NCBI GenBank assembly: GCA_947631925.1 | Contig: CANRNE010000006.1 | Location: 1 to 64,000, forward strand | Origin: an uncultured Clostridia bacterium | GTDB lineage: Bacteria > Bacillota > Clostridia > Christensenellales > Borkfalkiaceae | DNA: 64,000 nucleotides | Direction of reading: 5' to 3' | Shown here: positions 1 to 64,000 of the stretch, in pieces | Position numbering within the stretch: the stretch's first letter is position 1 | How the letters are laid out: each line of letters opens with the position of its first letter | Position numbers and translations under genes: made by a program | Notes under the pieces: model-generated | The model's input: the letters and a program-made list of their open reading frames with translations, nothing else | The model's database searches: none | What the model was told of the DNA's origin: nothing

Positions 1-2
1 TC

Positions 3-74
3 TTCTCCTTCCTCATTCCCATGCTGCGCCTTCGCTACATCAAGCCCACCAACGTCATCAAAGCCAAGGAATGA
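3..74 (+). CDS. 3' end of a truncated CDS, possibly an FtsX/MacB-type ABC permease
   Basis: Open frame from the window edge ending ...FSFLIPMLRLRYIKPTNVIKAKE*; resembles the C-terminus of FtsX-like permeases (compare [13 protein letters not shown] at 49963). Confidence 0.4.
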   Translation, partial: FSFLIPMLRLRYIKPTNVIKAKE

Positions 75-88
75 CCGTAAAATTTGCC

Positions 89-118
89 CCAAAAGCGCAC
101 CCCTCGGTGCGCTTTTGG
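89..118 (+). terminator. Intrinsic terminator-like hairpin
   Basis: CCAAAAGCGCACC-cct(c)-GGTGCGCTTTTGG perfect stem directly after the truncated CDS. Confidence 0.6.
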
Positions 119-207
119 CATGCTCTTTCCCTCCCCCTTTTCTTGCAAAAAATGGGGTCTTTGCTCTCTTGCATCAAACGGGCAAGTGAGCGGTGAAAAT
201 TCCGTCG

Positions 208-237
208 TCATACGGGGTAGTCCTCTCCGCATACAAT
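208..237 (+). promoter_or_regulatory. Candidate sigma-E-type sporulation promoter upstream of yqfC
   Basis: TCATACG-N15-CATACAAT resembles the sigma-E -35/-10 pattern; the -10 matches CATACAMT; just upstream of yqfCD. Confidence 0.45.
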
Positions 238-244
238 AGGGCAA

Positions 245-502
245 ATGAGATTTCTCGATGAAATTCAGCGCTTGCTCGGCGCGGAGGGGGAGACCTCGCG
301 CGTGCAATACACCGTCGTGGACGGCAAGGGGGGCTACTTCCAGAACGTGAAGCGGCTCCCCGAATTTTCCTCGTCCGCAATCGTCCTGCGCGGGCGAAAG
401 GGGGCGGTGCGCGTGGAGGGAGAACATCTCACCCTCGGGAAATACGCGCTCGGCGACGTCGCCGTCTTCGGCAGTATCACCTCGGTGAGGCGGGAAGAAT
501 GA
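245..502 (+). CDS. yqfC: YabP/YqfC family sporulation protein
   Basis: 85 aa, YabP/YqfC-like, overlaps yqfD in the conserved yqfC-yqfD-phoH order. Confidence 0.8.
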   Translation: MRFLDEIQRLLGAEGETSRVQYTVVDGKGGYFQNVKRLPEFSSSAIVLRGRKGAVRVEGEHLTLGKYALGDVAVFGSITSVRREE

Positions 503-1344
503 ATTTGGGTTCGGTGGAGATTTGCATCGAGAGTCTGAGCGCACACCGCGCCGTCGAGAAGCTCTCCCGCGGGGGCGTGGAGGTACTTTCCGCGGAAAAT
601 CCGCAAAAAAACCGCATAGTTTTGCGCGTTGCCGCACGGGATATGCGAAAAAGTTTTGCAATTTTGCGCGGCGCGTGTTATAATATAAAGGGTGTGCGTC
701 CCCGCGGACTCGCGCGGGCAAAGGAAATTCTCATCCGTTCGGCGGGTCTTCTCGTCGGGGCGGTGTTCTTCGCCGTCGCCGTATTTTTTGCGATGGGGCG
801 CGTGCTCAAGGTGGAAATTGTCGGGAGCGGCGCATACTACGAACGGGAGGTGCGCGCCATCTTAAAGGAGGAGGGCGTGGGATTTTTCTCCCCCCTTCCC
901 AAGAGTTCGGGCGCGGTGACTGCCCGCATTCTCTCCCTTCCCCGCGTGGAATTCTGCTCGCTCAGCGGCGTGGGCGGCGTGCTCACCGTCCGCGTGGAGT
1001 GTGCGGAGGAGCTCGAAGTGCGCCCCGCCCTTCCCCTGCTTTCCCCCGCAGACGGCACCCTCGAGGAGCTCATCGTCCTTCGCGGCACCCCGCTTGTCTC
1101 CGTCGGAGAACGGGTGAGCGCGGGGCAGGAGCTCGTCTCTCCCGCGGCGGAGGGAAGCGCCGTCATCGCAACGGCCACGGTGTCCTTTCCCGTCTCGAGG
1201 GAGTATGCGCTCGGGGAGGGGGCGGCACGGGCGCAGGCGTTTCTCGATTTCGGGGAGATTTCCGCCCTGCATATGACAAAAACAAGTTCGGGCTGGCTCG
1301 TCGAGGGCGTCGCAAGGAAGACGGCTGCGTGCGGGCTCGGATAA
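499..1344 (+). CDS. yqfD: Sporulation protein YqfD
   Basis: Single-TM protein between yqfC and phoH. Confidence 0.85.
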   Translation: MNLGSVEICIESLSAHRAVEKLSRGGVEVLSAENPQKNRIVLRVAARDMRKSFAILRGACYNIKGVRPRGLARAKEILIRSAGLLVGAVFFAVAVFFAMGRVLKVEIVGSGAYYEREVRAILKEEGVGFFSPLPKSSGAVTARILSLPRVEFCSLSGVGGVLTVRVECAEELEVRPALPLLSPADGTLEELIVLRGTPLVSVGERVSAGQELVSPAAEGSAVIATATVSFPVSREYALGEGAARAQAFLDFGEISALHMTKTSSGWLVEGVARKTAACGLG

Positions 1345-1353
1345 GGAGGGTTC

Positions 1354-2340
1354 TTGATACAGACGGTAGAGACGGGTTCGTTGGAACGGCTCGGAAAAGT
1401 ACTCGGCGTATTTGACGCAAATCTCGATACAGTCGCGCGGGAGACGGGCGTCTCGGCGCGCGTGGAGGGGACAAGCATCGTCCTCGAGGGAGAGGAAGAA
1501 GCGGCAACCGTAGCCGCCGAGGTCATAAAGAGTCTGTTAAGGACGGTGGAAGCGGGCGAGGAAATCGACAAGACCCGCCTTTTGTACTGCATCGAACTCG
1601 CACGCGAGGGGCATGCCTCGGACATCGAGGGCATCATGACGGGCGTCGTCGCCGTCACCTCCCGCGGGAAGCCCGTCAAATGCAAGACGGTGGGGCAGAA
1701 GGCATATGTCGACGCCGTCCGCAGTCATACGGTGACCTTCGGGCTGGGGCCCGCAGGCACGGGGAAGACCTACCTTGCCGTCTGCCTTGCCGCGGCGGCA
1801 TACAAGGGGAAAGAGGTCGAGAAGATTATTCTCACCCGTCCCGCCGTCGAGGCGGGCGAAAAGCTCGGCTTCCTTCCCGGGGACTTGCAGACCAAAGTCG
1901 ACCCCTATCTTCGGCCGCTCTATGACGCCCTGCGCGACCTCTTCGGCCCCGAAACCTATGCAAAACTCATGGAGAAGGGCAACATCGAAGTCGCACCCCT
2001 CGCCTACATGCGGGGCAGGACGCTCTCGGACGCCTTTGTCATTCTCGACGAGGCACAGAACGCGACGCGGGAGCAGATGAAGATGTTCCTGACGCGCCTC
2101 GGAGAGGGGAGCAGAATGGTCGTCACGGGCGACCTCACCCAGACCGACCTTCCCGAGGGCAAGACGAGCGGGCTCCGCCACGCCGTGAAAATTCTCGAAA
2201 ATGTGGAGGACATCGGCGTCGTCCGTCTCACGGAGAAGGACGTCGTGCGCCATCCGCTCGTGTCGAAAATCGTGCGCGCCTATGAGGCGGACGAGAACAG
2301 AAAATCAGAGGAAAAACGCAAGAAGGGGGAGAAAAAGTGA
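1354..2340 (+). CDS. phoH: PhoH family P-loop protein
   Basis: GPAGTGKTYLAV Walker A; RPAVEAGEKLGFLPGDL, LDEAQNAT motifs; TTG start. Confidence 0.93.
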   Translation: MIQTVETGSLERLGKVLGVFDANLDTVARETGVSARVEGTSIVLEGEEEAATVAAEVIKSLLRTVEAGEEIDKTRLLYCIELAREGHASDIEGIMTGVVAVTSRGKPVKCKTVGQKAYVDAVRSHTVTFGLGPAGTGKTYLAVCLAAAAYKGKEVEKIILTRPAVEAGEKLGFLPGDLQTKVDPYLRPLYDALRDLFGPETYAKLMEKGNIEVAPLAYMRGRTLSDAFVILDEAQNATREQMKMFLTRLGEGSRMVVTGDLTQTDLPEGKTSGLRHAVKILENVEDIGVVRLTEKDVVRHPLVSKIVRAYEADENRKSEEKRKKGEKK

Positions 2341-3845
2341 AGATTTTCGCCAACAAAACACTCAAAGAGGAGCGGAAAGAGGAGCGCGGAAAACTCGTCG
2401 CGGCGGGTTTTTTGTTCGCCGCCTGCTATCTCTTCATTCTGCTCTGCACCTTCATCCTTCTCGTCGTCCGCGGCGGGGCGGGCTGGAAGGAGTACATCGC
2501 CGCCAACTATGAGAGGGAGATTTCGCTCGTTCTCAGTCTCTTCGTGCTCACCGCCATCATCTACCTCTACTTCTACTTCGAGGACAGAAAATTCCTCTGC
2601 GCACCGGGGAATATCCTGCTCTTTTTCACCATTCTCACCTTCACGGGGATTGTATGCACCGTCTGGAGCGAGCTCGTCACGCCCTATTATTACACCCGTC
2701 CCTATGCCCTGTTTGCGCTCCTCTGCCTCTTCCTCATGGGGAGAAGGCACGCGCTCTTCCTCAACGCCGTATTCGTGCTCTTCATGTTCTCCCTCGACAT
2801 CTTCGCGGGGGACATGGTGAGCGTCACCGATATCCGTATTTACTCCACCCTGCTCATCGGCTTTGCCGACGGCACGCTCGCGGTCTTCTTGTCGAGCAAG
2901 GTGCGCACCCGTCTCCGCCTTCTCCTCGTCGGCGTATTCCTGTCCGTGCCCACCATGCTCGCCGTCTTTATCTTTCAGATTCCCATCGCCGAGAACGACG
3001 TCATCGACTATTTCTCCGCCGCGGGTTTTCAGGTGCTCGGCTGCCTCACGTCCACCGTGCTCGCCCTCGCGTTCATGCCTGTCTTCGAGGGAATCTTCAA
3101 CCGCCTGACGCCCTTCCGTCTGCGCGAACTCACGAGCACGAATGCGCCCATCCTCGTCCGACTCAGAGAGGAGGCGCCCGGGACCTTCAACCACTCCCTC
3201 ATCGTCGCCCAGCTCGCCGAGACCTGCGCCGTCGCGATAGGGGAGAATGCCGAACTTGCCCGCGCCGCGGCATACTACCATGACGTCGGCAAGCTCAAGC
3301 AGCCCGACTGCTTCACCGAAAATCAGACCGATTACAACATCCATGACGAGATTACGCCAGAGCTCTCCGCGGACATCATCCGCTCGCACGCCAAGGACGG
3401 CTATGAGCTCATCTTGAAGGCCCACCTACCCAAAGTGATTGCCGACGTCGCCCTCGAGCACCACGGCACCCTGCCCATCAAGTACTTCTATGACAAGGCG
3501 GTCCGCTATGCGGGGGACGCGGATATCAAGGATTTCTCCTATCTCGGACCCACGCCGCGCACGAGAATCGCCGCCATCGTCATGGTCGCCGACGCGGTGG
3601 AGGCCGCAACCCGTGCGAGCGCCGACCGCTCTCCCGACAACGTGGAGAAGGTGTGCCGCTCCATCATCGAGGAGCGCATGGACCTCGACCAGTTTGACAA
3701 CTGCGACATCTCGATGCGGGAGCTGAACGTCATCAAACAGACGCTCGTCGAGGCGCTCTCCGGCGTCCATCACCACCGCGTGGAGTATCCCTCCATCCGC
3801 TTCAACCGCGACAGAAAGGCCGTCAAGGAGGACAAAGATGAGTAA
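2337..3845 (+). CDS. YqfF/PgpH-like 7TM HD-domain protein (c-di-AMP phosphodiesterase family), shortened N-terminus
   Basis: Multiple TM helices followed by an HD domain (NHSL, YHDVGK, EHHGT, ADAVEAATR); no large extracellular HDED domain. Confidence 0.85.
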   Translation: MKIFANKTLKEERKEERGKLVAAGFLFAACYLFILLCTFILLVVRGGAGWKEYIAANYEREISLVLSLFVLTAIIYLYFYFEDRKFLCAPGNILLFFTILTFTGIVCTVWSELVTPYYYTRPYALFALLCLFLMGRRHALFLNAVFVLFMFSLDIFAGDMVSVTDIRIYSTLLIGFADGTLAVFLSSKVRTRLRLLLVGVFLSVPTMLAVFIFQIPIAENDVIDYFSAAGFQVLGCLTSTVLALAFMPVFEGIFNRLTPFRLRELTSTNAPILVRLREEAPGTFNHSLIVAQLAETCAVAIGENAELARAAAYYHDVGKLKQPDCFTENQTDYNIHDEITPELSADIIRSHAKDGYELILKAHLPKVIADVALEHHGTLPIKYFYDKAVRYAGDADIKDFSYLGPTPRTRIAAIVMVADAVEAATRASADRSPDNVEKVCRSIIEERMDLDQFDNCDISMRELNVIKQTLVEALSGVHHHRVEYPSIRFNRDRKAVKEDKDE

Positions 3846-4332
3846 GTTTCTCATCGACTGCGACAGCCTCCCCGCGGGGCGGCGGCGCATCCTCTCCCAA
3901 GCGCTCTCCGAGGTCTGTACCTCGGACATGCCCCTCGTGCTTGAGCTCGTGTTCGTCTCCGCAGAGGAGATAAAGACCCTCAATCGGGAAAAGCGCGGCG
4001 TGGACAGCGTCACCGACGTGTTGAGTTTTCCCGCCATGAATTTGCAGGCGGGCGCGCCTCTTTTCTCCCGCGAGCATACCGATTGCATCGAGACGGGGAA
4101 ATTTTTGCACGGGAGCAGACTGTACCTCGGCAGTGTCGCCATCTGCCGCGCACGGGCGGAGGAGCAGGCGGCGGAGTATGGGCACAGCCTGGAGCGGGAG
4201 ATTTTCTACCTCGCCGTCCACGGTGCCCTCCACTGCCTCGGCTACGACCACGAACGAGAGGACGACCGCGCCGAAATGCGCGAAAAAGAGGAATATGTCA
4301 TGAAAAAAATGCACCTCGGGAGGGGAGAATGA
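3838..4332 (+). CDS. ybeY: rRNA maturation RNase YbeY
   Basis: HGALHCLGYDHE zinc motif; NREKRGVDSVTDVLSFP. Confidence 0.95.
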   Translation: MSKFLIDCDSLPAGRRRILSQALSEVCTSDMPLVLELVFVSAEEIKTLNREKRGVDSVTDVLSFPAMNLQAGAPLFSREHTDCIETGKFLHGSRLYLGSVAICRARAEEQAAEYGHSLEREIFYLAVHGALHCLGYDHEREDDRAEMREKEEYVMKKMHLGRGE

Positions 4333-5213
4333 GAAGCGGGACGGTCGCCGTCATCGGCAGAGCGAATGCGGGCAAGAGCACCCTCATCAACGTGCTCGTG
4401 GGGGAAAAAGTCGCCATTGTCTCCCCCAAGCCGCAGACCACGCGGGACAGAATTTTAGGCGTACTCACGCGCGAGGACTACCAGATTGCCTTCGTCGACA
4501 CGCCGGGCATCTACCGTCGGCGCAACGAGCTCACCGCGCGCATGATGAAGACGACGGAGACGACCTCTAAGGAAGTGGACGCCATCCTCTTCGTCCACGA
4601 CGGGCATGCGGGCGTCACGGAGGAGGACGTCGCCCTCATGAAAAAATACGCCTCGCTCGGGCTCCCCATGATTATCGCCTACACCAAGACGGACATCATG
4701 CCCAAGGAGAACATTCCCGCCGACGCGCAGACCCTCTTTGAGGGGGGCGTAACCGCGGACGTGTACCCCGTGTCCGCGAGACGGGGCAGAAATCTCAAAA
4801 AACTCGAGCGCGCGATTGCGGACATGCTCCCCGAGGGCGACCCGCTCTTCCCCGAGGACGTCGTCTCCGACCGCAGCGAAAAATTCATGGTCGCCGAGCT
4901 CATGCGGGAGAAGATTCTCTTAAAGTATGAGAAGGAGATTCCCCACGGCGTGGCGATTGTCGTCAATACCTTCGAGAAGCACGGAAACGGCGCATACGAG
5001 GTCAACCTCGACATCGTCTGCGAGAAGAAGAACCACAAGGCCATTCTCATCGGGAAACAGGGGCAGGCGCTCAAGGAAGTCGCCTCCTTTGCCCGCAAGG
5101 ACATGGAGAAATTCCTCGGCGCGAAAGTTTTCCTCACGGTGTACGTCAAGGTCCGCGAGGACTGGCGGGACAGCGCGCCCCTTCTCAAAGAGTTGGGCTA
5201 CGAAGAGGAATAG
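4329..5213 (+). CDS. era: GTPase Era
   Basis: GRANAGKSTLINVLVGEKVAIVSPKPQTTRDRILG and C-terminal KH domain; ATGA overlap with ybeY; upstream ORF extension ignored. Confidence 0.96.
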   Translation: MRSGTVAVIGRANAGKSTLINVLVGEKVAIVSPKPQTTRDRILGVLTREDYQIAFVDTPGIYRRRNELTARMMKTTETTSKEVDAILFVHDGHAGVTEEDVALMKKYASLGLPMIIAYTKTDIMPKENIPADAQTLFEGGVTADVYPVSARRGRNLKKLERAIADMLPEGDPLFPEDVVSDRSEKFMVAELMREKILLKYEKEIPHGVAIVVNTFEKHGNGAYEVNLDIVCEKKNHKAILIGKQGQALKEVASFARKDMEKFLGAKVFLTVYVKVREDWRDSAPLLKELGYEEE

Positions 5214-5249
5214 ACGTATGATTTTTGCGCATCGCCGCATACTGTTTGC

Positions 5250-5348
5250 ATGAAAGAGGGCGGAAAGAGCGCAAAGGAAATCGCATGGGAATTGTTCCGC
5301 GAGACGGGCAATTTCTCCTATTATATGCTCTATAAACGGCTGAAATAG
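5250..5348 (+). CDS. YqzL-like small protein
   Basis: 32 aa MKEGGKSAKEIAWELFRETGNFSYYMLYKRLK; YqzL-type pattern in its usual place between era and recO. Confidence 0.6.
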   Translation: MKEGGKSAKEIAWELFRETGNFSYYMLYKRLK

Positions 5349-5363
5349 CCGACGGGAAAGGAT

Positions 5364-6080
5364 ATGGACGTCAAGGCGGACGGGCTCGTGCTGCGCAGCA
5401 CGGACTACGGCGAAAACGACAAGATGGTTACCCTTCTCACCGCGGAACACGGGAAGTTGAGCGCGGCGGTGAAGGGGGTGCGAAAGGCGGGGGCGAAACT
5501 TCGGTTTGCCTGCCAGCCTTTTTGTTTCGCCGAATACGTCTTCGCGGGGCGATGCGGAAGATTCACCGTCACGCAGGCCTCCCTGCACAACGGATTTTAC
5601 GACATCCGCAACTCCGTCGAGGCATACTACGCCGCCGCGGGCATTCTCGAGGTCGCGGACGCCCTTGCGCGGGAAGAACTTCCCGCACCCACCCTGCTCG
5701 TCTGCGCGGTGGAGGCGCTCGAGGCCATCGACGGCGGGGTAGTCGCTCCCGCCCTCGCCCGTTTTTTGTTTGAGGCGGCATCCCTCGCGGGCTATCCCGT
5801 CACGGCGGAGGAACTTTGCCCCGTCTGCGGCAGAAAGATTGCGGGCAGGCGGTATTTCGACATGGCAAGCGGCTCTTTCAACTGCGCCGACTGCGCCGTC
5901 GGCGTCCCCGCAAGCCCCTCCACCCATGCCCTGTTACGCAAGTTTTCGGGCAAATCCGTCCCCGACGAGGAGACGGAAGGCGGCGCCGTCCGCGCCGTCC
6001 GCCTTCTCCGGACGTACCTCTCCTACCAGACCGATTGTCCCTTCGAAACCCTCGCCCAATCCGCCGACCTTCTCGGGTGA
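5364..6080 (+). CDS. recO: DNA repair protein RecO
   Basis: RecO N-terminal OB fold (VLRSTDYGENDKMVTLLT) and CxxC zinc motif (CPVCGRK...CADC). Confidence 0.92.
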   Translation: MDVKADGLVLRSTDYGENDKMVTLLTAEHGKLSAAVKGVRKAGAKLRFACQPFCFAEYVFAGRCGRFTVTQASLHNGFYDIRNSVEAYYAAAGILEVADALAREELPAPTLLVCAVEALEAIDGGVVAPALARFLFEAASLAGYPVTAEELCPVCGRKIAGRRYFDMASGSFNCADCAVGVPASPSTHALLRKFSGKSVPDEETEGGAVRAVRLLRTYLSYQTDCPFETLAQSADLLG

Positions 6081-6180
6081 AGAAAGGGCTGCGAGGCAAG
6101 GCCTCCCGGCGGAGGTCTTTCCCTCCCCCCCCTTATACCTGAAGTGGGAGGAAGCCCGCATCGCGGGCAGGTAGGGGGTG

Positions 6181-6362
6181 CCATTTCCAAATAATGTGCG
6201 CGAGCAAAACCACGCTTTTGCGCTGCGCGCCTCAATTTGCAACGCCACCGCAGGCTTATTGTCCGATGAAACAGTAACGCTTGTGCGGCTAAGAGCGGGA
6301 GAAGGTACGGACGCCCATCCGCTCGACGAAAAGATTTCCGCAGGAAAGATTTTCGCCGAAAC
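6181..6362 (-). repeat. Structured intergenic repeat family 1, copy A
   Basis: Shares long near-identical blocks with 33908-34082 and, inverted, with 31733-32192. Confidence 0.85.
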
Positions 6363-6396
6363 AAAGAGAAATTTTTTATTTTTTCTTCAAAATCGA

Positions 6397-6425
6397 TTGA
6401 CAAGTCTTTCCGACTGTGGTACACT
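6397..6425 (+). promoter_or_regulatory. Sigma-A type promoter for rpmG-secE-nusG
   Basis: TTGACA-N17-TACACT. Confidence 0.75.
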
Positions 6426-6476
6426 CATCTTACGCACCTGACGGGGTGTAATTTTTTTGTATGGAGTTTTCACACC

Positions 6477-6641
6477 ATGGCTGTCAAATCCACGAGACTC
6501 AAGATTACCTTTGAGTGTACCGAGTGCAAGAACAGAAATTACGACAGTTTCAAGAACAAGAGGAACGATCCCGACCGTCTTGAGCTCAAGAAGTATTGCC
6601 CGACGTGCAAGAAGCACACCGTGCATAAGGAATCCAAGTAA
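6477..6641 (+). CDS. rpmG: 50S ribosomal protein L33 (zinc-type)
   Basis: 54 aa [54 protein letters not shown]. Confidence 0.95.
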
Positions 6642-6666
6642 GCGCGCGGCGCACACGGAGAAAATT

Positions 6667-6954
6667 ATGGCAAAGTCCAACGAGAAAGATCTCGACAAGA
6701 AGACGAACGAAAAGCCGAACGACAGGCCCGAGAAAAAGGATAAAAACGCCCAACCCAACGTCTTTGTCCGCATGGGCAGAAGGCTCAAGGAGACGTTCTC
6801 CGAACTTAAGCGCGTGACGTGGCCCAAACTGCCCGACGCGCTCAAGGCCACCGGCGTCGTGCTCGTCATCGTGCTCATCTTCACGGTGCTCGTGACGGGC
6901 GTCAACTACGGTTTTTCCGAACTTCTCAAGCTGCTCAGCGAAGCGGGAGCATAA
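6667..6954 (+). CDS. secE: Preprotein translocase subunit SecE
   Basis: RRLKETFSELKRVTWPK plus one TM helix; between rpmG and nusG. Confidence 0.94.
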   Translation: MAKSNEKDLDKKTNEKPNDRPEKKDKNAQPNVFVRMGRRLKETFSELKRVTWPKLPDALKATGVVLVIVLIFTVLVTGVNYGFSELLKLLSEAGA

Positions 6955-6957
6955 GAG

Positions 6958-7527
6958 ATGATACCGAGCGCGGATACAGAGCCGAAGTGGTACATTCTGC
7001 ACACCTACTCGGGCTACGAGTCCATGGTGCGGGAGAGCCTTTTCCGTCTCATTGAAAACAACAATTTGAGCGACCAGATAGTGGACGTCAAGATTCCGAC
7101 GGAGCAAACCATCGAGGAGAAGGCGAACGGCAAGAAGAAAGTCGTCGAGCGCAAGCTCCTTCCCTGCTACGTCTTTATCAAGATGTGCTATTCCAACCAG
7201 CTGTGGTATCTCGTCACCAACACGAGAGGAGTCACGGGGTTCGTCGGCCCGCAGGGCCGTCCCATTCCCATGAAGGATGAGGAGATTCGCAAGATGCGCC
7301 TCGAGGACTACGTCGTGGACGCGGACTTCAAGGCGGGCGACAGGGTCTCCATCGACAACGGCCCCCTCGAGGGGTTCATCGGCACCCTCAAGGAAGTCAA
7401 CGACGAGACGCAGCGCGCCAAAGTCACCATCGTCATGTTCGGACGCGAACAGGACGTCGAGGTGGAGTATGTCCAGATGACGAAAATCTCCGCCGACGCC
7501 GTCGAGATTCCCCGCGAAGAGGACTGA
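6958..7527 (+). CDS. nusG: Transcription termination/antitermination protein NusG
   Basis: KWYILHTYSGYE; GFVGPQGRPIPM; KOW domain. Confidence 0.96.
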   Translation: MIPSADTEPKWYILHTYSGYESMVRESLFRLIENNNLSDQIVDVKIPTEQTIEEKANGKKKVVERKLLPCYVFIKMCYSNQLWYLVTNTRGVTGFVGPQGRPIPMKDEEIRKMRLEDYVVDADFKAGDRVSIDNGPLEGFIGTLKEVNDETQRAKVTIVMFGREQDVEVEYVQMTKISADAVEIPREED

Positions 7528-7551
7528 ATATTTCGCAAAATTTCTTTGCGC

Positions 7552-7604
7552 GGCAAATTGTGTGAAACGGCAAAACGCGATTTTTGCTTTTTCCGAAAAT
7601 AGCA
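7552..7604 (+). repeat. Partial, degenerate unit of repeat family 1 (right hairpin)
   Basis: GCAAATTGTGTGAAACGGCAAAACGCGATTTTTGCTTTTTCC aligns to the right end of the units at 23965-24175 and 31733-32192. Confidence 0.5.
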
Positions 7605-7608
7605 TTTC

Positions 7609-7649
7609 TGTGGGAGACGGTAAATTTTTCTGCCGCCAATACAACCACA
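7609..7649 (+). promoter_or_regulatory. Candidate L1-binding-type leader hairpin upstream of rplK
   Basis: TGTGGGAGACGG...CCGCC...CCACA stem closing just before the rplK ribosome binding site. Confidence 0.35.
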
Positions 7650-7665
7650 AAGGAGATAAAATTTT

Positions 7666-8091
7666 ATGGCAAAGAAGGTAACCGCAGTCGTCAAGCTGCA
7701 GCTTCCTGCCGGGAAAGCGACCCCCGGTCCCCCCGTCGGTTCGACGCTGGGCCCTCACGGCATCAACATCCCCGGCTTCACGAAGGAATTCAACGCCAAG
7801 ACGGCGCATCAGGAGGGACTCATCATCCCCGTCGTCATGACGATCTATCAGGACCGTTCCTTCACATTCGTCCTCAAGACCCCGCCCGCACCCGTCCTCA
7901 TCAAGAAGGCGCTCGGGCTCGAGACCGCCTCCGCTACGCCCAACAAAGTCAAAGTGGGCAAGCTCACGAAGGCGCAGGTCGAAGAAATTGCAAAGACGAA
8001 AATGCCCGACCTCAACTGCTCCACGCTCGAGAGCGCGATGAGCATGATTAAGGGCACCGCCCGCAGCATGGGCATCACCGTAGAGGAATGA
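7666..8091 (+). CDS. rplK: 50S ribosomal protein L11
   Basis: L11 sequence ([23 protein letters not shown]). Confidence 0.97.
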
Positions 8092-8104
8092 GGAGGGAAG
8101 CGCA

Positions 8105-8794
8105 ATGAGTATGGGTAAGAAATACGCGGACAGCCTCAAGTCCTATGAGAAGACCAAGCAGTACGATGCGGCGGAGGCCATGAACATCGTCCTCGCCAAC
8201 GCAAAGGCGAAGTTCGATGAGACGGTGGAGCTCCACATCCGTCTCGGCATCGACCCGAGACAGGCAGACCAGCAGGTCCGCGGCGTGCTCGTCCTCCCCA
8301 ACGGTACGGGCAAAACGAAGAAGGTTCTCGTCGTCGCCAAGGGCGAACGCGCGGATGCGGCGCTTGCGGCAGGTGCGGATTTCGTCGGCGCGGAGGAGAT
8401 GATTCAGAAGATTCAGACCGAGAACTGGTTTGGCTTCGATGTCATGATTACCACCCCCGACATGATGGGCGTCGTCGGCCGTATCGGCCGTCTGCTCGGC
8501 CCCAAGGGCCTCATGCCCAACCCCAAGTCGGGCACCGTCACGATGGACGTCGCCAAGGCAGTCGCTGAGGTCAAAGCAGGTAAGGTGGAGTACCGTCTCG
8601 ACAAGACGGCCATCATTCACTGCCCCATCGGCAAGCGGAGCTTCGGCGCCGAGAAACTGATGGAGAACTTCACCGCCCTCATGGACGCCATCATCAAGGC
8701 GAAACCCGCCGCGGCGAAGGGCCAGTACGTCAAGAGCGTCACGCTCACCTCGACGATGGGCCCCGGCGTCAAAGTGGCGTACACGAGAGGGTAA
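8105..8794 (+). CDS. rplA: 50S ribosomal protein L1
   Basis: L1 sequence ([17 protein letters not shown]). Confidence 0.97.
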
Positions 8795-8811
8795 AATCCT
8801 CGCAAAATCGC

Positions 8812-8841
8812 TTGACAAAGCGGGCGACTTTGTGTTAGGAT
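8812..8841 (+). promoter_or_regulatory. Promoter of rplJL
   Basis: TTGACA-N18-TAGGAT. Confidence 0.6.
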
Positions 8842-8860
8842 GAAAGAGAAGAAAAAATTC

Positions 8861-8963
8861 GACCGCAGACAACGGGTGCCAACCGCTCAATATCCCGTCG
8901 AGGTCGGGCATCTTAAAGGGATTTAAGACTCGCTCCGTACTGTCTGCGTACGGAGCTTTTATT
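8861..8963 (+). promoter_or_regulatory. L10 leader (rplJ attenuator)
   Basis: Terminator GCTCCGTAC-tgtctgc-GTACGGAGC-TTTTATTT; its loop TGTCTGCG is complementary to upstream CGCAGACA; directly before rplJ. Confidence 0.8.
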
Positions 8964-8980
8964 TCAAACAGGAGGTAACC

Positions 8981-9478
8981 ATGTCGGCAAATTTCGATGC
9001 AAAGAAAGTCGTCGTCGAAGAGATTAAAGAGAAAATCTCCGCGGCAAAGTCGGTCGTCATCGCGCATTACGACCGTCTGACCGTCAAAGAAGTCACCGAC
9101 CTGCGCAACAAGTTCAGAGCCGCTTCCTGCGAATACAAGGTGTACAAAAACACCTTGGTGCGCAAAGCGTTCGACGAACTCGGGGTCACGGCATTCGACA
9201 ACGACTTGAACGGCGCGACGGCGTTCGTGTTCTGCCCCGATGAGACGAGCGGCTGCTCCATCATCGCCAAGGCTGTCAAGGACACGCCCGTCCTCGCGGA
9301 CAAAATCGTCCCGAAGAGCGCATATGTCAACGGCGCTTACGTGGACGCGGAAGGCGTGAAGAAACTCGCGGCGATTCCCTCGAGAGAGGTGCTCATCGCA
9401 AAGATGCTCGGCTGCTTGCAGTCGCCCATCGCAAACCTTGCGTTCGTCATCAAAGCGATCGCAGACCAAAAATCATAA
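8981..9478 (+). CDS. rplJ: 50S ribosomal protein L10
   Basis: L10 sequence following the leader. Confidence 0.95.
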   Translation: MSANFDAKKVVVEEIKEKISAAKSVVIAHYDRLTVKEVTDLRNKFRAASCEYKVYKNTLVRKAFDELGVTAFDNDLNGATAFVFCPDETSGCSIIAKAVKDTPVLADKIVPKSAYVNGAYVDAEGVKKLAAIPSREVLIAKMLGCLQSPIANLAFVIKAIADQKS

Positions 9479-9499
9479 AAAAATCGGAGGATACCAAAA

Positions 9500-9874
9500 A
9501 TGGATGTTCAGAAGTTTATCGAAGAAGTGAAAGGCATGACCGTCGTCGAGCTGAACGATTTCGTGAAGGCGCTCGAGGAGGAATTCGGCGTGTCCGCTGC
9601 GGCTGCGGTTGCAGTCGGCGGCGGTGCGGGCGCTGCTGCGGAAGCGGCCCCTCAGGAAGAGGAAAAGACGGAGTTCGACATCGTCCTCAAGGATTTCGGC
9701 GCCAACAAGATTGCCGTCATCAAGGCCGTGCGCGAATTCACCGGTCTCGGACTTGCCGATGCGAAGAAGGCTGTCGAAAGCCTCGGCGTGCTCAAGGAAG
9801 CCGTCCCGAAGGCGGATGCGGAAGCCGCCCTTGCCAAGCTCAAGGAAGCCGGCGCTACGGCAGAGCTCAAGTAA
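9500..9874 (+). CDS. rplL: 50S ribosomal protein L7/L12
   Basis: Ala-rich hinge and [39 protein letters not shown]. Confidence 0.97.
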
Positions 9875-9887
9875 GCATACAACCCCG

Positions 9888-9914
9888 AAAACGGCGGGTC
9901 TCCCGCCGTTTTTT
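9888..9914 (+). terminator. Intrinsic terminator after rplL
   Basis: AACGGCGGG-tc-tCCCGCCGTTTTTT. Confidence 0.85.
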
Positions 9915-10018
9915 GCGTGCCCGCGAGAATTTTCGCGCCGAAAAGCCCGGAAACGCTTGACGGAACGCGAAAATACGGTTAAAATAATAGCAAACAGAGT
10001 TATAAAGGAGACATCTCC

Positions 10019-10930
10019 ATGAAAAAATCCCTTCGCATTGTTTCCGCGGTGATGGGCGCCGTTCTCTCCCTGAGCACGTTTGCCCTGCTGGCGGGTTGCA
10101 CGTCGGACACCCCCGAAGTGCGCATCACCTACACCTTCCGCGGGGAGGACTATTCCTACGACTACACGCTCTCCCGTCTCGACGCCCCCGCAACGGTGCA
10201 GCATTTCCTCGAACTGGCGGATGCCGGTTACTATGACTACGACGAGGAGAACGGCACGGGCTTCGTCATTCACGACTTCGACTCCACCGACGGTCTCTAC
10301 ACGGGCGGCTGGGGCCTCGACGGCGAGGACCTCGAGGAAATCGACTACTTCAATCGCGTCAAGAATCTGGTGGGGGACAACTTCACGCACACCGTCTGGA
10401 AGGACGCCGCGCGGACGAATCCCACCTACACCATCCGCGGCGAGTTCGAAAACAACGGCTATATCCTGACGGATTCCCGCGTCAACCGTCACACGCAGGG
10501 CGCCCTCGTCATGTACTACACGGACAAGGCGAGCACCTCGGCGACGGTCACCGTGGAGCGCGTGGACGGCGGCAAGGACAACAACGGCGACCCCTACGAC
10601 ACCCGCGGCTATGCCTTCAACAGCGCCACCTCCCTCTTCTACACCTACCTCGGCAGCAGCCTCGACTCCACCCGCGAGAAGAAGTACTGCGTGTTCGGCA
10701 TGATTAAGGACTTCTCCGCCCTCGAAGACGGCCTCCTCGCCGCCATTCAGGAGTACTGCGACGGGTTCGAAGACGACGCGGACTTCTCCTTCACGAAGGA
10801 ACAGGAAGTGCGCATCAACACCAACGACCCCTTCCCGAGCGTTGCGACGGCGGGCTCCAAGGCGACCTACCACACCCCCGTGGGGGATGCGGCCATCACC
10901 CTCAAGTCCGTCAAAGTCCTCAAATACTGA
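10019..10930 (+). CDS. Lipoprotein with divergent cyclophilin-type peptidyl-prolyl isomerase domain
   Basis: Signal peptide plus lipobox LLAGC; TVQHFLELADAGYYD, IRGEFENNGY, HTQGALVMYY, NSATSLFYTYL, YCVFGMI follow the cyclophilin core order. Confidence 0.7.
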   Translation: MKKSLRIVSAVMGAVLSLSTFALLAGCTSDTPEVRITYTFRGEDYSYDYTLSRLDAPATVQHFLELADAGYYDYDEENGTGFVIHDFDSTDGLYTGGWGLDGEDLEEIDYFNRVKNLVGDNFTHTVWKDAARTNPTYTIRGEFENNGYILTDSRVNRHTQGALVMYYTDKASTSATVTVERVDGGKDNNGDPYDTRGYAFNSATSLFYTYLGSSLDSTREKKYCVFGMIKDFSALEDGLLAAIQEYCDGFEDDADFSFTKEQEVRINTNDPFPSVATAGSKATYHTPVGDAAITLKSVKVLKY

Positions 10931-10948
10931 TACGAAGAAATGAAAGGG

Positions 10949-10975
10949 AAAGGACCCCCGCGGGTCCTTTCTTTT
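10949..10975 (+). terminator. Intrinsic terminator
   Basis: AAAGGACCC-ccgc-GGGTCCTTTCTTTT. Confidence 0.8.
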
Positions 10976-11099
10976 CGCCCAAAAGGCGGCGGGGATGCGC
11001 AATCCCCCCCTACGGGGGGAGAAGGGGACGCCGAACGGCGGAATTTCCAAAAAAATCGCTGTTTCGGCAAAAAATTTCCCAAAAACCCATTCAAAATCG

Positions 11100-11128
11100 T
11101 TGACAATTTCCTTGACATCATGTAAGAT
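11100..11128 (+). promoter_or_regulatory. Promoter of the S10 operon
   Basis: TTGACA-N17-TAAGAT, about 260 nt upstream of rpsJ. Confidence 0.65.
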
Positions 11129-11280
11129 TAGAAAGGTTACGCATGTTGCGGCTTTTTTGCCGTGCTCTTTCCGTGCGTATTGGGTTGAGGCGGGAAGTTA
11201 CTGAAAAATCGGGGAGAAAAGCCCCCCGGCAGATAATTTCCGCTGACAAGTGTGGGACATCGATTCCCGCGACGAACCGA

Positions 11281-11335
11281 GGCTTTTGCGAGAAAACACC
11301 GCAAAACGAGTGTTTTTTTGATGAAATCGCCTCGA
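11281..11335 (+). promoter_or_regulatory. Attenuator-like element in the S10 operon leader
   Basis: AAAACAC...GTGTTTTTTT terminator overlaps a competing TTTTGCG/CGCAAAA stem; outer GAGGC/GCCTC. Confidence 0.5.
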
Positions 11336-11387
11336 TACACACGGATGCGTTGTCAAAAAATCAGTTCGGAAAAAGGAGAAAAAACAA

Positions 11388-11687
11388 ATGGCAAGCCAGA
11401 AAATCAGAATCAAACTCTCGGCGTATGACCACGAACTCGTGGACGAAGCGGCAAAGCGCATCGTCGAGACCATGCAGAAGGGCGGAGCGAAGATTTCGGG
11501 ACCCATCCCGCTTCCCACCGAGCGCGAGATTGTCACCATCCTGCGCAGCCCCCATAAGGATAAGGATTCGCGCGAGCAGTTCGAACTGCGCACCTACAAG
11601 CGCATCATCGACATCTATTCGCCCAACGCGAAGCTGCTCGACAGCATCCACCTGCCCGCAGGCGTGGACATCAAAGTCAAGCTGTAA
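11388..11687 (+). CDS. rpsJ: 30S ribosomal protein S10
   Basis: S10 sequence; first gene of the S10 operon. Confidence 0.97.
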
Positions 11688-11766
11688 TCCGCGAACCGAC
11701 ACACAATGCAGCCGAAATACTGCCGAGCGCGGTATTCGCAAATAAAAAAAGGAGTGAACTTTATCT

Positions 11767-12402
11767 ATGAGTAAAGCAATCATCGGCCGCAAGGTGGGTA
11801 TGACCCAAATCTTTGCGGAGGACGGGAAAGTCATTCCCGTCACGGTCGTGGAAGCCGGTCCCTGCCCCGTCGTACAAGTGAAGACGGTGGAGAGCGACGG
11901 CTACTGCGCCCTCAAACTCGGCTTCCTCCCCGCGAGTGAGAAGTCGCTCAACAAACCCGACCTCGGGCAGTTCAAGAAAGCGGGCGTGGCTCCCTGCAAA
12001 GTCCTCAGAGAGATTCGCTGCGACGCCACCGACAGCTTCAACGTCAAAGACGTGCTCAAGGCAGACGTCTTCGCGGCGGGCGACAGAGTGGATGTCAGCG
12101 GCGTCAGCAAGGGCCACGGCTACACGGGCGTCATCAAGCGCTGGAACCAGCACCGCCTCAAAGAGACGCACGGCGTCGGCCCTGTCCACAGAGAGCCCGG
12201 CTCCATGGGGTCCATCAGCGATCCCTCGCGCGTGTTCAAGCACAAGCACCTCGCAGGCCAATACGGTGTCGAGAACGTCACCGTTCAGAACCTCGAAGTC
12301 GTCCGCGTGGACGTCAAGCGGAACGCGATTCTCGTCAAGGGCGCCATCCCCGGTCCCCGTGGCAGCATCGTCACCCTGAAATCGAGCGTGAAGAAAGCGT
12401 AA
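11767..12402 (+). CDS. rplC: 50S ribosomal protein L3
   Basis: L3 sequence and synteny. Confidence 0.97.
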   Translation: MSKAIIGRKVGMTQIFAEDGKVIPVTVVEAGPCPVVQVKTVESDGYCALKLGFLPASEKSLNKPDLGQFKKAGVAPCKVLREIRCDATDSFNVKDVLKADVFAAGDRVDVSGVSKGHGYTGVIKRWNQHRLKETHGVGPVHREPGSMGSISDPSRVFKHKHLAGQYGVENVTVQNLEVVRVDVKRNAILVKGAIPGPRGSIVTLKSSVKKA

Positions 12403-12413
12403 GGAGCAAGACA

Positions 12414-13040
12414 ATGGCAAACGTAAAAGTTTATAATATGAAGGGCGAAGAAGTGGGCACGATGGAGCTCTCCGACGACATCTTCGGCGCCGAGTATAAC
12501 GAACCGCTCATCCATCAGGCGGTCGTCACCTACCTTGCCAACCAGCGGCAGGGGACGAAATCCACGCTCACGAGAACGGAAGTCCGCGGCGGCGGCGTCA
12601 AACCTTGGCGCCAGAAGCACACGGGCAGAGCGCGCCAAGGCTCCACCCGCGCACCGCAGTGGATTAAGGGCGGCGTCGTGTTCGCACCCAAGAGCCGCGA
12701 TTTCTCCAAGAAGATGAACACGCTGGCGCGCCAGAGCGCACTGTTCTCCGCACTCTCCAAGAAGGTCGCGGACGGCGAGTTCTTCGTCGTGGACGAGCTC
12801 AAGGTCTCCGCACCCAAGACGAAGGAGATGGAGGCGTTCCGCAAGGCGTTCAAGTTTGACAAGAACACCGTCGTCGTCATGGACGAGGCGGACACCGACG
12901 TCATCCTTGCCGCGCGCAACCTTCCCACCCTCAAGACAATCTCCGTCGGCGAGATTAACACCTATGAAATCGTCAGAAACGCCGTGGTCGTGTTTACGAA
13001 AGGCTCGGTGAAGAAATTCGAGGAGGTCTATTTGGGATGA
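12414..13040 (+). CDS. rplD: 50S ribosomal protein L4
   Basis: L4 sequence (RGGGVKPWRQKHTGRARQGSTRAPQW). Confidence 0.97.
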   Translation: MANVKVYNMKGEEVGTMELSDDIFGAEYNEPLIHQAVVTYLANQRQGTKSTLTRTEVRGGGVKPWRQKHTGRARQGSTRAPQWIKGGVVFAPKSRDFSKKMNTLARQSALFSALSKKVADGEFFVVDELKVSAPKTKEMEAFRKAFKFDKNTVVVMDEADTDVILAARNLPTLKTISVGEINTYEIVRNAVVVFTKGSVKKFEEVYLG

Positions 13041-13324
13041 ACGAAGACATCATTTTGAGCCCCGTCCTCACCGAGAAAGCGACGGACGGCATCGCAGACA
13101 AGAGATACACCTTCATCGTCAAGAAGACGGCGAACAAGACGCAGATTAAGATTGCGGTCGAGAAAATGTTCGGCGTGAAGGTCAAGAGCGTCAACACCGT
13201 GACCCGTCGCGGCAAGCTCAAGAGAATGGGCAGAAACGAAGGGTACACGCCGACCACGAAGAAGGCCATCGTCACACTCACGCCCGAGAGCAAGGCGATT
13301 GAGCACTTCAGCGCGATGCAGTAA
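13037..13324 (+). CDS. rplW: 50S ribosomal protein L23
   Basis: L23 sequence and synteny. Confidence 0.96.
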   Translation: MNEDIILSPVLTEKATDGIADKRYTFIVKKTANKTQIKIAVEKMFGVKVKSVNTVTRRGKLKRMGRNEGYTPTTKKAIVTLTPESKAIEHFSAMQ

Positions 13325-13336
13325 CGGAGGGATATC

Positions 13337-14164
13337 ATGGCAGTCAAGAGATATAAACCGACTTCCGCCGCGCGCCGCCTCATGACGGTGCACCAGTACG
13401 GCGAAATTTCCAAGGCAAAACCCGAGCGCGCCCTCCTCGAGGACCAGCGCAAATCGGGCGGCAGAAACAATGCGGGGCGCATCACCGTCCGCCACATCGG
13501 CGGCGGCAACCGCAGAAAGTACCGCATCATCGACTTCAAGCGCAATAAGGACGGCATCCCCGCCACCGTGAAGTCCATCCAGTACGACCCCAACCGCAGC
13601 GCCAACATCGCGCTCCTCGTCTATGCGGACGGCGTCAAGAGATACATTCTCGCGCCCGTCGGCCTCAACGTCGGGGACAAGGTGATGAGCGGCACGGGTG
13701 CGGACATCAAAGTGGGCAACTGCTTGCCGCTCTCCGAGATTCCCGTCGGCACGATGATTCACAACATCGAGCTCAAGCCCGGCCGCGGCGGTCAGGTTGC
13801 GAGAAGCGCAGGCATCGCCGCCCAGCTCATGGCGCGCGAGGGCAACTACGCCACGGTGAGAATGCCTTCCGGCGAAATGAGGCTCGTCCCCGTCGTCTGC
13901 CGCGCGACCGTCGGTCAGGTAGGCAACGTCGAGCATGAGATTATCCGCGTGGGTAAGGCGGGCAAGACCCGTCACCTCGGCACCCGTCCCACGGTGCGCG
14001 GCTCGGTCATGAACCCCAACGACCACCCGCACGGCGGCGGCGAAGGCAAGTCCCCCGTCGGGCATGCCGGTCCCGAGACGCCTTGGGGCAAGCCCGCACT
14101 CGGCTACAAGACGAGAAAGAAGAAGAATCCGACGAGCAAGTTCATCTTGAAGCGGATTAACTGA
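13337..14164 (+). CDS. rplB: 50S ribosomal protein L2
   Basis: L2 sequence ([18 protein letters not shown]). Confidence 0.98.
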
Positions 14165-14178
14165 CAGGAGGAAAGAAT

Positions 14179-14457
14179 ATGTCGAGAAGTGTCAAGAAAG
14201 GGCCTTTCGTAGAAGCAAAGTTGCTTGCCCGCATCGAGGCGATGAATGAGACGAACGAGAAGAAAGTCCTCAAGACTTGGTCGCGCGCGTCCACAATCTT
14301 TCCCCAGATGGTCGGCCACACCATCGCGGTGTACGACGGCAGAAAGCATGTGCCCGTCTACATCACCGAGGATATGGTCGGCTGCAAACTCGGCGAGTTC
14401 GCGCCCACGAGAACGTTCAGGGGCCACACGGCGAAGTCCACGACGCCCGGGAAATAA
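14179..14457 (+). CDS. rpsS: 30S ribosomal protein S19
   Basis: [16 protein letters not shown]; synteny. Confidence 0.98.
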
Positions 14458-14468
14458 GGAGAAATCAT

Positions 14469-14870
14469 ATGGCAAGTAATATGAAGAAAAAGGCGGAAAG
14501 AGTAGAGGAGCGCAGAGAGAAGCGCCCCTACGCGGTCGCAAAGTACATCAGGGTTTCTCCCTACAAAGTGAGAACAGTGCTCGACCTCATCCGCGGCAAG
14601 AGCGTCGAAGAGGCGCTTGCAATCCTCTCCAACCTCACGAACGGCGGCGCAGAGCCGACGAGAAAGGTGCTCTTGAGCGCAGTCGCAAATGCGGAACACA
14701 ACCGCGGCATGGACAGGAGCGATTTGTACGTCGCGGCCTGCTTTGCGGACGGCGGCACCAGCCTCAAGCGCATGCAACCCGTCTCCAAGGGCAGGGGACA
14801 CGCCATCCTCAAACGGACGAGCCACATCACCGTCATTCTTGACGTAAAGAAAGCGGAGGGAGAACTGTAA
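14469..14870 (+). CDS. rplV: 50S ribosomal protein L22
   Basis: [21 protein letters not shown]; start chosen at the ATG after the RBS ([14 protein letters not shown]). Confidence 0.95.
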
Positions 14871-15529
14871 TGGGTCAGAAAGTAAATCCTCATGGTCTGA
14901 GAGTCGGAATCAATAAAGGTTGGGATACGCAGTGGTACGCCGGGAAGAAGGAGTTCGCGCAGTATCTCAAAGAGGACCATACCATCCGCACCTTCCTCAA
15001 GAAGAAGTATTACGCGGCGGCTGTCTCCCGCATCCTCATCGAGCGTGCGGCGGGCAAAATCGTCGTGACCATCCACACGGGCAGACCGGGCGTGCTCATC
15101 GGCAAAGCGGGCGCGGAGATTGAAGTCATCAAGAAAGATCTCGCCAAGCTCTGCAAGGGCAAGCAGGTCATCATCAACGTCATCGAAGTGAGAAAGCCCG
15201 ACGCGGACGCCCAGCTCGTCGCAGAGAGCGTCGCAGCCCAGCTCGAGAAGCGCACTTCCTTCCGCCGCGCCATGAAACAGGCCATCGGCAAGACGATGCG
15301 CGCGGGCGTGAAAGGGGTCAAGATGCAGGTTTCGGGCCGTCTCGACGGCAGAGAAATCGCGGGCACCGAGCACTACAACGAGGGTTCCATCCCGCTGCAG
15401 ACGCTGCGCGCCGACATCGACTACGGCTTTGCGGAAGCGCACACGACCTTCGGCATGATCGGCGTCAAATGCTGGATCTACAAGGGTGACGTCCTCAAGG
15501 GCGCGAAGAAGCCCGAAGGAGGCAGATAA
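14870..15529 (+). CDS. rpsC: 30S ribosomal protein S3
   Basis: [26 protein letters not shown] domain. Confidence 0.98.
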
Positions 15530-15978
15530 TGTTAATCCCCAAGAGAGTCAAGAGAAGAAAACAGCACCGCGGCAGCCTGAAGGGCGCGGCGCATAAGGGA
15601 AATATCGTCGCGTACGGCGACTACGGTCTTGTCGCCGAAGAGGCGGGCTGGATTAAGTCCAACCAGATAGAGGCCGCCCGTATCGCAATGACGCGTTTCA
15701 TCAAGCGCGGCGGGCAGGTCTGGATTGACATCTTCCCGCACAAGCCCATCACCCGTCACCCCGCCGAAGCCCGTATGGGTTCGGGCAAGGGCGCGGTGGA
15801 ATTCTGGGTCGCGGTCGTCAAACCGGGCAGAGTTCTGTTCGAGATGGCGGGCGTCCCCGAGGACATTGCGCGCGAGGCCATGCGTCTTGCCGCGCACAAG
15901 CTCCCCATCAAATGCAAATTTGTCAAGAAAGAGGCGGCTGCTCCCGCCGAAAATACAGGAATAGGCGGTGATGTCTGA
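15529..15978 (+). CDS. rplP: 50S ribosomal protein L16
   Basis: [15 protein letters not shown]. Confidence 0.98.
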
Positions 15979-16169
15979 TGAAAGGAAATGAATTCCATAC
16001 GATGTCTGACGTCGAGCTGACAAAGAAGCTGCAAGACCTCAAGAGCGAGCTCTTCAATCTCCGCTTCCGCCACGCGAGCGGACAGCTCGAAAACCCCGTG
16101 TCCATCCGCAACTGCAAGCGGGACATCGCGCGGGTCAATACCGAACTGCGCGCACGGCAGAAGGCGTAA
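15978..16169 (+). CDS. rpmC: 50S ribosomal protein L29
   Basis: L29 sequence; synteny. Confidence 0.95.
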   Translation: MKGNEFHTMSDVELTKKLQDLKSELFNLRFRHASGQLENPVSIRNCKRDIARVNTELRARQKA

Positions 16170-16181
16170 GGAGGCAGGAAC

Positions 16182-16436
16182 ATGGATAGAAATCTGAGAA
16201 AAGAGAGAATCGGAATTGTTGTCTCCGACAAGATGGATAAGACCGTCGTCGTCGCCGTGACGGACAAGCGCAAGCACCCCGTCTACAAGAAGACAATCAC
16301 GCGCACCAAGAAATTCAAGGCGCACGACGAGAACAACGAATGCGGCGTGGGCGACAAAGTCCTCATCGTGGAGACGAGAAAGCTCTCCAAGGACAAGAAC
16401 TGGCGCGTAGCGTCCATCGTCGAGAAGGCGAAGTAA
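16182..16436 (+). CDS. rpsQ: 30S ribosomal protein S17
   Basis: [16 protein letters not shown]. Confidence 0.96.
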
Positions 16437-16451
16437 GGGGGGAACGGAATT

Positions 16452-16820
16452 ATGATTCAACCTCAAACGAGACTTAAAGTTGCCGACAATTCGGGCGCGA
16501 AGGAGATTATGTGCATCCGCGTGCTCGGCGGCAGTTTCAGAAGAACGGGCAACATCGGCGACGTCATCGTCGCCTCCGTCAAGACCGCCAACCCCGGCGG
16601 CGCCGTCAAGAAGGGCGACGTCGTCAAGGCTGTCATCGTGAGAACGGCGAAGGGCATCCGCAGGGCGGACGGCACCTACATCCGTTTCGACGACAACGCC
16701 GCGGTCATCATCGACGCACAGAAACAACCCAAAGGAACGCGTATCTTCGGACCCATCGCGAGAGAGCTTCGTGAGAAGGATTACATGAGAATTATCTCCC
16801 TCGCGCCCGAGGTACTGTAA
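16452..16820 (+). CDS. rplN: 50S ribosomal protein L14
   Basis: [27 protein letters not shown]. Confidence 0.98.
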
Positions 16821-16832
16821 GGAGGCCCCGAC

Positions 16833-17258
16833 GTGAAAGTGAAGATCAACGACACCGTGGTCGTCATCACGGGCAAATACAAGGGCAAGCAGGGGAAAGT
16901 CCTGAAGACGGTCCCCACCCGCCACGCAGTCATCGTCGAGGGCGTCAACATCGTCCATAAGCACGAGAAGGCGAGAAAGGCGAACGAGACGAGCCACATC
17001 GTCAACGAAGAGGCTCCCATCGATGTCTCCAACGTCGAAGTCGTGTGCGACAAGTGCGGCAAACCCACGAGAGTGGCGCACGCATTCGTGGACGGCAAGA
17101 AGGTGCGCGTCTGCAAGAAGTGCGGCGCGAGCCTCGACAAGGCATTCGCCAAGAAGGTGAAGGGCGCCAAGCCCGCGGAGACCGCGGAGGAAGCTCCCAG
17201 GAAGCGCACGAGAAAGCGCAGCCAGAAGGCGGAAGAGACGCCGAACACAGAGGAATAA
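16833..17258 (+). CDS. rplX: 50S ribosomal protein L24 with basic C-terminal tail
   Basis: KOW domain, CDKCGKPTRV...CKKCG; GTG start. Confidence 0.95.
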   Translation: MKVKINDTVVVITGKYKGKQGKVLKTVPTRHAVIVEGVNIVHKHEKARKANETSHIVNEEAPIDVSNVEVVCDKCGKPTRVAHAFVDGKKVRVCKKCGASLDKAFAKKVKGAKPAETAEEAPRKRTRKRSQKAEETPNTEE

Positions 17259-17274
17259 CGGGAGGTAACAGGCA

Positions 17275-17862
17275 ATGGCAAAGAAAACTGAAACAACCGC
17301 CGCTCCCGCAAAGCCTACGGAGCCGAGCAGAGTGAAGGTGCTCTACGAGACAGAGGTCGTTCCCTATCTCATGAAGAAATTCGGGTACACCTCCGTCATG
17401 CAGGTCCCCAAGCTCGACAAGATTGTCGTCAACACAGGTCTCGGCGACATCAAGGACAACCAGAAGTCGATGCAGACGGTGGAGAAGGAACTCGCCCAGA
17501 TTACGGGACAGAAGCCCATCTACCGCAAGGCGACCAAGTCCGTCGCAAACTTCAAACTCCGCGAGGGGATGAACATCGGCCTCAAAGTGACGCTGCGCGG
17601 CAGACGGATGTACGACTTCTACGACAAGCTCGTGTCCATCGCGCTCCCGCGCGTCCGTGACTTCCGCGGCGTGTCCGACAAGTCCTTCGACGGCAGAGGC
17701 AACTACGCCCTCGGCCTCAAAGAACAGCTTATCTTCCCCGAGATTACTTACGATCAGGTCGAAAAGATCAGGGGCATGGACGTTGCCATCGTCACGACGG
17801 CACGTACCGACGAAGAGGCGAGAGAGCTCTTGAGAGCGCTCGGCATGCCCTTCAAGAAGTAA
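17275..17862 (+). CDS. rplE: 50S ribosomal protein L5
   Basis: L5 sequence and synteny. Confidence 0.97.
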
Positions 17863-17873
17863 GGAGAGACGAC

Positions 17874-18059
17874 ATGGCTAAGAAATCAATGATCAATAAA
17901 CAGCAGAGGAAGCCGAAGTTCTCGACCAGAGCGTACACGCGCTGCTCGATCTGCGGCAGACCCCACGCAGTGCTCAGAAAGTACGGCATCTGCCGTATCT
18001 GCTTCCGCGAACTTGCCTATAAAGGGCAGATTCCCGGCGTGAAGAAGGCGAGCTGGTAA
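17874..18059 (+). CDS. rpsZ: 30S ribosomal protein S14 type Z
   Basis: [28 protein letters not shown]. Confidence 0.97.
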
Positions 18060-18071
18060 GGAGGTATCAAC

Positions 18072-18464
18072 ATGACAGATCCCATTGCAGATATGCTCAC
18101 GAGAATCAGAAACGCGCTCACGGTGAAGAAGGAAACGGTGGAAATCCCCGCTTCCAACATGAAGAAGGCGATTGCGAACATCCTCCTCGACGAGGGGTAT
18201 GTCTCGGGCGTCGAATTCGTGGAGAACGAGCACGAGGGTGCAATCGTCATCACGCTCAAGTACACGAAGGACGGCAGCCCGGTAATCGGCGGCCTGCAGA
18301 GAGTCTCCAAGCCCGGCCTGCGCACCTACAGCGGCGCGAAGACCATGCCCAAGGTGCTCGGCGGCTACGGCATTGCCATCGTCTCCACCAACAAAGGCAT
18401 CATGACGGATAAGCAGGCGAAGGCGCAGAACGTCGGCGGCGAAGTGCTCTGCTACGTCTACTAA
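18072..18464 (+). CDS. rpsH: 30S ribosomal protein S8
   Basis: [15 protein letters not shown]. Confidence 0.97.
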
Positions 18465-18475
18465 GGAGGGGAAAT

Positions 18476-19024
18476 ATGTCGAGAATCGGAAAAAAGGTAA
18501 TCGCAGTCCCCGCAGGCGTGACCGTCGGCTTTGACGGCGGCATCGTCACCGTCAAGGGCCCCAAGGGCACACTCACGCGCAAAGTCGTCGGCAACATCGA
18601 CGTGAAGAACGAGGGCGCGGAAGTGCACGTAGTCGCTCTCGACGACGGCACCGAGACCAACGCCCGCCACGGCCTGTACCGCGCGCTCATCGCGGACATG
18701 GTCAAGGGCGTCTCCGAAGGGTTCACGAAGGGTCTTGAAATCAAGGGCGTCGGCTGGAAGGGCCAGATGCAGGGCAACAAACTTGTCCTCAACGTCGGCT
18801 TCTCCCATCCCGTCGACTTTGTCCCGCCCGAAGGCATCAAGCTCGAATGCCCCACCCCCACGGACATCACCGTGTCGGGCATCGACAAGGTAGTCGTCGG
18901 TCAGGTCGCGGCAGACCTTCGTTCAATCCGCATCCCCGAGCCTTATCACGGCTACGGCATCCGCTACAAGGGCGAGCATGTCGAGCACAAGGAAGGCAAG
19001 ACTTCGGGCAAAGGCAAGAAGTAA
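18476..19024 (+). CDS. rplF: 50S ribosomal protein L6
   Basis: MSRIGKKVIAVPAGV. Confidence 0.97.
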   Translation: MSRIGKKVIAVPAGVTVGFDGGIVTVKGPKGTLTRKVVGNIDVKNEGAEVHVVALDDGTETNARHGLYRALIADMVKGVSEGFTKGLEIKGVGWKGQMQGNKLVLNVGFSHPVDFVPPEGIKLECPTPTDITVSGIDKVVVGQVAADLRSIRIPEPYHGYGIRYKGEHVEHKEGKTSGKGKK

Positions 19025-19037
19025 AGGAGCGTGAAGT

Positions 19038-19406
19038 ATGATAACGAGAATTGATAAAAACGCGGTGAGACTTCGCCGCCATGAGCGCGTCCGCAAGCTC
19101 ATTTCGGGCACGCCCGACCGTCCCCGCCTCAACGTATACAGAAGCACGAACAACATCTACGTGCAGTTCATCGACGACGTGAACGGTGTGACGCTCGCAT
19201 CCTGCTCCACCCTCGAGGCCGCAGTCAAGAGCGAAGTTTCGGGCAAGACCAAGAAGGAAGCGGCGAAGATTGTCGGCCGGATTGCCGCCGAGCGCGCCAA
19301 GGAAAAGGGTATTTCGACCGTCGTGTTCGACAGAGGCGGTTACAACTATACGGGGCGGGTCCAATCGCTCGCAGACGGCGCACGTGAAGCCGGACTTGAA
19401 TTCTGA
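19038..19406 (+). CDS. rplR: 50S ribosomal protein L18
   Basis: L18 sequence and synteny. Confidence 0.96.
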
Positions 19407-19417
19407 CGGAGGAAGGT

Positions 19418-19936
19418 ATGGCAAGAGAAAACAGACCTCAGAGAAGACAGGAAGAAAACGACGGCCTCATCAAGAAGCTCATCGAGATTAACCGCGTGTC
19501 CAAGACGGTCAAGGGCGGCAAGAACATGCGCTTTGCGGCGCTCGTCGTCGTCGGGGACGGAAACGGCCACGTCGGCTACGGCACGGGCAAGAGCAAGGAA
19601 GTCCCCGAAGCCATCGAAAAGGCGACGCAGGCGGCGAAGAAGAACATGATTCCCGTCGCCATCGTCGATACGACCATTCCCCACGAAGTGCTCGGAAAGT
19701 TCGGCAAGGGCGCAGTGCTCATGCTCCCCGCCGCCGAAGGTACGGGCGTCATCGCGGGCGGTCCCGTGCGTGCGGTCATGGAGGCCGCGGGCATCAAGAA
19801 CATCAGAACGAAATCGCACGGCACGCAAAACCCCGGCAACTGCGTCAAAGCAACCGTCGCGGGGCTTGCCGAGCTGAAGACGGCAGAGCAGATTGCCGCT
19901 CTCCGCGGGAAGACCGTGGAAGAGATTGTCGGCTGA
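19418..19936 (+). CDS. rpsE: 30S ribosomal protein S5
   Basis: [41 protein letters not shown]. Confidence 0.98.
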
Positions 19937-19947
19937 GGAGGTTTGAT

Positions 19948-20124
19948 ATGGTCAAAGTGACACTCGTAAAGAGCCCCATCGGCGAAATCAAGGCAGTCAA
20001 GGACACCGTCGCCGCCCTCGGCCTCAAGAAGATTCGTTCGAGCAACACCTTCGATGCCATGAGCCCCACGCTCGCAGGGCAGCTGAAAAAGGTCGCTCAC
20101 CTCGTCAAAGTGGAGGAGATTTAA
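19948..20124 (+). CDS. rpmD: 50S ribosomal protein L30
   Basis: 58 aa MVKVTLVKSPIGEIKAVKDTVAALGLKKIRSSNTF...; between rpsE and rplO. Confidence 0.94.
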   Translation: MVKVTLVKSPIGEIKAVKDTVAALGLKKIRSSNTFDAMSPTLAGQLKKVAHLVKVEEI

Positions 20125-20127
20125 GCG

Positions 20128-20574
20128 ATGAGAATTGATACGTTATCTCCCGCAGAGGGAGCAAGAACAGCACAGAAGCGTCTCGGACGGGGCATCGGTT
20201 CAGGCCTCGGCAAGACGAGCGGCAAGGGCCACAAGGGCCAGTGGGCGCGTTCGGGCGGCGGTGTGAGACCGGGCTTCGAAGGCGGCCAGATGCCGCTTGC
20301 ACGCCGCGTTCCCAAGCGCGGATTCCACAACAAGTGGGGGAGAGATTACGTCATCGTCAACCTCTCCGACCTCGCAGACCTCGATGCAGGGACGGTCGTG
20401 GATTACGATTTCGTCCTCGACAACGGGCTTGCCAAGGAAGTCAAACACAATCTCGGGCTCAAAGTTCTCGGCGGCGGCGAACTCAAGACGGCGCTCACCG
20501 TGAAGGCCGCGAAGTTCTCCGCGTCCGCGAAGGCTGCCATCGAAGCTGCCGGCGGCACCGCGGTCGTCGAATGA
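20128..20574 (+). CDS. rplO: 50S ribosomal protein L15
   Basis: [38 protein letters not shown]. Confidence 0.97.
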
Positions 20575-20613
20575 GTTCCGCCTGCAAGCGGCACCGCTTG
20601 AAAGGAGTGAATC

Positions 20614-21930
20614 ATGTTTGAAACAATCAAAAACGCGTTCAGGAATAAGGAAATCAGGAAAAAGCTCCTGATTACCCTCGGCATCCTGCTCGTGTTCCGC
20701 CTCGGGTGCTATATCCCCGTTCCCGGTCTCAACCGGGCGACGTTCGGGGACGCCATTCAGCAGAACGACTTTTTGCAGCTCATGAGCGGCATCACGGGCA
20801 ACGCGCTCGCCAACGGCACGCTGTTCGCCCTCGGTATCGGACCGTACATCAACGCGTCCATTATCATCCAGCTGCTCACGGTCGGAATTCCCTACCTCGA
20901 AAGACTGTCCAAGGAAGGGGAAGAGGGCAGGAAGAAGATTACCTTCTTCACGCGCATCCTCACCATCATCCTTGCCGTCGTCCAGTCCATCGGCATCATC
21001 GTCAACTTCGCGAATTCGAGCGGCTCCATCAACACGAGCCTGTTCTTCAACAGCACTTGGTTTGCGGGGATTTTCATGACGATTGCCTACACGGCGGGCG
21101 CCATGCTCGTCATGTGGCTGGGTGAGCGCATCACCGACTACGGCGTCGGCAACGGGATTTCGCTGATTATCTTCATCGGTATCCTCTCGACGGGCGGTCT
21201 CTCCATTCTGACCGAGCTCGAAGGCCTTGCGACGCCGCAATATGCACAGCATCTCCTCTCGCTCGGAATCTTCGTGGCGCTCACCGTCATCCTGTTCTTC
21301 GGCATCGTCTATGTCGACCTCGCCGAGCGCAGGATTCCCGTGCAGTACGCCAAGCAGGTACGCGGCACCAAGATGTACGGCGGACAGAGCTCCGTCATCC
21401 CGATGAAGATTACGGGAAGCGGCGTCATGCCCCTCATCTTTGCGTTCGCCATCCTGTCCTTCCCGTCCATGATTATCAGCCTGTTCTGGCCGGGCTCCAC
21501 GGCACAGCAGAACCTCGCCATCTGGTTCTCCGGTTCCTCGCCCGAGTGGTACGGAAGAGTCATCTACGCCGTCGTCATGTGTGTCCTCATCTTCGCATTC
21601 GCATTCTTCTATGCACAGATTGAGTTCAATCCCGACGACGTCGCAAAGCAGATTCAGAGCAACGGCGGCTTTATTCAGGGCTACCGTCCCGGCAAACCCA
21701 CGGCGCAGTATCTCAAGAAAATCAACAAGAGAATCACGCTCTTTGGGGCCATCTTCCTGACGCTCGTCGCGTTCGTCCCGTCCGTCGCCTTCAGCTGGAC
21801 GGGCAGCCAGAGCCTCGTCAACGTCTTCTCGACGACAGGTATCCTCATCGTGGTCGAAGTTGCGCTGGAGTTCGATAAGCAGTTGCAGTCGCAGATTATG
21901 ATGAAAACCTATAAGGGCTTTTTGAAATAA
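20614..21930 (+). CDS. secY: Preprotein translocase subunit SecY
   Basis: 10-TM SecY sequence; after rplO. Confidence 0.97.
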   Translation: MFETIKNAFRNKEIRKKLLITLGILLVFRLGCYIPVPGLNRATFGDAIQQNDFLQLMSGITGNALANGTLFALGIGPYINASIIIQLLTVGIPYLERLSKEGEEGRKKITFFTRILTIILAVVQSIGIIVNFANSSGSINTSLFFNSTWFAGIFMTIAYTAGAMLVMWLGERITDYGVGNGISLIIFIGILSTGGLSILTELEGLATPQYAQHLLSLGIFVALTVILFFGIVYVDLAERRIPVQYAKQVRGTKMYGGQSSVIPMKITGSGVMPLIFAFAILSFPSMIISLFWPGSTAQQNLAIWFSGSSPEWYGRVIYAVVMCVLIFAFAFFYAQIEFNPDDVAKQIQSNGGFIQGYRPGKPTAQYLKKINKRITLFGAIFLTLVAFVPSVAFSWTGSQSLVNVFSTTGILIVVEVALEFDKQLQSQIMMKTYKGFLK

Positions 21931-22066
21931 TCAAGCGAACTGCGTATAGACGTCGCAATGCTATGTCACGCTTGCGTTTTCCTCGGTCACGTACGGCTTA
22001 GTACGCTCCCTTCGGAAAGCCGCGCGTTCCTTGCCTTGCTTGTCTCTGCGCAGTTTGACGGAAACG
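21931..22066 (+). repeat. Intergenic repeat family 2, copy 1
   Basis: 136 bp near-identical to 22156-22291. Confidence 0.9.
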
Positions 22067-22073
22067 ATCACTT

Positions 22074-22110
22074 GACGCCCACGGCGGAAGTGAATTCCGC
22101 CTAAGGCAAG
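22074..22110 (+). repeat. 37-bp short repeat containing GGCGGAA-gtgaa-TTCCGCC hairpin
   Basis: GACGCCCACGGCGGAAGTGAATTCCGCCTAAGGCAAG, identical to 32196-32232. Confidence 0.9.
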
Positions 22111-22155
22111 AAATCAGAACGAGATTTCTCACCCCGCGTGGGGGTTCGAAATTTT

Positions 22156-22291
22156 TCAAGCGAACTGCGTATAGACGTCGCAATGCTATGTCACGCTTGC
22201 GTTTTCCTCGGTCACGTATGGCTTAGTACGCTCCCTTCGGAAAGCCGCTCGTTCCTTGCCTTGCTTGTCTCTGCGCAGTTTGACGGAAACG
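22156..22291 (+). repeat. Intergenic repeat family 2, copy 2
   Basis: Direct repeat of 21931-22066, offset 225 bp. Confidence 0.9.
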
Positions 22292-22360
22292 TGTCGCTTT
22301 TTCAAGCGAACCGCGCAGTTTGACGGAACCGATTGCTTGACACCCAAAGAGAGGTTTTGT

Positions 22361-22990
22361 ATGAATTTAATTCTGCTTGGCGCTCCGGGCGCAGGCAAGG
22401 GGACACAGGCGACGAAAATCGCCGAACGGTACGGTCTCGTCCACATTTCCACGGGCGACATCTTCCGTGCCAACATCAAGAACGGCACGCCCATCGGCAA
22501 GCTCGCCAAGTCGTACACCGACCGCGGCGAGCTCGTTCCCGACGAGGTGACTTGCGACATCGTCAAAGACAGGCTGACATGGGAGGACTGCAAGAAGGGC
22601 TACCTGCTCGACGGCTTCCCCCGCAACCTCTTTCAGGCGGAGGCGCTCGACACCTTTGCCAAGATTGACGGCGTCGTCAACATCAACATCGATCAGGCGC
22701 TCCTTTTGGACCGTCTCTGCGGCAGAAGAGTGTGTAGGGAATGCGGCGAGAGCTATCACGTCTCCACGCTCGGCGGCAGGACGACCTGTGCCCGCTGCGG
22801 GGGGGAGCTGTACCAGCGCAAGGATGACAATCCCGAAACGGTCGCAGCCCGCCTCGAAGTGTACAACGCACAGACCGCGCCTCTCATCGACTACTACACC
22901 AAAAAGGGCATCATTCTCAACGTCACAGGCACGGAGGCGCCCGCCGATGTGCTCTTCGAGGACGTGAAGAAGTTGCTCGACCTTCTCTGA
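22361..22990 (+). CDS. adk: Adenylate kinase (zinc-type LID)
   Basis: MNLILLGAPGAGKGTQATKIAERYGLVHISTGD; C..C...C..C LID. Confidence 0.97.
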   Translation: MNLILLGAPGAGKGTQATKIAERYGLVHISTGDIFRANIKNGTPIGKLAKSYTDRGELVPDEVTCDIVKDRLTWEDCKKGYLLDGFPRNLFQAEALDTFAKIDGVVNINIDQALLLDRLCGRRVCRECGESYHVSTLGGRTTCARCGGELYQRKDDNPETVAARLEVYNAQTAPLIDYYTKKGIILNVTGTEAPADVLFEDVKKLLDLL

Positions 22991-22991
22991 G

Positions 22992-23735
22992 ATGATTTCC
23001 GTCAAGACTCAAGGGGAAATTGACCTCATGCGCGAGCCGTGCGCCATCGTCCGCGACTGCCTCGCATTCGTGGGGGAGCGCATCGGCGCGGGCATGACGA
23101 CGAAGGAGGTGGACACGCTCGTCGAGAAATTCATCCGTGCGAGCGGCGCCACGCCGAGCTGCCTCGGCTACTGCGGCTATCCCGCATCCGCCTGCGTCTC
23201 CGTCAACGAAGTCGTCGTCCACGGCATTCCCGGGGACTATGTGCTCCGCGAAGGGGACATCGTCAGCGTAGACCTCTGCGCCTACAAGAACGGTTTTCAC
23301 GGCGACGGCGCGCGCACCTTCCGCATCGGAAGGGTGAGCCCCGAAAAGGACAAACTCGTGCGCGTCACCGAGGAGTGTTTCTTCAAGGGAATTGAAGGAC
23401 TCTCCGCGGGCACGCCGCTCTTCGACATCGGTTACCGCGTCCAGAAACATGCCGAGGCGAACGGATTTTCCGTCGTCCGCGCGTATACCGGGCACGGGAT
23501 TGGGCGAGAAATGCACGAGGACCCCACCGTTCCCAACCACGGACACCGCGGGACGGGCCCCCGCCTCCCCGCAGGCGCCGTCATCTGCATCGAGCCGATG
23601 ATTGCCGCAGGGAATTGGCGCGTCGCCACCCTCGACGACGGCTGGACCGCCGTCACCCTCGATAAGAAGCCCGCGGCGCACTACGAGAACACCGTCGTCA
23701 TCGGCGAGGACGGGGTCGAGATTCTGACTCTATAG
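22992..23735 (+). CDS. map: Type I methionine aminopeptidase
   Basis: MetAP motifs [43 protein letters not shown]. Confidence 0.96.
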
Positions 23736-23743
23736 GAGGAGAT

Positions 23744-23965
23744 ATGTCGAAGGACGACGTCATCGAAACAGAAGGCAGAGTGATAGAGGCTCTTCCCAAT
23801 GCCATGTTCAAAGTACGGCTCACCAACGGGCACGTCATCACGGCGTACATCTCGGGGAAGCTCCGCATGAACTATATCCGCATCATCGAAGGGGACGCAG
23901 TCAAGCTCGAAATGAGCCCCTACGACCTCACCAAGGGCCGCATTACTTGGAGAAGCAAAAACTAA
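23744..23965 (+). CDS. infA: Translation initiation factor IF-1
   Basis: [47 protein letters not shown]. Confidence 0.97.
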
Positions 23966-24175
23966 TAGATTTCGGCGAAAATCTTTGCTACGCAAATCTT
24001 TTCGTCGAAGAAATAAGCGTTACTGCCTTAACGGGCTCGGTCTCTCGTTCGTTTCATCGGACAAGAAGCTCCGAGGTCGCAAATTGAGTGAAAAAGCAAA
24101 AAGCGTGGTTTTTGCTTTTTCCGTGAGAAGAATAGATTTCGGCGAAAATCTTTGCTACGCAAATCTTTTCGTCGA
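23965..24175 (+). repeat. Structured intergenic repeat family 1, copy F (about 1.25 tandem units, period 167 bp) between infA and rpmJ
   Basis: TTCGGCGAAAATCTTTGCTACGCAAATCTTTTCGTCGA at 23971 and again at 24138; right hairpin GAAAAAGCAAAAA-gcgtgg-TTTTTGCTTTTTC. Confidence 0.85.
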
Positions 24176-24239
24176 GCGGATGGGTGGCGGCGCAAGGAAA
24201 GCCGAGACGCAAAAACAACAAACAATTTGAGGTAACCAT

Positions 24240-24356
24240 ATGAAAGTCAGACCTTCTGTAAAACCCATGTGCGATAAGTGCAAAATCATCAAGAGAAACG
24301 GCAAAGTCATGGTGATTTGCTCGAAAAACAAGAGCCACAAACAGAGACAGGGCTGA
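24240..24356 (+). CDS. rpmJ: 50S ribosomal protein L36
   Basis: 38 aa [38 protein letters not shown]; not in the supplied ORF list. Confidence 0.97.
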
Positions 24357-24363
24357 AAAACAG

Positions 24364-24392
24364 TTGACAGCATCCCATCTTTATGGTATAAT
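24364..24392 (+). promoter_or_regulatory. Promoter of rpsM-rpsK-rpsD-rpoA-rplQ
   Basis: TTGACA-N17-TATAAT, perfect consensus. Confidence 0.85.
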
Positions 24393-24400
24393 TATCTTTG

Positions 24401-24580
24401 CGGCTTTTGGAGAAAAAGCCGTCAAAGCGCAGAAAACAAGCTGAATTTCCGCAAAAAATCGTTGCGGGAAGTCGGCTTATTCTGCGCTTAAATGCGAAAA
24501 TATTCCGCCCGCCGCGGCGCGCATTTTCCACTGTACGGCGCGGGGGAACGGCAGACATAGAATTTTACCTAATATTTCGG
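24401..24580 (+). promoter_or_regulatory. Structured 5' leader of the alpha operon
   Basis: CGGCTTTT/AAAAGCCG hairpin; GCGCAGAA...TTCTGCGC long imperfect stem (24427-24487); AAATGCG/CGCATTT stem. Confidence 0.55.
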
Positions 24581-24594
24581 AGGTTACAAAGTAC

Positions 24595-24963
24595 ATGGCA
24601 CGTATTGCCGGTGTGGATTTACCGAGAGAGAAGCGGGTCGAAATCGGACTCACCTATATCTACGGAATCGGGCTTGCAACGAGCAAGCAAATTCTTGCCG
24701 CGACGGGCATCAATCCCGACACCCGCGTCAAGGATCTCAACGAGACGGATGTCTCCAAACTCAGAGAATATATCGACCATCACCTGACGGTCGAGGGCGA
24801 ACTTCGCAGTCAAGTCAGCCTGAACATCAAGCGGCTCATGGAAATCGGCTGCTATCGCGGCGTGCGTCACAGAAAGGGTCTCCCCGTCCGCGGGCAGAGC
24901 ACGAAGCGCAACGCGAGGACGCGCAAGGGTCCCCGCCGCACCGTCGCGAACAAGAAGAAGTAA
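24595..24963 (+). CDS. rpsM: 30S ribosomal protein S13
   Basis: S13 sequence. Confidence 0.97.
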
Positions 24964-24975
24964 GGAGAGAGCGCA

Positions 24976-25374
24976 ATGGCACCCAACAAGAGAACGAATG
25001 CATCGCGTAAGCGGAAAGAACTCAAAAAGATAGACAAAGGGCAGGTGCACATCCAGTCCACCTTCAACAACACCCTCGTCACCTTCACGGATATGAGCGG
25101 AAACGCCATTTCGTGGTCGAGCGCGGGTTCCCTCGGGTTCAAGGGCTCGAGAAAGGGAACGCCGTTCGCCGCACAGATGGCGACGGAGACCGCGGCAAAG
25201 GCCGCCAAAGAGCACGGGCTTCGCTCCGTCGAAGTCTATGTCAAGGGCCCCGGCGCGGGCAGAGAATCCGCAATCCGCGCACTGGCTAATTGCGAACTCG
25301 AAGTCACGCTCATTTCCGACGTGTCTCCCATCGCGCACAACGGCTGCCGTCCGCCCAAGCGCAGAAGAGTATAA
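24976..25374 (+). CDS. rpsK: 30S ribosomal protein S11
   Basis: S11 sequence. Confidence 0.97.
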
Positions 25375-25389
25375 GGAGGGGAGAAAACC

Positions 25390-26013
25390 ATGGCAGTATA
25401 CAGAGAAGCGAAATGCAAACTTTGCAGAAGAGAGGGCAACAAGCTCTTTCTGAAGGGCGATAAATGCTATCTGGACAAGTGTCCCTTCAACAAGCGTCCG
25501 CTCCCTCCCGGGCAGCACGGCGCAGGCAGAAAGAAGGTCTCCGAGTACGGACAGCAGCTCCGCGAGAAGCAGAAGACCAAGCGCATCTACGGCGTGCAGG
25601 AGGGGCAGTTCCGCCACTACTATGAAATCGCCGAGAACAAGAAGGGCATCACGGGCGAAAACATGCTCTCCCTTCTCGAGCGCCGTCTCGACAACGTCGT
25701 CTTCCGCATGGGCATCGGCGTGTCCCGCACGCAGGCGAGACAGCTCGTCAACCACGCACACCTCACCGTCAACGGCAGAACGGTCACCGTGCCTTCCTAC
25801 ATCGTGAAGGCGGGCGACGTCATCGCCGTCAAAGAGAACAGAAAAGACAATAAATTCTTCGAACAGGTCAAGACCTCCAAAGTCGGAAATCTTCCGAAGT
25901 GGTTGGAATTCGACCCCGAAAAACTTGAAGGAAAGGTATTGGCTCTCCCGACCAGAGAGGACGTCGACAGTCAGATTGCAGAGCACATGATCGTCGAGTT
26001 GTACTCCAAGTAA
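25390..26013 (+). CDS. rpsD: 30S ribosomal protein S4 (zinc-type)
   Basis: [24 protein letters not shown]4 domain. Confidence 0.96.
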
Positions 26014-26035
26014 TATCATATAAGGAGGTAATTAT

Positions 26036-26989
26036 ATGATCGAAATGGATATGCCCAAGATTGAGGTGACGGAAAACGAGGACAAGAGCTATGCGAAAGT
26101 CGTCGTCGAACCCCTCGAAAAGGGCTTCGGACTTACGATCGGAAACTGTTTGAGAAGAATCCTCCTGTCCGCCCTCCCCGGCGCCGCCGTGCAGGGAATC
26201 CGTTTTACAGACGGAACGGTCAAGCATGAGTTTTGTGCGATTCCCGGCGTCAAAGAGGACGTCACCGAAATCATCCTCAACCTCAAATTGCTTGCAATCA
26301 AGACAAAGATTACGGACAGGGACTACACCAAGACCCTGCGCCTCGTCAAAGAGGGGCCCGCGCACGTGACCGCCGCGGACATCTCGCAGGACGCCGAGGT
26401 GGAGATTATCAACGCCGACCAGTACATCTGCACCATCGATGAGGGCGGCAAAATCGATATGGAAGTCACCATCGGGCGCGGCAGGGGATATCACCCCGCC
26501 AAGGACAACAAACAGCCCCAGATTGACTACATTCCCATCGATTCCATCTACACGCCCGTCAAGAAAGTCAACTACAACGTCGAGCCCGCCCGCGTCGGGC
26601 AGAACATCGACTTCGACCGCCTCACCATCGAGGTCTGGACGGACGGCACCTTCTCGGGGAAGGAGATTATCTCCCTCGCCGCGAAGATTATGCAGGACCA
26701 CATCAACCTGTTCGTCAACCTGTCGGATACCATCAAGGACATGGATATCCTCGTCAAGACGGACGACGACAAGCAACAGCAAATTCTCTCCATGAAAATT
26801 GAGGATATGGACTTCTCCGTCCGTTCCTACAACTGCCTGAAGAGAGCGAACATTCACACCGTGGAAGACCTCATCAGAAAGACGGAAGAGGACATGCTCA
26901 AGGTGAGAAACCTCGGCAAGAAGTCCCTCGACGAAGTCATTCAGAAGCTGGAAGCTTACGGCCTTTCACTCGAAAAAAAGGAGGATTAA
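26036..26989 (+). CDS. rpoA: RNA polymerase alpha subunit
   Basis: RpoA N-terminal domain and C-terminal helix-hairpin domain. Confidence 0.97.
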   Translation: MIEMDMPKIEVTENEDKSYAKVVVEPLEKGFGLTIGNCLRRILLSALPGAAVQGIRFTDGTVKHEFCAIPGVKEDVTEIILNLKLLAIKTKITDRDYTKTLRLVKEGPAHVTAADISQDAEVEIINADQYICTIDEGGKIDMEVTIGRGRGYHPAKDNKQPQIDYIPIDSIYTPVKKVNYNVEPARVGQNIDFDRLTIEVWTDGTFSGKEIISLAAKIMQDHINLFVNLSDTIKDMDILVKTDDDKQQQILSMKIEDMDFSVRSYNCLKRANIHTVEDLIRKTEEDMLKVRNLGKKSLDEVIQKLEAYGLSLEKKED

Positions 26990-26992
26990 ATC

Positions 26993-27499
26993 ATGCCGGG
27001 TAAATTGGGCAGACCTACAAAGGAGAGACTTGCCATTCTCCGCAATCAGGCTTCACAGCTCCTGTGGTACGGGAGACTCAAGACGACTGCGCCGCGCGCC
27101 AAGGAGCTTCAGCCCTATGTCGAAAAGCTGATCACCAAGGCAATTAACACCTATGAGGACGTCGAGGAAATCGAGGTCGTCGCCAAGGACAAGAAGGGCA
27201 AGGAAGTCAAGACCAAGTCGTATAAGGACGGGCCGAAGAAGCTCGCCGCCCGCCGCGCCATCATGGCGAAGACGTACGACTTGCAGGAGATTAAGCGCTT
27301 CGACGAGAAGAAGAGCGACTATAAGAAGCGCGTCGGCAAGGTACAGCATCCGCTCATGGAGAAGCTGTTCAACGAAATCGCTCCCAAATATGCGGAGCGC
27401 AAGGAAGAGCTCGGTCAGGGCGGCGGATACACGAGAATTTATCTTCTCGGCGAGCGCCGCGGCGACGGGGCGGAAGAAGCCATCATCGAATTGGTATAA
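26993..27499 (+). CDS. rplQ: 50S ribosomal protein L17 with internal insertion
   Basis: L17 ends (KLGRPTKERLAILRNQ...GGYTRIYLLGERRGDGAEEAIIELV) with extra residues in the middle. Confidence 0.94.
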   Translation: MPGKLGRPTKERLAILRNQASQLLWYGRLKTTAPRAKELQPYVEKLITKAINTYEDVEEIEVVAKDKKGKEVKTKSYKDGPKKLAARRAIMAKTYDLQEIKRFDEKKSDYKKRVGKVQHPLMEKLFNEIAPKYAERKEELGQGGGYTRIYLLGERRGDGAEEAIIELV

Positions 27500-27513
27500 C
27501 GGATTGGCATCAC

Positions 27514-27545
27514 AAAATCCGCGGCATTTGCCGCGGATTTTTGTT
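27514..27545 (+). terminator. Intrinsic terminator after rplQ
   Basis: AAATCCGCGGCA-tt-TGCCGCGGATTTTTGTTTT. Confidence 0.9.
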
Positions 27546-27614
27546 TTGTTCTCACTTGTCATTCCGGCCAAGCCGCGAAGCGGCGCGTGGAGCTTGCCCC
27601 CTCGGCAGCGTCGT

Positions 27615-27671
27615 CTGTGCGCGCGGACATATGCGGCGCGGGGCATCTGCCGCATATGTCCGCGCGCACAG
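27615..27671. repeat. Perfect 23-bp inverted repeat with 11-nt loop
   Basis: CTGTGCGCGCGGACATATGCGGC-gcggggcatct-GCCGCATATGTCCGCGCGCACAG. Confidence 0.95.
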
Positions 27672-27764
27672 GGGAGTCGAACCCCCCGAAGAAGTGCTAT
27701 CTGCCGCATCTGTCGCATATGTGGCGTCCCGCATAAAAAATTTTCGGAAATTTTCGCGGGATTC

Positions 27765-27793
27765 TTGATAATTTTCCCCAAACGTGGTATAAC
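27765..27793 (+). promoter_or_regulatory. Promoter of fucO
   Basis: TTGATA-N17-TATAAC. Confidence 0.65.
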
Positions 27794-27824
27794 ATAATCG
27801 AAAGAAATCAAGGAGATTTTGGTT

Positions 27825-28970
27825 ATGGCAAGAATTGTTCTCAATGAAACGAGTTATCACGGCGCCGGCTGCGTCAACGAACTTGCGGGCGAAATTTCCC
27901 GCCGCGGCTTTGCAAAGGTCTTCCTCTGCTCCGACCCCGGGCTGCTCACCTGCGGCGTCACGGACAAGGTGACGAAGGTTCTGGAGAGCGCCCGCATTCC
28001 CTACGCCGTCTATTCGGGCATCAAGCCCAATCCCACCATCGAAAACGTGCAGGAGGGCGTGGCGGCCTTCCGTGAAAGCGGTGCGGACTGCATCGTCGCC
28101 GTTGGAGGGGGCTCTTCCATCGACACGGCGAAGGCAATCGGCATCATCGCCGCCAACCCCGAATTTGCCGATGTCCGCTCCCTCGAGGGCGTCGCGCCCA
28201 CCAAGCGCCCCTGCGTGCCCCTCATTGCCATTCCCACGACTGCGGGAACGGCCGCCGAGGTGACAATCAACTACGTCATCACGGACGTGGAGAAGCGCCG
28301 CAAATTCGTCTGCGTGGATGTCCATGACATTCCCGTCGTCGCCATTGTGGACAGCGACCTCATGAGCAGCATGCCCGCGTCCCTCACCGCCGCGACGGGC
28401 ATGGACGCCCTCACCCATGCCATCGAGGGGTACATCACCAAGGCCGCATGGGAGATGACGGACATGTTCCACCTCAAGGCGATTGAAATTATCTCCCGCT
28501 CTCTGCGCGCCGCCGTGAAGGGCGACAAGGCGGGGAGAGAGGGCATGGCGCTCGGGCAGTACATCGCGGGGATGGGATTCTCCAACGTCGGGCTCGGCAT
28601 CGTCCATTCGATGGCGCACGCCCTCGGCGCCGTCTATGACACCCCGCACGGCGTGGCAAACGCCATTCTTCTGCCCACCGTCATGGAGTACAACGCCGAC
28701 GCTACGGGCGAAAAATACCGCGATATCGCCCGCGCCATGGGTGTCGAGGGCGTAGACGGCATGACCCTCGAAGAGGCGAGAAGGGCCGCCTGTGACGCCG
28801 TGAGAGCGCTCGCCGCCGACGTCGGCATTCCCAAGAACCTCAAGGGCATTGCAAGGGAGGAGGACATTCCCTTCCTCGCCGAGAGTGCGATGGCGGACGC
28901 CTGCCGTCCCGGCAACCCCAAAGACCCGACGCTCGCCGACATCGTCTCCCTCTACAAAAAACTGCTGTAA
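27825..28970 (+). CDS. fucO: Lactaldehyde reductase / iron-containing alcohol dehydrogenase
   Basis: FucO-like: NNPEFADVRSLEG, IPTTAGTAAEVTINYVITD, EKRRKFVCVDVHDIP, ATGMDALTHAIEGYIT, HGVANAILLP. Confidence 0.9.
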   Translation: MARIVLNETSYHGAGCVNELAGEISRRGFAKVFLCSDPGLLTCGVTDKVTKVLESARIPYAVYSGIKPNPTIENVQEGVAAFRESGADCIVAVGGGSSIDTAKAIGIIAANPEFADVRSLEGVAPTKRPCVPLIAIPTTAGTAAEVTINYVITDVEKRRKFVCVDVHDIPVVAIVDSDLMSSMPASLTAATGMDALTHAIEGYITKAAWEMTDMFHLKAIEIISRSLRAAVKGDKAGREGMALGQYIAGMGFSNVGLGIVHSMAHALGAVYDTPHGVANAILLPTVMEYNADATGEKYRDIARAMGVEGVDGMTLEEARRAACDAVRALAADVGIPKNLKGIAREEDIPFLAESAMADACRPGNPKDPTLADIVSLYKKLL

Positions 28971-29065
28971 CGCGCCCGCCCGCGGGGGACGGGGAAAATC
29001 GATTGCATTTCCGCCGCGGATATGGTATAATGCAAGGGAAATCAACCGAGAAGTGAGGAACCATC

Positions 29066-30463
29066 ATGGCAAAAAAGAACAGTCAAACAAAAAAGCTCTC
29101 CGAGGAGCTCTTCTACAAGAAAGTCAACTACTTCGAACAGGCGTCGGACAGTGAAAAGAAGCAAATTTTCGCGTATGCAGACGGCTATAAGGCCTTTCTC
29201 GACGCCGCCAAGACGGAGCGCGAGGCGTGCGACACGGCGGTCGAACTGGCGCGCAAGGCGGGCTTTACGGAGTATGAATTCGGCGACGCCCTCAAGGCGG
29301 GGGACAAGAGATACTTCATAAACCGCGGCAAGTCCGTCGTCGTGTTCCGCATCGGGACGGAGAATGTCGAGGAGGACGGCCTGCGCATCATCGCCTCCCA
29401 CATCGACGCGCCCCGCATCGACATCAAACAGAACCCCCTCTATGAAGAGGGCGGCATGGCCTTTCTCAAGACGCATTACTACGGCGGAATCAAGAAATAC
29501 CAGTGGACGGCAATCCCGCTCGCCCTGCACGGCGTCGTCGTGCGCAAGGACGGCACCAAGGTTTCGCTCTGCGTCGGAGAGGGGGAGGACGACCCCGTCT
29601 TCTACATCAACGACCTGCTTCCCCACCTCGGGGCAGACCAGATGGCGGGCAAGGCGGGCAAGATTATCGAGGGCGAACAGCTCAACGTCGTCGTGGGCGG
29701 ACTTCCCCATGCGGAGGACGTCTCCGACAAGATAAAGCTCACCGTGCTCTCCATTCTGCACGAGAAATACGGCATGTGCGAGGAGGACTTCCTCTCCGCA
29801 GAACTCTCCGCCGTTCCCGCCTTCAAGGCCCGCGACGTCGGCTTTGACCGCGCCCTCATCGGCGCCTACGGGCACGACGACAGGGTGTGCGCCTATCCCG
29901 CCCTCACGGCAGTTCTCGACGCGGAGAGCAGACACACCGTGCTCGCCATGCTCGTCGACAAGGAGGAAATCGGCAGCGAGGGGACGACGGGCATTCAATG
30001 CAAGGTCTATGAGGACCTCATGGAGGAAATTTCGCTCGCGCTCGGCGCCAACTTCCGCAAGGTGCGCAGCCGCTCCAAGTGCCTCTCCTCCGATGTCACC
30101 GCGGCGTTCGACCCCAACTTTGCGGGCGTGTATGAGAAGATGAACAGCGCCATTCTCTCCTGCGGGACGGCGATGTGCAAGTTCACGGGCTCGCGCGGCA
30201 AGAGCGGCTCCAACGACGCCAATGCGGAATTCGTCGGGGAAGTGCGCAAGGCATTCGCGGAGGGCGGCGTCGTCTGGCAGACCGCCGAACTCGGCAAGGT
30301 GGACATCGGGGGCGGCGGCACCGTCGCAAAATTCATCGCCGACCTCAACATCGACACGGTGGACCTCGGCGTGCCCGTCATCTCCATGCACGCGCCTTGG
30401 GAGGTCATCTCCAAAGCCGACCTGTACAGCAACTACAAGGCCTTCCTCGCCTTCATGAAGTAA
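29066..30463 (+). CDS. M18 family aminopeptidase
   Basis: IIASHIDAPRIDIKQNPLYEEGGMAFLKTHYYGGIKKYQW; M18 metal-binding region. Confidence 0.92.
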   Translation: MAKKNSQTKKLSEELFYKKVNYFEQASDSEKKQIFAYADGYKAFLDAAKTEREACDTAVELARKAGFTEYEFGDALKAGDKRYFINRGKSVVVFRIGTENVEEDGLRIIASHIDAPRIDIKQNPLYEEGGMAFLKTHYYGGIKKYQWTAIPLALHGVVVRKDGTKVSLCVGEGEDDPVFYINDLLPHLGADQMAGKAGKIIEGEQLNVVVGGLPHAEDVSDKIKLTVLSILHEKYGMCEEDFLSAELSAVPAFKARDVGFDRALIGAYGHDDRVCAYPALTAVLDAESRHTVLAMLVDKEEIGSEGTTGIQCKVYEDLMEEISLALGANFRKVRSRSKCLSSDVTAAFDPNFAGVYEKMNSAILSCGTAMCKFTGSRGKSGSNDANAEFVGEVRKAFAEGGVVWQTAELGKVDIGGGGTVAKFIADLNIDTVDLGVPVISMHAPWEVISKADLYSNYKAFLAFMK

Positions 30464-30528
30464 AATATGGGCGAAAACGAGGGCACCATGTCCGAAGTCT
30501 GACGCAAAAATCAACGGAAATAAGCAAG

Positions 30529-30555
30529 AAAGGGAGGCAATCGCCTCCCTTTTGT
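30529..30555 (+). terminator. Intrinsic terminator
   Basis: AGGGAGGC-aat-cGCCTCCCTTTTG. Confidence 0.8.
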
Positions 30556-30592
30556 CTATCAAAAATGCAAAAATTATGGGCTGTACACATGC

Positions 30593-31699
30593 TCACGGGA
30601 GCACGCGTTGGGTGAAGCGCACGTCCGCGTCCAATTTGTGTAAAAATTCCTCGATTTTTTCGCCGAGGACGGGCTCTGCGGGGGGCATGTCGGGGAAGAG
30701 GGCGACGATTTCGCACGAGAAGGCGAGCCCGACCTTTTTTGCGGCCGCCTTCAAATCGTCGGCTTTTTCGAGAATTTCCCCGAAGACTTCGTCGAGCGCC
30801 GCCTGCCAATTTGCATCCTCCGAGAAGCGGCGGAACCCGTTCGCGCACCGCGAAAACGGCGCAATCGGCCGGAGCGCCTCCTCGATTTCGAAGGGGTCGG
30901 GGAAGAACTCGAAGAAATCTTCGACGGGCACATCCTCCTCGAAGGGGTCGAACCGCTCCGTCCCGCGCACAACGAAGGAGACCGCATAGCGCGGCGCGGC
31001 ATCCTCGAGCACGAGGGCGAGCGCCCCCGCTTTCTGCTGTTCGGGAGTATAAATTTCGGACATCGCGGCGGCAAAGGCGGCGGCATCCGTCTCTGCGGGG
31101 GAGCCGAAATCCTCCGCGCAGAAGGTGTTCCCATAGTCGCGGCAGGTCATCTGCCCGAAGAGCGATTCAAAGTCGCTGTCGAGGAAGAGGGCGGAGACGC
31201 GCCTCAAAAGGCGCCCGCCGTGCCCCGTGAACTCGATATAATCCCCGATGTCGATGGCCTTGCGCTTGTCATCGAAGAGGCGGAACTCCACCCGCTTTTT
31301 GCCGCTCGCCATGGCATCGAACATGTCATCCCGCAGGTGCATGGAGAAGCGCTCGGCGAGCATGAGCCGGGAACAAATGCGCCCGTCATCCACCGTGGAC
31401 TTGGGGTATTTGCGGCGCGCGGGGTCGATGAGCTCGTTCATGTAGTAGTGCATGTACGAATACTCTCCCTCCTCGCCGCGTGCGCGCGCCATCAGCCCGC
31501 CCCAGCTCCGCCACGAGAGACAGACCTTCGTCCCGTCGTTGAGAACGGGGCAGTTCTCCTCGTGCGCATCGCCGCCGAAGCAGTACCCGTGTTCGACAAT
31601 TTCCCGCCGCACCGCCAGCTCCACCCGCGCCGTGACAGGCGCATGGTCGGGATATTGCATGTCGGTGTCATATGTCCATCCGATCACTTCGTAATTCAT
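30593..31699 (-). CDS. ASCH/PUA-like domain-containing protein of unknown function
   Basis: MNYEVIGWTYDTDMQYPDHAPV...; central SMHLRDDMFDAMASGKKRVEFRLFDDKRKAIDIGDYIEF resembles ASCH; start set downstream of the repeat-derived extension. Confidence 0.6.
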   Translation of the reverse strand: MNYEVIGWTYDTDMQYPDHAPVTARVELAVRREIVEHGYCFGGDAHEENCPVLNDGTKVCLSWRSWGGLMARARGEEGEYSYMHYYMNELIDPARRKYPKSTVDDGRICSRLMLAERFSMHLRDDMFDAMASGKKRVEFRLFDDKRKAIDIGDYIEFTGHGGRLLRRVSALFLDSDFESLFGQMTCRDYGNTFCAEDFGSPAETDAAAFAAAMSEIYTPEQQKAGALALVLEDAAPRYAVSFVVRGTERFDPFEEDVPVEDFFEFFPDPFEIEEALRPIAPFSRCANGFRRFSEDANWQAALDEVFGEILEKADDLKAAAKKVGLAFSCEIVALFPDMPPAEPVLGEKIEEFLHKLDADVRFTQRVLP

Positions 31700-31732
31700 A
31701 ATTCCTCCATGTTTCGACAAAAATCTTTTCTT

Positions 31733-32192
31733 GTTTCGGCGAAAAGCTTTCCTACGGAAATCTTTTCGTCGAGGAAATTGGCGTTTGCGGCTTAATTTGT
31801 CTGGTCGTCGCGGTCGTTTCATCGGACAATAAGCCTGCGGTGGCGTTGCAAATTGTGTCGCGCAGCGCAAAAGCGTGGTTTTGCTCGCGCAAGTAATTTT
31901 AGGTTTCGGCGAAAAGCTTTCCTACGGAAATCTTTTCGTCGAGGAAATTGGCGTTTGCGGCTTAATTTGTCTGGTCGTCGCGGTCGTTTCATCGGACAAT
32001 AAGCCTGCGGTGGCGTTGCAAATTGTGTCGCGCAGCGCAAAAGCGTGGTTTTGCTCGCGCAAGTAATTTTAGGTTTCGGCGAAAAGCTTTCCTGCGGAAA
32101 TCTTTTCGTCGAGGAAATTGGCGTTGGCGCCTCAATCGGCTTATTGTCGCGGTCGTTCCATCGGACAATAAGCCTGCGGTGGCGTTGCAAAT
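31733..32192 (+). repeat. Structured intergenic repeat family 1, tandem array of three units (copies C-E), period 170 bp
   Basis: Unit starts (GTTTCGGCGAAAAGCTTTCC) at 31733, 31903, 32073; first two units nearly identical, third diverged in the centre. Confidence 0.95.
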
Positions 32193-32195
32193 GGG

Positions 32196-32232
32196 GACGC
32201 CCACGGCGGAAGTGAATTCCGCCTAAGGCAAG
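32196..32232 (+). repeat. 37-bp short repeat, second copy
   Basis: Identical to 22074-22110. Confidence 0.9.
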
Positions 32233-32329
32233 GAATTTAGAACTCGTACCCACCCCCCTACCCCCCTCCGCGGGAGGGGGCATGAGGAGCGATTCCTCGG
32301 GAGGGGCATGCATGGCGCCTCCGTGGGTA

Positions 32330-32378
32330 GCAAACGCATTCTTCGCGCACAGCACAGTGCGCTGTGCGCGGCGTTTGC
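32330..32378. repeat. Long hairpin in noncoding DNA
   Basis: GCAAACGC-attctt-CGCGCACAGC-acagtgc-GCTGTGCGCG-GCGTTTGC. Confidence 0.8.
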
Positions 32379-32631
32379 GAAGAGTGAGCGCATTCGCCGC
32401 GCGAACGATGACCGAGGGCAGGGCTCTACCTGCCCGAGAGAGCTGTCGAGCGAAGCGAGACTGAGGTGGGGCGCATTCTAAATTTGTCATGCTGAGCCGC
32501 CGCATCGCGGCGAATCGAAGCATATCCGCAAGAAAGGCCAACCCCTGCCGGGGGCACCTGTGCTTTTCCATCAACGCAGAGAAATAGTGCGCCCTTGCCG
32601 AGAGAGGCAAGGGCTGTTTCTTACAAAAATA

Positions 32632-32859
32632 TTACGACCTCGGATAGGGGGTGGGCTCCTTCGTCAGCCCAAGCAGATAATCCACGCTCGTGTTGTAAAA
32701 TGCCGCAAGCCGAATGAGCACCGAGGTCGGAATGTCGTTCTCCCCGGTCTCGTATTTGGAATATCCCGTCTGGGACATGTTCAACATCTTCGCAACTTGC
32801 GTTTGGTTGAGGTCATGATCCTCTCTGAGGTCGCGGATTCTTTGATACACAATAGCCAT
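32632..32859 (-). CDS. XRE-family HTH transcriptional regulator
   Basis: IRDLREDHDLNQTQVAKMLNMSQTGYSKYETGENDIPTSVLIRLAAFYNTSVDYLLGLT. Confidence 0.9.
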   Translation of the reverse strand: MAIVYQRIRDLREDHDLNQTQVAKMLNMSQTGYSKYETGENDIPTSVLIRLAAFYNTSVDYLLGLTKEPTPYPRS

Positions 32860-32905
32860 TTTACGCCTTCTACCCGAAATAATATAGCAAATTACGAAAA
32901 AACGC

Positions 32906-32934
32906 TTGACATATAACCTGTTTCAGGTTAAAAT
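32906..32934 (+). promoter_or_regulatory. Promoter with palindromic operator in the spacer
   Basis: TTGACA-N17-TAAAAT; AACCTG-ttt-CAGGTT at 32915-32929. Confidence 0.75.
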
Positions 32935-32982
32935 ATTTTTGTTGAACAGACACGGTTCGACAAAAATCTACGGAGGTCATTT

Positions 32983-33456
32983 ATGGGTAAGTATGTAGAA
33001 AACAATCTCGGGAAGGGCGAGACAATCGTAAAAAAAGCGGAACTCAATCCCGCGGCGCTTGTTGGGGCATGGATTTTCGGAATCCTGTTCTGCTGGCTGC
33101 TTTTGATTCCGCTTATCAAGGCAATTATTGCCACGGTGCAGTTCAATCATGTCGAACTTGCCGTCACCAGCAAGCGCGTCGTCGGGAAAGTCGGCGTCAT
33201 CAAGACAAAGACGATGGATGCGCCTCTTTCAAGAGTGCAGAACGTCAGCATTTCCCAGAAATTCTTGGGTAAATTGTTCAATTACAGCTTGGTGAAGATT
33301 GACACCGCTGCAGGGCAGTATACCTTTGATTACATCAAAAACGCGAATGCGTTCAAAGGGACGCTCATGGCGCAGATTGAGCAGGCGGAAACGGATAAGA
33401 TGCAGCAACAGGCCGAACTCATGGCTCGTTCCATGGCAGGGGTCATCAACAAATAA
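32983..33456 (+). CDS. PH-domain (bPH2-like) membrane protein
   Basis: TM segment followed by VELAVTSKRVVGKVGVIKTKTMDAPLSRVQNVSISQKFLGKLFNYSLVKIDTAAGQYTF. Confidence 0.75.
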   Translation: MGKYVENNLGKGETIVKKAELNPAALVGAWIFGILFCWLLLIPLIKAIIATVQFNHVELAVTSKRVVGKVGVIKTKTMDAPLSRVQNVSISQKFLGKLFNYSLVKIDTAAGQYTFDYIKNANAFKGTLMAQIEQAETDKMQQQAELMARSMAGVINK

Positions 33457-33608
33457 GAGAGCGAACTTTCGCCGAATCGTGTCAACGGCGGGGGTGAGAA
33501 AAAGACAATTTGCGGGAACCGTCCACGGCTTCCCCTGCGCGCAGGTGTAATATCTCCTTTGAATTCTTGGCGGTTTCCGTGAATTGATGCACTTGTGCGT
33601 GGGAGAAG

Positions 33609-33650
33609 CCAAACCACCCCCCGATGCGTACGCATCGGGGGGTGGTTTGG
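33609..33650. repeat. Perfect 42-bp palindrome with no loop, followed by a T-rich tract
   Basis: CCAAACCACCCCCCGATGCGT|ACGCATCGGGGGGTGGTTTGG. Confidence 0.95.
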
Positions 33651-33665
33651 AGTTGAATTTTTTTT

Positions 33666-33701
33666 CGAAGAAAATCTTTGCGTGCGCAAAGATTTTCTTC
33701 G
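33666..33701. repeat. Solo left hairpin of repeat family 1
   Basis: CGAAGAAAATCTTTGCG-tg-CGCAAAGATTTTCTTCG perfect stem; flank GAGCGGATAGGCGG matches copy F. Confidence 0.8.
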
Positions 33702-33907
33702 AGCGGATAGGCGGTTACGCCTTCTCCTGCTCGTAGCCGCGCAAGCGGCGCGTGGAGCCACCTCCCCCCTTATACCTGAGGGGGGAGCGCCGCAGTTCTC
33801 GCTCAACAGCACGGGGTGCTGTGAGCGGCGGCGCGACAGGAGCGCTGGCAGGCGCGACGGACTTTGCGGCGGTCCCTGCCGCCCAAAGAGGGTAGGGTAG
33901 GGGGTGT

Positions 33908-34082
33908 CATTTCAAAATAATGTGCGCGAGCAAAACCACGCTTTTGCGCTGCGCGCCCCCATTTGCAACGCCACCGCAGGCTTATTGTCCGATGAAACGA
34001 CCGCGACGACGAGTCTATTAAGGCGATTCGGCTAATTTCCTCGACGAAAAGATTTGCCCCAAGCAAAGCTTTTCGCCGAAAC
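33908..34082 (-). repeat. Structured intergenic repeat family 1, copy B
   Basis: Near-identical blocks shared with copy A at 6181-6362. Confidence 0.9.
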
Positions 34083-34109
34083 AAGAAAAAAAAGACTGTG
34101 AGGGCTTTT

Positions 34110-34362
34110 TTTGTTGCAACGCACCGGAGCGGGAACGCGGCAGGTGACTCCGACAAAGCTACCTCATGGCACACGCAAGACACCGTTTAGTGCTGCTGTA
34201 TCCCTACCCTGACACGGTTCGCGGGCATACGTTGCATGAGACCTTGTGATCAACATTCCTTACCGCGTGCAGCCTCCCATACGCTGCACCGAGAAAAGCG
34301 TTCGGCTCTGCTATAGCGGATTGCAGATACAGGGCACCGCTAACTCCCCACCTATCACAGCA
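34110..34362 (-). ncRNA. ffs: Signal recognition particle RNA, large Firmicutes type
   Basis: Minus strand: ATAGGTGGGGAGTTAGCGGTGCCCTGTATCTGCAATCCGCTATAGCAG ... CCGTGTCAGGGTAGGGATACAGCAGCACTAAACGG ... CGTGTGCC; matches SRP Alu and domain IV features. Confidence 0.85.
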
Positions 34363-34367
34363 AGAAC

Positions 34368-34396
34368 AGTATACCCCAAAGCGGGAATTTTTGCAA
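34368..34396 (-). promoter_or_regulatory. Promoter of SRP RNA
   Basis: Minus strand TTGCAA-N17-TATACT. Confidence 0.7.
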
Positions 34397-34421
34397 GCGA
34401 TTTTACAGCGTTTTATTTTAC

Positions 34422-34450
34422 TTGTCATTTTTTCGCCGACGTGGTATAAT
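34422..34450 (+). promoter_or_regulatory. Promoter of mrp
   Basis: TTGTCA-N17-TATAAT. Confidence 0.75.
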
Positions 34451-34472
34451 CAATTGGAAAGGAGACAAAAGT

Positions 34473-35300
34473 ATGGCAAATTGTACGCATGACTGCTCGA
34501 CCTGCTCCTCGGATTGCGCATCCCGCACCGCGAATTTTCTCAAAAAACCGCATAGGGGTTCAAAAATTTCCCGCACCGTTGCCGTGACAAGCGGAAAGGG
34601 CGGCGTGGGGAAATCCCTCGCGACGGCTCTTCTTGCCGTACGGGCAAGGGCTATGGGGCTCTCCGTGGGAATCCTCGATGCGGACATCACGGGTCCTTCC
34701 ATTCCGCGCATGTTTGGGGCGGACATGCTCGCCACGGGCACGGACGGAAACATTCGCCCCGTGACGGCAAACTGCGGCATCAAGGTCATCTCCATGAACA
34801 ACCTCTTGGAGCATGAGGACGACCCCGTCGTCTGGCGCGGCTCCCTCATCGCGGGCGCGGTGCTCCAGTTCTGGACGGACGTCGTCTGGGGAGATTTGGA
34901 CCTGCTCTTCATCGACATGCCGCCGGGAACGGGCGACGTGCCGCTGTCCGTCTTCCAGAGCATTCCGCTCTCGGGCGCCGTCATCGCCTCCACCCCGCAA
35001 AAACTTGTCGAGATGGTCGTCAAAAAGAACGTCAACATGGCGAACATGCTGCATGTTCCGCTCCTCGGCCTCATCGAGAACATGAGCTATTTCGTCTGTC
35101 CCGACTGCGGACAGCGTCATGAAATCTTCGGGGAGAGCATCGCAGACGCTCTTGCGAAGAAGTATTCCCTGCCCGCCGTCTCGCGCATTCCCGTGGACCC
35201 CGCGCTCGCGGAGCTTGCCGACAGCGGAAGAATTTTTGAAGCGGACACCGACTGCGTGGCGGAAGTCATGCAAGAAGTGCTCAAATCACGGAAAATATAG
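34473..35300 (+). CDS. Mrp/NBP35 family Fe-S carrier ATPase
   Basis: TSGKGGVGKSLATALLAV, DADITGPSIPRMFG, IDMPPGTGD, CPDCG motif. Confidence 0.93.
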   Translation: MANCTHDCSTCSSDCASRTANFLKKPHRGSKISRTVAVTSGKGGVGKSLATALLAVRARAMGLSVGILDADITGPSIPRMFGADMLATGTDGNIRPVTANCGIKVISMNNLLEHEDDPVVWRGSLIAGAVLQFWTDVVWGDLDLLFIDMPPGTGDVPLSVFQSIPLSGAVIASTPQKLVEMVVKKNVNMANMLHVPLLGLIENMSYFVCPDCGQRHEIFGESIADALAKKYSLPAVSRIPVDPALAELADSGRIFEADTDCVAEVMQEVLKSRKI

Positions 35301-35358
35301 TGCGTTTTGGTTGAAATTTCCGCCAAAATCGTGTAAAATGGGAGATACGGAGGCAAAT

Positions 35359-36444
35359 ATGGCAGACGTTGCAATCAAAAATTTGGGAATGGTCTACACG
35401 GGCGGCACGCGCGCGCTCTTCGATTTCTCGCTCGAGGTAAAAGAGGGGGAATTTTTCGCCCTGCTCGGGCCCGAATCGGCGGGCAAATCCACCGTTTTGC
35501 GCACGGTCGCAGGCCTTGAAGACCCCACCGAGGGAGAAATTCTTCTCGGCGGGAAGTCGATGGACGGGGTCGTCCCAAAGGACAGGAACCTCGCCATGAT
35601 TTTCCCGGGCGGGGTGCTCTATCCCAACCTCACCGTGCAGGAGAATTTGGGCTACGGCCTCAAACTGCGCAAGGCGCCCCCCGCGGTCATCGAACGCCGC
35701 GTGCAGGACGTCGCCGCTCTGCTCGGCCTCCAAAGTCTTCTCTCCAAGCGTCCCAAACAGCTCACGGCGGCACAGCGCCAGCGCGTGGCGCTCGGCAGAA
35801 GCATCGCGCGTGAGCCCGACCTCTTCCTCTTCGACGAACCCTTCGGCGGCCTCGATGACGCCCTTCGCCTCTCCATGGTGGAGGAGCTCGTCCGCCTGCA
35901 CATCCGCCTCAGGAAGACCTTCCTGTACGCCACCGAGAACGTGGCGGAGGCGATGACGGTCGGCGACCGCGTCGGCGTCATGAAGGACGGGTTTTTGCTC
36001 CAAGTCGACTCCCCCGCCAACCTCTATGAGTATCCCGCGAACCTCTTTGTCGCGGACATGGTAGGGGGGATTTCCTTCACGCGGGGCGCGCATATCGTGA
36101 GCGGCGAGGAGGGATACGCTGTCGAAGCCGAGGGGGAACGCATTCCGCTCGGCGCCCTCAAGGAGCGCATCAAAGACTTCGGTGCGTATGCGGACACGGG
36201 GCGCGAAGTCATCCTTGCGTACCATAACGAGGATGCGACTTTGGACGAAAACGGGGCGCGTGTGGGGCTCGACGCCTCACGGCTGCTCCTCTTCGACGGG
36301 GAGACGGAGCGCACCCTCCTGTCCCATGACGACGGGTATGACAAGTCCGCGGGCGGTGTCGACATGCTTCCTCCGACGGTGGGGGAGATGCGGAACGCCA
36401 TCGAAGACGCCAAACCCAAGAAGACCAAAAAATCCAAGAAGTAA
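35359..36444 (+). CDS. MsmK/UgpC-like ABC ATPase with degenerate Q-loop, signature and H-switch
   Basis: GPESAGKST; AMIFPGGVLYPNLTV; QLTAAQRQRVALGRSI; LFLFDEPFGGLD; FLYATENVAEAM. Confidence 0.85.
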   Translation: MADVAIKNLGMVYTGGTRALFDFSLEVKEGEFFALLGPESAGKSTVLRTVAGLEDPTEGEILLGGKSMDGVVPKDRNLAMIFPGGVLYPNLTVQENLGYGLKLRKAPPAVIERRVQDVAALLGLQSLLSKRPKQLTAAQRQRVALGRSIAREPDLFLFDEPFGGLDDALRLSMVEELVRLHIRLRKTFLYATENVAEAMTVGDRVGVMKDGFLLQVDSPANLYEYPANLFVADMVGGISFTRGAHIVSGEEGYAVEAEGERIPLGALKERIKDFGAYADTGREVILAYHNEDATLDENGARVGLDASRLLLFDGETERTLLSHDDGYDKSAGGVDMLPPTVGEMRNAIEDAKPKKTKKSKK

Positions 36445-36505
36445 CCAAAGAGGGCGCCCGACGCGGCGCTCTGTCTTTCGAAAATCTGAAGGGAGGTGAA
36501 AAGAG

Positions 36506-37459
36506 ATGTGGTATACCGTCCTCACGGACGCTTTGCTCGATACCCTGAAACTGTTCCCCTTCCTTTTTGTTTTGTATCTGCTCATCGAGGCGCTCGAACA
36601 CAACACGGCGCTGGGGCGGCCCTTCGGCGCCCTCTCGAAGAGGTGGGGGCCCGCGCTCGGCTCCGCGCTCGGACTCGTTCCCCTGTGCGGATTCTCCGTG
36701 ATGGCGGCCAAACTCTACGAACATCGCCACATCACGGTGGGGACGCTCGCCGCCGTCTTTTCGGCCACGAGCGACGAGGCGCTCATCGTCCTTCTTTTCG
36801 ACCTCGGCCTCGCGTGGGACATCAAACTCTTCACCGTGCTCGCCCTCATCGGGAGCAAACTCGTCCTCGGCATCGGGGCGGGGTATCTTCTCGACCTCCT
36901 CTTCAAGGGCAAGGCGGCGCCCATTCCCCATCATGACCATCATGACCACGCGCATAGTCACGAGGACCACGCGCATGAGGGCCATGAACACGAGGACCAC
37001 GCGCACGGTGACTGTGCCTGCGACGAGCTCTCCGTCTGCGAACACAAGAAGGAGAGCAAGGTGCGCCTCTATCTCGTCTCGCCCCTCCTGCATGCGCTCG
37101 AAGTGGGGGCGTTCGTTCTCCTCGCCAACCTCGCATTCGGCTATCTCTTCTTCTTTGTCGGGGAGGAGACGGTCATTTCCTTCATGCAGGGCACGGGATA
37201 TTGGCTGCAGCCTCTCCTCTGTCCGCTCATCGGGGCCATTCCCAACTGCGCGGCCTCTGTCGTGCTGGCGGAGACGTACGCCGTGGGCGGGATTGCCTTC
37301 GGCGGGCTCCTCGGCGGGCTCGTGACCAACGCGGGGCTCGGCTATCTCGCCCTCTTCAAGCGCGGGACGTGGAAGCGCGGCCTGCTCCTGCTCGGCGGGA
37401 TGCTCCTCTTCGGAATTGCCGTGGGATACGCCGCAAACGCCCTCGCACTCTTGTTCTGA
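36506..37459 (+). CDS. Putative polytopic heavy-metal/manganese exporter (ArsP_2-like) with His-rich loop
   Basis: About 10 TM segments; loop HHDHHDHAHSHEDHAHEGHEHEDHAHGDCACDELSVCEH. Confidence 0.7.
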   Translation: MWYTVLTDALLDTLKLFPFLFVLYLLIEALEHNTALGRPFGALSKRWGPALGSALGLVPLCGFSVMAAKLYEHRHITVGTLAAVFSATSDEALIVLLFDLGLAWDIKLFTVLALIGSKLVLGIGAGYLLDLLFKGKAAPIPHHDHHDHAHSHEDHAHEGHEHEDHAHGDCACDELSVCEHKKESKVRLYLVSPLLHALEVGAFVLLANLAFGYLFFFVGEETVISFMQGTGYWLQPLLCPLIGAIPNCAASVVLAETYAVGGIAFGGLLGGLVTNAGLGYLALFKRGTWKRGLLLLGGMLLFGIAVGYAANALALLF

Positions 37460-37484
37460 AAATCTCCCAATAAGGGGTGGAAAT

Positions 37485-38498
37485 ATGTGTGAAAACGCTG
37501 TTCTACCCGAGAGAAACCCCCAAACGGGGGAGAGATTGCTCTTTTTGCCTCCCAAACGCGCCCTGTCGCGCGTCCCCATGCAGACGGCGGGGAAGGTGCT
37601 CGTCCTCTCGGACGGCTTTCTCCTTCCCGAACTTACGGCGCTGTCCCCCTCGCAGAAGGTGCTCTTCGTCCTCTATGACGGCGATGCGCTGCCCCTCTTC
37701 GGCATGCCCGATGAGGTGGGCGCAGTCATCGCGGCGGGCGGGGGAGAGGTTCTGCGCGCCGCACGCTTCTTCGCCGCCGTCCGAAGAATTTCCTGCCTCA
37801 CACTTCCCTCACATGCCGCCCTCTACGGCGCCGCGGAAGGGGCGGGAGAGATAACAATCGGGGGAGAGACCCGCACCGTCCGCCTTGCAGATTGCGAAAT
37901 CGTATGCAGTCTCGCGGACATGGACTTTTGCGCCGCATACGGGGAAATTCTGCTCTCCCGCCTGTTTGTTTTCGAGCAGAAGACGCTTCGCCGCTTCGGG
38001 CTGTGCAACGCAGAAGAAGGCCTTTGCGTCTGGTCGCCCTCTCCCTTTGACAGGGCGTCGCTCGTCGCGGCAAATGCCCTTTTGCGGGAGAATTTCACCC
38101 CTTGGGCGGGGAGCGCGCTGGCAGCAAAGTTCGGCCCCGTTGCGGCGTACAGGCGCCTTCTCACAAGCTACATCGCCTTTTTCCGCTCGGACGTGCGCCG
38201 CTATTTCGTCCCCGACTATCGGGCGCGGGCGGCGCGGGCGGGCGTTCCGTATGCCTCCCTCGACATTCCGACGGCGGAGGAACTTGCGCGGCGGGAGGCC
38301 CTCTTTTTGCGCATGCGGGAGGACTGCCTCGGAGAACTTACCCGCATCGAACGGGCGGACGGCACACACTTTGCCGCCATCCGTGCCCTCGGCGGGACGG
38401 TGCCCGGCCCCGCGCCGCGGGAGGCGGTGTCCCCGCTGCCCGAACGCTTCGGGGGGCTTTTGGCGCTCGCGCGCGACTTCGGCCTCGCGGATGTTTGA
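37485..38498 (+). CDS. Hypothetical protein
   Basis: Long ORF with RBS-like GGGGTGGAAAT before the ATG; no family recognised. Confidence 0.6.
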   Translation: MCENAVLPERNPQTGERLLFLPPKRALSRVPMQTAGKVLVLSDGFLLPELTALSPSQKVLFVLYDGDALPLFGMPDEVGAVIAAGGGEVLRAARFFAAVRRISCLTLPSHAALYGAAEGAGEITIGGETRTVRLADCEIVCSLADMDFCAAYGEILLSRLFVFEQKTLRRFGLCNAEEGLCVWSPSPFDRASLVAANALLRENFTPWAGSALAAKFGPVAAYRRLLTSYIAFFRSDVRRYFVPDYRARAARAGVPYASLDIPTAEELARREALFLRMREDCLGELTRIERADGTHFAAIRALGGTVPGPAPREAVSPLPERFGGLLALARDFGLADV

Positions 38499-38518
38499 TT
38501 CTCCGCCCGACCGTGTAT
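38493..38518 (+). promoter_or_regulatory. Possible sigma-B/F-like promoter upstream of the STAS operon
   Basis: GTTTGA-N14-GTGTAT resembles GTTTAA-N12-15-GGGTAT. Confidence 0.3.
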
Positions 38519-38549
38519 AAATTAAGTATGACCTTCAGGAGGTTTCGCC

Positions 38550-38858
38550 ATGAAAGAACTCACCCTTCTCTCCCGTGCGCCCAAGCTTGAATACGGGCTG
38601 GCGGGCGAGATTGATTCGGGCAATGCGGACGATTTTTATGCGGAAGTGTCGGAGCAGTTCCGCCTCGCCCCCGCGCCCCTCGTCTTTGACTGCGCCAAGC
38701 TCGAATTCATCGACAGCACGACGCTCGGGACCTTCGTCAAACTCTTGAAACTCGCCAAGGAGAACGGCTTTTCGCTCACGCTCAAACATCTCTCGCCCCG
38801 CCTCAAAAAGCTGTTCGTCATCTGTGCGCTCGACACCATCATGGAGATTGAAGAATGA
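38550..38858 (+). CDS. STAS-domain anti-anti-sigma factor (RsbV/SpoIIAA-like)
   Basis: LVFDCAKLEFIDSTTLGTFVKLLKLAK. Confidence 0.88.
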   Translation: MKELTLLSRAPKLEYGLAGEIDSGNADDFYAEVSEQFRLAPAPLVFDCAKLEFIDSTTLGTFVKLLKLAKENGFSLTLKHLSPRLKKLFVICALDTIMEIEE

Positions 38859-39205
38859 CCCTGCTCAAACTCTCAATTCCCTTGGGGAATGAAATTCTGA
38901 CAACGGTCCGCCTTGCGACGGGCGGCGTCTGTTCGCTCGCAGGGCTGGACATCGACCGCAGCGAGGACTGCAAACTCTGCATCACGGAGAGCCTTCTGCT
39001 CCTTCTGCATGCGGGCTATTCCGCGGCAAGGGTGGAATTTTCCCGCGAAGAGGGCCTTCTCGTCCGCGTGGAGGGCGAGGGAATGGGAACAGGCAAGGAG
39101 GGCGCGGAGACGGAGATTTCCGAAGCACTCCTCGGCGCGCTCGCGGGCAGCGTCTCGTTCGAGAGAAAGGACGGCGTCCTCACCGCCGTCATGCTCACAT
39201 TTTGA
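38855..39205 (+). CDS. RsbW-like protein with degenerate ATP-binding motifs
   Basis: VRLATGGVCSLAGLDIDRSEDCKLCITESLLLLLHAGY aligns with RsbW N-terminal half; N-box Asn and G-box missing. Confidence 0.65.
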   Translation: MTLLKLSIPLGNEILTTVRLATGGVCSLAGLDIDRSEDCKLCITESLLLLLHAGYSAARVEFSREEGLLVRVEGEGMGTGKEGAETEISEALLGALAGSVSFERKDGVLTAVMLTF

Positions 39206-39924
39206 TGGAAGAGCGGGAACTCTTTCAGCGGTACCGTGAGACGCGCGATGTTGCCCTGCGCAACGAAATCGCCGAGAAGTACCTGTATATCGCCGCCGTG
39301 CTCGCGAGGAAGTTCTCGGGGCTCGGTGTGGAATACGACGACTTGTATCAGGTCGCCGCGCTTGCGCTTGTCAAGGGTATCGACCGCTTCGACCCCGATG
39401 CGGGGGTCAAGTTCTCCACCTTCATCACGCCCACCGTCACGGGGGAGATTAAGAACTACTTCCGCGACCGTTCCCGCCTCGTCCATCTGCCGCGGCGGGT
39501 CGCAGAGCTCAAATCCAAACTCCGTCAGGCGGCGGAGACGCTCACCCTGCAGCTCGGGCGAAAGCCCACCGCAAAGGAGATTGCGGACGCGCTCGGCGTG
39601 ACGGAGGAAGAGGTCCTCGGCTGTATGGAGGCGGGGTCGACCATCTCCCTCGAGACGCCCGTCGGGGACGGCGAGGGAAGACTTGCCGACGTGCTCGGCG
39701 ACACTTCGGACGACTTTGACCGCTTCGAGACGCGGGACGCCGTGCGCACCGCCATCGGCGGACTGTCCGAGACGGAGCGCTTTCTCATCAAGCTCCGCTT
39801 CGGCGAAGAGCTCTCCCAGACGGAGACGGCGAGGCGCATGAACGTCTCCCAGATGTATGTCTCCCGCCTCGAGCGCAAGGTGCTCGACAAACTCCGCGAA
39901 GAGATTAAAAAGGGGATGGTATGA
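39205..39924 (+). CDS. SigB/SigF/SigG-type sigma-70 family sigma factor
   Basis: Regions 2, 3 and 4 present (YDDLYQVAALALVKGIDRFDP, FSTFITPTVTGEIKNYFRDRS, LSQTETARRMNVSQMYVSRLERKVL). Confidence 0.93.
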   Translation: MEERELFQRYRETRDVALRNEIAEKYLYIAAVLARKFSGLGVEYDDLYQVAALALVKGIDRFDPDAGVKFSTFITPTVTGEIKNYFRDRSRLVHLPRRVAELKSKLRQAAETLTLQLGRKPTAKEIADALGVTEEEVLGCMEAGSTISLETPVGDGEGRLADVLGDTSDDFDRFETRDAVRTAIGGLSETERFLIKLRFGEELSQTETARRMNVSQMYVSRLERKVLDKLREEIKKGMV

Positions 39925-40259
39925 TGGAAGAAAACGTCCGTGCCGTTCTCGAGAACATGTGCAGACAATTGCAGGAGGCGGTCTCCCCCGAAGTACTCTT
40001 CGACGCGAAGATGATTGCCCATGAACTGCTCGTCAACGCGCTTGCCTACGGCGGCGGGGTGGAGGCATTCTCCTTTGCCTTAGAGGGGGAGGAGGTGCGC
40101 ATCACTGTGCGGGGGAAGCGGGCATTCTGCCCGCCCGAGCACATTCCCCGTGCCGATGTCATGGCGGAGCACGGGCGGGGGCTCTACCTTGTCGAGGCGC
40201 TCTCCTGCCGCCGCGCCTATTCCGACCGCGAAGGTCTCAGCGTATTCATCAAAATTTAA
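39921..40259 (+). CDS. HATPase_c anti-sigma/serine kinase-like protein
   Basis: N-box HELLVNALAYGG and G-box HGRGLYLVEALS. Confidence 0.8.
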   Translation: MMEENVRAVLENMCRQLQEAVSPEVLFDAKMIAHELLVNALAYGGGVEAFSFALEGEEVRITVRGKRAFCPPEHIPRADVMAEHGRGLYLVEALSCRRAYSDREGLSVFIKI

Positions 40260-40271
40260 CTTCTTTGCATG

Positions 40272-40302
40272 AAAAAAGAGGAGCCGCAAAGCTCCTCTTT
40301 TT
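40272..40302. terminator. Bidirectional terminator between convergent genes
   Basis: AAAAAGAGGAGC-cgcaaa-GCTCCTCTTTTT. Confidence 0.85.
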
Positions 40303-40313
40303 GGTTATGTTTC

Positions 40314-42344
40314 TTACTTGCCGTTGATGTAATCGTAGACCTTGCCGAGCAGCTCGGAGGAGATGTGCGGACGAATCTTCGACAGGTAGATGAAGAACTT
40401 GTGGAAGAATTCCGAGTTATCTTCGCCGATGTTGTAGGTAGGAAGACCGAAGTCGCCGTACTTCTTGCCGATGAACAGGTCGCCGAATTCATTCTTTTCC
40501 TGTGCGGGAAGAGAGGTGAAGAAGGTGTCGTACACATAGGTGCCGTATGCCTCGGGCTGAGGTGCGGGCGCGGGTGCCGCGGGGGAGACGCTCGCGGGAG
40601 CGGCCTCTACGGCGGCGACGGGTGCGGGCGCGGGCGCGGGCGCTGCGGGGGCAGACGTGTCACCGGAGACGAGGGCAGCCATTCTCTGCTCGAAATCGCT
40701 CATCGGAGGTTCGGCGGGAGCGGGAGCCGCTGCGTCGGCGGGAGCTGCGGGTGCTGCAGGAGCGGGAGCCGCTGCGGGAGCCGTGTTCGTCGCGACGGGA
40801 TAGTAGATGGGCTGAATGTAGGGCTGGACATACGGCTTGCTCTGCGCGGGCTGCTGGTTGTAGGGGTTGGGCTGGCCGTAAGGTGCGGGCTGACCGTAGG
40901 GGTTCTGTCCATAGGGCGCGGGCTGGGCATACGGGTTCTGACCGTAAGGCGTGGGCTGCGCATAGGGCGGATATACGTTATAGATGGGCGCGGGCTGAGG
41001 TGCGGGCGCGGGGATGTTCACGATGATGGGAGAAGCCGCGGGCGCGGGCGTGGAGATGACCGTCGTGGGAGCTGCCGCAGGGGCGGTAGCAACCGTTGCG
41101 GGAGCAGCCGCAGGCGCCGTGCCGACGTTGTTGATGTAGACGGGCGCGAGGTGGTTGTGCGTGCCGGGTGCATCTTCGTCTTCATCATAGCTGTCGGAGA
41201 GGGCATTGACGAAGTCTCTTCTCGCCTTGCCGCGGGCGATGATTGCCGCCACGACAAAGAGGATGAGGAGCACGCCGCTCGCGATGACGAGGAGGAGAGC
41301 CTCAATGTAGAGCGTGTCGCCGTTCTTGAAGAATTCGACGAACCCGCCGCCCTCGATGGCGCCTTCCACTTCGGGGTTGAGAACTGCGGGTTCGCCTGCA
41401 ACGACAGCGCCGGAGACGACATAGCCGATGACAAAGAGGACGACGGTGACGAAGAGGAGCGCATAGCGCACGGCATCAAAGGTGTAGCCCTTCTTGGTCG
41501 CGGGACGGATGAAGGACACCACGCCGCAGAGCGCAGCGAGCGCGAAGAGGAGAACGGGGACGAATCTGCCGAATGCCTCCGCCGCGGTCACGCCTTCCGC
41601 AGTCAGGAAGTCGAAATAGCCTTCGGCGGTGATTTCACCCGCCTCGTTCGCCATGCCGACGACGGGGGTGGAAAGGAAGTTCACGATACCGCTCTTGAAA
41701 AGGCTCCCGGGCCAGACACAGGCAGCGCCGACGCCGAGGGTGAGCAAAAGGCCGATGACGCTCACGACGCCCGCGCCCTTATTCGCACCGATTGCCACGA
41801 CGGCAAGGCCGATGATGAGGAGCCCGACAAAGCAGAGGTGAAGGATATCGATGGTCTCCACTGCAGGAAGGATGAAAGGGTTGATAAGGCAACCGACATA
41901 TATCCAAGTATAACCTGCGGTGACGAGCACGGCGCTTGCGAGCGCACAGGCACGGGCAGACTTCTTGGAGCAGAGCGATACGACAAAGCAGATGATTGCC
42001 GCAACGACGGTGCCGCAGAGGAAAATGGGACGTGCATACATCAGGCAATTCCCGATGACTGCAAAGTCGAGACTTTCAAGCAACTCGGGCTTAAACATCG
42101 TTTCGAAGAAATACCAGATGTAGCCGAACAGCGAACCGTCGAGCGCCGCGGGAAGCGTAGTCGTGCCCTCGGGTGCAGCTTCGACGCCGAGCGCGAAGTA
42201 GTTGCATGCGAACAGTTTGATATTCGCAAGGACGGGCGTGAGCAGGCCGATGAACAGGCCGCCGAGCGCCAGAGCGAGGAAGATGGAAGTTGCCGTACGG
42301 TATGCAGCCGCATGGTAATTCCGGGTGTTTGCCGTGTCGTTCAT
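40314..42344 (-). CDS. Polytopic membrane protein with Pro/Ala/Tyr/Gln-rich repetitive region and conserved-looking C-terminal domain
   Basis: Multiple TM segments, then AP-rich and (Y)GQNPYAQPAPYGQ repeats, then YDTFFTSLPAQEKNEFGDLFIGKKYGDFGLPTYNIGEDN... Confidence 0.8.
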   Translation of the reverse strand: MNDTANTRNYHAAAYRTATSIFLALALGGLFIGLLTPVLANIKLFACNYFALGVEAAPEGTTTLPAALDGSLFGYIWYFFETMFKPELLESLDFAVIGNCLMYARPIFLCGTVVAAIICFVVSLCSKKSARACALASAVLVTAGYTWIYVGCLINPFILPAVETIDILHLCFVGLLIIGLAVVAIGANKGAGVVSVIGLLLTLGVGAACVWPGSLFKSGIVNFLSTPVVGMANEAGEITAEGYFDFLTAEGVTAAEAFGRFVPVLLFALAALCGVVSFIRPATKKGYTFDAVRYALLFVTVVLFVIGYVVSGAVVAGEPAVLNPEVEGAIEGGGFVEFFKNGDTLYIEALLLVIASGVLLILFVVAAIIARGKARRDFVNALSDSYDEDEDAPGTHNHLAPVYINNVGTAPAAAPATVATAPAAAPTTVISTPAPAASPIIVNIPAPAPQPAPIYNVYPPYAQPTPYGQNPYAQPAPYGQNPYGQPAPYGQPNPYNQQPAQSKPYVQPYIQPIYYPVATNTAPAAAPAPAAPAAPADAAAPAPAEPPMSDFEQRMAALVSGDTSAPAAPAPAPAPVAAVEAAPASVSPAAPAPAPQPEAYGTYVYDTFFTSLPAQEKNEFGDLFIGKKYGDFGLPTYNIGEDNSEFFHKFFIYLSKIRPHISSELLGKVYDYINGK

Positions 42345-42575
42345 AACGAAACCTCCGAAGTTTTCCTTATGGAAAACCAACTTAACGGCTTTATTATATC
42401 ACGAAACTTTTTCCCTGTCAACACCCGCGGAGAAAAAATAAGAATACTTTTTCATTTTCTTTCCGATTTTTTTGCACTTTCCCGCGGGGCGCCGTTTGCC
42501 GCTTGCCAATCGGGGAAAAAATATGGTATAATTCTGGGGAAAATAACCTCGGATAAAACGGAAGGACGGACGGAC

Positions 42576-43853
42576 ATGGACCATTCGCATGAGAGAACAA
42601 AAAAATGGCTGGCGGCGGGCATCGCCGCGTGCCTCGGCGTGGCGGCATGCTTTACCGCGGGATATTATGCGCGTTTCCTTGCTTTTGACGGCCGCACGCG
42701 CAGTCTCCTCTGGGCCATCGAGACGGCGGAGAGCCGCTACTACAAGGAGGTGGACGAGGACAAACTCTTCGAGGACCTCTTCTCCGCCTTCAACCTCGAC
42801 CCCTATTCGGGCTACTACCCAAAGGTGGAGTACGAAGAGCAGATGTCCGCGGATGCGGGCAACCGTGCGGGCGTGGGGGTCTCCGTCACCAACGTGGGCG
42901 GCACGGCGGTTTTATACAGCGTGTACGGCAATTCTCCCGCCGAGCATGCGGGACTTCGCACGGGAATGACTATCTTCGGCGTGGGAAGTTCCGAAGAGGA
43001 GATAGCCTCGGGCACGCCCGCGGAACTTGCCTCCAGACTGCAATCCTCGCTTGCGGGAGAGCCGCTCTATGTGCGCTGCGGCTTCGGAGAGGGGAAAGTT
43101 TACGAAGTCGTCCCGGGGAGCTACCGCACGTCCTACTGCCTGTATGCGGATGCGGACGGGGCGGTGCGCTTCGACCCCGCGACCCTGCAGCCCTTCTCCG
43201 TTCCCTTTGAGACGCTCCCGTTGCCCGAACACACCGCATATATCCGCCTCACATCCTTCCGCGGCACGGCGGCGGAGGAGATGAAGGCATGCCTTACCCG
43301 CATGCGGGAAGGAGGAAACACCGACCTCATCCTCGATTTGCGTTCCAACGGCGGCGGCGCGATGGACATCGCAAGTAAAATTGCGGGGCTCTTTGCCAAG
43401 GACGCGCAGGGAAAGTCTCCCATCGTGGCGACGGCGCGCTACCGCAGCGGCTACGAGCGGAATTTCCGCGCGCCCGAGAACACATATTATGATTATTTCA
43501 CGCAAAATTCCCGCATCCGCGTGCTGGCAGATGCGGGGACGGCGTCCGCGTCCGAATGCCTCATCGGCTCCATGATTTCCTACGGAACGGTGACGGAGGA
43601 CGATTTATATATCGTGGACGGCGCAAACGGCGCCAGGACGTACGGGAAGGGCATCATGCAGAGCTATTATTTTGACGGGCAGGGCAACAGCCTCAAGCTC
43701 ACCGTCGCCGAGATTTTCTGGCCGAACGGCACGAGCATCCACGGGAAGGGAATTTTTGCCGCGGACGAGGCGCACGCCGTTCCTTACGACGGGATTCCCC
43801 GTGAGCACGACGCCTTTTTGTCCGAATTTTTCGCGCGGATTACCCTTGCGTGA
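42576..43853 (+). CDS. S41 family C-terminal processing peptidase
   Basis: PDZ-like region, LILDLRSNGGGAM, GTASASECLIG, GKGIMQ; start set at MDHSHERTKKW. Confidence 0.9.
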   Translation: MDHSHERTKKWLAAGIAACLGVAACFTAGYYARFLAFDGRTRSLLWAIETAESRYYKEVDEDKLFEDLFSAFNLDPYSGYYPKVEYEEQMSADAGNRAGVGVSVTNVGGTAVLYSVYGNSPAEHAGLRTGMTIFGVGSSEEEIASGTPAELASRLQSSLAGEPLYVRCGFGEGKVYEVVPGSYRTSYCLYADADGAVRFDPATLQPFSVPFETLPLPEHTAYIRLTSFRGTAAEEMKACLTRMREGGNTDLILDLRSNGGGAMDIASKIAGLFAKDAQGKSPIVATARYRSGYERNFRAPENTYYDYFTQNSRIRVLADAGTASASECLIGSMISYGTVTEDDLYIVDGANGARTYGKGIMQSYYFDGQGNSLKLTVAEIFWPNGTSIHGKGIFAADEAHAVPYDGIPREHDAFLSEFFARITLA

Positions 43854-44073
43854 CCCGTTTTAAGTACTCTTCGAGCACGCCGACCCCCTGTTCGGGTCGG
43901 CTCTCTTTTTGGCTTTTTGAGGGGGCATCCTCGGACATGGGTGCCTCCTTTTTCGTGAAAGACAGCAAAAGGTCCCGATTTTTGCGATAAAAATCGAGGA
44001 AGGCGTTCATGCGGCCCTCAAGCGCGGGGTCCTGCATGGCGAAGAGAAAGAAGAGAAGAATGAGATTTTCCAT
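43840..44073 (-). CDS. Hypothetical small protein
   Basis: 77 aa ORF, N-terminal hydrophobic stretch. Confidence 0.4.
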   Translation of the reverse strand: MENLILLFFLFAMQDPALEGRMNAFLDFYRKNRDLLLSFTKKEAPMSEDAPSKSQKESRPEQGVGVLEEYLKRVTQG

Positions 44074-44135
44074 GTCCTATCCTATGCGAGGGGCAATTTC
44101 CGCGTTCCCCTCATACAATGTCATGGGAGGCAAAT

Positions 44136-44399
44136 ATGGGTGATTTTGCAAGTTTTACGCCGTCGGGAAAATCGGACGACGCATGGAAGCGGGAGGCGGA
44201 GGACATCGTCCGCGCCTATGCGGGCAAGAGCGAGGGGGAACTCGTCGAGGCCATCTATCGCCGCGCGGTGGAGGGAAGGCGGGCGGGAACGCTCACCGAC
44301 GAGCAAATCGACGTATTTTACGCACAGTTTGCGCCCATGCTCAACGCCGTCAAGCGCAAACGCCTTGAAAAAATCATCGCCGAGCTCAAAAAGTTATAA
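44136..44399 (+). CDS. Hypothetical small protein
   Basis: 87 aa from ATG after GGGAGGC RBS; CATACAAT (sigma-E -10-like) 16 bp upstream of the start. Confidence 0.55.
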   Translation: MGDFASFTPSGKSDDAWKREAEDIVRAYAGKSEGELVEAIYRRAVEGRRAGTLTDEQIDVFYAQFAPMLNAVKRKRLEKIIAELKKL

Positions 44400-45506
44400 C
44401 TTCTTGAGGGCGCCGACGAGCGCATTGACTTCCCGCATGCTCTGCAGGGGAGAAAATGACGCGCGCACGAGGCCGTCGGGGAAGGTGCCGAGCGCCCTGT
44501 GGGCGAGCGGCGCGCAGTGCAGTCCCGCGCGCACGGCGATGTCAAAGCGGTCGGAGAGCAGGGCGGCGACCTCTTCGGAGGGGAGCGTTCTATGGCGAAA
44601 GGCGGCAATTCCGCACGCATTGGGCGTGAAGAAGGGCTCGTAGCCGAGGACGAGGAGGGCGGAGCGCAGGGACGCGGTGAGGCGGAGGAGGTTTTCTCCC
44701 CCGCTCCGCAGCTTCGTGCGTGCAAAGATGGCGCCCTCGAAGAGGGACACGATGGCGGGATAGGAGAGCGTCCCCGCCTCGAGACGGTCGGGATAGAAGG
44801 CGGGCATGTCGAAGTTGTAGCTCTCGCTGCCCGTTCCCCCGAAGAGGACGGGCTCGGGGTCGACGCGGTCGGAAAAGAGCAGCGCCGCGGCCCCCTGCAT
44901 GGCATACAGCCCCTTGTGCCCCGCGACGGCGAGGGCGTCCAGCCCGCATTTCTTCATGTCGATGGGGATGTGCCCCGCTGCCTGTGCGCCGTCCGCAAAG
45001 AGAAGGATGTGCGCGGGAAGGGCGGCACGGATGGCATGTAAATCGGGCGCCGTGCCCGTGACGTTGGAGGCCGCAGTCACGAGACAGACGCGCGTGTTCG
45101 GCCTTACGCGGGCGGCAAAGTCCTCCGCGTGCAGCCGCCTGTCTTCCCCCAAGGGGACGACGTCGTACTCCACCCCGCGCGTCTTTTTGAGATGCTCGAG
45201 GGGTCGGAGGACGGAATTGTGTTCGAGGCAGGAACAGAGGGCGTGGTCGCCCGCCTTCAGCGTCCCCAAAATGGCGATGTTGAGCGCCTCGGTACAGCTC
45301 CGCGTGAAGACGACCCGCTCGTAGCCGTACCCCGAGAAGAGCTCGGAGAGCAGATTTCTGCAAGCAAAGACGCGTTCGGCGAGCGCGAGGGAGAGGCGGT
45401 GCCCGCTTCTCCCCGGGTTGGCACAGCAGCGCAGGGAAGCGAGGACGGCATTGGAGACGGAGGCGGGCTTAAAACCGCCCGTCGCGGCGTTGTCGAGATA
45501 AATCAT
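44394..45506 (-). CDS. Class V aminotransferase / cysteine desulfurase family
   Basis: MIYLDNAATGG, HNSVLRPLEHL, ADGAQAAGHIPIDM, AGHKGLY. Confidence 0.9.
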   Translation of the reverse strand: MIYLDNAATGGFKPASVSNAVLASLRCCANPGRSGHRLSLALAERVFACRNLLSELFSGYGYERVVFTRSCTEALNIAILGTLKAGDHALCSCLEHNSVLRPLEHLKKTRGVEYDVVPLGEDRRLHAEDFAARVRPNTRVCLVTAASNVTGTAPDLHAIRAALPAHILLFADGAQAAGHIPIDMKKCGLDALAVAGHKGLYAMQGAAALLFSDRVDPEPVLFGGTGSESYNFDMPAFYPDRLEAGTLSYPAIVSLFEGAIFARTKLRSGGENLLRLTASLRSALLVLGYEPFFTPNACGIAAFRHRTLPSEEVAALLSDRFDIAVRAGLHCAPLAHRALGTFPDGLVRASFSPLQSMREVNALVGALKKL

Positions 45507-45557
45507 GACGGCCTCCCGAGAAAGGATACAGTATTATACGAGGAAGAAAAGACAATC

Positions 45558-45779
45558 ATGACGGTTTTAGCGGTATTCAAGTCCCGTGCGCAGGCGCTCG
45601 ACTTCATTCATGCGGTGCGCGGCGTCGGAATTTGCGCACAGGCGGTGTCCACGCCCAAGGAAGCGGGCGTCGGTTGCGGCATCTCCGTGCGCTTTGACGA
45701 GCGGTTTTTTGAGCGCGCGAAGTTCGTGCTGTCCAAAAAAAGTTACTCCTCCTTTGTCGGATTCTTGCGGACGGGGTGA
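45558..45779 (+). CDS. DUF3343 (putative Se/S carrier-like) protein
   Basis: MTVLAVFKSRAQALDFIHAVRGVGICAQAVSTPKEAGVGCGISVRF. Confidence 0.75.
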   Translation: MTVLAVFKSRAQALDFIHAVRGVGICAQAVSTPKEAGVGCGISVRFDERFFERAKFVLSKKSYSSFVGFLRTG

Positions 45780-45819
45780 AATTCTTGCGTTTTTTCCCAA
45801 AATATGCTACAATGCACGT

Positions 45820-46443
45820 ATGAGCACACAAGCAATTTTAGAGGAACTTCTGCGGCTGTACCCCGACGCCAAGCCCGCCCTGCGCTATTCTTCGCCCTAC
45901 GAACTGCTCGTCGCCGTCATCTTGTCGGCGCAGTGCACGGACGAGCGGGTGAACAAGGTGACCGCAGAGCTCTTCAAAGAGCACAACACGCCCGAGACCA
46001 TGCTCCGGCTGGGACAGGAAGAGCTCGAGCGGGCGATTTACTCCTGCGGGTTCTACCGCAACAAGGCGGCGCACATTCTCTCCGCCTCGCGGGACATCGT
46101 GGAAAAATTCGGCGGCGAGGTGCCCTCCACGCTCTCCGACCTGCAGACGCTCGCGGGCGTGGGCAGAAAGACGGCAAACGTCGTCTACTCCGTCGCATTC
46201 GGCGGGGACGCTATCGCCGTGGATACCCACGTGTTCCGCGTCGCCAACCGCTTGGGGCTGGCTTCGGGCAAGACGCCCGAGGCGGTCGAGGAGGGCCTGA
46301 TGCGGGCGATTCCCAAAAATCTGTGGTCGAAGGCGCATCACCTCCTCATCTGGCACGGGCGGCTGGTCTGCCATTCACAGCGGCCGGACTGCAAATCGTG
46401 CACGCTGGCTCCCTGTTGCCGCTATCGGGCGGACAATCCTTGA
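45820..46443 (+). CDS. nth: Endonuclease III
   Basis: HhH LAGVGRKTANVV and 4Fe-4S CxxxxxxCxxCxxxxxC. Confidence 0.94.
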   Translation: MSTQAILEELLRLYPDAKPALRYSSPYELLVAVILSAQCTDERVNKVTAELFKEHNTPETMLRLGQEELERAIYSCGFYRNKAAHILSASRDIVEKFGGEVPSTLSDLQTLAGVGRKTANVVYSVAFGGDAIAVDTHVFRVANRLGLASGKTPEAVEEGLMRAIPKNLWSKAHHLLIWHGRLVCHSQRPDCKSCTLAPCCRYRADNP

Positions 46444-46499
46444 AATTTTGCGTATGAAAACCTCTTGTTTCGGGCAAAACCCTTGCAGGAGGTTTTTTT

Positions 46500-46694
46500 A
46501 TGACCAATTTGACCGCAAAGGATTTGGACGTGCTCGTCCACGTACTCACGGGAGAGGAGATGGCCTGCAAAAAGGCAAGAATTTACGCAAACACCCTGAC
46601 GGACGCCGCGCTCGCGGCAGAGATGCAAGAGATTGCCGCCCTGCACGAACAGCGCTTCGTCGCGCTCACGCAGATGATGGGAGGCCGCGCATGA
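46500..46694 (+). CDS. Small protein, possibly spore-coat associated
   Basis: 64 aa helical ORF with strong RBS, directly before a coat-like gene. Confidence 0.5.
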   Translation: MTNLTAKDLDVLVHVLTGEEMACKKARIYANTLTDAALAAEMQEIAALHEQRFVALTQMMGGRA

Positions 46695-46981
46695 AACTTT
46701 CGAAAAAGGACACGACCCTCAACGAACAGGACGCCCTGCAGGACCTTCTCGACTGCGAGAAACTGCTCATGAACTACTACGCCGTCGCGCTCACGGAGGG
46801 CAGCTCCGTTCCCTTCCGCAAGCAGATTCTCAAGCACTACACCGCCCATGCGGAGACGCAGTTCCGCGTCTTTGAACAGATGCTCGACCGCGGCTACTAT
46901 GAGGTACAGCCCGCGCCCAAGATGGCAATCGACCAGAACGTCGAAAAGTTCGACAAAATCAAGAAGCAACTCGCTATTTAA
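46691..46981 (+). CDS. CotF-like spore coat protein
   Basis: LNEQDALQDLLDCEKLLMNYYAVALTEGSSVPFRKQILKHYTAHAETQFRVFEQMLDRGYYEVQ. Confidence 0.65.
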   Translation: MKLSKKDTTLNEQDALQDLLDCEKLLMNYYAVALTEGSSVPFRKQILKHYTAHAETQFRVFEQMLDRGYYEVQPAPKMAIDQNVEKFDKIKKQLAI

Positions 46982-46991
46982 GGGGGAAAGG

Positions 46992-47093
46992 ATGGCAAAG
47001 AAGAAAAAGAAGAAGATGCACCCCGCAAATCCCAACTTCTGCATGATACAGCCGAACCCCGATGAAGACATTCCCTCTTCGGGACAGTCGTAA
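46992..47093 (+). CDS. Very small Lys-rich ORF
   Basis: MAKKKKKKMHPANPNFCMIQPNPDEDIPSSGQS with AGGGGG RBS. Confidence 0.35.
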   Translation: MAKKKKKKMHPANPNFCMIQPNPDEDIPSSGQS

Positions 47094-47118
47094 ATTGTAG
47101 AAAAAACGTTTTTTAAGT

Positions 47119-47162
47119 CCCATGGCGCGGGCCGCGCAAGCGGCCCGCGCCATGGGATATTT
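47119..47162 (+). terminator. Intrinsic terminator with very strong stem
   Basis: CCCATGGCGCGGGCCGC-gcaa-GCGGCCCGCGCCATGGG followed by ATATTTTT. Confidence 0.8.
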
Positions 47163-47347
47163 TTGGCAATTTTTGTCGCTTTTCCGTAAAAAATCGCAAA
47201 AAATCGTTTATTTCGATAAAATTCGAAATAAAAAATCGCGGCAAGAATCTGAAGTTTTCGCACGTTTTTTTGTGAAAATCCGCAAAAACCGTTGCCAAGC
47301 CCCGCGGGATATTGTATAATAAATTTATCTGAATTTAAGGGGCATAT

Positions 47348-49963
47348 ATGATAGAGGTTCAGGGCATTACAAAGGTGTACGGCAAGGGCAAAAAGGCGAC
47401 GGTGGCGCTCAATGGCGTCAGTTTTACCCTGCCCGACGCGGGGTTCGTCTTCGTCGTGGGCAAGTCGGGATGCGGCAAGTCCACGCTGCTCAACATGATT
47501 GGCGGCTGCGACAAGCTCACCGCGGGCGAAATTATCGTGGACGGCAACAAGTTCTCCACCGCCCGCGAGCGGGACTTCGACAACTTCCGCTGCGGCTATG
47601 TCGGCTTCATCTTTCAGGATTATTGCCTGCTCGACGGGCTCACCGTCTTCGATAATGTCGCGCTCGCCCTCGACCTCAAGGGGGAGGAAGGCAGGGAGAG
47701 GGTGGAGGACGCCCTTTGCCGCGTCTGCCTCTCGGAGTATGCGGACCGCTACCCGGGCGAACTCTCGGGCGGCCAGCAGCAGCGCGTCGCCATCGCGCGC
47801 ACGCTCGTCAAAAATCCCCGTCTCATTCTGGCGGACGAGCCCACGGGCAACCTCGACAGCGTGTCCACCCGCATCATTCTCGACACGCTGAGTGAGATTT
47901 CCAAGTCGACGCTCGTGCTCATCGTCTCCCACAACCGCGCCGACGCGGAGCAGTATGCCGACCGCATCATCGAACTCTCGGAGGGGCGCGTTGTCGCCGA
48001 CTGTTCGAGAAACCCTTCGGCGCGCGACATCTCCGTCGACGAGGGCGGCGTCGTCATCCAGAAGGGGGCGGTCTTCTCCGAGGCGCAGATAGAGGAGATA
48101 AACGCGGGACTTGTGGCCTCCAAAGCGCACATTCGGCAGGTGGACGACAAGTTCCTCCCGACGGCAGAATCCTGCGAAAATCGCATACAGGTTGCAAATT
48201 TCCCCTCCCACAAGCTGCGCGGGAAGGGCTTTTCGCGCCTCCTTGGCATGTTTTTGAAGAAGCGGCGGGTGGGCATGATTGTCACCACGCTCTCCATCGC
48301 CCTCATGGTCGTCGTCATGGGCGTCTGCCAGCTCTTCACGCAGTTCTCGCCCGACGCCGAAATTGCCCGTCTCTACGGGGATGACAGCGCCTCGGACACC
48401 CTTGTCATGCAAAAGGGCGCATATACGGACGATTTTTCGACCACACTCGACATTTCGAGGATGGTCCGCGTGACGGAGGCGGACATCAAGGGGTTCCGAG
48501 ACTCGGGCTACACGGGCGGCATCTACCCGCTCTACAACGTCTCGCTGATGACGAATACGACGGTAAATCCCACCTGGAACATCGAGGCGTACTCCCTTCC
48601 CTATGATGCGGCGAATTACAAACAATTCTTCTGCGGAAGCGGTTTGGGCGTGCTGGTCACGGACATGGGGTACCTCGAATCGGTCTACGGCAATGAAAAC
48701 GGCAAAATCGAACTGCTCTCGGGCAGCTTGGAAACGACGGGCGATAGCGTGCTCGTCACCGACTATTTCGCAGACAGCCTTCTCGCCTTCAACCGCAATC
48801 TGCGCGCGGAGGGGAGCGACCCGTACGCCAAGCTGTGCGGCCCCGTGCACATGTCGCGCTACCGCATCGCGGGCGTGTTCAAAACAGGCTACAGGGAGCG
48901 ATATCGGACGCTTTTCGACGCCGTGCAGGCGGGCGGAAGTCCCGCCGATTTCGATGCGGACGACTTCATGGCATTCATCGACGAGGCGGACTCCACATTG
49001 AACATCGGTTACTCGTTCAACCCCGATTTCGGAGAGGCGTATTGCACCGATTCCGGTCTCAACCGAACCGTCTATTACGGCACCCTCGAGGTGAAATGGG
49101 GGGACCATGTCGCGAGTAGCAGGCGTTTTTGCACAAGAACTAACAGCATTAAGGACGGGCAGGTGTACATTCGGCGGGACTTCGCCGCAAAGCTCTTCGG
49201 TGTGGATGAGGACGCGCTCTCCATCGAAGATATCCGCGGCGAGAAGATTACACTCTCCCGCTATGAGCACGTCCGACAGAACGAACCGTGCGACTTCACC
49301 GCAGAATTTACGATTGCGGGCCTTCTCGAAGTGAGCGGGGGAAACGGCGACTTTGCTTTCTCGCCCGCAGATTTTGAGATGTTCCGAAAGGTGGGCACCA
49401 TCCCGTATTCGCTCTACTTCGACGACCTCTCGTCGGTGACGAAGCTCTACGAGACGGCGGAGAGCCTGCATTACACCGTGCGCTCTCCCCTCGTGCTCGC
49501 CATGTATACGGTGGCGCGCGCGGCGCTGGTATTTACCGACATGTTCCGCATCATCATCGCCCTCATGTTCGCCCTCACCGTAATCACGCTCATCGCGTTC
49601 GGCATCGGGAGCGTGAAGAAGGGCATGTACGACATCGCCATCATCCGCGCCCTCGGCGGCAAGACGAAGGACCTCGCCGCCATGTTTATCATCGAGATGC
49701 TCATCGTGAGCGTCGCCGTCTGCCTCATCTCCGTCTTCGGCCTCGCCCTCGGCGCGGGCGCCTGCAACTCCATCCTTGTGGAGGGATTCGTCCTCCTCGT
49801 CAACAACATCTACATGCGCCAACTGCACGTCATCGTCTTCCGCTGGGGGACGCTGCTTGCCGACGCCGCAATCGTGCTCCTTCTCACCGTGATAGCGGCC
49901 GCCGTGCCCTTCTTCATCATGCGAAAGGTGAAGCCCCGCGACATCATCCGCGCAAAGGAGTGA
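47348..49963 (+). CDS. ABC transporter, ATPase fused to FtsX-like permease
   Basis: [35 protein letters not shown], then FtsX-type TM segments to the C-terminus. Confidence 0.92.
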
Positions 49964-49996
49964 ACGCCCGCCACGCTTTTTGCATAGCATGAAAGC

Positions 49997-50626
49997 ATGG
50001 AACTTGGCACGAAATCCCTCTTCGACCTCGAGCGCACATCGTTCGGGGAATATCTTGAAATTCCCTTTCCTTGGGAGATTTTGCCCCGCATTTCCGAGCT
50101 GATTCGCATTATTTCGATGAATTTCGAAATAAACTATACCGAGCCGAAAAGCGGGGTTTTTGTGCATAAAACGGCAAAAATTTCCCCATTTTCGGAAATT
50201 TGCGCCCCCGCGCTCATCGGGGAGGGGAGCGAGATTCGCCGCGGCGCGTACCTTCGCGGAAACACCCTGATTGGGGCGGGCTGCGTCGTCGGAAACTGCT
50301 GTGAAGTCAAGAACAGCGTCCTCATGGACGGCGCCGTTCTGCCCCACTTCAACTACGTGGGCGACAGCGTTTTGGGGCGCTTTGCCCATCTCGGCGCGGG
50401 CGCCATTCTCTCCAACCTCAAGGGGGACAGAAGGGAGGTCGTCATCCACGCCGAGGAGGAAATTTTCACCGGGCTGAAGAAGTGCGGCGCATTTTTGGGG
50501 GACGGCGTGGAGGTCGGCTGCGGCGCCGTGCTCAACCCCGGCTGCGTCGTGGGCAAGGGCAGCCGCATCTACCCCCTTGTCTCCCTCCGCGGCGTCATTC
50601 CCGCGGGAACCATCGTAAAACAATAA
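49997..50626 (+). CDS. Left-handed beta-helix (hexapeptide repeat) protein, GlmU/LpxA-like
   Basis: Hexapeptide repeats IGEGSEIRRGAYLRGNTLIGAGCVVGNCCEVKNSVLMDGAVL... Confidence 0.75.
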   Translation: MELGTKSLFDLERTSFGEYLEIPFPWEILPRISELIRIISMNFEINYTEPKSGVFVHKTAKISPFSEICAPALIGEGSEIRRGAYLRGNTLIGAGCVVGNCCEVKNSVLMDGAVLPHFNYVGDSVLGRFAHLGAGAILSNLKGDRREVVIHAEEEIFTGLKKCGAFLGDGVEVGCGAVLNPGCVVGKGSRIYPLVSLRGVIPAGTIVKQ

Positions 50627-50630
50627 AAAT

Positions 50631-50660
50631 CCGCCCCGCGGCAATTTGCCGCGGGGCGGA
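50631..50660. terminator. Bidirectional terminator
   Basis: CCGCCCCGCGGCAA-tt-TGCCGCGGGGCGG. Confidence 0.8.
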
Positions 50661-50674
50661 TGCGTCATGAAGGT

Positions 50675-51775
<1,101 letters not shown>

Positions 51776-51895
51776 AGTTTCCTCCTGATTTCCATACCAT
51801 TATATAACTTTTTGCACGAAACATCAAGCCTTTCGGTTGCAAAATGCGCGAAAAAGTGGTAGAATGTTGCAGAAAGAACCGAGCAGGAGATATTT

Positions 51896-53587
51896 ATGGA
51901 CCACAAGGCTTACATTGCGGAGCGGCTGCCCCTCGAAGGGGTGGACAGGGAGGAGATTGCGCGTGCGATTGCCGTCCCGCCCGATACCGCCATGGGGGAC
52001 TATGCGCTCCCCTGTTTCAAGTTTGCAAAACTCTTGCACAAATCCCCCGTCGCCATCGCGGAGGAGCTCGCCGCGGCGTATCCCACGGACAATATCATCC
52101 GTTCGGCGGAGGCGGCGGGCGGCTATCTCAACTTCAGAATCGACACCTGCGGCCTCGCAAACGAAACCGTCTCCCGCATCGAATCAGAGCAAAATGCGTA
52201 CGGCTCCTCGGACATGGGTAGGGGGAAAACCGTCTGCATCGACTATTCGTCGGTGAATATCGCAAAGCCCTTCCACATCGGGCACCTGTCCACGACCGTC
52301 ATCGGCGGGAGCCTTTACCGCATCTTCAAATTCCTCGGCTACCGCACCGTCGGCATCAACCACCTCGGCGACTACGGCACCCAGTTCGGGAAACTCATTG
52401 CGGCGTACAAGCATTGGGGGAACCGCGACGAGGTGCAAAGGGGCGGGATTCACGCCATCAACGACCTCTATGTGCGCTTTAACAACGAAGCAACCGAGGA
52501 GATGGAGCAGGAGGCGCGCGAGTATTTCCGCCTCATCGAGAGCGGGGACAGGGAGGCGAACGAGCTGTTCGACTGGTTCAAAGAGCTGACCCTTGCCTAC
52601 GTCGAGACCATCTACGACCGCCTGCACATCACCTTTGACAGCTATGCGGGGGAGCGGTTTTATACCGACAAGATGGCGCCCGTCATCGAAGAACTCAAAG
52701 AAAAGGGCCTGCTCGTCGAGAGCCGCGGGGCGGGAATCGTCGACCTCGAGCCGTACGGCATGCCGCCCTGCCTCATTCTCCGCTCGGACGGCGCCTCCCT
52801 CTACGCCACGCGCGACCTCGCCGCGGCCATCTACCGCAAACAGACCTATGACTTTGATAAGTGCCTGTATGTTGTGGCTTATCAGCAAAATCTTCACTTC
52901 AAACAGGTCTTCAAAGTGCTCGAACTCATGGGGAAGGAGTGGGCGAAGGACCTCGTCCATGTCGCCTACGGCATGGTCAGCCTCGAGGACGGGGCCATGT
53001 CCACGCGCAAGGGCAAAGTCGTCTGGCTCGAGGACGTCATTTCGCGTTGCGTCGAGAAGGCGCTCTCCATGATTTCCGAGAAGAATCCCGACCTCGAGAA
53101 CAAGGAAGCGGTCGCCGAGAAGGTGGGCGTGGGTGCGGTCATCTTCGGCGCGCTCTACAACAACAAAATCAAGGATATCGTGTTCTCCTACGACAAGGCG
53201 CTCAATTTCGACGGCGAGACAAGCGTGTATGTGCAGTACACATGCGCGCGGGCCGCGTCTGTGCTTACAAAGGCGGAAACTGCCAAAATTTGCTATGAGG
53301 GGTCGGAAATCGACGACCTCTGCCCGCAGGAAGCCGACCTTGTGAAGGCGCTTGCCAACTTCCCCGACGCGGTGAAGAGCGCCGCCGCGGGGTACGAGCC
53401 GAGCATTGTCGCCCGCTATGCGGTGGATACGGCGCAGAAATTCAACAAATTCTACATCGATTGCAAGATTTTGCAGGCAGAGACGGAGAAGCTCCGCGCC
53501 CGCCGTCTGCGCCTCACGCGCGCCGCGCTCACAGTTCTTACGAATGCGCTCACCCTGCTCGGCATCGGCGTGCCCGAAAAGATGTAA
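51896..53587 (+). CDS. argS: Arginyl-tRNA synthetase
   Basis: [18 protein letters not shown] (HIGH-type), class I core, [18 protein letters not shown] domain. Confidence 0.95.
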
Positions 53588-53615
53588 AAATCCGGAAAAA
53601 ATTTTTGTAAAACAA

Positions 53616-53644
53616 TTGATATTCCCGTCCGTTTGTGCTATAAT
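53616..53644 (+). promoter_or_regulatory. Promoter of the rubrerythrin gene
   Basis: TTGATA-N17-TATAAT. Confidence 0.75.
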
Positions 53645-53675
53645 ACGGGCGAAAAATCTAAACAAGGAGATTGTT

Positions 53676-54194
53676 ATGAAAAGATGTGCTGTTTGCGGCG
53701 AAATCGTCGCCGATGATGTCGAAGTCTGCCCCGTCTGCGGTGCGAAGAAATTCACCCCCGTGGCCGAAGAAGGGTTCGCATGCGAGCACCATGTCGGGGA
53801 CGGCGTGGTGGAAGACAAGGAAGTGATGGACGGCCTGCGTGCCAATTTCAGCGGCGAGTGCTGCGAAGTCGGCATGTATCTTGCGATGGCGCGGGTCGCC
53901 GAGCGCGAGGGATATCCCGAGATTGCCGAGGCCTACAAGCGGTATGCGTTTGAGGAGGCCGAGCACGCGAGCAAGTTTGCGGAGCTCCTCGGAGAGGTCG
54001 TGACGCCCTCCACCAAGAAGAATCTCGAACTGCGCGCCGCGGCGGAAGCGGGCGCCTGCAAAGGCAAGCTCGAACTTGCAAAGCGCGCCAAGGAGCTCGG
54101 TTACGACGCCATTCACGACACCGTTCACGAGATGGCGAAGGACGAGGCTCGCCACGGTGCTGGCTTCAAGGGCCTTCTCAAGCGGTATTTTTAA
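53676..54194 (+). CDS. Rubrerythrin
   Basis: [23 protein letters not shown] rubredoxin-like site plus ferritin-like E..H motifs. Confidence 0.9.
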
Positions 54195-54229
54195 GAGGAA
54201 TCGCGCAAAAGAAATTCCAAAGAGAAAGA

Positions 54230-54253
54230 GGGCGGGACATCCCCGCCCTTTTA
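54230..54253 (+). terminator. Intrinsic terminator
   Basis: GGGCGGG-acatc-CCCGCCCTTTTA. Confidence 0.8.
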
Positions 54254-54279
54254 TCACACCCTTTTGCGCTCTCTTTTCT

Positions 54280-54360
54280 CGGTAGAGTTGGGAAAAAATC
54301 ACTCTACCGTCGGTAGATAGCCCGCAAGCGGTTGACAATTGCGCGCGCGTGCGCTATAAT
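54280..54360 (+). promoter_or_regulatory. Promoter plus candidate upstream operators of XRE membrane regulator
   Basis: CGGTAGAGT/ACTCTACCG inverted repeat, third CGGTAGA site at 54311, then TTGACA-N17-TATAAT (54332-54360). Confidence 0.65.
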
Positions 54361-54367
54361 GGTGGTT

Positions 54368-54991
54368 ATGGAAGAAAATCTCGCCGCTATCATCGGCAAA
54401 AATATCATGCGGCTCCGCAAGATGTCCAACCTCACCCAGCTCGAACTTGCGGAAAAGCTCAATTATTCGGACAAATCCATCTCGAAGTGGGAGCAGGGCA
54501 ACGGGATTCCCGACGTGCGCATCCTCATGCAGATTGCGGAAGTCTTCAATGTCACCCTCGACGACCTCGTGCACGACATTCCCGCAAGCCCCGTCATGCC
54601 CAAACGGACGCGCATGCTGCGCCGCTGTATCATCGTCGGCTGTTCGGTGGGGCTGTGCTGGCTCGCCGCCGTCGTCGCCTTTGTGATCGGCGGCTACATT
54701 TCCCCCGGCCTCAATTATCTTTGGCTCGCCTTTGTGTATGCCATTCCCGTGTCGAGCATCGTCGTGCTCGTGTTCAGCTGTATCTGGTCGTGGAAATGGG
54801 TGCGGCTCATCTCCATTTCCGTCCTGATTTGGACCTCTCTTCTCTGTATTTACCTGCCCGTCTTCTTCCTCACGACGCTCGAGACGAGCTGGCTCATCTT
54901 CCTCGTGGGCATTCCTCTTCAGTTGCTCGCCCTGCTCTTCTTCCTCTGGTGGAAGAAGCTGCCCTTTTTCAAAAATAAGGAGGACGCATGA
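54368..54991 (+). CDS. XRE-family HTH regulator with C-terminal membrane domain
   Basis: HTH IMRLRKMSNLTQLELAEKLNYSDKSISKWEQGNGIPDVRILMQIAEVF; multiple TM segments; start below the promoter. Confidence 0.88.
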   Translation: MEENLAAIIGKNIMRLRKMSNLTQLELAEKLNYSDKSISKWEQGNGIPDVRILMQIAEVFNVTLDDLVHDIPASPVMPKRTRMLRRCIIVGCSVGLCWLAAVVAFVIGGYISPGLNYLWLAFVYAIPVSSIVVLVFSCIWSWKWVRLISISVLIWTSLLCIYLPVFFLTTLETSWLIFLVGIPLQLLALLFFLWWKKLPFFKNKEDA

Positions 54992-56052
54992 AATTCGACC
55001 TACCCATGTCCGAGGATGCCCGCACAAAAAAGGGGAAACGCCTCTCCCGCTTCTGCACCATTTATAATGTCCTCACGGTGGGATGCGCCGTCTTGGCCCT
55101 CCTTCTTCTTCTCGGCGTGCTCGCCGCCATCATCGCCTCGGAGTTCAAACGGGACGCCGCGACGCTCTGCTACATCCTCGCGGGCGACTTCGGGGGCGGG
55201 AGCGTGCTCTTCGGGGTCGCAACCGTCATTTTGAGCCGTGCCTCCGCCAAGTTGGACGCCGCGACGCTCGACTATTTCGAGCGCTGTGACGGGGAGGAGA
55301 GCTTCTTCTTGGGGGAGGGGACGCTCGGCACCTTCGGCGAGAAGGGCCTCACGGTGCACGGGCCGAAACGCTCGGTGCACATTCCCTATTCCGACCTCAT
55401 ACTCTACTCGGTCTGTACGCGCAGGCGTCCCTGCGAACGGGGGGATTACACCGTCGTGTTCTCCATTCCCGCGCACTATCTCACCAAGGCGGATATGGAC
55501 GCGCCCGACCTTCTCATCGAGACGGCGGAAAAGCCCCGCCTGCTCGCCGCAATCGAGGCGCACGGCCTCACCCTTTTGTGCAAAAAAGAGGACAGGGGGT
55601 CGAAAAACACGCGGTACGCATTGGAGAAAAAGTTCTACCTGCCCAACAAAAAGAAGCGCAAATCGGCAATTGCCTTCATGGTGTTCGGGGGCGTACTGCT
55701 CGCCGCGGGCGTCGCCGTTGTCTTCTTCCAGACCGCGGTCGGGGCGGCGCTCGTCGCCTTCGGCATCATCGTCCTCGGGCGGGCGATTTACGCCCTTTTG
55801 CAGGCCCGCGCCCTCTTTGCCGTCTACCGCGAGGGAATCTTCTGGCGGGAATCCGATTTCAGCACGCACGGCGGCGCCTTCCGCATCTTCCTCAAATGGG
55901 AGGAAATCGAGCGCATCACCTGCGGGGAGCAGGACGGCTATCCCGTCCTCAAGGTGGAACTTCCCTACGGCAATTACAACCTTCCCCGCGCCGTGGGCGC
56001 CTTTGAATATCTTCAAGAGCACCATGCGGAGGAACTCTCATGCGGGAGCTGA
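54988..56052 (+). CDS. Membrane protein of unknown function
   Basis: Two pairs of TM segments; overlaps the XRE regulator stop. Confidence 0.75.
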   Translation: MKFDLPMSEDARTKKGKRLSRFCTIYNVLTVGCAVLALLLLLGVLAAIIASEFKRDAATLCYILAGDFGGGSVLFGVATVILSRASAKLDAATLDYFERCDGEESFFLGEGTLGTFGEKGLTVHGPKRSVHIPYSDLILYSVCTRRRPCERGDYTVVFSIPAHYLTKADMDAPDLLIETAEKPRLLAAIEAHGLTLLCKKEDRGSKNTRYALEKKFYLPNKKKRKSAIAFMVFGGVLLAAGVAVVFFQTAVGAALVAFGIIVLGRAIYALLQARALFAVYREGIFWRESDFSTHGGAFRIFLKWEEIERITCGEQDGYPVLKVELPYGNYNLPRAVGAFEYLQEHHAEELSCGS

Positions 56053-56258
56053 AAATCGGCGGCAGATACCGCCATTTCAAGGGAAATATTTATATAGTAG
56101 AGGGAACGGCGACGGACAGCGAGACGGGGGAGACCCTCGTCTTGTACCGCCCCGAGGGCGGTTCGCTCTGGGCGCGGCCGCTCGCGATGTTTCTCTCCGA
56201 AGTGGACAGGGAAAAATATCCGGACGTCCGCCAAAAATATCGCTTTGAGGAGATTTGA
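56040..56258 (+). CDS. DUF1653 domain protein
   Basis: GGRYRHFKGNIYIVEGTATDSETGETLVLYRPEGGSLWARPLAMF. Confidence 0.8.
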   Translation: MRELKIGGRYRHFKGNIYIVEGTATDSETGETLVLYRPEGGSLWARPLAMFLSEVDREKYPDVRQKYRFEEI

Positions 56259-56746
56259 TGCGCTGTGTGAACTGCGGCAACGACGCCGCAAAACTGTATG
56301 AACGGGAGGACGGGGACCGCGTCATCTCCGTACAGCTCTGTCCCGCCTGTTTTCGGAAACTGTACGGCGACCTCAGCGAGGGGGAATTTTTCGCCGCCTT
56401 TTCGGATACGGCGGACGGCAACAAGGAATGCCCCACCTGCGGGACGAAGTTCTCCGACTTCCGCGCGACGGGGCTGCTCGGCTGTGCCGACTGCTACACG
56501 ACCTTCCGAAAGGAACTCTACCCCGTCGTTTACTCGGCGCAGGGAGTGCTTTCCCATACGGGAAGCGGTCCCAACAAAACGCCGGAGACCCGCTATGACG
56601 ACATCATCGTCCTTGTAAACCGCAAGCGCGAACTCGAGAGGCGGATTAAAGCCGCCCGCAGCAGCGGGGACGACGATTGGGTGAAGGCGCTCGAAGAGGA
56701 ACTTTCTGCCGTCAACCGCAAACTCTATGGGGGGGACGAGGCATGA
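56258..56746 (+). CDS. mcsA: McsA-like zinc finger/UVR protein
   Basis: CxxC motifs, CPTCGTKFSDFRATGLLGCADCYTTF, UVR-like C-terminus; adjacent to mcsB. Confidence 0.85.
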   Translation: MRCVNCGNDAAKLYEREDGDRVISVQLCPACFRKLYGDLSEGEFFAAFSDTADGNKECPTCGTKFSDFRATGLLGCADCYTTFRKELYPVVYSAQGVLSHTGSGPNKTPETRYDDIIVLVNRKRELERRIKAARSSGDDDWVKALEEELSAVNRKLYGGDEA

Positions 56747-57774
56747 ATCTGACATTAGAGAGCGTCGCCGTCTCCTCCCGCGTGCGGCTCGCAAGAAATT
56801 TCCGCGATTATCCCTTCCCCGCCCTTCTCCTCAAGAATCCGTATGCCGAGGAGCAGGCGAAGGAGATGATAGACTTCCTTGCGGCGGAGCTCACGAGCAT
56901 CGAGACCTTCAAGCTGTACGAGATGAGCGACATTCCCGAGGCGGAGGCGCGCTATCTGCAGGAGCGTTATCTCATCTCCCGCGACCTCATCCGCCACCGC
57001 GCCATCTCCGCGGCCCTTATTTCGGAGGACGAGCGCGTGAGCGTCATGATCAACGAGGAGGACCACATCCGCGCGCAATATTTTGCCAAGGGGTTCGACC
57101 TTCCGCACGCCTATGAGCGCATCGCCGCCATCGACGAGATTATCTCGGACTCCATGCCCATCGCCTATGACGAGCAGCAGTTCGGCTACCTCACCGCCTG
57201 TCCCACCAACCTCGGAACGGGACTGCGCGCCTCCGTCATGCTCTTTTTGCCCGCCCTCTCGCGAAGAGACCGCCTCGGACGGGTGATTTCCGCCCTCACG
57301 AGAAAGGGCCTCACCGTGCGCGGCGTGTACGGGGAGGGGAGCGGCGCCGAGGGGGACCTCTTTCAGGTCAGCAACGAAGTCACGCTCGGCTTCTCCGAGA
57401 CGGAGATTCTCGCTATGGTGCAGAGCGCAGTCGAAAAAATCGCCGAGATGGAACTCAACGAGCGCGGCCGCATGAAGGCGGAGAGCGACGAGGAATTGGG
57501 GGACAGGGTCTGGCGCACCTTCGGCGTCCTCACCCACTGCCGCAGACTGGGGGAGAAAGAATTCGTCACCCGCATGGCAGACCTCAAACTCGGCGTCGCG
57601 CTGGGGTACTTCGGGGACGTCAAGGAGGATTGGCGTCTGCAGCGGCTCGACGACCTCATCGTCGCCATGCGCCCCTGCGGCATTGCCCAGCAAAAGTTCG
57701 CGGAGGAGGACGAAAACGCCTGCCGCGCCCGCATCGTCAAACGCACACTCGGGGAAATTTTCCCCCACTTGTAA
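56743..57774 (+). CDS. mcsB: Protein arginine kinase McsB
   Basis: VSSRVRLARNFRDYPFP, CPTNLGTGLRASVMLFLPAL. Confidence 0.95.
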   Translation: MNLTLESVAVSSRVRLARNFRDYPFPALLLKNPYAEEQAKEMIDFLAAELTSIETFKLYEMSDIPEAEARYLQERYLISRDLIRHRAISAALISEDERVSVMINEEDHIRAQYFAKGFDLPHAYERIAAIDEIISDSMPIAYDEQQFGYLTACPTNLGTGLRASVMLFLPALSRRDRLGRVISALTRKGLTVRGVYGEGSGAEGDLFQVSNEVTLGFSETEILAMVQSAVEKIAEMELNERGRMKAESDEELGDRVWRTFGVLTHCRRLGEKEFVTRMADLKLGVALGYFGDVKEDWRLQRLDDLIVAMRPCGIAQQKFAEEDENACRARIVKRTLGEIFPHL

Positions 57775-57783
57775 GGAGGGACT

Positions 57784-60234
57784 ATGGACACATCACGCTT
57801 CAGCGAAAACCTCGTCCGCGTGTCGGAAATCGCCTTGGAGAGCGAAAAAATTTATAATACCGTCTATATCGGCTCGGAGCACATGATTTACGCCATGCTC
57901 GCCTGCCGCGGCTGTACGGCGGGCCGCCTCCTGCTCGAAGCGGGCGTCGACCCCGAGAAATATATCGAGCAGTTCAAGCGCATTCTCAACCATAATGACA
58001 TCGGCATCACCCACGAGACGCCCCGTCTCAAGCACATCATCGAGCTCGCCCGCGAGTATGCCTTCGGCGTGGGAAGCATCGTGGGCACCGAGCACGTCCT
58101 CTTTGCCATTCTGACCTCCGAAAACTGCTATGCCGTCGTCATTCTGCACAATTTGGGGGTGGACCTCGACGCCCTTCAAAAACGTGTGGAGGAGTTCGCC
58201 TTCCCGCAAAATCCCACACCCATGTCCGAGGTCGGAGGCAAATCCGCATATCTTGCGGAGGAGCCCGTGGACGAGGAGAGCCTCTCGGAGCTGCTTCCCT
58301 ACGGCGTCGACCTCACGAAAAAGGCGCGCGAGGGCAAGCTCGACCCCGTCATCGGGCGGCGGAAAGAGATAGAAAAAGTCGTCCAGATTCTCTCCCGCAG
58401 GACAAAAAACAACCCCGTGCTCATCGGGGAACCGGGCGTCGGGAAGAGCGCCGTCGTCGAGGGGCTGGCGCAGGCGATTGTCTCGGGGGACGTTCCCGAC
58501 CTTCTCCGCGGAAAAATCGTCTTCTCCCTCAACCTCACGGGACTGCTCGCAGGGGCAAAATATCGCGGCGAATTCGAGGAACGGCTCAAGGCCGTCACCG
58601 ACGCCATCATGCGCAACAGGCGAATTATCCTCTTCATCGACGAGATTCATATGATTGTGGGCGCCGGCGCCTCCTCCGAGAACACCATGGATGCCTCGAA
58701 TATCTTAAAGCCCATGCTCGCCCGCGGCGAACTGCAGACGGTGGGCGCTACTACGAGCGAGGAGTACCGCAAATTCATCGAAAAGGACGCCGCCCTCGAG
58801 CGCAGATTTACCCCCGTCACGGTGGAACAGCCCAACACGGAGGACGCGATTATCATTCTGCAGGGCCTCAAGGATAAATACGAGGCGCACCACAACGTCA
58901 CCATCACCGATGCGGCGATTGAAGCCGCCGTCAAACTCTCCGACCGCTATGTCACCGACCGCTTTTTGCCCGACAAGGCCATCGACCTCATCGACGAAGC
59001 GGCATCCCGTGCCCGCCTCAAGGCGTTTACGGGTCCTGCGGAGATTTTGGAACTCGAGGACAAGATTACCCGCCTCAAGGCGGACTGCGACAAGGCGTCG
59101 CGGTGGGGAGACCTCGCGCGGGTCTCCGACCTCAACCAAAAGATAGCCCAACTTTCCGCACGGCACGACGCCGCAAGGCGGGAATGGGCGGCGAAATGCA
59201 CGGGCACGCGCATCTCCATCGGCGCCGAGGACGTCGCCGTCATCGTCAGCGACTGGACGGGGGTTCCCGTCGTCAAACTCACCGAGGAGGAGAGCGCAAA
59301 ACTGCTCCATCTCGAATCCGACCTCCACGCGAGAATCGTCGGACAGGACGAGGCAGTCGCTGCCGTCGCCCGCGCCATCCGCCGCGCAAGGGCGGGGCTC
59401 AAGGACCCCAACCGTCCCATCGGCTCCTTCATCTTCGTCGGTCCCACGGGCGTGGGGAAGACAGACCTCTGCAAGGCGCTCGCCCAGAGCATGTTCGGGG
59501 ACGAACGCACCCTGCTCCGCCTCGATATGTCGGAGTATATGGACAAGACGTCGGTGAATAAGCTCCTCGGCGCGCCACCCGGGTACGTCGGCTTCGACGA
59601 CACGAAGGGGACTTTGACCGAGCGCGTCCGCAAGCATCCGTACAGCGTCGTCCTGTTCGATGAAATCGAGAAGGCGCACCCCGACGTTTTTAACCCCCTG
59701 CTGCAAATTCTCGACGAGGGACGGCTCACCGACAGCAAGGGACGCACCGTTTCTTTTAAGAATACCGTCATTATATTGACTTCTAATGTGGGCGCGCACG
59801 AGGTCAAGGAGGTGGCGACGCTCGGGTTCCGAAATGCCGACGCGACGAGCGAATACGAGGACATGAAGGGACGCATCGAAAACGCCCTCAAGGCAAAGTT
59901 CCGACCCGAATTCCTCAACCGCATCGACGAGATTGTCATCTTCCATAAGCTCACCGCGGAAGAGGCGGAGGAGATTTGCGGGAAGATGCTCGCCTCCCTC
60001 TGCAAACGGCTCAAAGAGCAGGGCGTGCTCCTCGAAGTCAGCGAACGGGCAAAAAAACAACTCGCCAAGGAGGGCTATGACGAGGAATTCGGCGCCCGCC
60101 CGCTCAAGCGGATTATCCAGCGCAAGGTGGAGGATAAACTGTCCGAAGAACTGCTCGGCGGAGCCATCCCGCGCGGCGTGCCCGTCACGCTCGATGAATT
60201 TGACGGCGAGTATTACTTCAGAAGCGGGACGTGA
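57784..60234 (+). CDS. clpC: ATP-dependent Clp protease ATP-binding subunit ClpC
   Basis: Clp_N repeats, two AAA modules ([27 protein letters not shown]), middle domain. Confidence 0.95.
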
Positions 60235-60343
60235 GGTTTTCGGGCGGTCGCGCAATGAAATCGCACGAATGGGCGCAAAATCGCTTGCAAAAGATTGTAC
60301 GGTTTGATATAATTAGGAACGTTCCCGTCTCTCGGGAACGCAT

Positions 60344-60420
60344 CGAGGAGTAGCGCAGTTTGGTAGCGCGCTTGGTTCGGGACCAAGAGGTCGTGGGTTC
60401 AAATCCCGTCTCCTCGACCA
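60344..60420 (+). tRNA. tRNA-Pro (anticodon CGG), CCA encoded
   Basis: Cloverleaf CGAGGAG...CTTGG-TTCGGGA-CCAAG...GTGGGTTCAAATCCCGT CTCCTCG A CCA; promoter TTGCAA-N17-TATAAT upstream. Confidence 0.95.
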
Positions 60421-60424
60421 AAGC

Positions 60425-60480
60425 CACCATATGTTGAGGTTCTTCACATAGGATATCAACATGTGGTGGTTCTTTTTTTG
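60425..60480 (+). terminator. Terminator downstream of tRNA-Pro
   Basis: CCACCATATGTTGA...TCAACATGTGGTGG then TTCTTTTTTT. Confidence 0.75.
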
Positions 60481-60535
60481 CTGTTTTCTTGAAAATTTGC
60501 GAAATTCAGACTTTTTTGGGCAGTAAATTGGGTAG

Positions 60536-61729
60536 TCAGAGCGTGAAGAGGCGCATCTGTTCCAGCTGATATTCCTCCGAAAAATGGGTGTAGACCGCAG
60601 TCGTCATGTCCGATTTATCGACGTGGTCCGTCCAGACATCGACGAGCTCCTTCTGGATTTTGCATTCGAGGCAGCGGGAGATGAAGGTGTGGCGCAGGTC
60701 TTTCAACGAGTGGTTCGGGCACAGCTTCTTGAAGATGCGCGTCAGATGGTCATTGGCGGTGTCGGCCAGAGCGGCCGCGGCGGGAAGGTAGGCGACGAGC
60801 CCGTCGGCAATCGGAATTTTCCGCCGTGTTTTCGGCTGCCCCCGTCTCTTCTTGCCGTTGAGGACGGAGACGAAGCCGCCATGGATTTCCATTCCGTGCA
60901 GCTCATTGCGCCGTATCCCCGTATAGAGGAAGAGCATGAAGACGCTCCGGAGCGGGTTCCCGCGGCAGGCTTCGACGAAATCGCTGATTTCCTGCCGGGA
61001 AAGCGCGACGCCCTTCTTCCGCTCATGTTGGGGCAATTTGATGTACGTCATCGGATTGGACTTGATGAGCCCTTCGCCCAGCGCCGAGCGGAAAATCCCG
61101 CCGAGCAAATCGCGCAGCGTCTCCAAGAGCCGCCCGTGCCCGGCCGCGAGGAACTTCCCGAAGAACTCCTGCAGTTTCATTGTCGAGATTGCCTTAAGCT
61201 GCATTTCTCCGAACTGCGGGAGGATATGCAATTGATACGAGCGAAGGAGCCCGTCGTACGTGTTCGGTTCGACCGACGGACGCTTTACTTTTTCAAACCA
61301 TTCCTGCGCGAACTCCGCAAAGTTTTTGGCCGTCTTCCGAAGGGAGCGGTTGCTTTCATCCTTGACGCTCTTCGCCCATTCTCTGAACTTCTGCTCCACC
61401 TCCTTCTTGCTTTTTGATGTAAATTGAACATTGTACCCGTCGCGCCGGTATCTGATTTGATGCAGACCGTCCGACGTGATGCGGTATCGGCCGTTCTTCA
61501 AATAGGGCATTTCTTCCATCTCCTTTTTTGAGAAGTCGAGCCCGATTTGATTGACGTCCGCTTCGCTCTGCGGTTTTACCCATGGCAGGTAGATGACGCT
61601 GCCGTCTGTTCCCGAGATTCTTTGCGGCCCTTCGGATGGCGTCTCCGAATCCGAGAGCATGGCGAGCAGCTTCGCCGTGAGCTCGCCGATTGCACGCAAA
61701 ATCTCCCTTGCTTCTTTTTCGTCTATCAT
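60536..61729 (-). CDS. Tyrosine recombinase/integrase
   Basis: SAM-like N-terminal domain; TGIRRNELHG, LKDLRHTFISRCLE, HVDKSDMTTAVYTHF. Confidence 0.92.
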   Translation of the reverse strand: MIDEKEAREILRAIGELTAKLLAMLSDSETPSEGPQRISGTDGSVIYLPWVKPQSEADVNQIGLDFSKKEMEEMPYLKNGRYRITSDGLHQIRYRRDGYNVQFTSKSKKEVEQKFREWAKSVKDESNRSLRKTAKNFAEFAQEWFEKVKRPSVEPNTYDGLLRSYQLHILPQFGEMQLKAISTMKLQEFFGKFLAAGHGRLLETLRDLLGGIFRSALGEGLIKSNPMTYIKLPQHERKKGVALSRQEISDFVEACRGNPLRSVFMLFLYTGIRRNELHGMEIHGGFVSVLNGKKRRGQPKTRRKIPIADGLVAYLPAAAALADTANDHLTRIFKKLCPNHSLKDLRHTFISRCLECKIQKELVDVWTDHVDKSDMTTAVYTHFSEEYQLEQMRLFTL

Positions 61730-61895
61730 TGCAAATCTTCTTCGGAAAGTATTCCTCGAAGATTATAACAAAAAATTGAGGGGGGGGCTTAATTGATTTT
61801 TGTCGGGCAAAAATCAATTACTTATCTGAAATATCTTGACATTTTCGCTAATATCGGATATACTAATAGTAGATAATTTACAGGAGGTGAATTCT

Positions 61896-62129
61896 ATGAC
61901 GACGGTTACGGCAACCGAAATGCAGAACAATTTCGGCAAATATTTGCAGTACGTGCAATCCGGGAACGAAGTGATTATTCTGCGGAACGGAAAAGAAGTT
62001 GCACGGTTGGTCTCGCGGGAACGCACGGTTTCCTTTTTGACCGACGAGCTCACGGGGGTTCTCAAGAGCGTCTATGACGAGAAGGCGCTTCGTGCGGAGA
62101 AGATGGCAAAATATGAAGATCTTGGTTGA
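61896..62129 (+). CDS. Phd/YefM-family antitoxin
   Basis: TVTATEMQNNFGKYLQYVQSGNEVIILRNGKEVARLVS; promoter TTGACA-N17-TATACT at 61836-61864. Confidence 0.88.
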   Translation: MTTVTATEMQNNFGKYLQYVQSGNEVIILRNGKEVARLVSRERTVSFLTDELTGVLKSVYDEKALRAEKMAKYEDLG

Positions 62130-62520
62130 CACGAATGTGATTTTAGACGTGCTCTCGGATTGCAAACCGTTTTCGGAAGCGGCGGCAAAAATTTTCAAAC
62201 TTTGCGAAGTCGGGAAGATTACAGGCTATGTTTCGGCGCTCTCTGTTCCCAATCTTGTCTACATTCTCCGCAAAGAGTTGGATCCGAAGCGGGTGAAAGA
62301 AATCTTGGATCAAATCGCGCTCATCTTCCATTTCGTCGATTTGAAAGGCGACGATTTGAAGAAGGCTGCCGCCTTGAAATTTTCAGACTTCGAAGACGCC
62401 CTTCAGAGCGTTGGCGCTGCGCGGCTCAGGGCCGATTACATCGTGACGAGAAATATCAAGGATTTTGCAGAGAGCAAGGTGATGGCAATCAAGCCGGAAG
62501 AACTTTTGGAACGAATTTGA
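62113..62520 (+). CDS. PIN-domain toxin
   Basis: MKILVDTNVILDVLSD...FSDFEDALQ...ADYIVTRNIKDF; overlaps antitoxin. Confidence 0.9.
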   Translation: MKILVDTNVILDVLSDCKPFSEAAAKIFKLCEVGKITGYVSALSVPNLVYILRKELDPKRVKEILDQIALIFHFVDLKGDDLKKAAALKFSDFEDALQSVGAARLRADYIVTRNIKDFAESKVMAIKPEELLERI

Positions 62521-62530
62521 AAGTTTCGGT

Positions 62531-62557
62531 TCCCGCCCTTCGGGGCGGGATTTTTTT
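62531..62557 (+). terminator. Intrinsic terminator
   Basis: TCCCGCCC-ttcg-GGGCGGGATTTTTTT. Confidence 0.9.
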
Positions 62558-62915
62558 ATGCCTTTTTCTTGGAGACAGACGGCGCATCGGCGCCGGAGAG
62601 CGCACGAAGAAAGATTTTCAAATCCTCTTTCCGTGCGGGCGTAAGCTTCTGGTAGAGCGATAATACTTCACGCTCGTCTTCCGCTAATTCCTGCGTGACG
62701 GGGCTAACAGAAATTGGTGTTTCCGAATCGAAGAAATAATCCAAAGGCTTATTAAAAAAGCCGACAATTTTTTGCATGGTTTTCCCGGACGGGATTCGGT
62801 CCGTGCTTTCCCACATTCCGACAGTTGAAATTCCAACACCTAAAATTTCCGCCAATTGAGCTTGCGACAAATTTTTTTCTTCTCTTAAAGTTTTCAATTT
62901 TATCGAAAATTTCAT
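62556..62915 (-). CDS. XRE-family HTH regulator
   Basis: LKTLREEKNLSQAQLAEILGVGISTVGMWESTDRIPSGKTMQKIVGFFN. Confidence 0.9.
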   Translation of the reverse strand: MKFSIKLKTLREEKNLSQAQLAEILGVGISTVGMWESTDRIPSGKTMQKIVGFFNKPLDYFFDSETPISVSPVTQELAEDEREVLSLYQKLTPARKEDLKIFLRALSGADAPSVSKKKA

Positions 62916-62927
62916 AGCTTCATTCTA

Positions 62928-63024
62928 TCACGATTGTGAAAAAAATGGAATAAAAAAAATTTTTTTCTCCTTTTTGTGAGCAAAGTATTGACAAGCGCTC
63001 CTGATTGTGATAATATACTCACAA
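62928..63024. promoter_or_regulatory. Divergent control region with repeated TTGTGA half-sites
   Basis: TTGTGA at 62934, 62974, 63005 and inverted TCACAA at 63019; promoter TTGACA-N17-TAATAT (62988-63016). Confidence 0.65.
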
Positions 63025-63053
63025 AAGGGAGTGGTTTGAAAGGAGGAATTGGT

Positions 63054-63237
63054 ATGCAGGATAGGGTGAAGACGAAATGGAATGTCACGGACGAGGAATT
63101 CAAACAGGCAGCCGACGAGCTGTGTGCGAAGGGTGTCGGGAAAGGTTGCTTCCAAAACACGAACGCGCTTCGCGCTCCTCAATCTGATTTCGGCGGGCGA
63201 CATCGCAGAGCCGAAAGAAAAAGCCCTCTCGCAGTGA
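63054..63237 (+). pseudogene. Possible frameshifted small gene downstream of the divergent promoter
   Basis: MQDRVKTKWNVTDEEFKQAADELCAKGVGKGCFQ in frame 1, then TRFALLNLISAGDIAEPKEKALSQ* in the neighbouring frame. Confidence 0.4.
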
Positions 63238-63255
63238 GAGGGCGGTGCGCAGCGG

Positions 63256-63516
63256 TCAATCTCCGTAGTGCGTCCACATTCGCAGGATTTTGACGGTCTT
63301 CGCGGCGTCGTCTATCTGATAGACGAGGCGGTGCTGCAGGTTGATTCGCCGGGAGTAGGCGCCGGCGAGGTCTCCGACAAGTTTTTCGAGGGGCGGTTGA
63401 AGCGGGTCTTCTTCGAGAACGGTGAGCAGGCGCTTGACCTTTCCGCCCAGCGAGCTCGCCTTGATGCGCTCGAAGTCTTTGGAGGCTTGCTTGGTAAAGA
63501 CGATGCGGTAGCTCAT
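63256..63516 (-). CDS. YoeB/Txe-family toxin
   Basis: MSYRIVFTKQASKDFERIKAS...LEKLVGDLAGAYSRRINLQHRLVYQID...ILRMWTHYGD. Confidence 0.93.
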   Translation of the reverse strand: MSYRIVFTKQASKDFERIKASSLGGKVKRLLTVLEEDPLQPPLEKLVGDLAGAYSRRINLQHRLVYQIDDAAKTVKILRMWTHYGD

Positions 63517-63767
63517 TTCAGCTCCTTCTTCCAGTCGATTTCGACGCATTCTTCGAGCGGCGTCTCCATCCCCTCGCGGATGGATTGCGCCATACCGGGG
63601 ATGCCGCACAAAAAGCATGTCTCCTCGAGACTGCGGAGATACTCTTCGCTGACAATCGCGGCGGTGCCGTTTTTGGTCGTGACAATGACCTTTTCATCGT
63701 TGACGGCTGCCGCATCCAGATAGCTGAACAAGTTCTTGCGGAGCGTTGTGGCGTTGGTGATAGACAT
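63513..63767 (-). CDS. YefM/Phd-family antitoxin
   Basis: MSITNATTLRKNLFSYLDAAAVNDEKVIVTTKNGTAAIVSEEYLRSLEET; overlaps toxin. Confidence 0.92.
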   Translation of the reverse strand: MSITNATTLRKNLFSYLDAAAVNDEKVIVTTKNGTAAIVSEEYLRSLEETCFLCGIPGMAQSIREGMETPLEECVEIDWKKELK

Positions 63768-63793
63768 GGTCGGGTCCTCCTTCTACCATAGTA

Positions 63794-63827
63794 TGTACAT
63801 TATAACGTACATTCTACGGAATGTCAA
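63794..63827 (-). promoter_or_regulatory. YefM-YoeB promoter and TGTACA operator
   Basis: Minus strand TTGACA-N17-TATAAT; TGTACATTATAACGTACA inverted repeat overlaps the -10. Confidence 0.8.
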
Positions 63828-64000
63828 GAGATTTTCGGAAAAATGCCGACGGTGCAGTAGCCTTTATGGGCGGAAAAGCCTTCCAAGGGCGGGCGGTTGA
63901 ACTCCGCCGGTCGGTGCAAATCACAAAACGCGCAAGCATACATTCCTCCTCTTCGACTCCCATCGGCGGCAGGGGCGCGTCTGCCGCTTTCGGAGGAGGG

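Follow-up and report, generated by a model that had tools for sequence, protein, structure and literature searches.

Small dispersed repeats shape the intergenic regions of many bacteria, and few of their families have a compensated fold as complex as the one described here. BOX elements of Streptococcus pneumoniae have the composition boxA-boxB-boxC (PMC3049150), and REPs are high-copy intergenic palindromes which keep their complementarity and lie predominantly downstream of genes (PMC3733652, PMC2817692). REP hairpins are processed by TnpA-REP in their single-stranded, folded form (PMC8266576); likewise, the palindromic attC sites of integrons are recognised as folded DNA hairpins (PMC3053210). 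Classical MITEs are short, non-coding, dispersed and presumed to be mobilised in trans (PMC2229807, PMC10969869).

A triple repeat located in the window, i.e. the whole stretch of 64,000 nucleotides analysed here, represents one of the arrays formed by a family of multi-hairpin DNA elements that had not been catalogued before. Neither the array nor copies from the loci of 20 relatives matched Rfam at the gathering score, and no description of the family was found in the literature searched, which left out most subscription journals and preprints. By comparison of features, the element would seem to work most like BOX elements and REP/BIME repeats, yet it is without their defining features where these were tested. 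It shares with BOX a modular, structured and dispersed nature, a narrow taxonomic range, the capacity for tandem repetition, a presumed non-autonomous state, frequent location downstream of genes and clustering with other repeats. In this comparison, made by layout, it differs from BOX by alternative sequences in the hairpin slots, distinct hairpins capping the arrays, another order of modules and repetition of whole units, whereas in BOX the number of boxB varies. Like REP/BIME repeats and REPINs, the elements are high-copy extragenic DNA palindromes with complementary changes, found mainly downstream of genes; in contrast to REP/BIME, they carry up to five hairpins per unit, follow a direct rather than inverted order and have no associated RAYT. 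With attC they have in common palindromic sites in tandem series joined at a fixed point, but no gene cassettes lie between the units, and an integron integrase was rejected as mobiliser as TIGR02249 scored over the cut-off in 0 of 61 genomes.

An earlier note had described three tandem units with a period of 170 starting at 31733, 31903 and 32073, and this array is real (Table 1). TRF reported 31733-32192 with period 170, 2.7 copies and 96% matches, and a direct-repeat search revealed 100% identity over 170 bp between 31733-31902 and 31903-32072. The left hairpin GAAAAGCTTTCC-tac-GGAAATCTTTTC and the right hairpin GCGCAGCGCAAAA-gcgtgg-TTTTGCTCGCGC are present exactly as first given. The folding energy of one unit was low compared with shuffled sequences on the + strand (z = -3.67; 1 of 200 shuffles as low) and to a weaker extent on the - strand (z = -2.34). 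The array end, placed initially at 32192, had to be moved to near 32229, since unit 3 continues into an alternative terminal hairpin, GCCCACGGCGGAAgtgaaTTCCGCCTAAGGC, which closes the array. Unit 3 has H1 and most of the middle in common with units 1 and 2 and differs in the middle module and the end hairpin. Its perfect central stem (32138-32148 with 32164-32174) was confirmed, but it is not generally conserved because most other copies in the genome have a different middle module.

Table 1. Array units, hairpins and further copies of the element in the window (CM, covariance model)
Feature	Position	Strand	Remarks
Full copy	6189..6362	-	81.8 bits
Isolated END3 hairpin remnant	22072..22108	+	
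Copy with GAAAAAGCAAAAA-type H4, then second H1	23970..24176	+	BLASTN and CM matches
Half H1 hairpin (5' arm only), TTTCGACAAAAATCTTTTCTT	31711..31732	+	Adjoins array; precedes first unit of several arrays
Unit 1	31733..31902	+	TRF, direct repeat; CM R1 match 87.4 bits
H1 hairpin of unit 1	31736..31772	+	Arm complementarity kept across copies despite changing sequence
H3 hairpin position of unit 1	31833..31849	+	Covarying in A1 and A2; hairpin weak in source species, strong in relatives
H4 hairpin of unit 1, conserved core AAAAGCGTGGTTTT	31860..31890	+	
Unit 2, identical to unit 1	31903..32072	+	Direct repeat; CM 87.4 bits
Unit 3, terminal, different middle module	32073..32229	+	CM 33.1 bits
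END3 alternative terminal hairpin, GCC-CAC-GGCGGAA-gtgaa-TTCCGCC-TAA-GGC	32199..32229	+	Fills H4 slot
Truncated copy: perfect H1 and beginning of middle module	33665..33750	+	
Full copy directly downstream of SRP RNA T-run	33914..34082	-	CM match

The array lies in the leader region of a minus-strand gene, beginning 34 nt upstream of its likely start codon. The adjoining frame at 30593-31699 (-) encodes a 368-amino-acid protein without Pfam match, and the SRP gene of G002 has a gene for a similar protein immediately downstream (locus L088). Half-arms like the one preceding unit 1 were also found at C24:494-511, in C15 and C25 and in G002. A string of other dispersed repeats (ACCCACCCCCCTACCCCCCTCC..., a GCACAGCACAGTGCGCTGTGC palindrome and GTCATGCTGAGC...GAAGCAT) adjoins the array on its 3' side (32230-32620), and the same repeats come after other copies of the element throughout the genome. 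The array is thus part of a longer mosaic extending to about 32620.

About 170 units share a common order, namely H1, a middle section of one or two stems, GACAATAAG, H3, CAAATTG and H4, at a length of about 170-230 bp. H1 is bordered by GTTTCG..CGAGG or GTTCAC..CGTGAGG. Stem sequences drift, but complementarity persists, as do loops and short spacers, the loop GCGTGG and the spacer CAAATTG being nearly invariant. Arm pairing of H1 amounted to 0.895 within units vs 0.308 across units, the former value being inflated because H1s were picked by complementarity. H3 and H4 were found by position and therefore provide a fairer test. Here, covariation, which the earlier note had proposed to check, was significant both in alignment A1 and in genera outside the training set. 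Among the 59 sequences of A1, 92.1% of the cells in H3 and H4 were paired, compared to 70.8% after shuffling and 33-53% with partners slid, and the covariation score was 0.446 vs 0.108 for shuffled data. Alignment A2 comprises 48 sequences from the family genera g26, g185 and g186 which were found with covariance model R1 (H3 and H4, built from A1) and were absent from its training set; 95.7% of cells were paired vs 70.1% shuffled, both sides had changed in 12 of 15 pairs, and the fitting of this alignment to the model favours structure, with shuffles and slides using the same alignment. The element takes a long form in these three genera, about 180-230 nt in length and with as many as five hairpins, compensated stems and conserved loop sequences, among them GAGCTGAC in H1 and AAGGGCAC in the inner loop of H2. 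The form in the source genome looks like a reduced version of the long form, the direction of this change being inferred.

Strong covariation by itself is no proof of an RNA, and the identity of the mismatches allowed a distinction. Variable, well-paired columns of SRP RNA (genus and order) contained 14.8% G-U pairs with a G-U:A-C ratio of 221:18. The corresponding columns of the long form contained 1.1% (7:9), and A1 and A2 gave 19:17 and 4:4, these two counts keeping only helices that mostly pair. Variable stems of the repeat are thus nearly pure Watson-Crick: G-U makes up 0.7-2.5%, is no commoner than A-C and falls about six- to twentyfold below its share in SRP RNA, although the SRP set covers wider divergence, cells are non-independent and exact ratios should not be over-read. 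Fisher tests against SRP RNA yielded p = 3e-6 for the long form, 2e-8 for A1 and 0.003 for A2, measured on alignments of partly related copies. An earlier count for H3 alone (G-U:A-C 11:2) was not upheld by these fuller counts. As DNA palindromes, unlike RNA stems, are expected to have strand-symmetric mismatches, we infer that the fold is kept at the DNA level and not as RNA. With hundreds of copies in several genera, the comparison of G-U with A-C offers a simple measure separating DNA-level from RNA-level folding.

These counts also bear on the regulatory role which the earlier note had considered. A structured RNA family, regulatory or stabilising 3' UTRs and kept for its fold in the transcripts of neighbouring genes, would account for the strong compensatory change, for the near-invariant loop and spacer and for the many copies which begin right after stop codons and would belong to a 3' UTR. 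Yet, besides the scarcity of G-U, copies occur on both strands and in mixed gene orientations, some of them, including the window array, upstream of genes in opposite orientation; copies number in the tens per genome and neighbour unrelated genes, and Rfam had no match. The proposal of a regulatory RNA element is therefore not supported, and we consider an RNA family in general unlikely. A function of the units as intrinsic terminators was rejected, as four terminator-like sites were found vs 2.0 expected and H4 has a poor T tail; no promoters were found in the units.

Upkeep of the fold at the DNA level would reflect selection on the folded strand, correction by template switching, or both. 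In a rival explanation, template switching of DNA (quasipalindrome correction) together with gene conversion between copies would perfect the palindromes, the hairpins would have no role in movement, and the repeats would spread through ordinary recombination or through some unrelated route of transposition. Watson-Crick-only, strand-symmetric stems, mosaic modules exchanged between copies and the identity of units 1 and 2 are in agreement with this explanation. However, loops and spacers outside the stems are conserved across genera as well, and correction alone does not give rise to copies in new places behind T-runs and stop codons, so that we regard it as doubtful.

The search of the source genome and its relatives by covariance model, suggested as a check in the earlier note, recovered many further copies; neither of the two outcomes that the note had named as refuting, a lack of further copies and a lack of significant covariation, was observed. 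BLASTN identified about 60 matches at about 40 sites of the 1.92-Mb source genome, and model R1 detected at least 69 copies (E <= 0.01; 79 candidates scored). By its SRP type, genome size and GC content, the host is likely to be an uncultured lineage resembling Clostridia. The same model gave matches in 34 of 37 genus genomes, source genome included, and in 4 of 18 genera sampled from the family; in the rest of the order, weak matches were confined to a single genome, G041. Of the 37 genus genomes, 29 contained the exact H4 core, with a similar frequency on either strand, and none a reversed control pattern. As far as tested, the element is restricted to the source genus and some sister genera. 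Carriage by phages or plasmids was rejected, as neither collection contained a match to the element.

Copies were found clustered immediately behind stop codons and terminator T-runs. For 43 first units the upstream sequence was long enough to be examined; 19 of them were preceded at 0-5 nt by the stop codon of an open frame (>=60 codons), compared to 0-7 in other 6-nt bins, an excess which could also reflect purifying selection against other positions. The test relied on simple frame opening, because the codon model was unable to orient neighbouring genes reliably in GC-rich DNA. The flanks are about 66-78% A/T at positions -2 to -6 with C being rare, and no strict target word was found in them apart from this AT-richness. 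At the SRP RNA terminator, an element follows the T-run in G000 (the source genome; copy 33914-34082), G008 (two loci) and G009, G020 retains an H1-like remnant, and the site is empty in nine congeners (G002, G004, G005, G007, G012, G015, G016, G018 and G019). Like MITEs, the elements are short, non-coding, dispersed and presumably mobilised in trans; in contrast to them, H1 and H4 are separate hairpins and no single pair of terminal inverted repeats spans the element. No target-site duplication was seen in the flanks or at the SRP sites, where the empty sites compared belong to other species.

Dispersed copies, filled and empty sites and conserved hairpins support well the earlier proposal of a structured mobile repeat, and the elements have the look of small mobile DNA passengers, not of genes or regulatory RNAs. 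We consider it probable (roughly 0.6) that they are non-autonomous and recognised through folded single-stranded DNA by a trans-acting enzyme. This enzyme would recognise one strand folded as single-stranded DNA and place a new copy in AT-rich DNA where a gene ends, or beside a resident copy, while later recombination between copies may shuffle modules.

No transposase or recombinase tracking the copies and no autonomous, gene-bearing version of the element were found. REP/BIME-type repeats moved by a RAYT (TnpA-REP) would resemble the element as high-copy intergenic palindromes with conserved complementarity predominantly downstream of genes, and the source genome has one IS200-like Y1_Tnp. 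However, the REP tag (GTAG or CGTC, unpaired at a palindrome end) is not conserved, the H1 CGTC of this species changing in others; moreover, the units are head-to-tail and 170-230 bp long in contrast to palindromes of 20-40 bp in opposite orientation. Matches to Y1_Tnp are patchy and uncorrelated with the copies, and absent in the copy-rich G001, G006, G026, G024 and G035, for which reason an IS200-type mobiliser was rejected. Movement by a RAYT, weakened already by these findings, is thus very improbable. The sole clear Y1 transposase gene of the source genome (L077; G000:C11:31472-31792) looks truncated. PF04986 (Y2 HUH transposase, IS91/Helitron type) had no match anywhere, control genomes included. 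A reverse transcriptase was rejected as well, as most copy-rich congeners have no RVT_1 match and those in the source genome are likely eukaryotic. The latter are three long open reading frames with a reverse-transcriptase domain on G000 contigs C41, C54 and C57 (L169-L171); the two that were read, C41 and C54, look like eukaryotic LINE retrotransposons, with 2A-like NPGP motifs in C41, and some eukaryotic contamination of the assembly is therefore probable.

Arrays are head-to-tail with one fixed junction, at which the units abut with no gene between them. In the source genome, the H4 of all 11 internal units is canonical and leads into AATTTTAG^GTTTCG or a closely similar sequence, vs 10 of 40 terminal units (p = 7e-6). 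The types found there only at array ends are END3, a GAAAAAGC-type H4 and an inserted-repeat type; END3, confined in this genome to the last units of arrays, also occurs in congeners. Amplification in tandem, as first proposed, holds for units 1 and 2 of the window, which look like a recent exact duplication, but not for the rest of the genome: mean identity was 0.81 for units of one array vs 0.775 for units of different arrays, and most arrays were therefore assembled from different members at the fixed junction. One may speculate, with little confidence, that a new folded-single-strand-DNA recombination system is at work, in which an enzyme acting in trans links the hairpin units in head-to-tail order at the fixed junction and distinct capping units terminate the arrays, independent of HUH REP transposases and integron integrases. 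The many copies available for the G-U test, together with filled and empty sites at a fixed gene, make the family a good system for finding the moving enzyme and for studying array growth.

Several copies deviate from the common architecture. At L039, L042, L052 and L158 of several congeners, the H1 loop contains about 60-130 nt of other sequence, often other repeats, and the arms are still complementary. In L043 (G027; 1501-1830), H4 alone recurs about every 64 nt in a near-tandem series, which suggests that H4 may multiply by itself. The H4 slot of six copies in the source genome (C13, C15, C17, C2:118099, C2:81023 and C24) is interrupted at one point by a fixed insertion (GAGCGCCGCAATTCTCGCTCAACAGCAC...) of roughly 100 nt, which indicates that a second repeat family targets the element.
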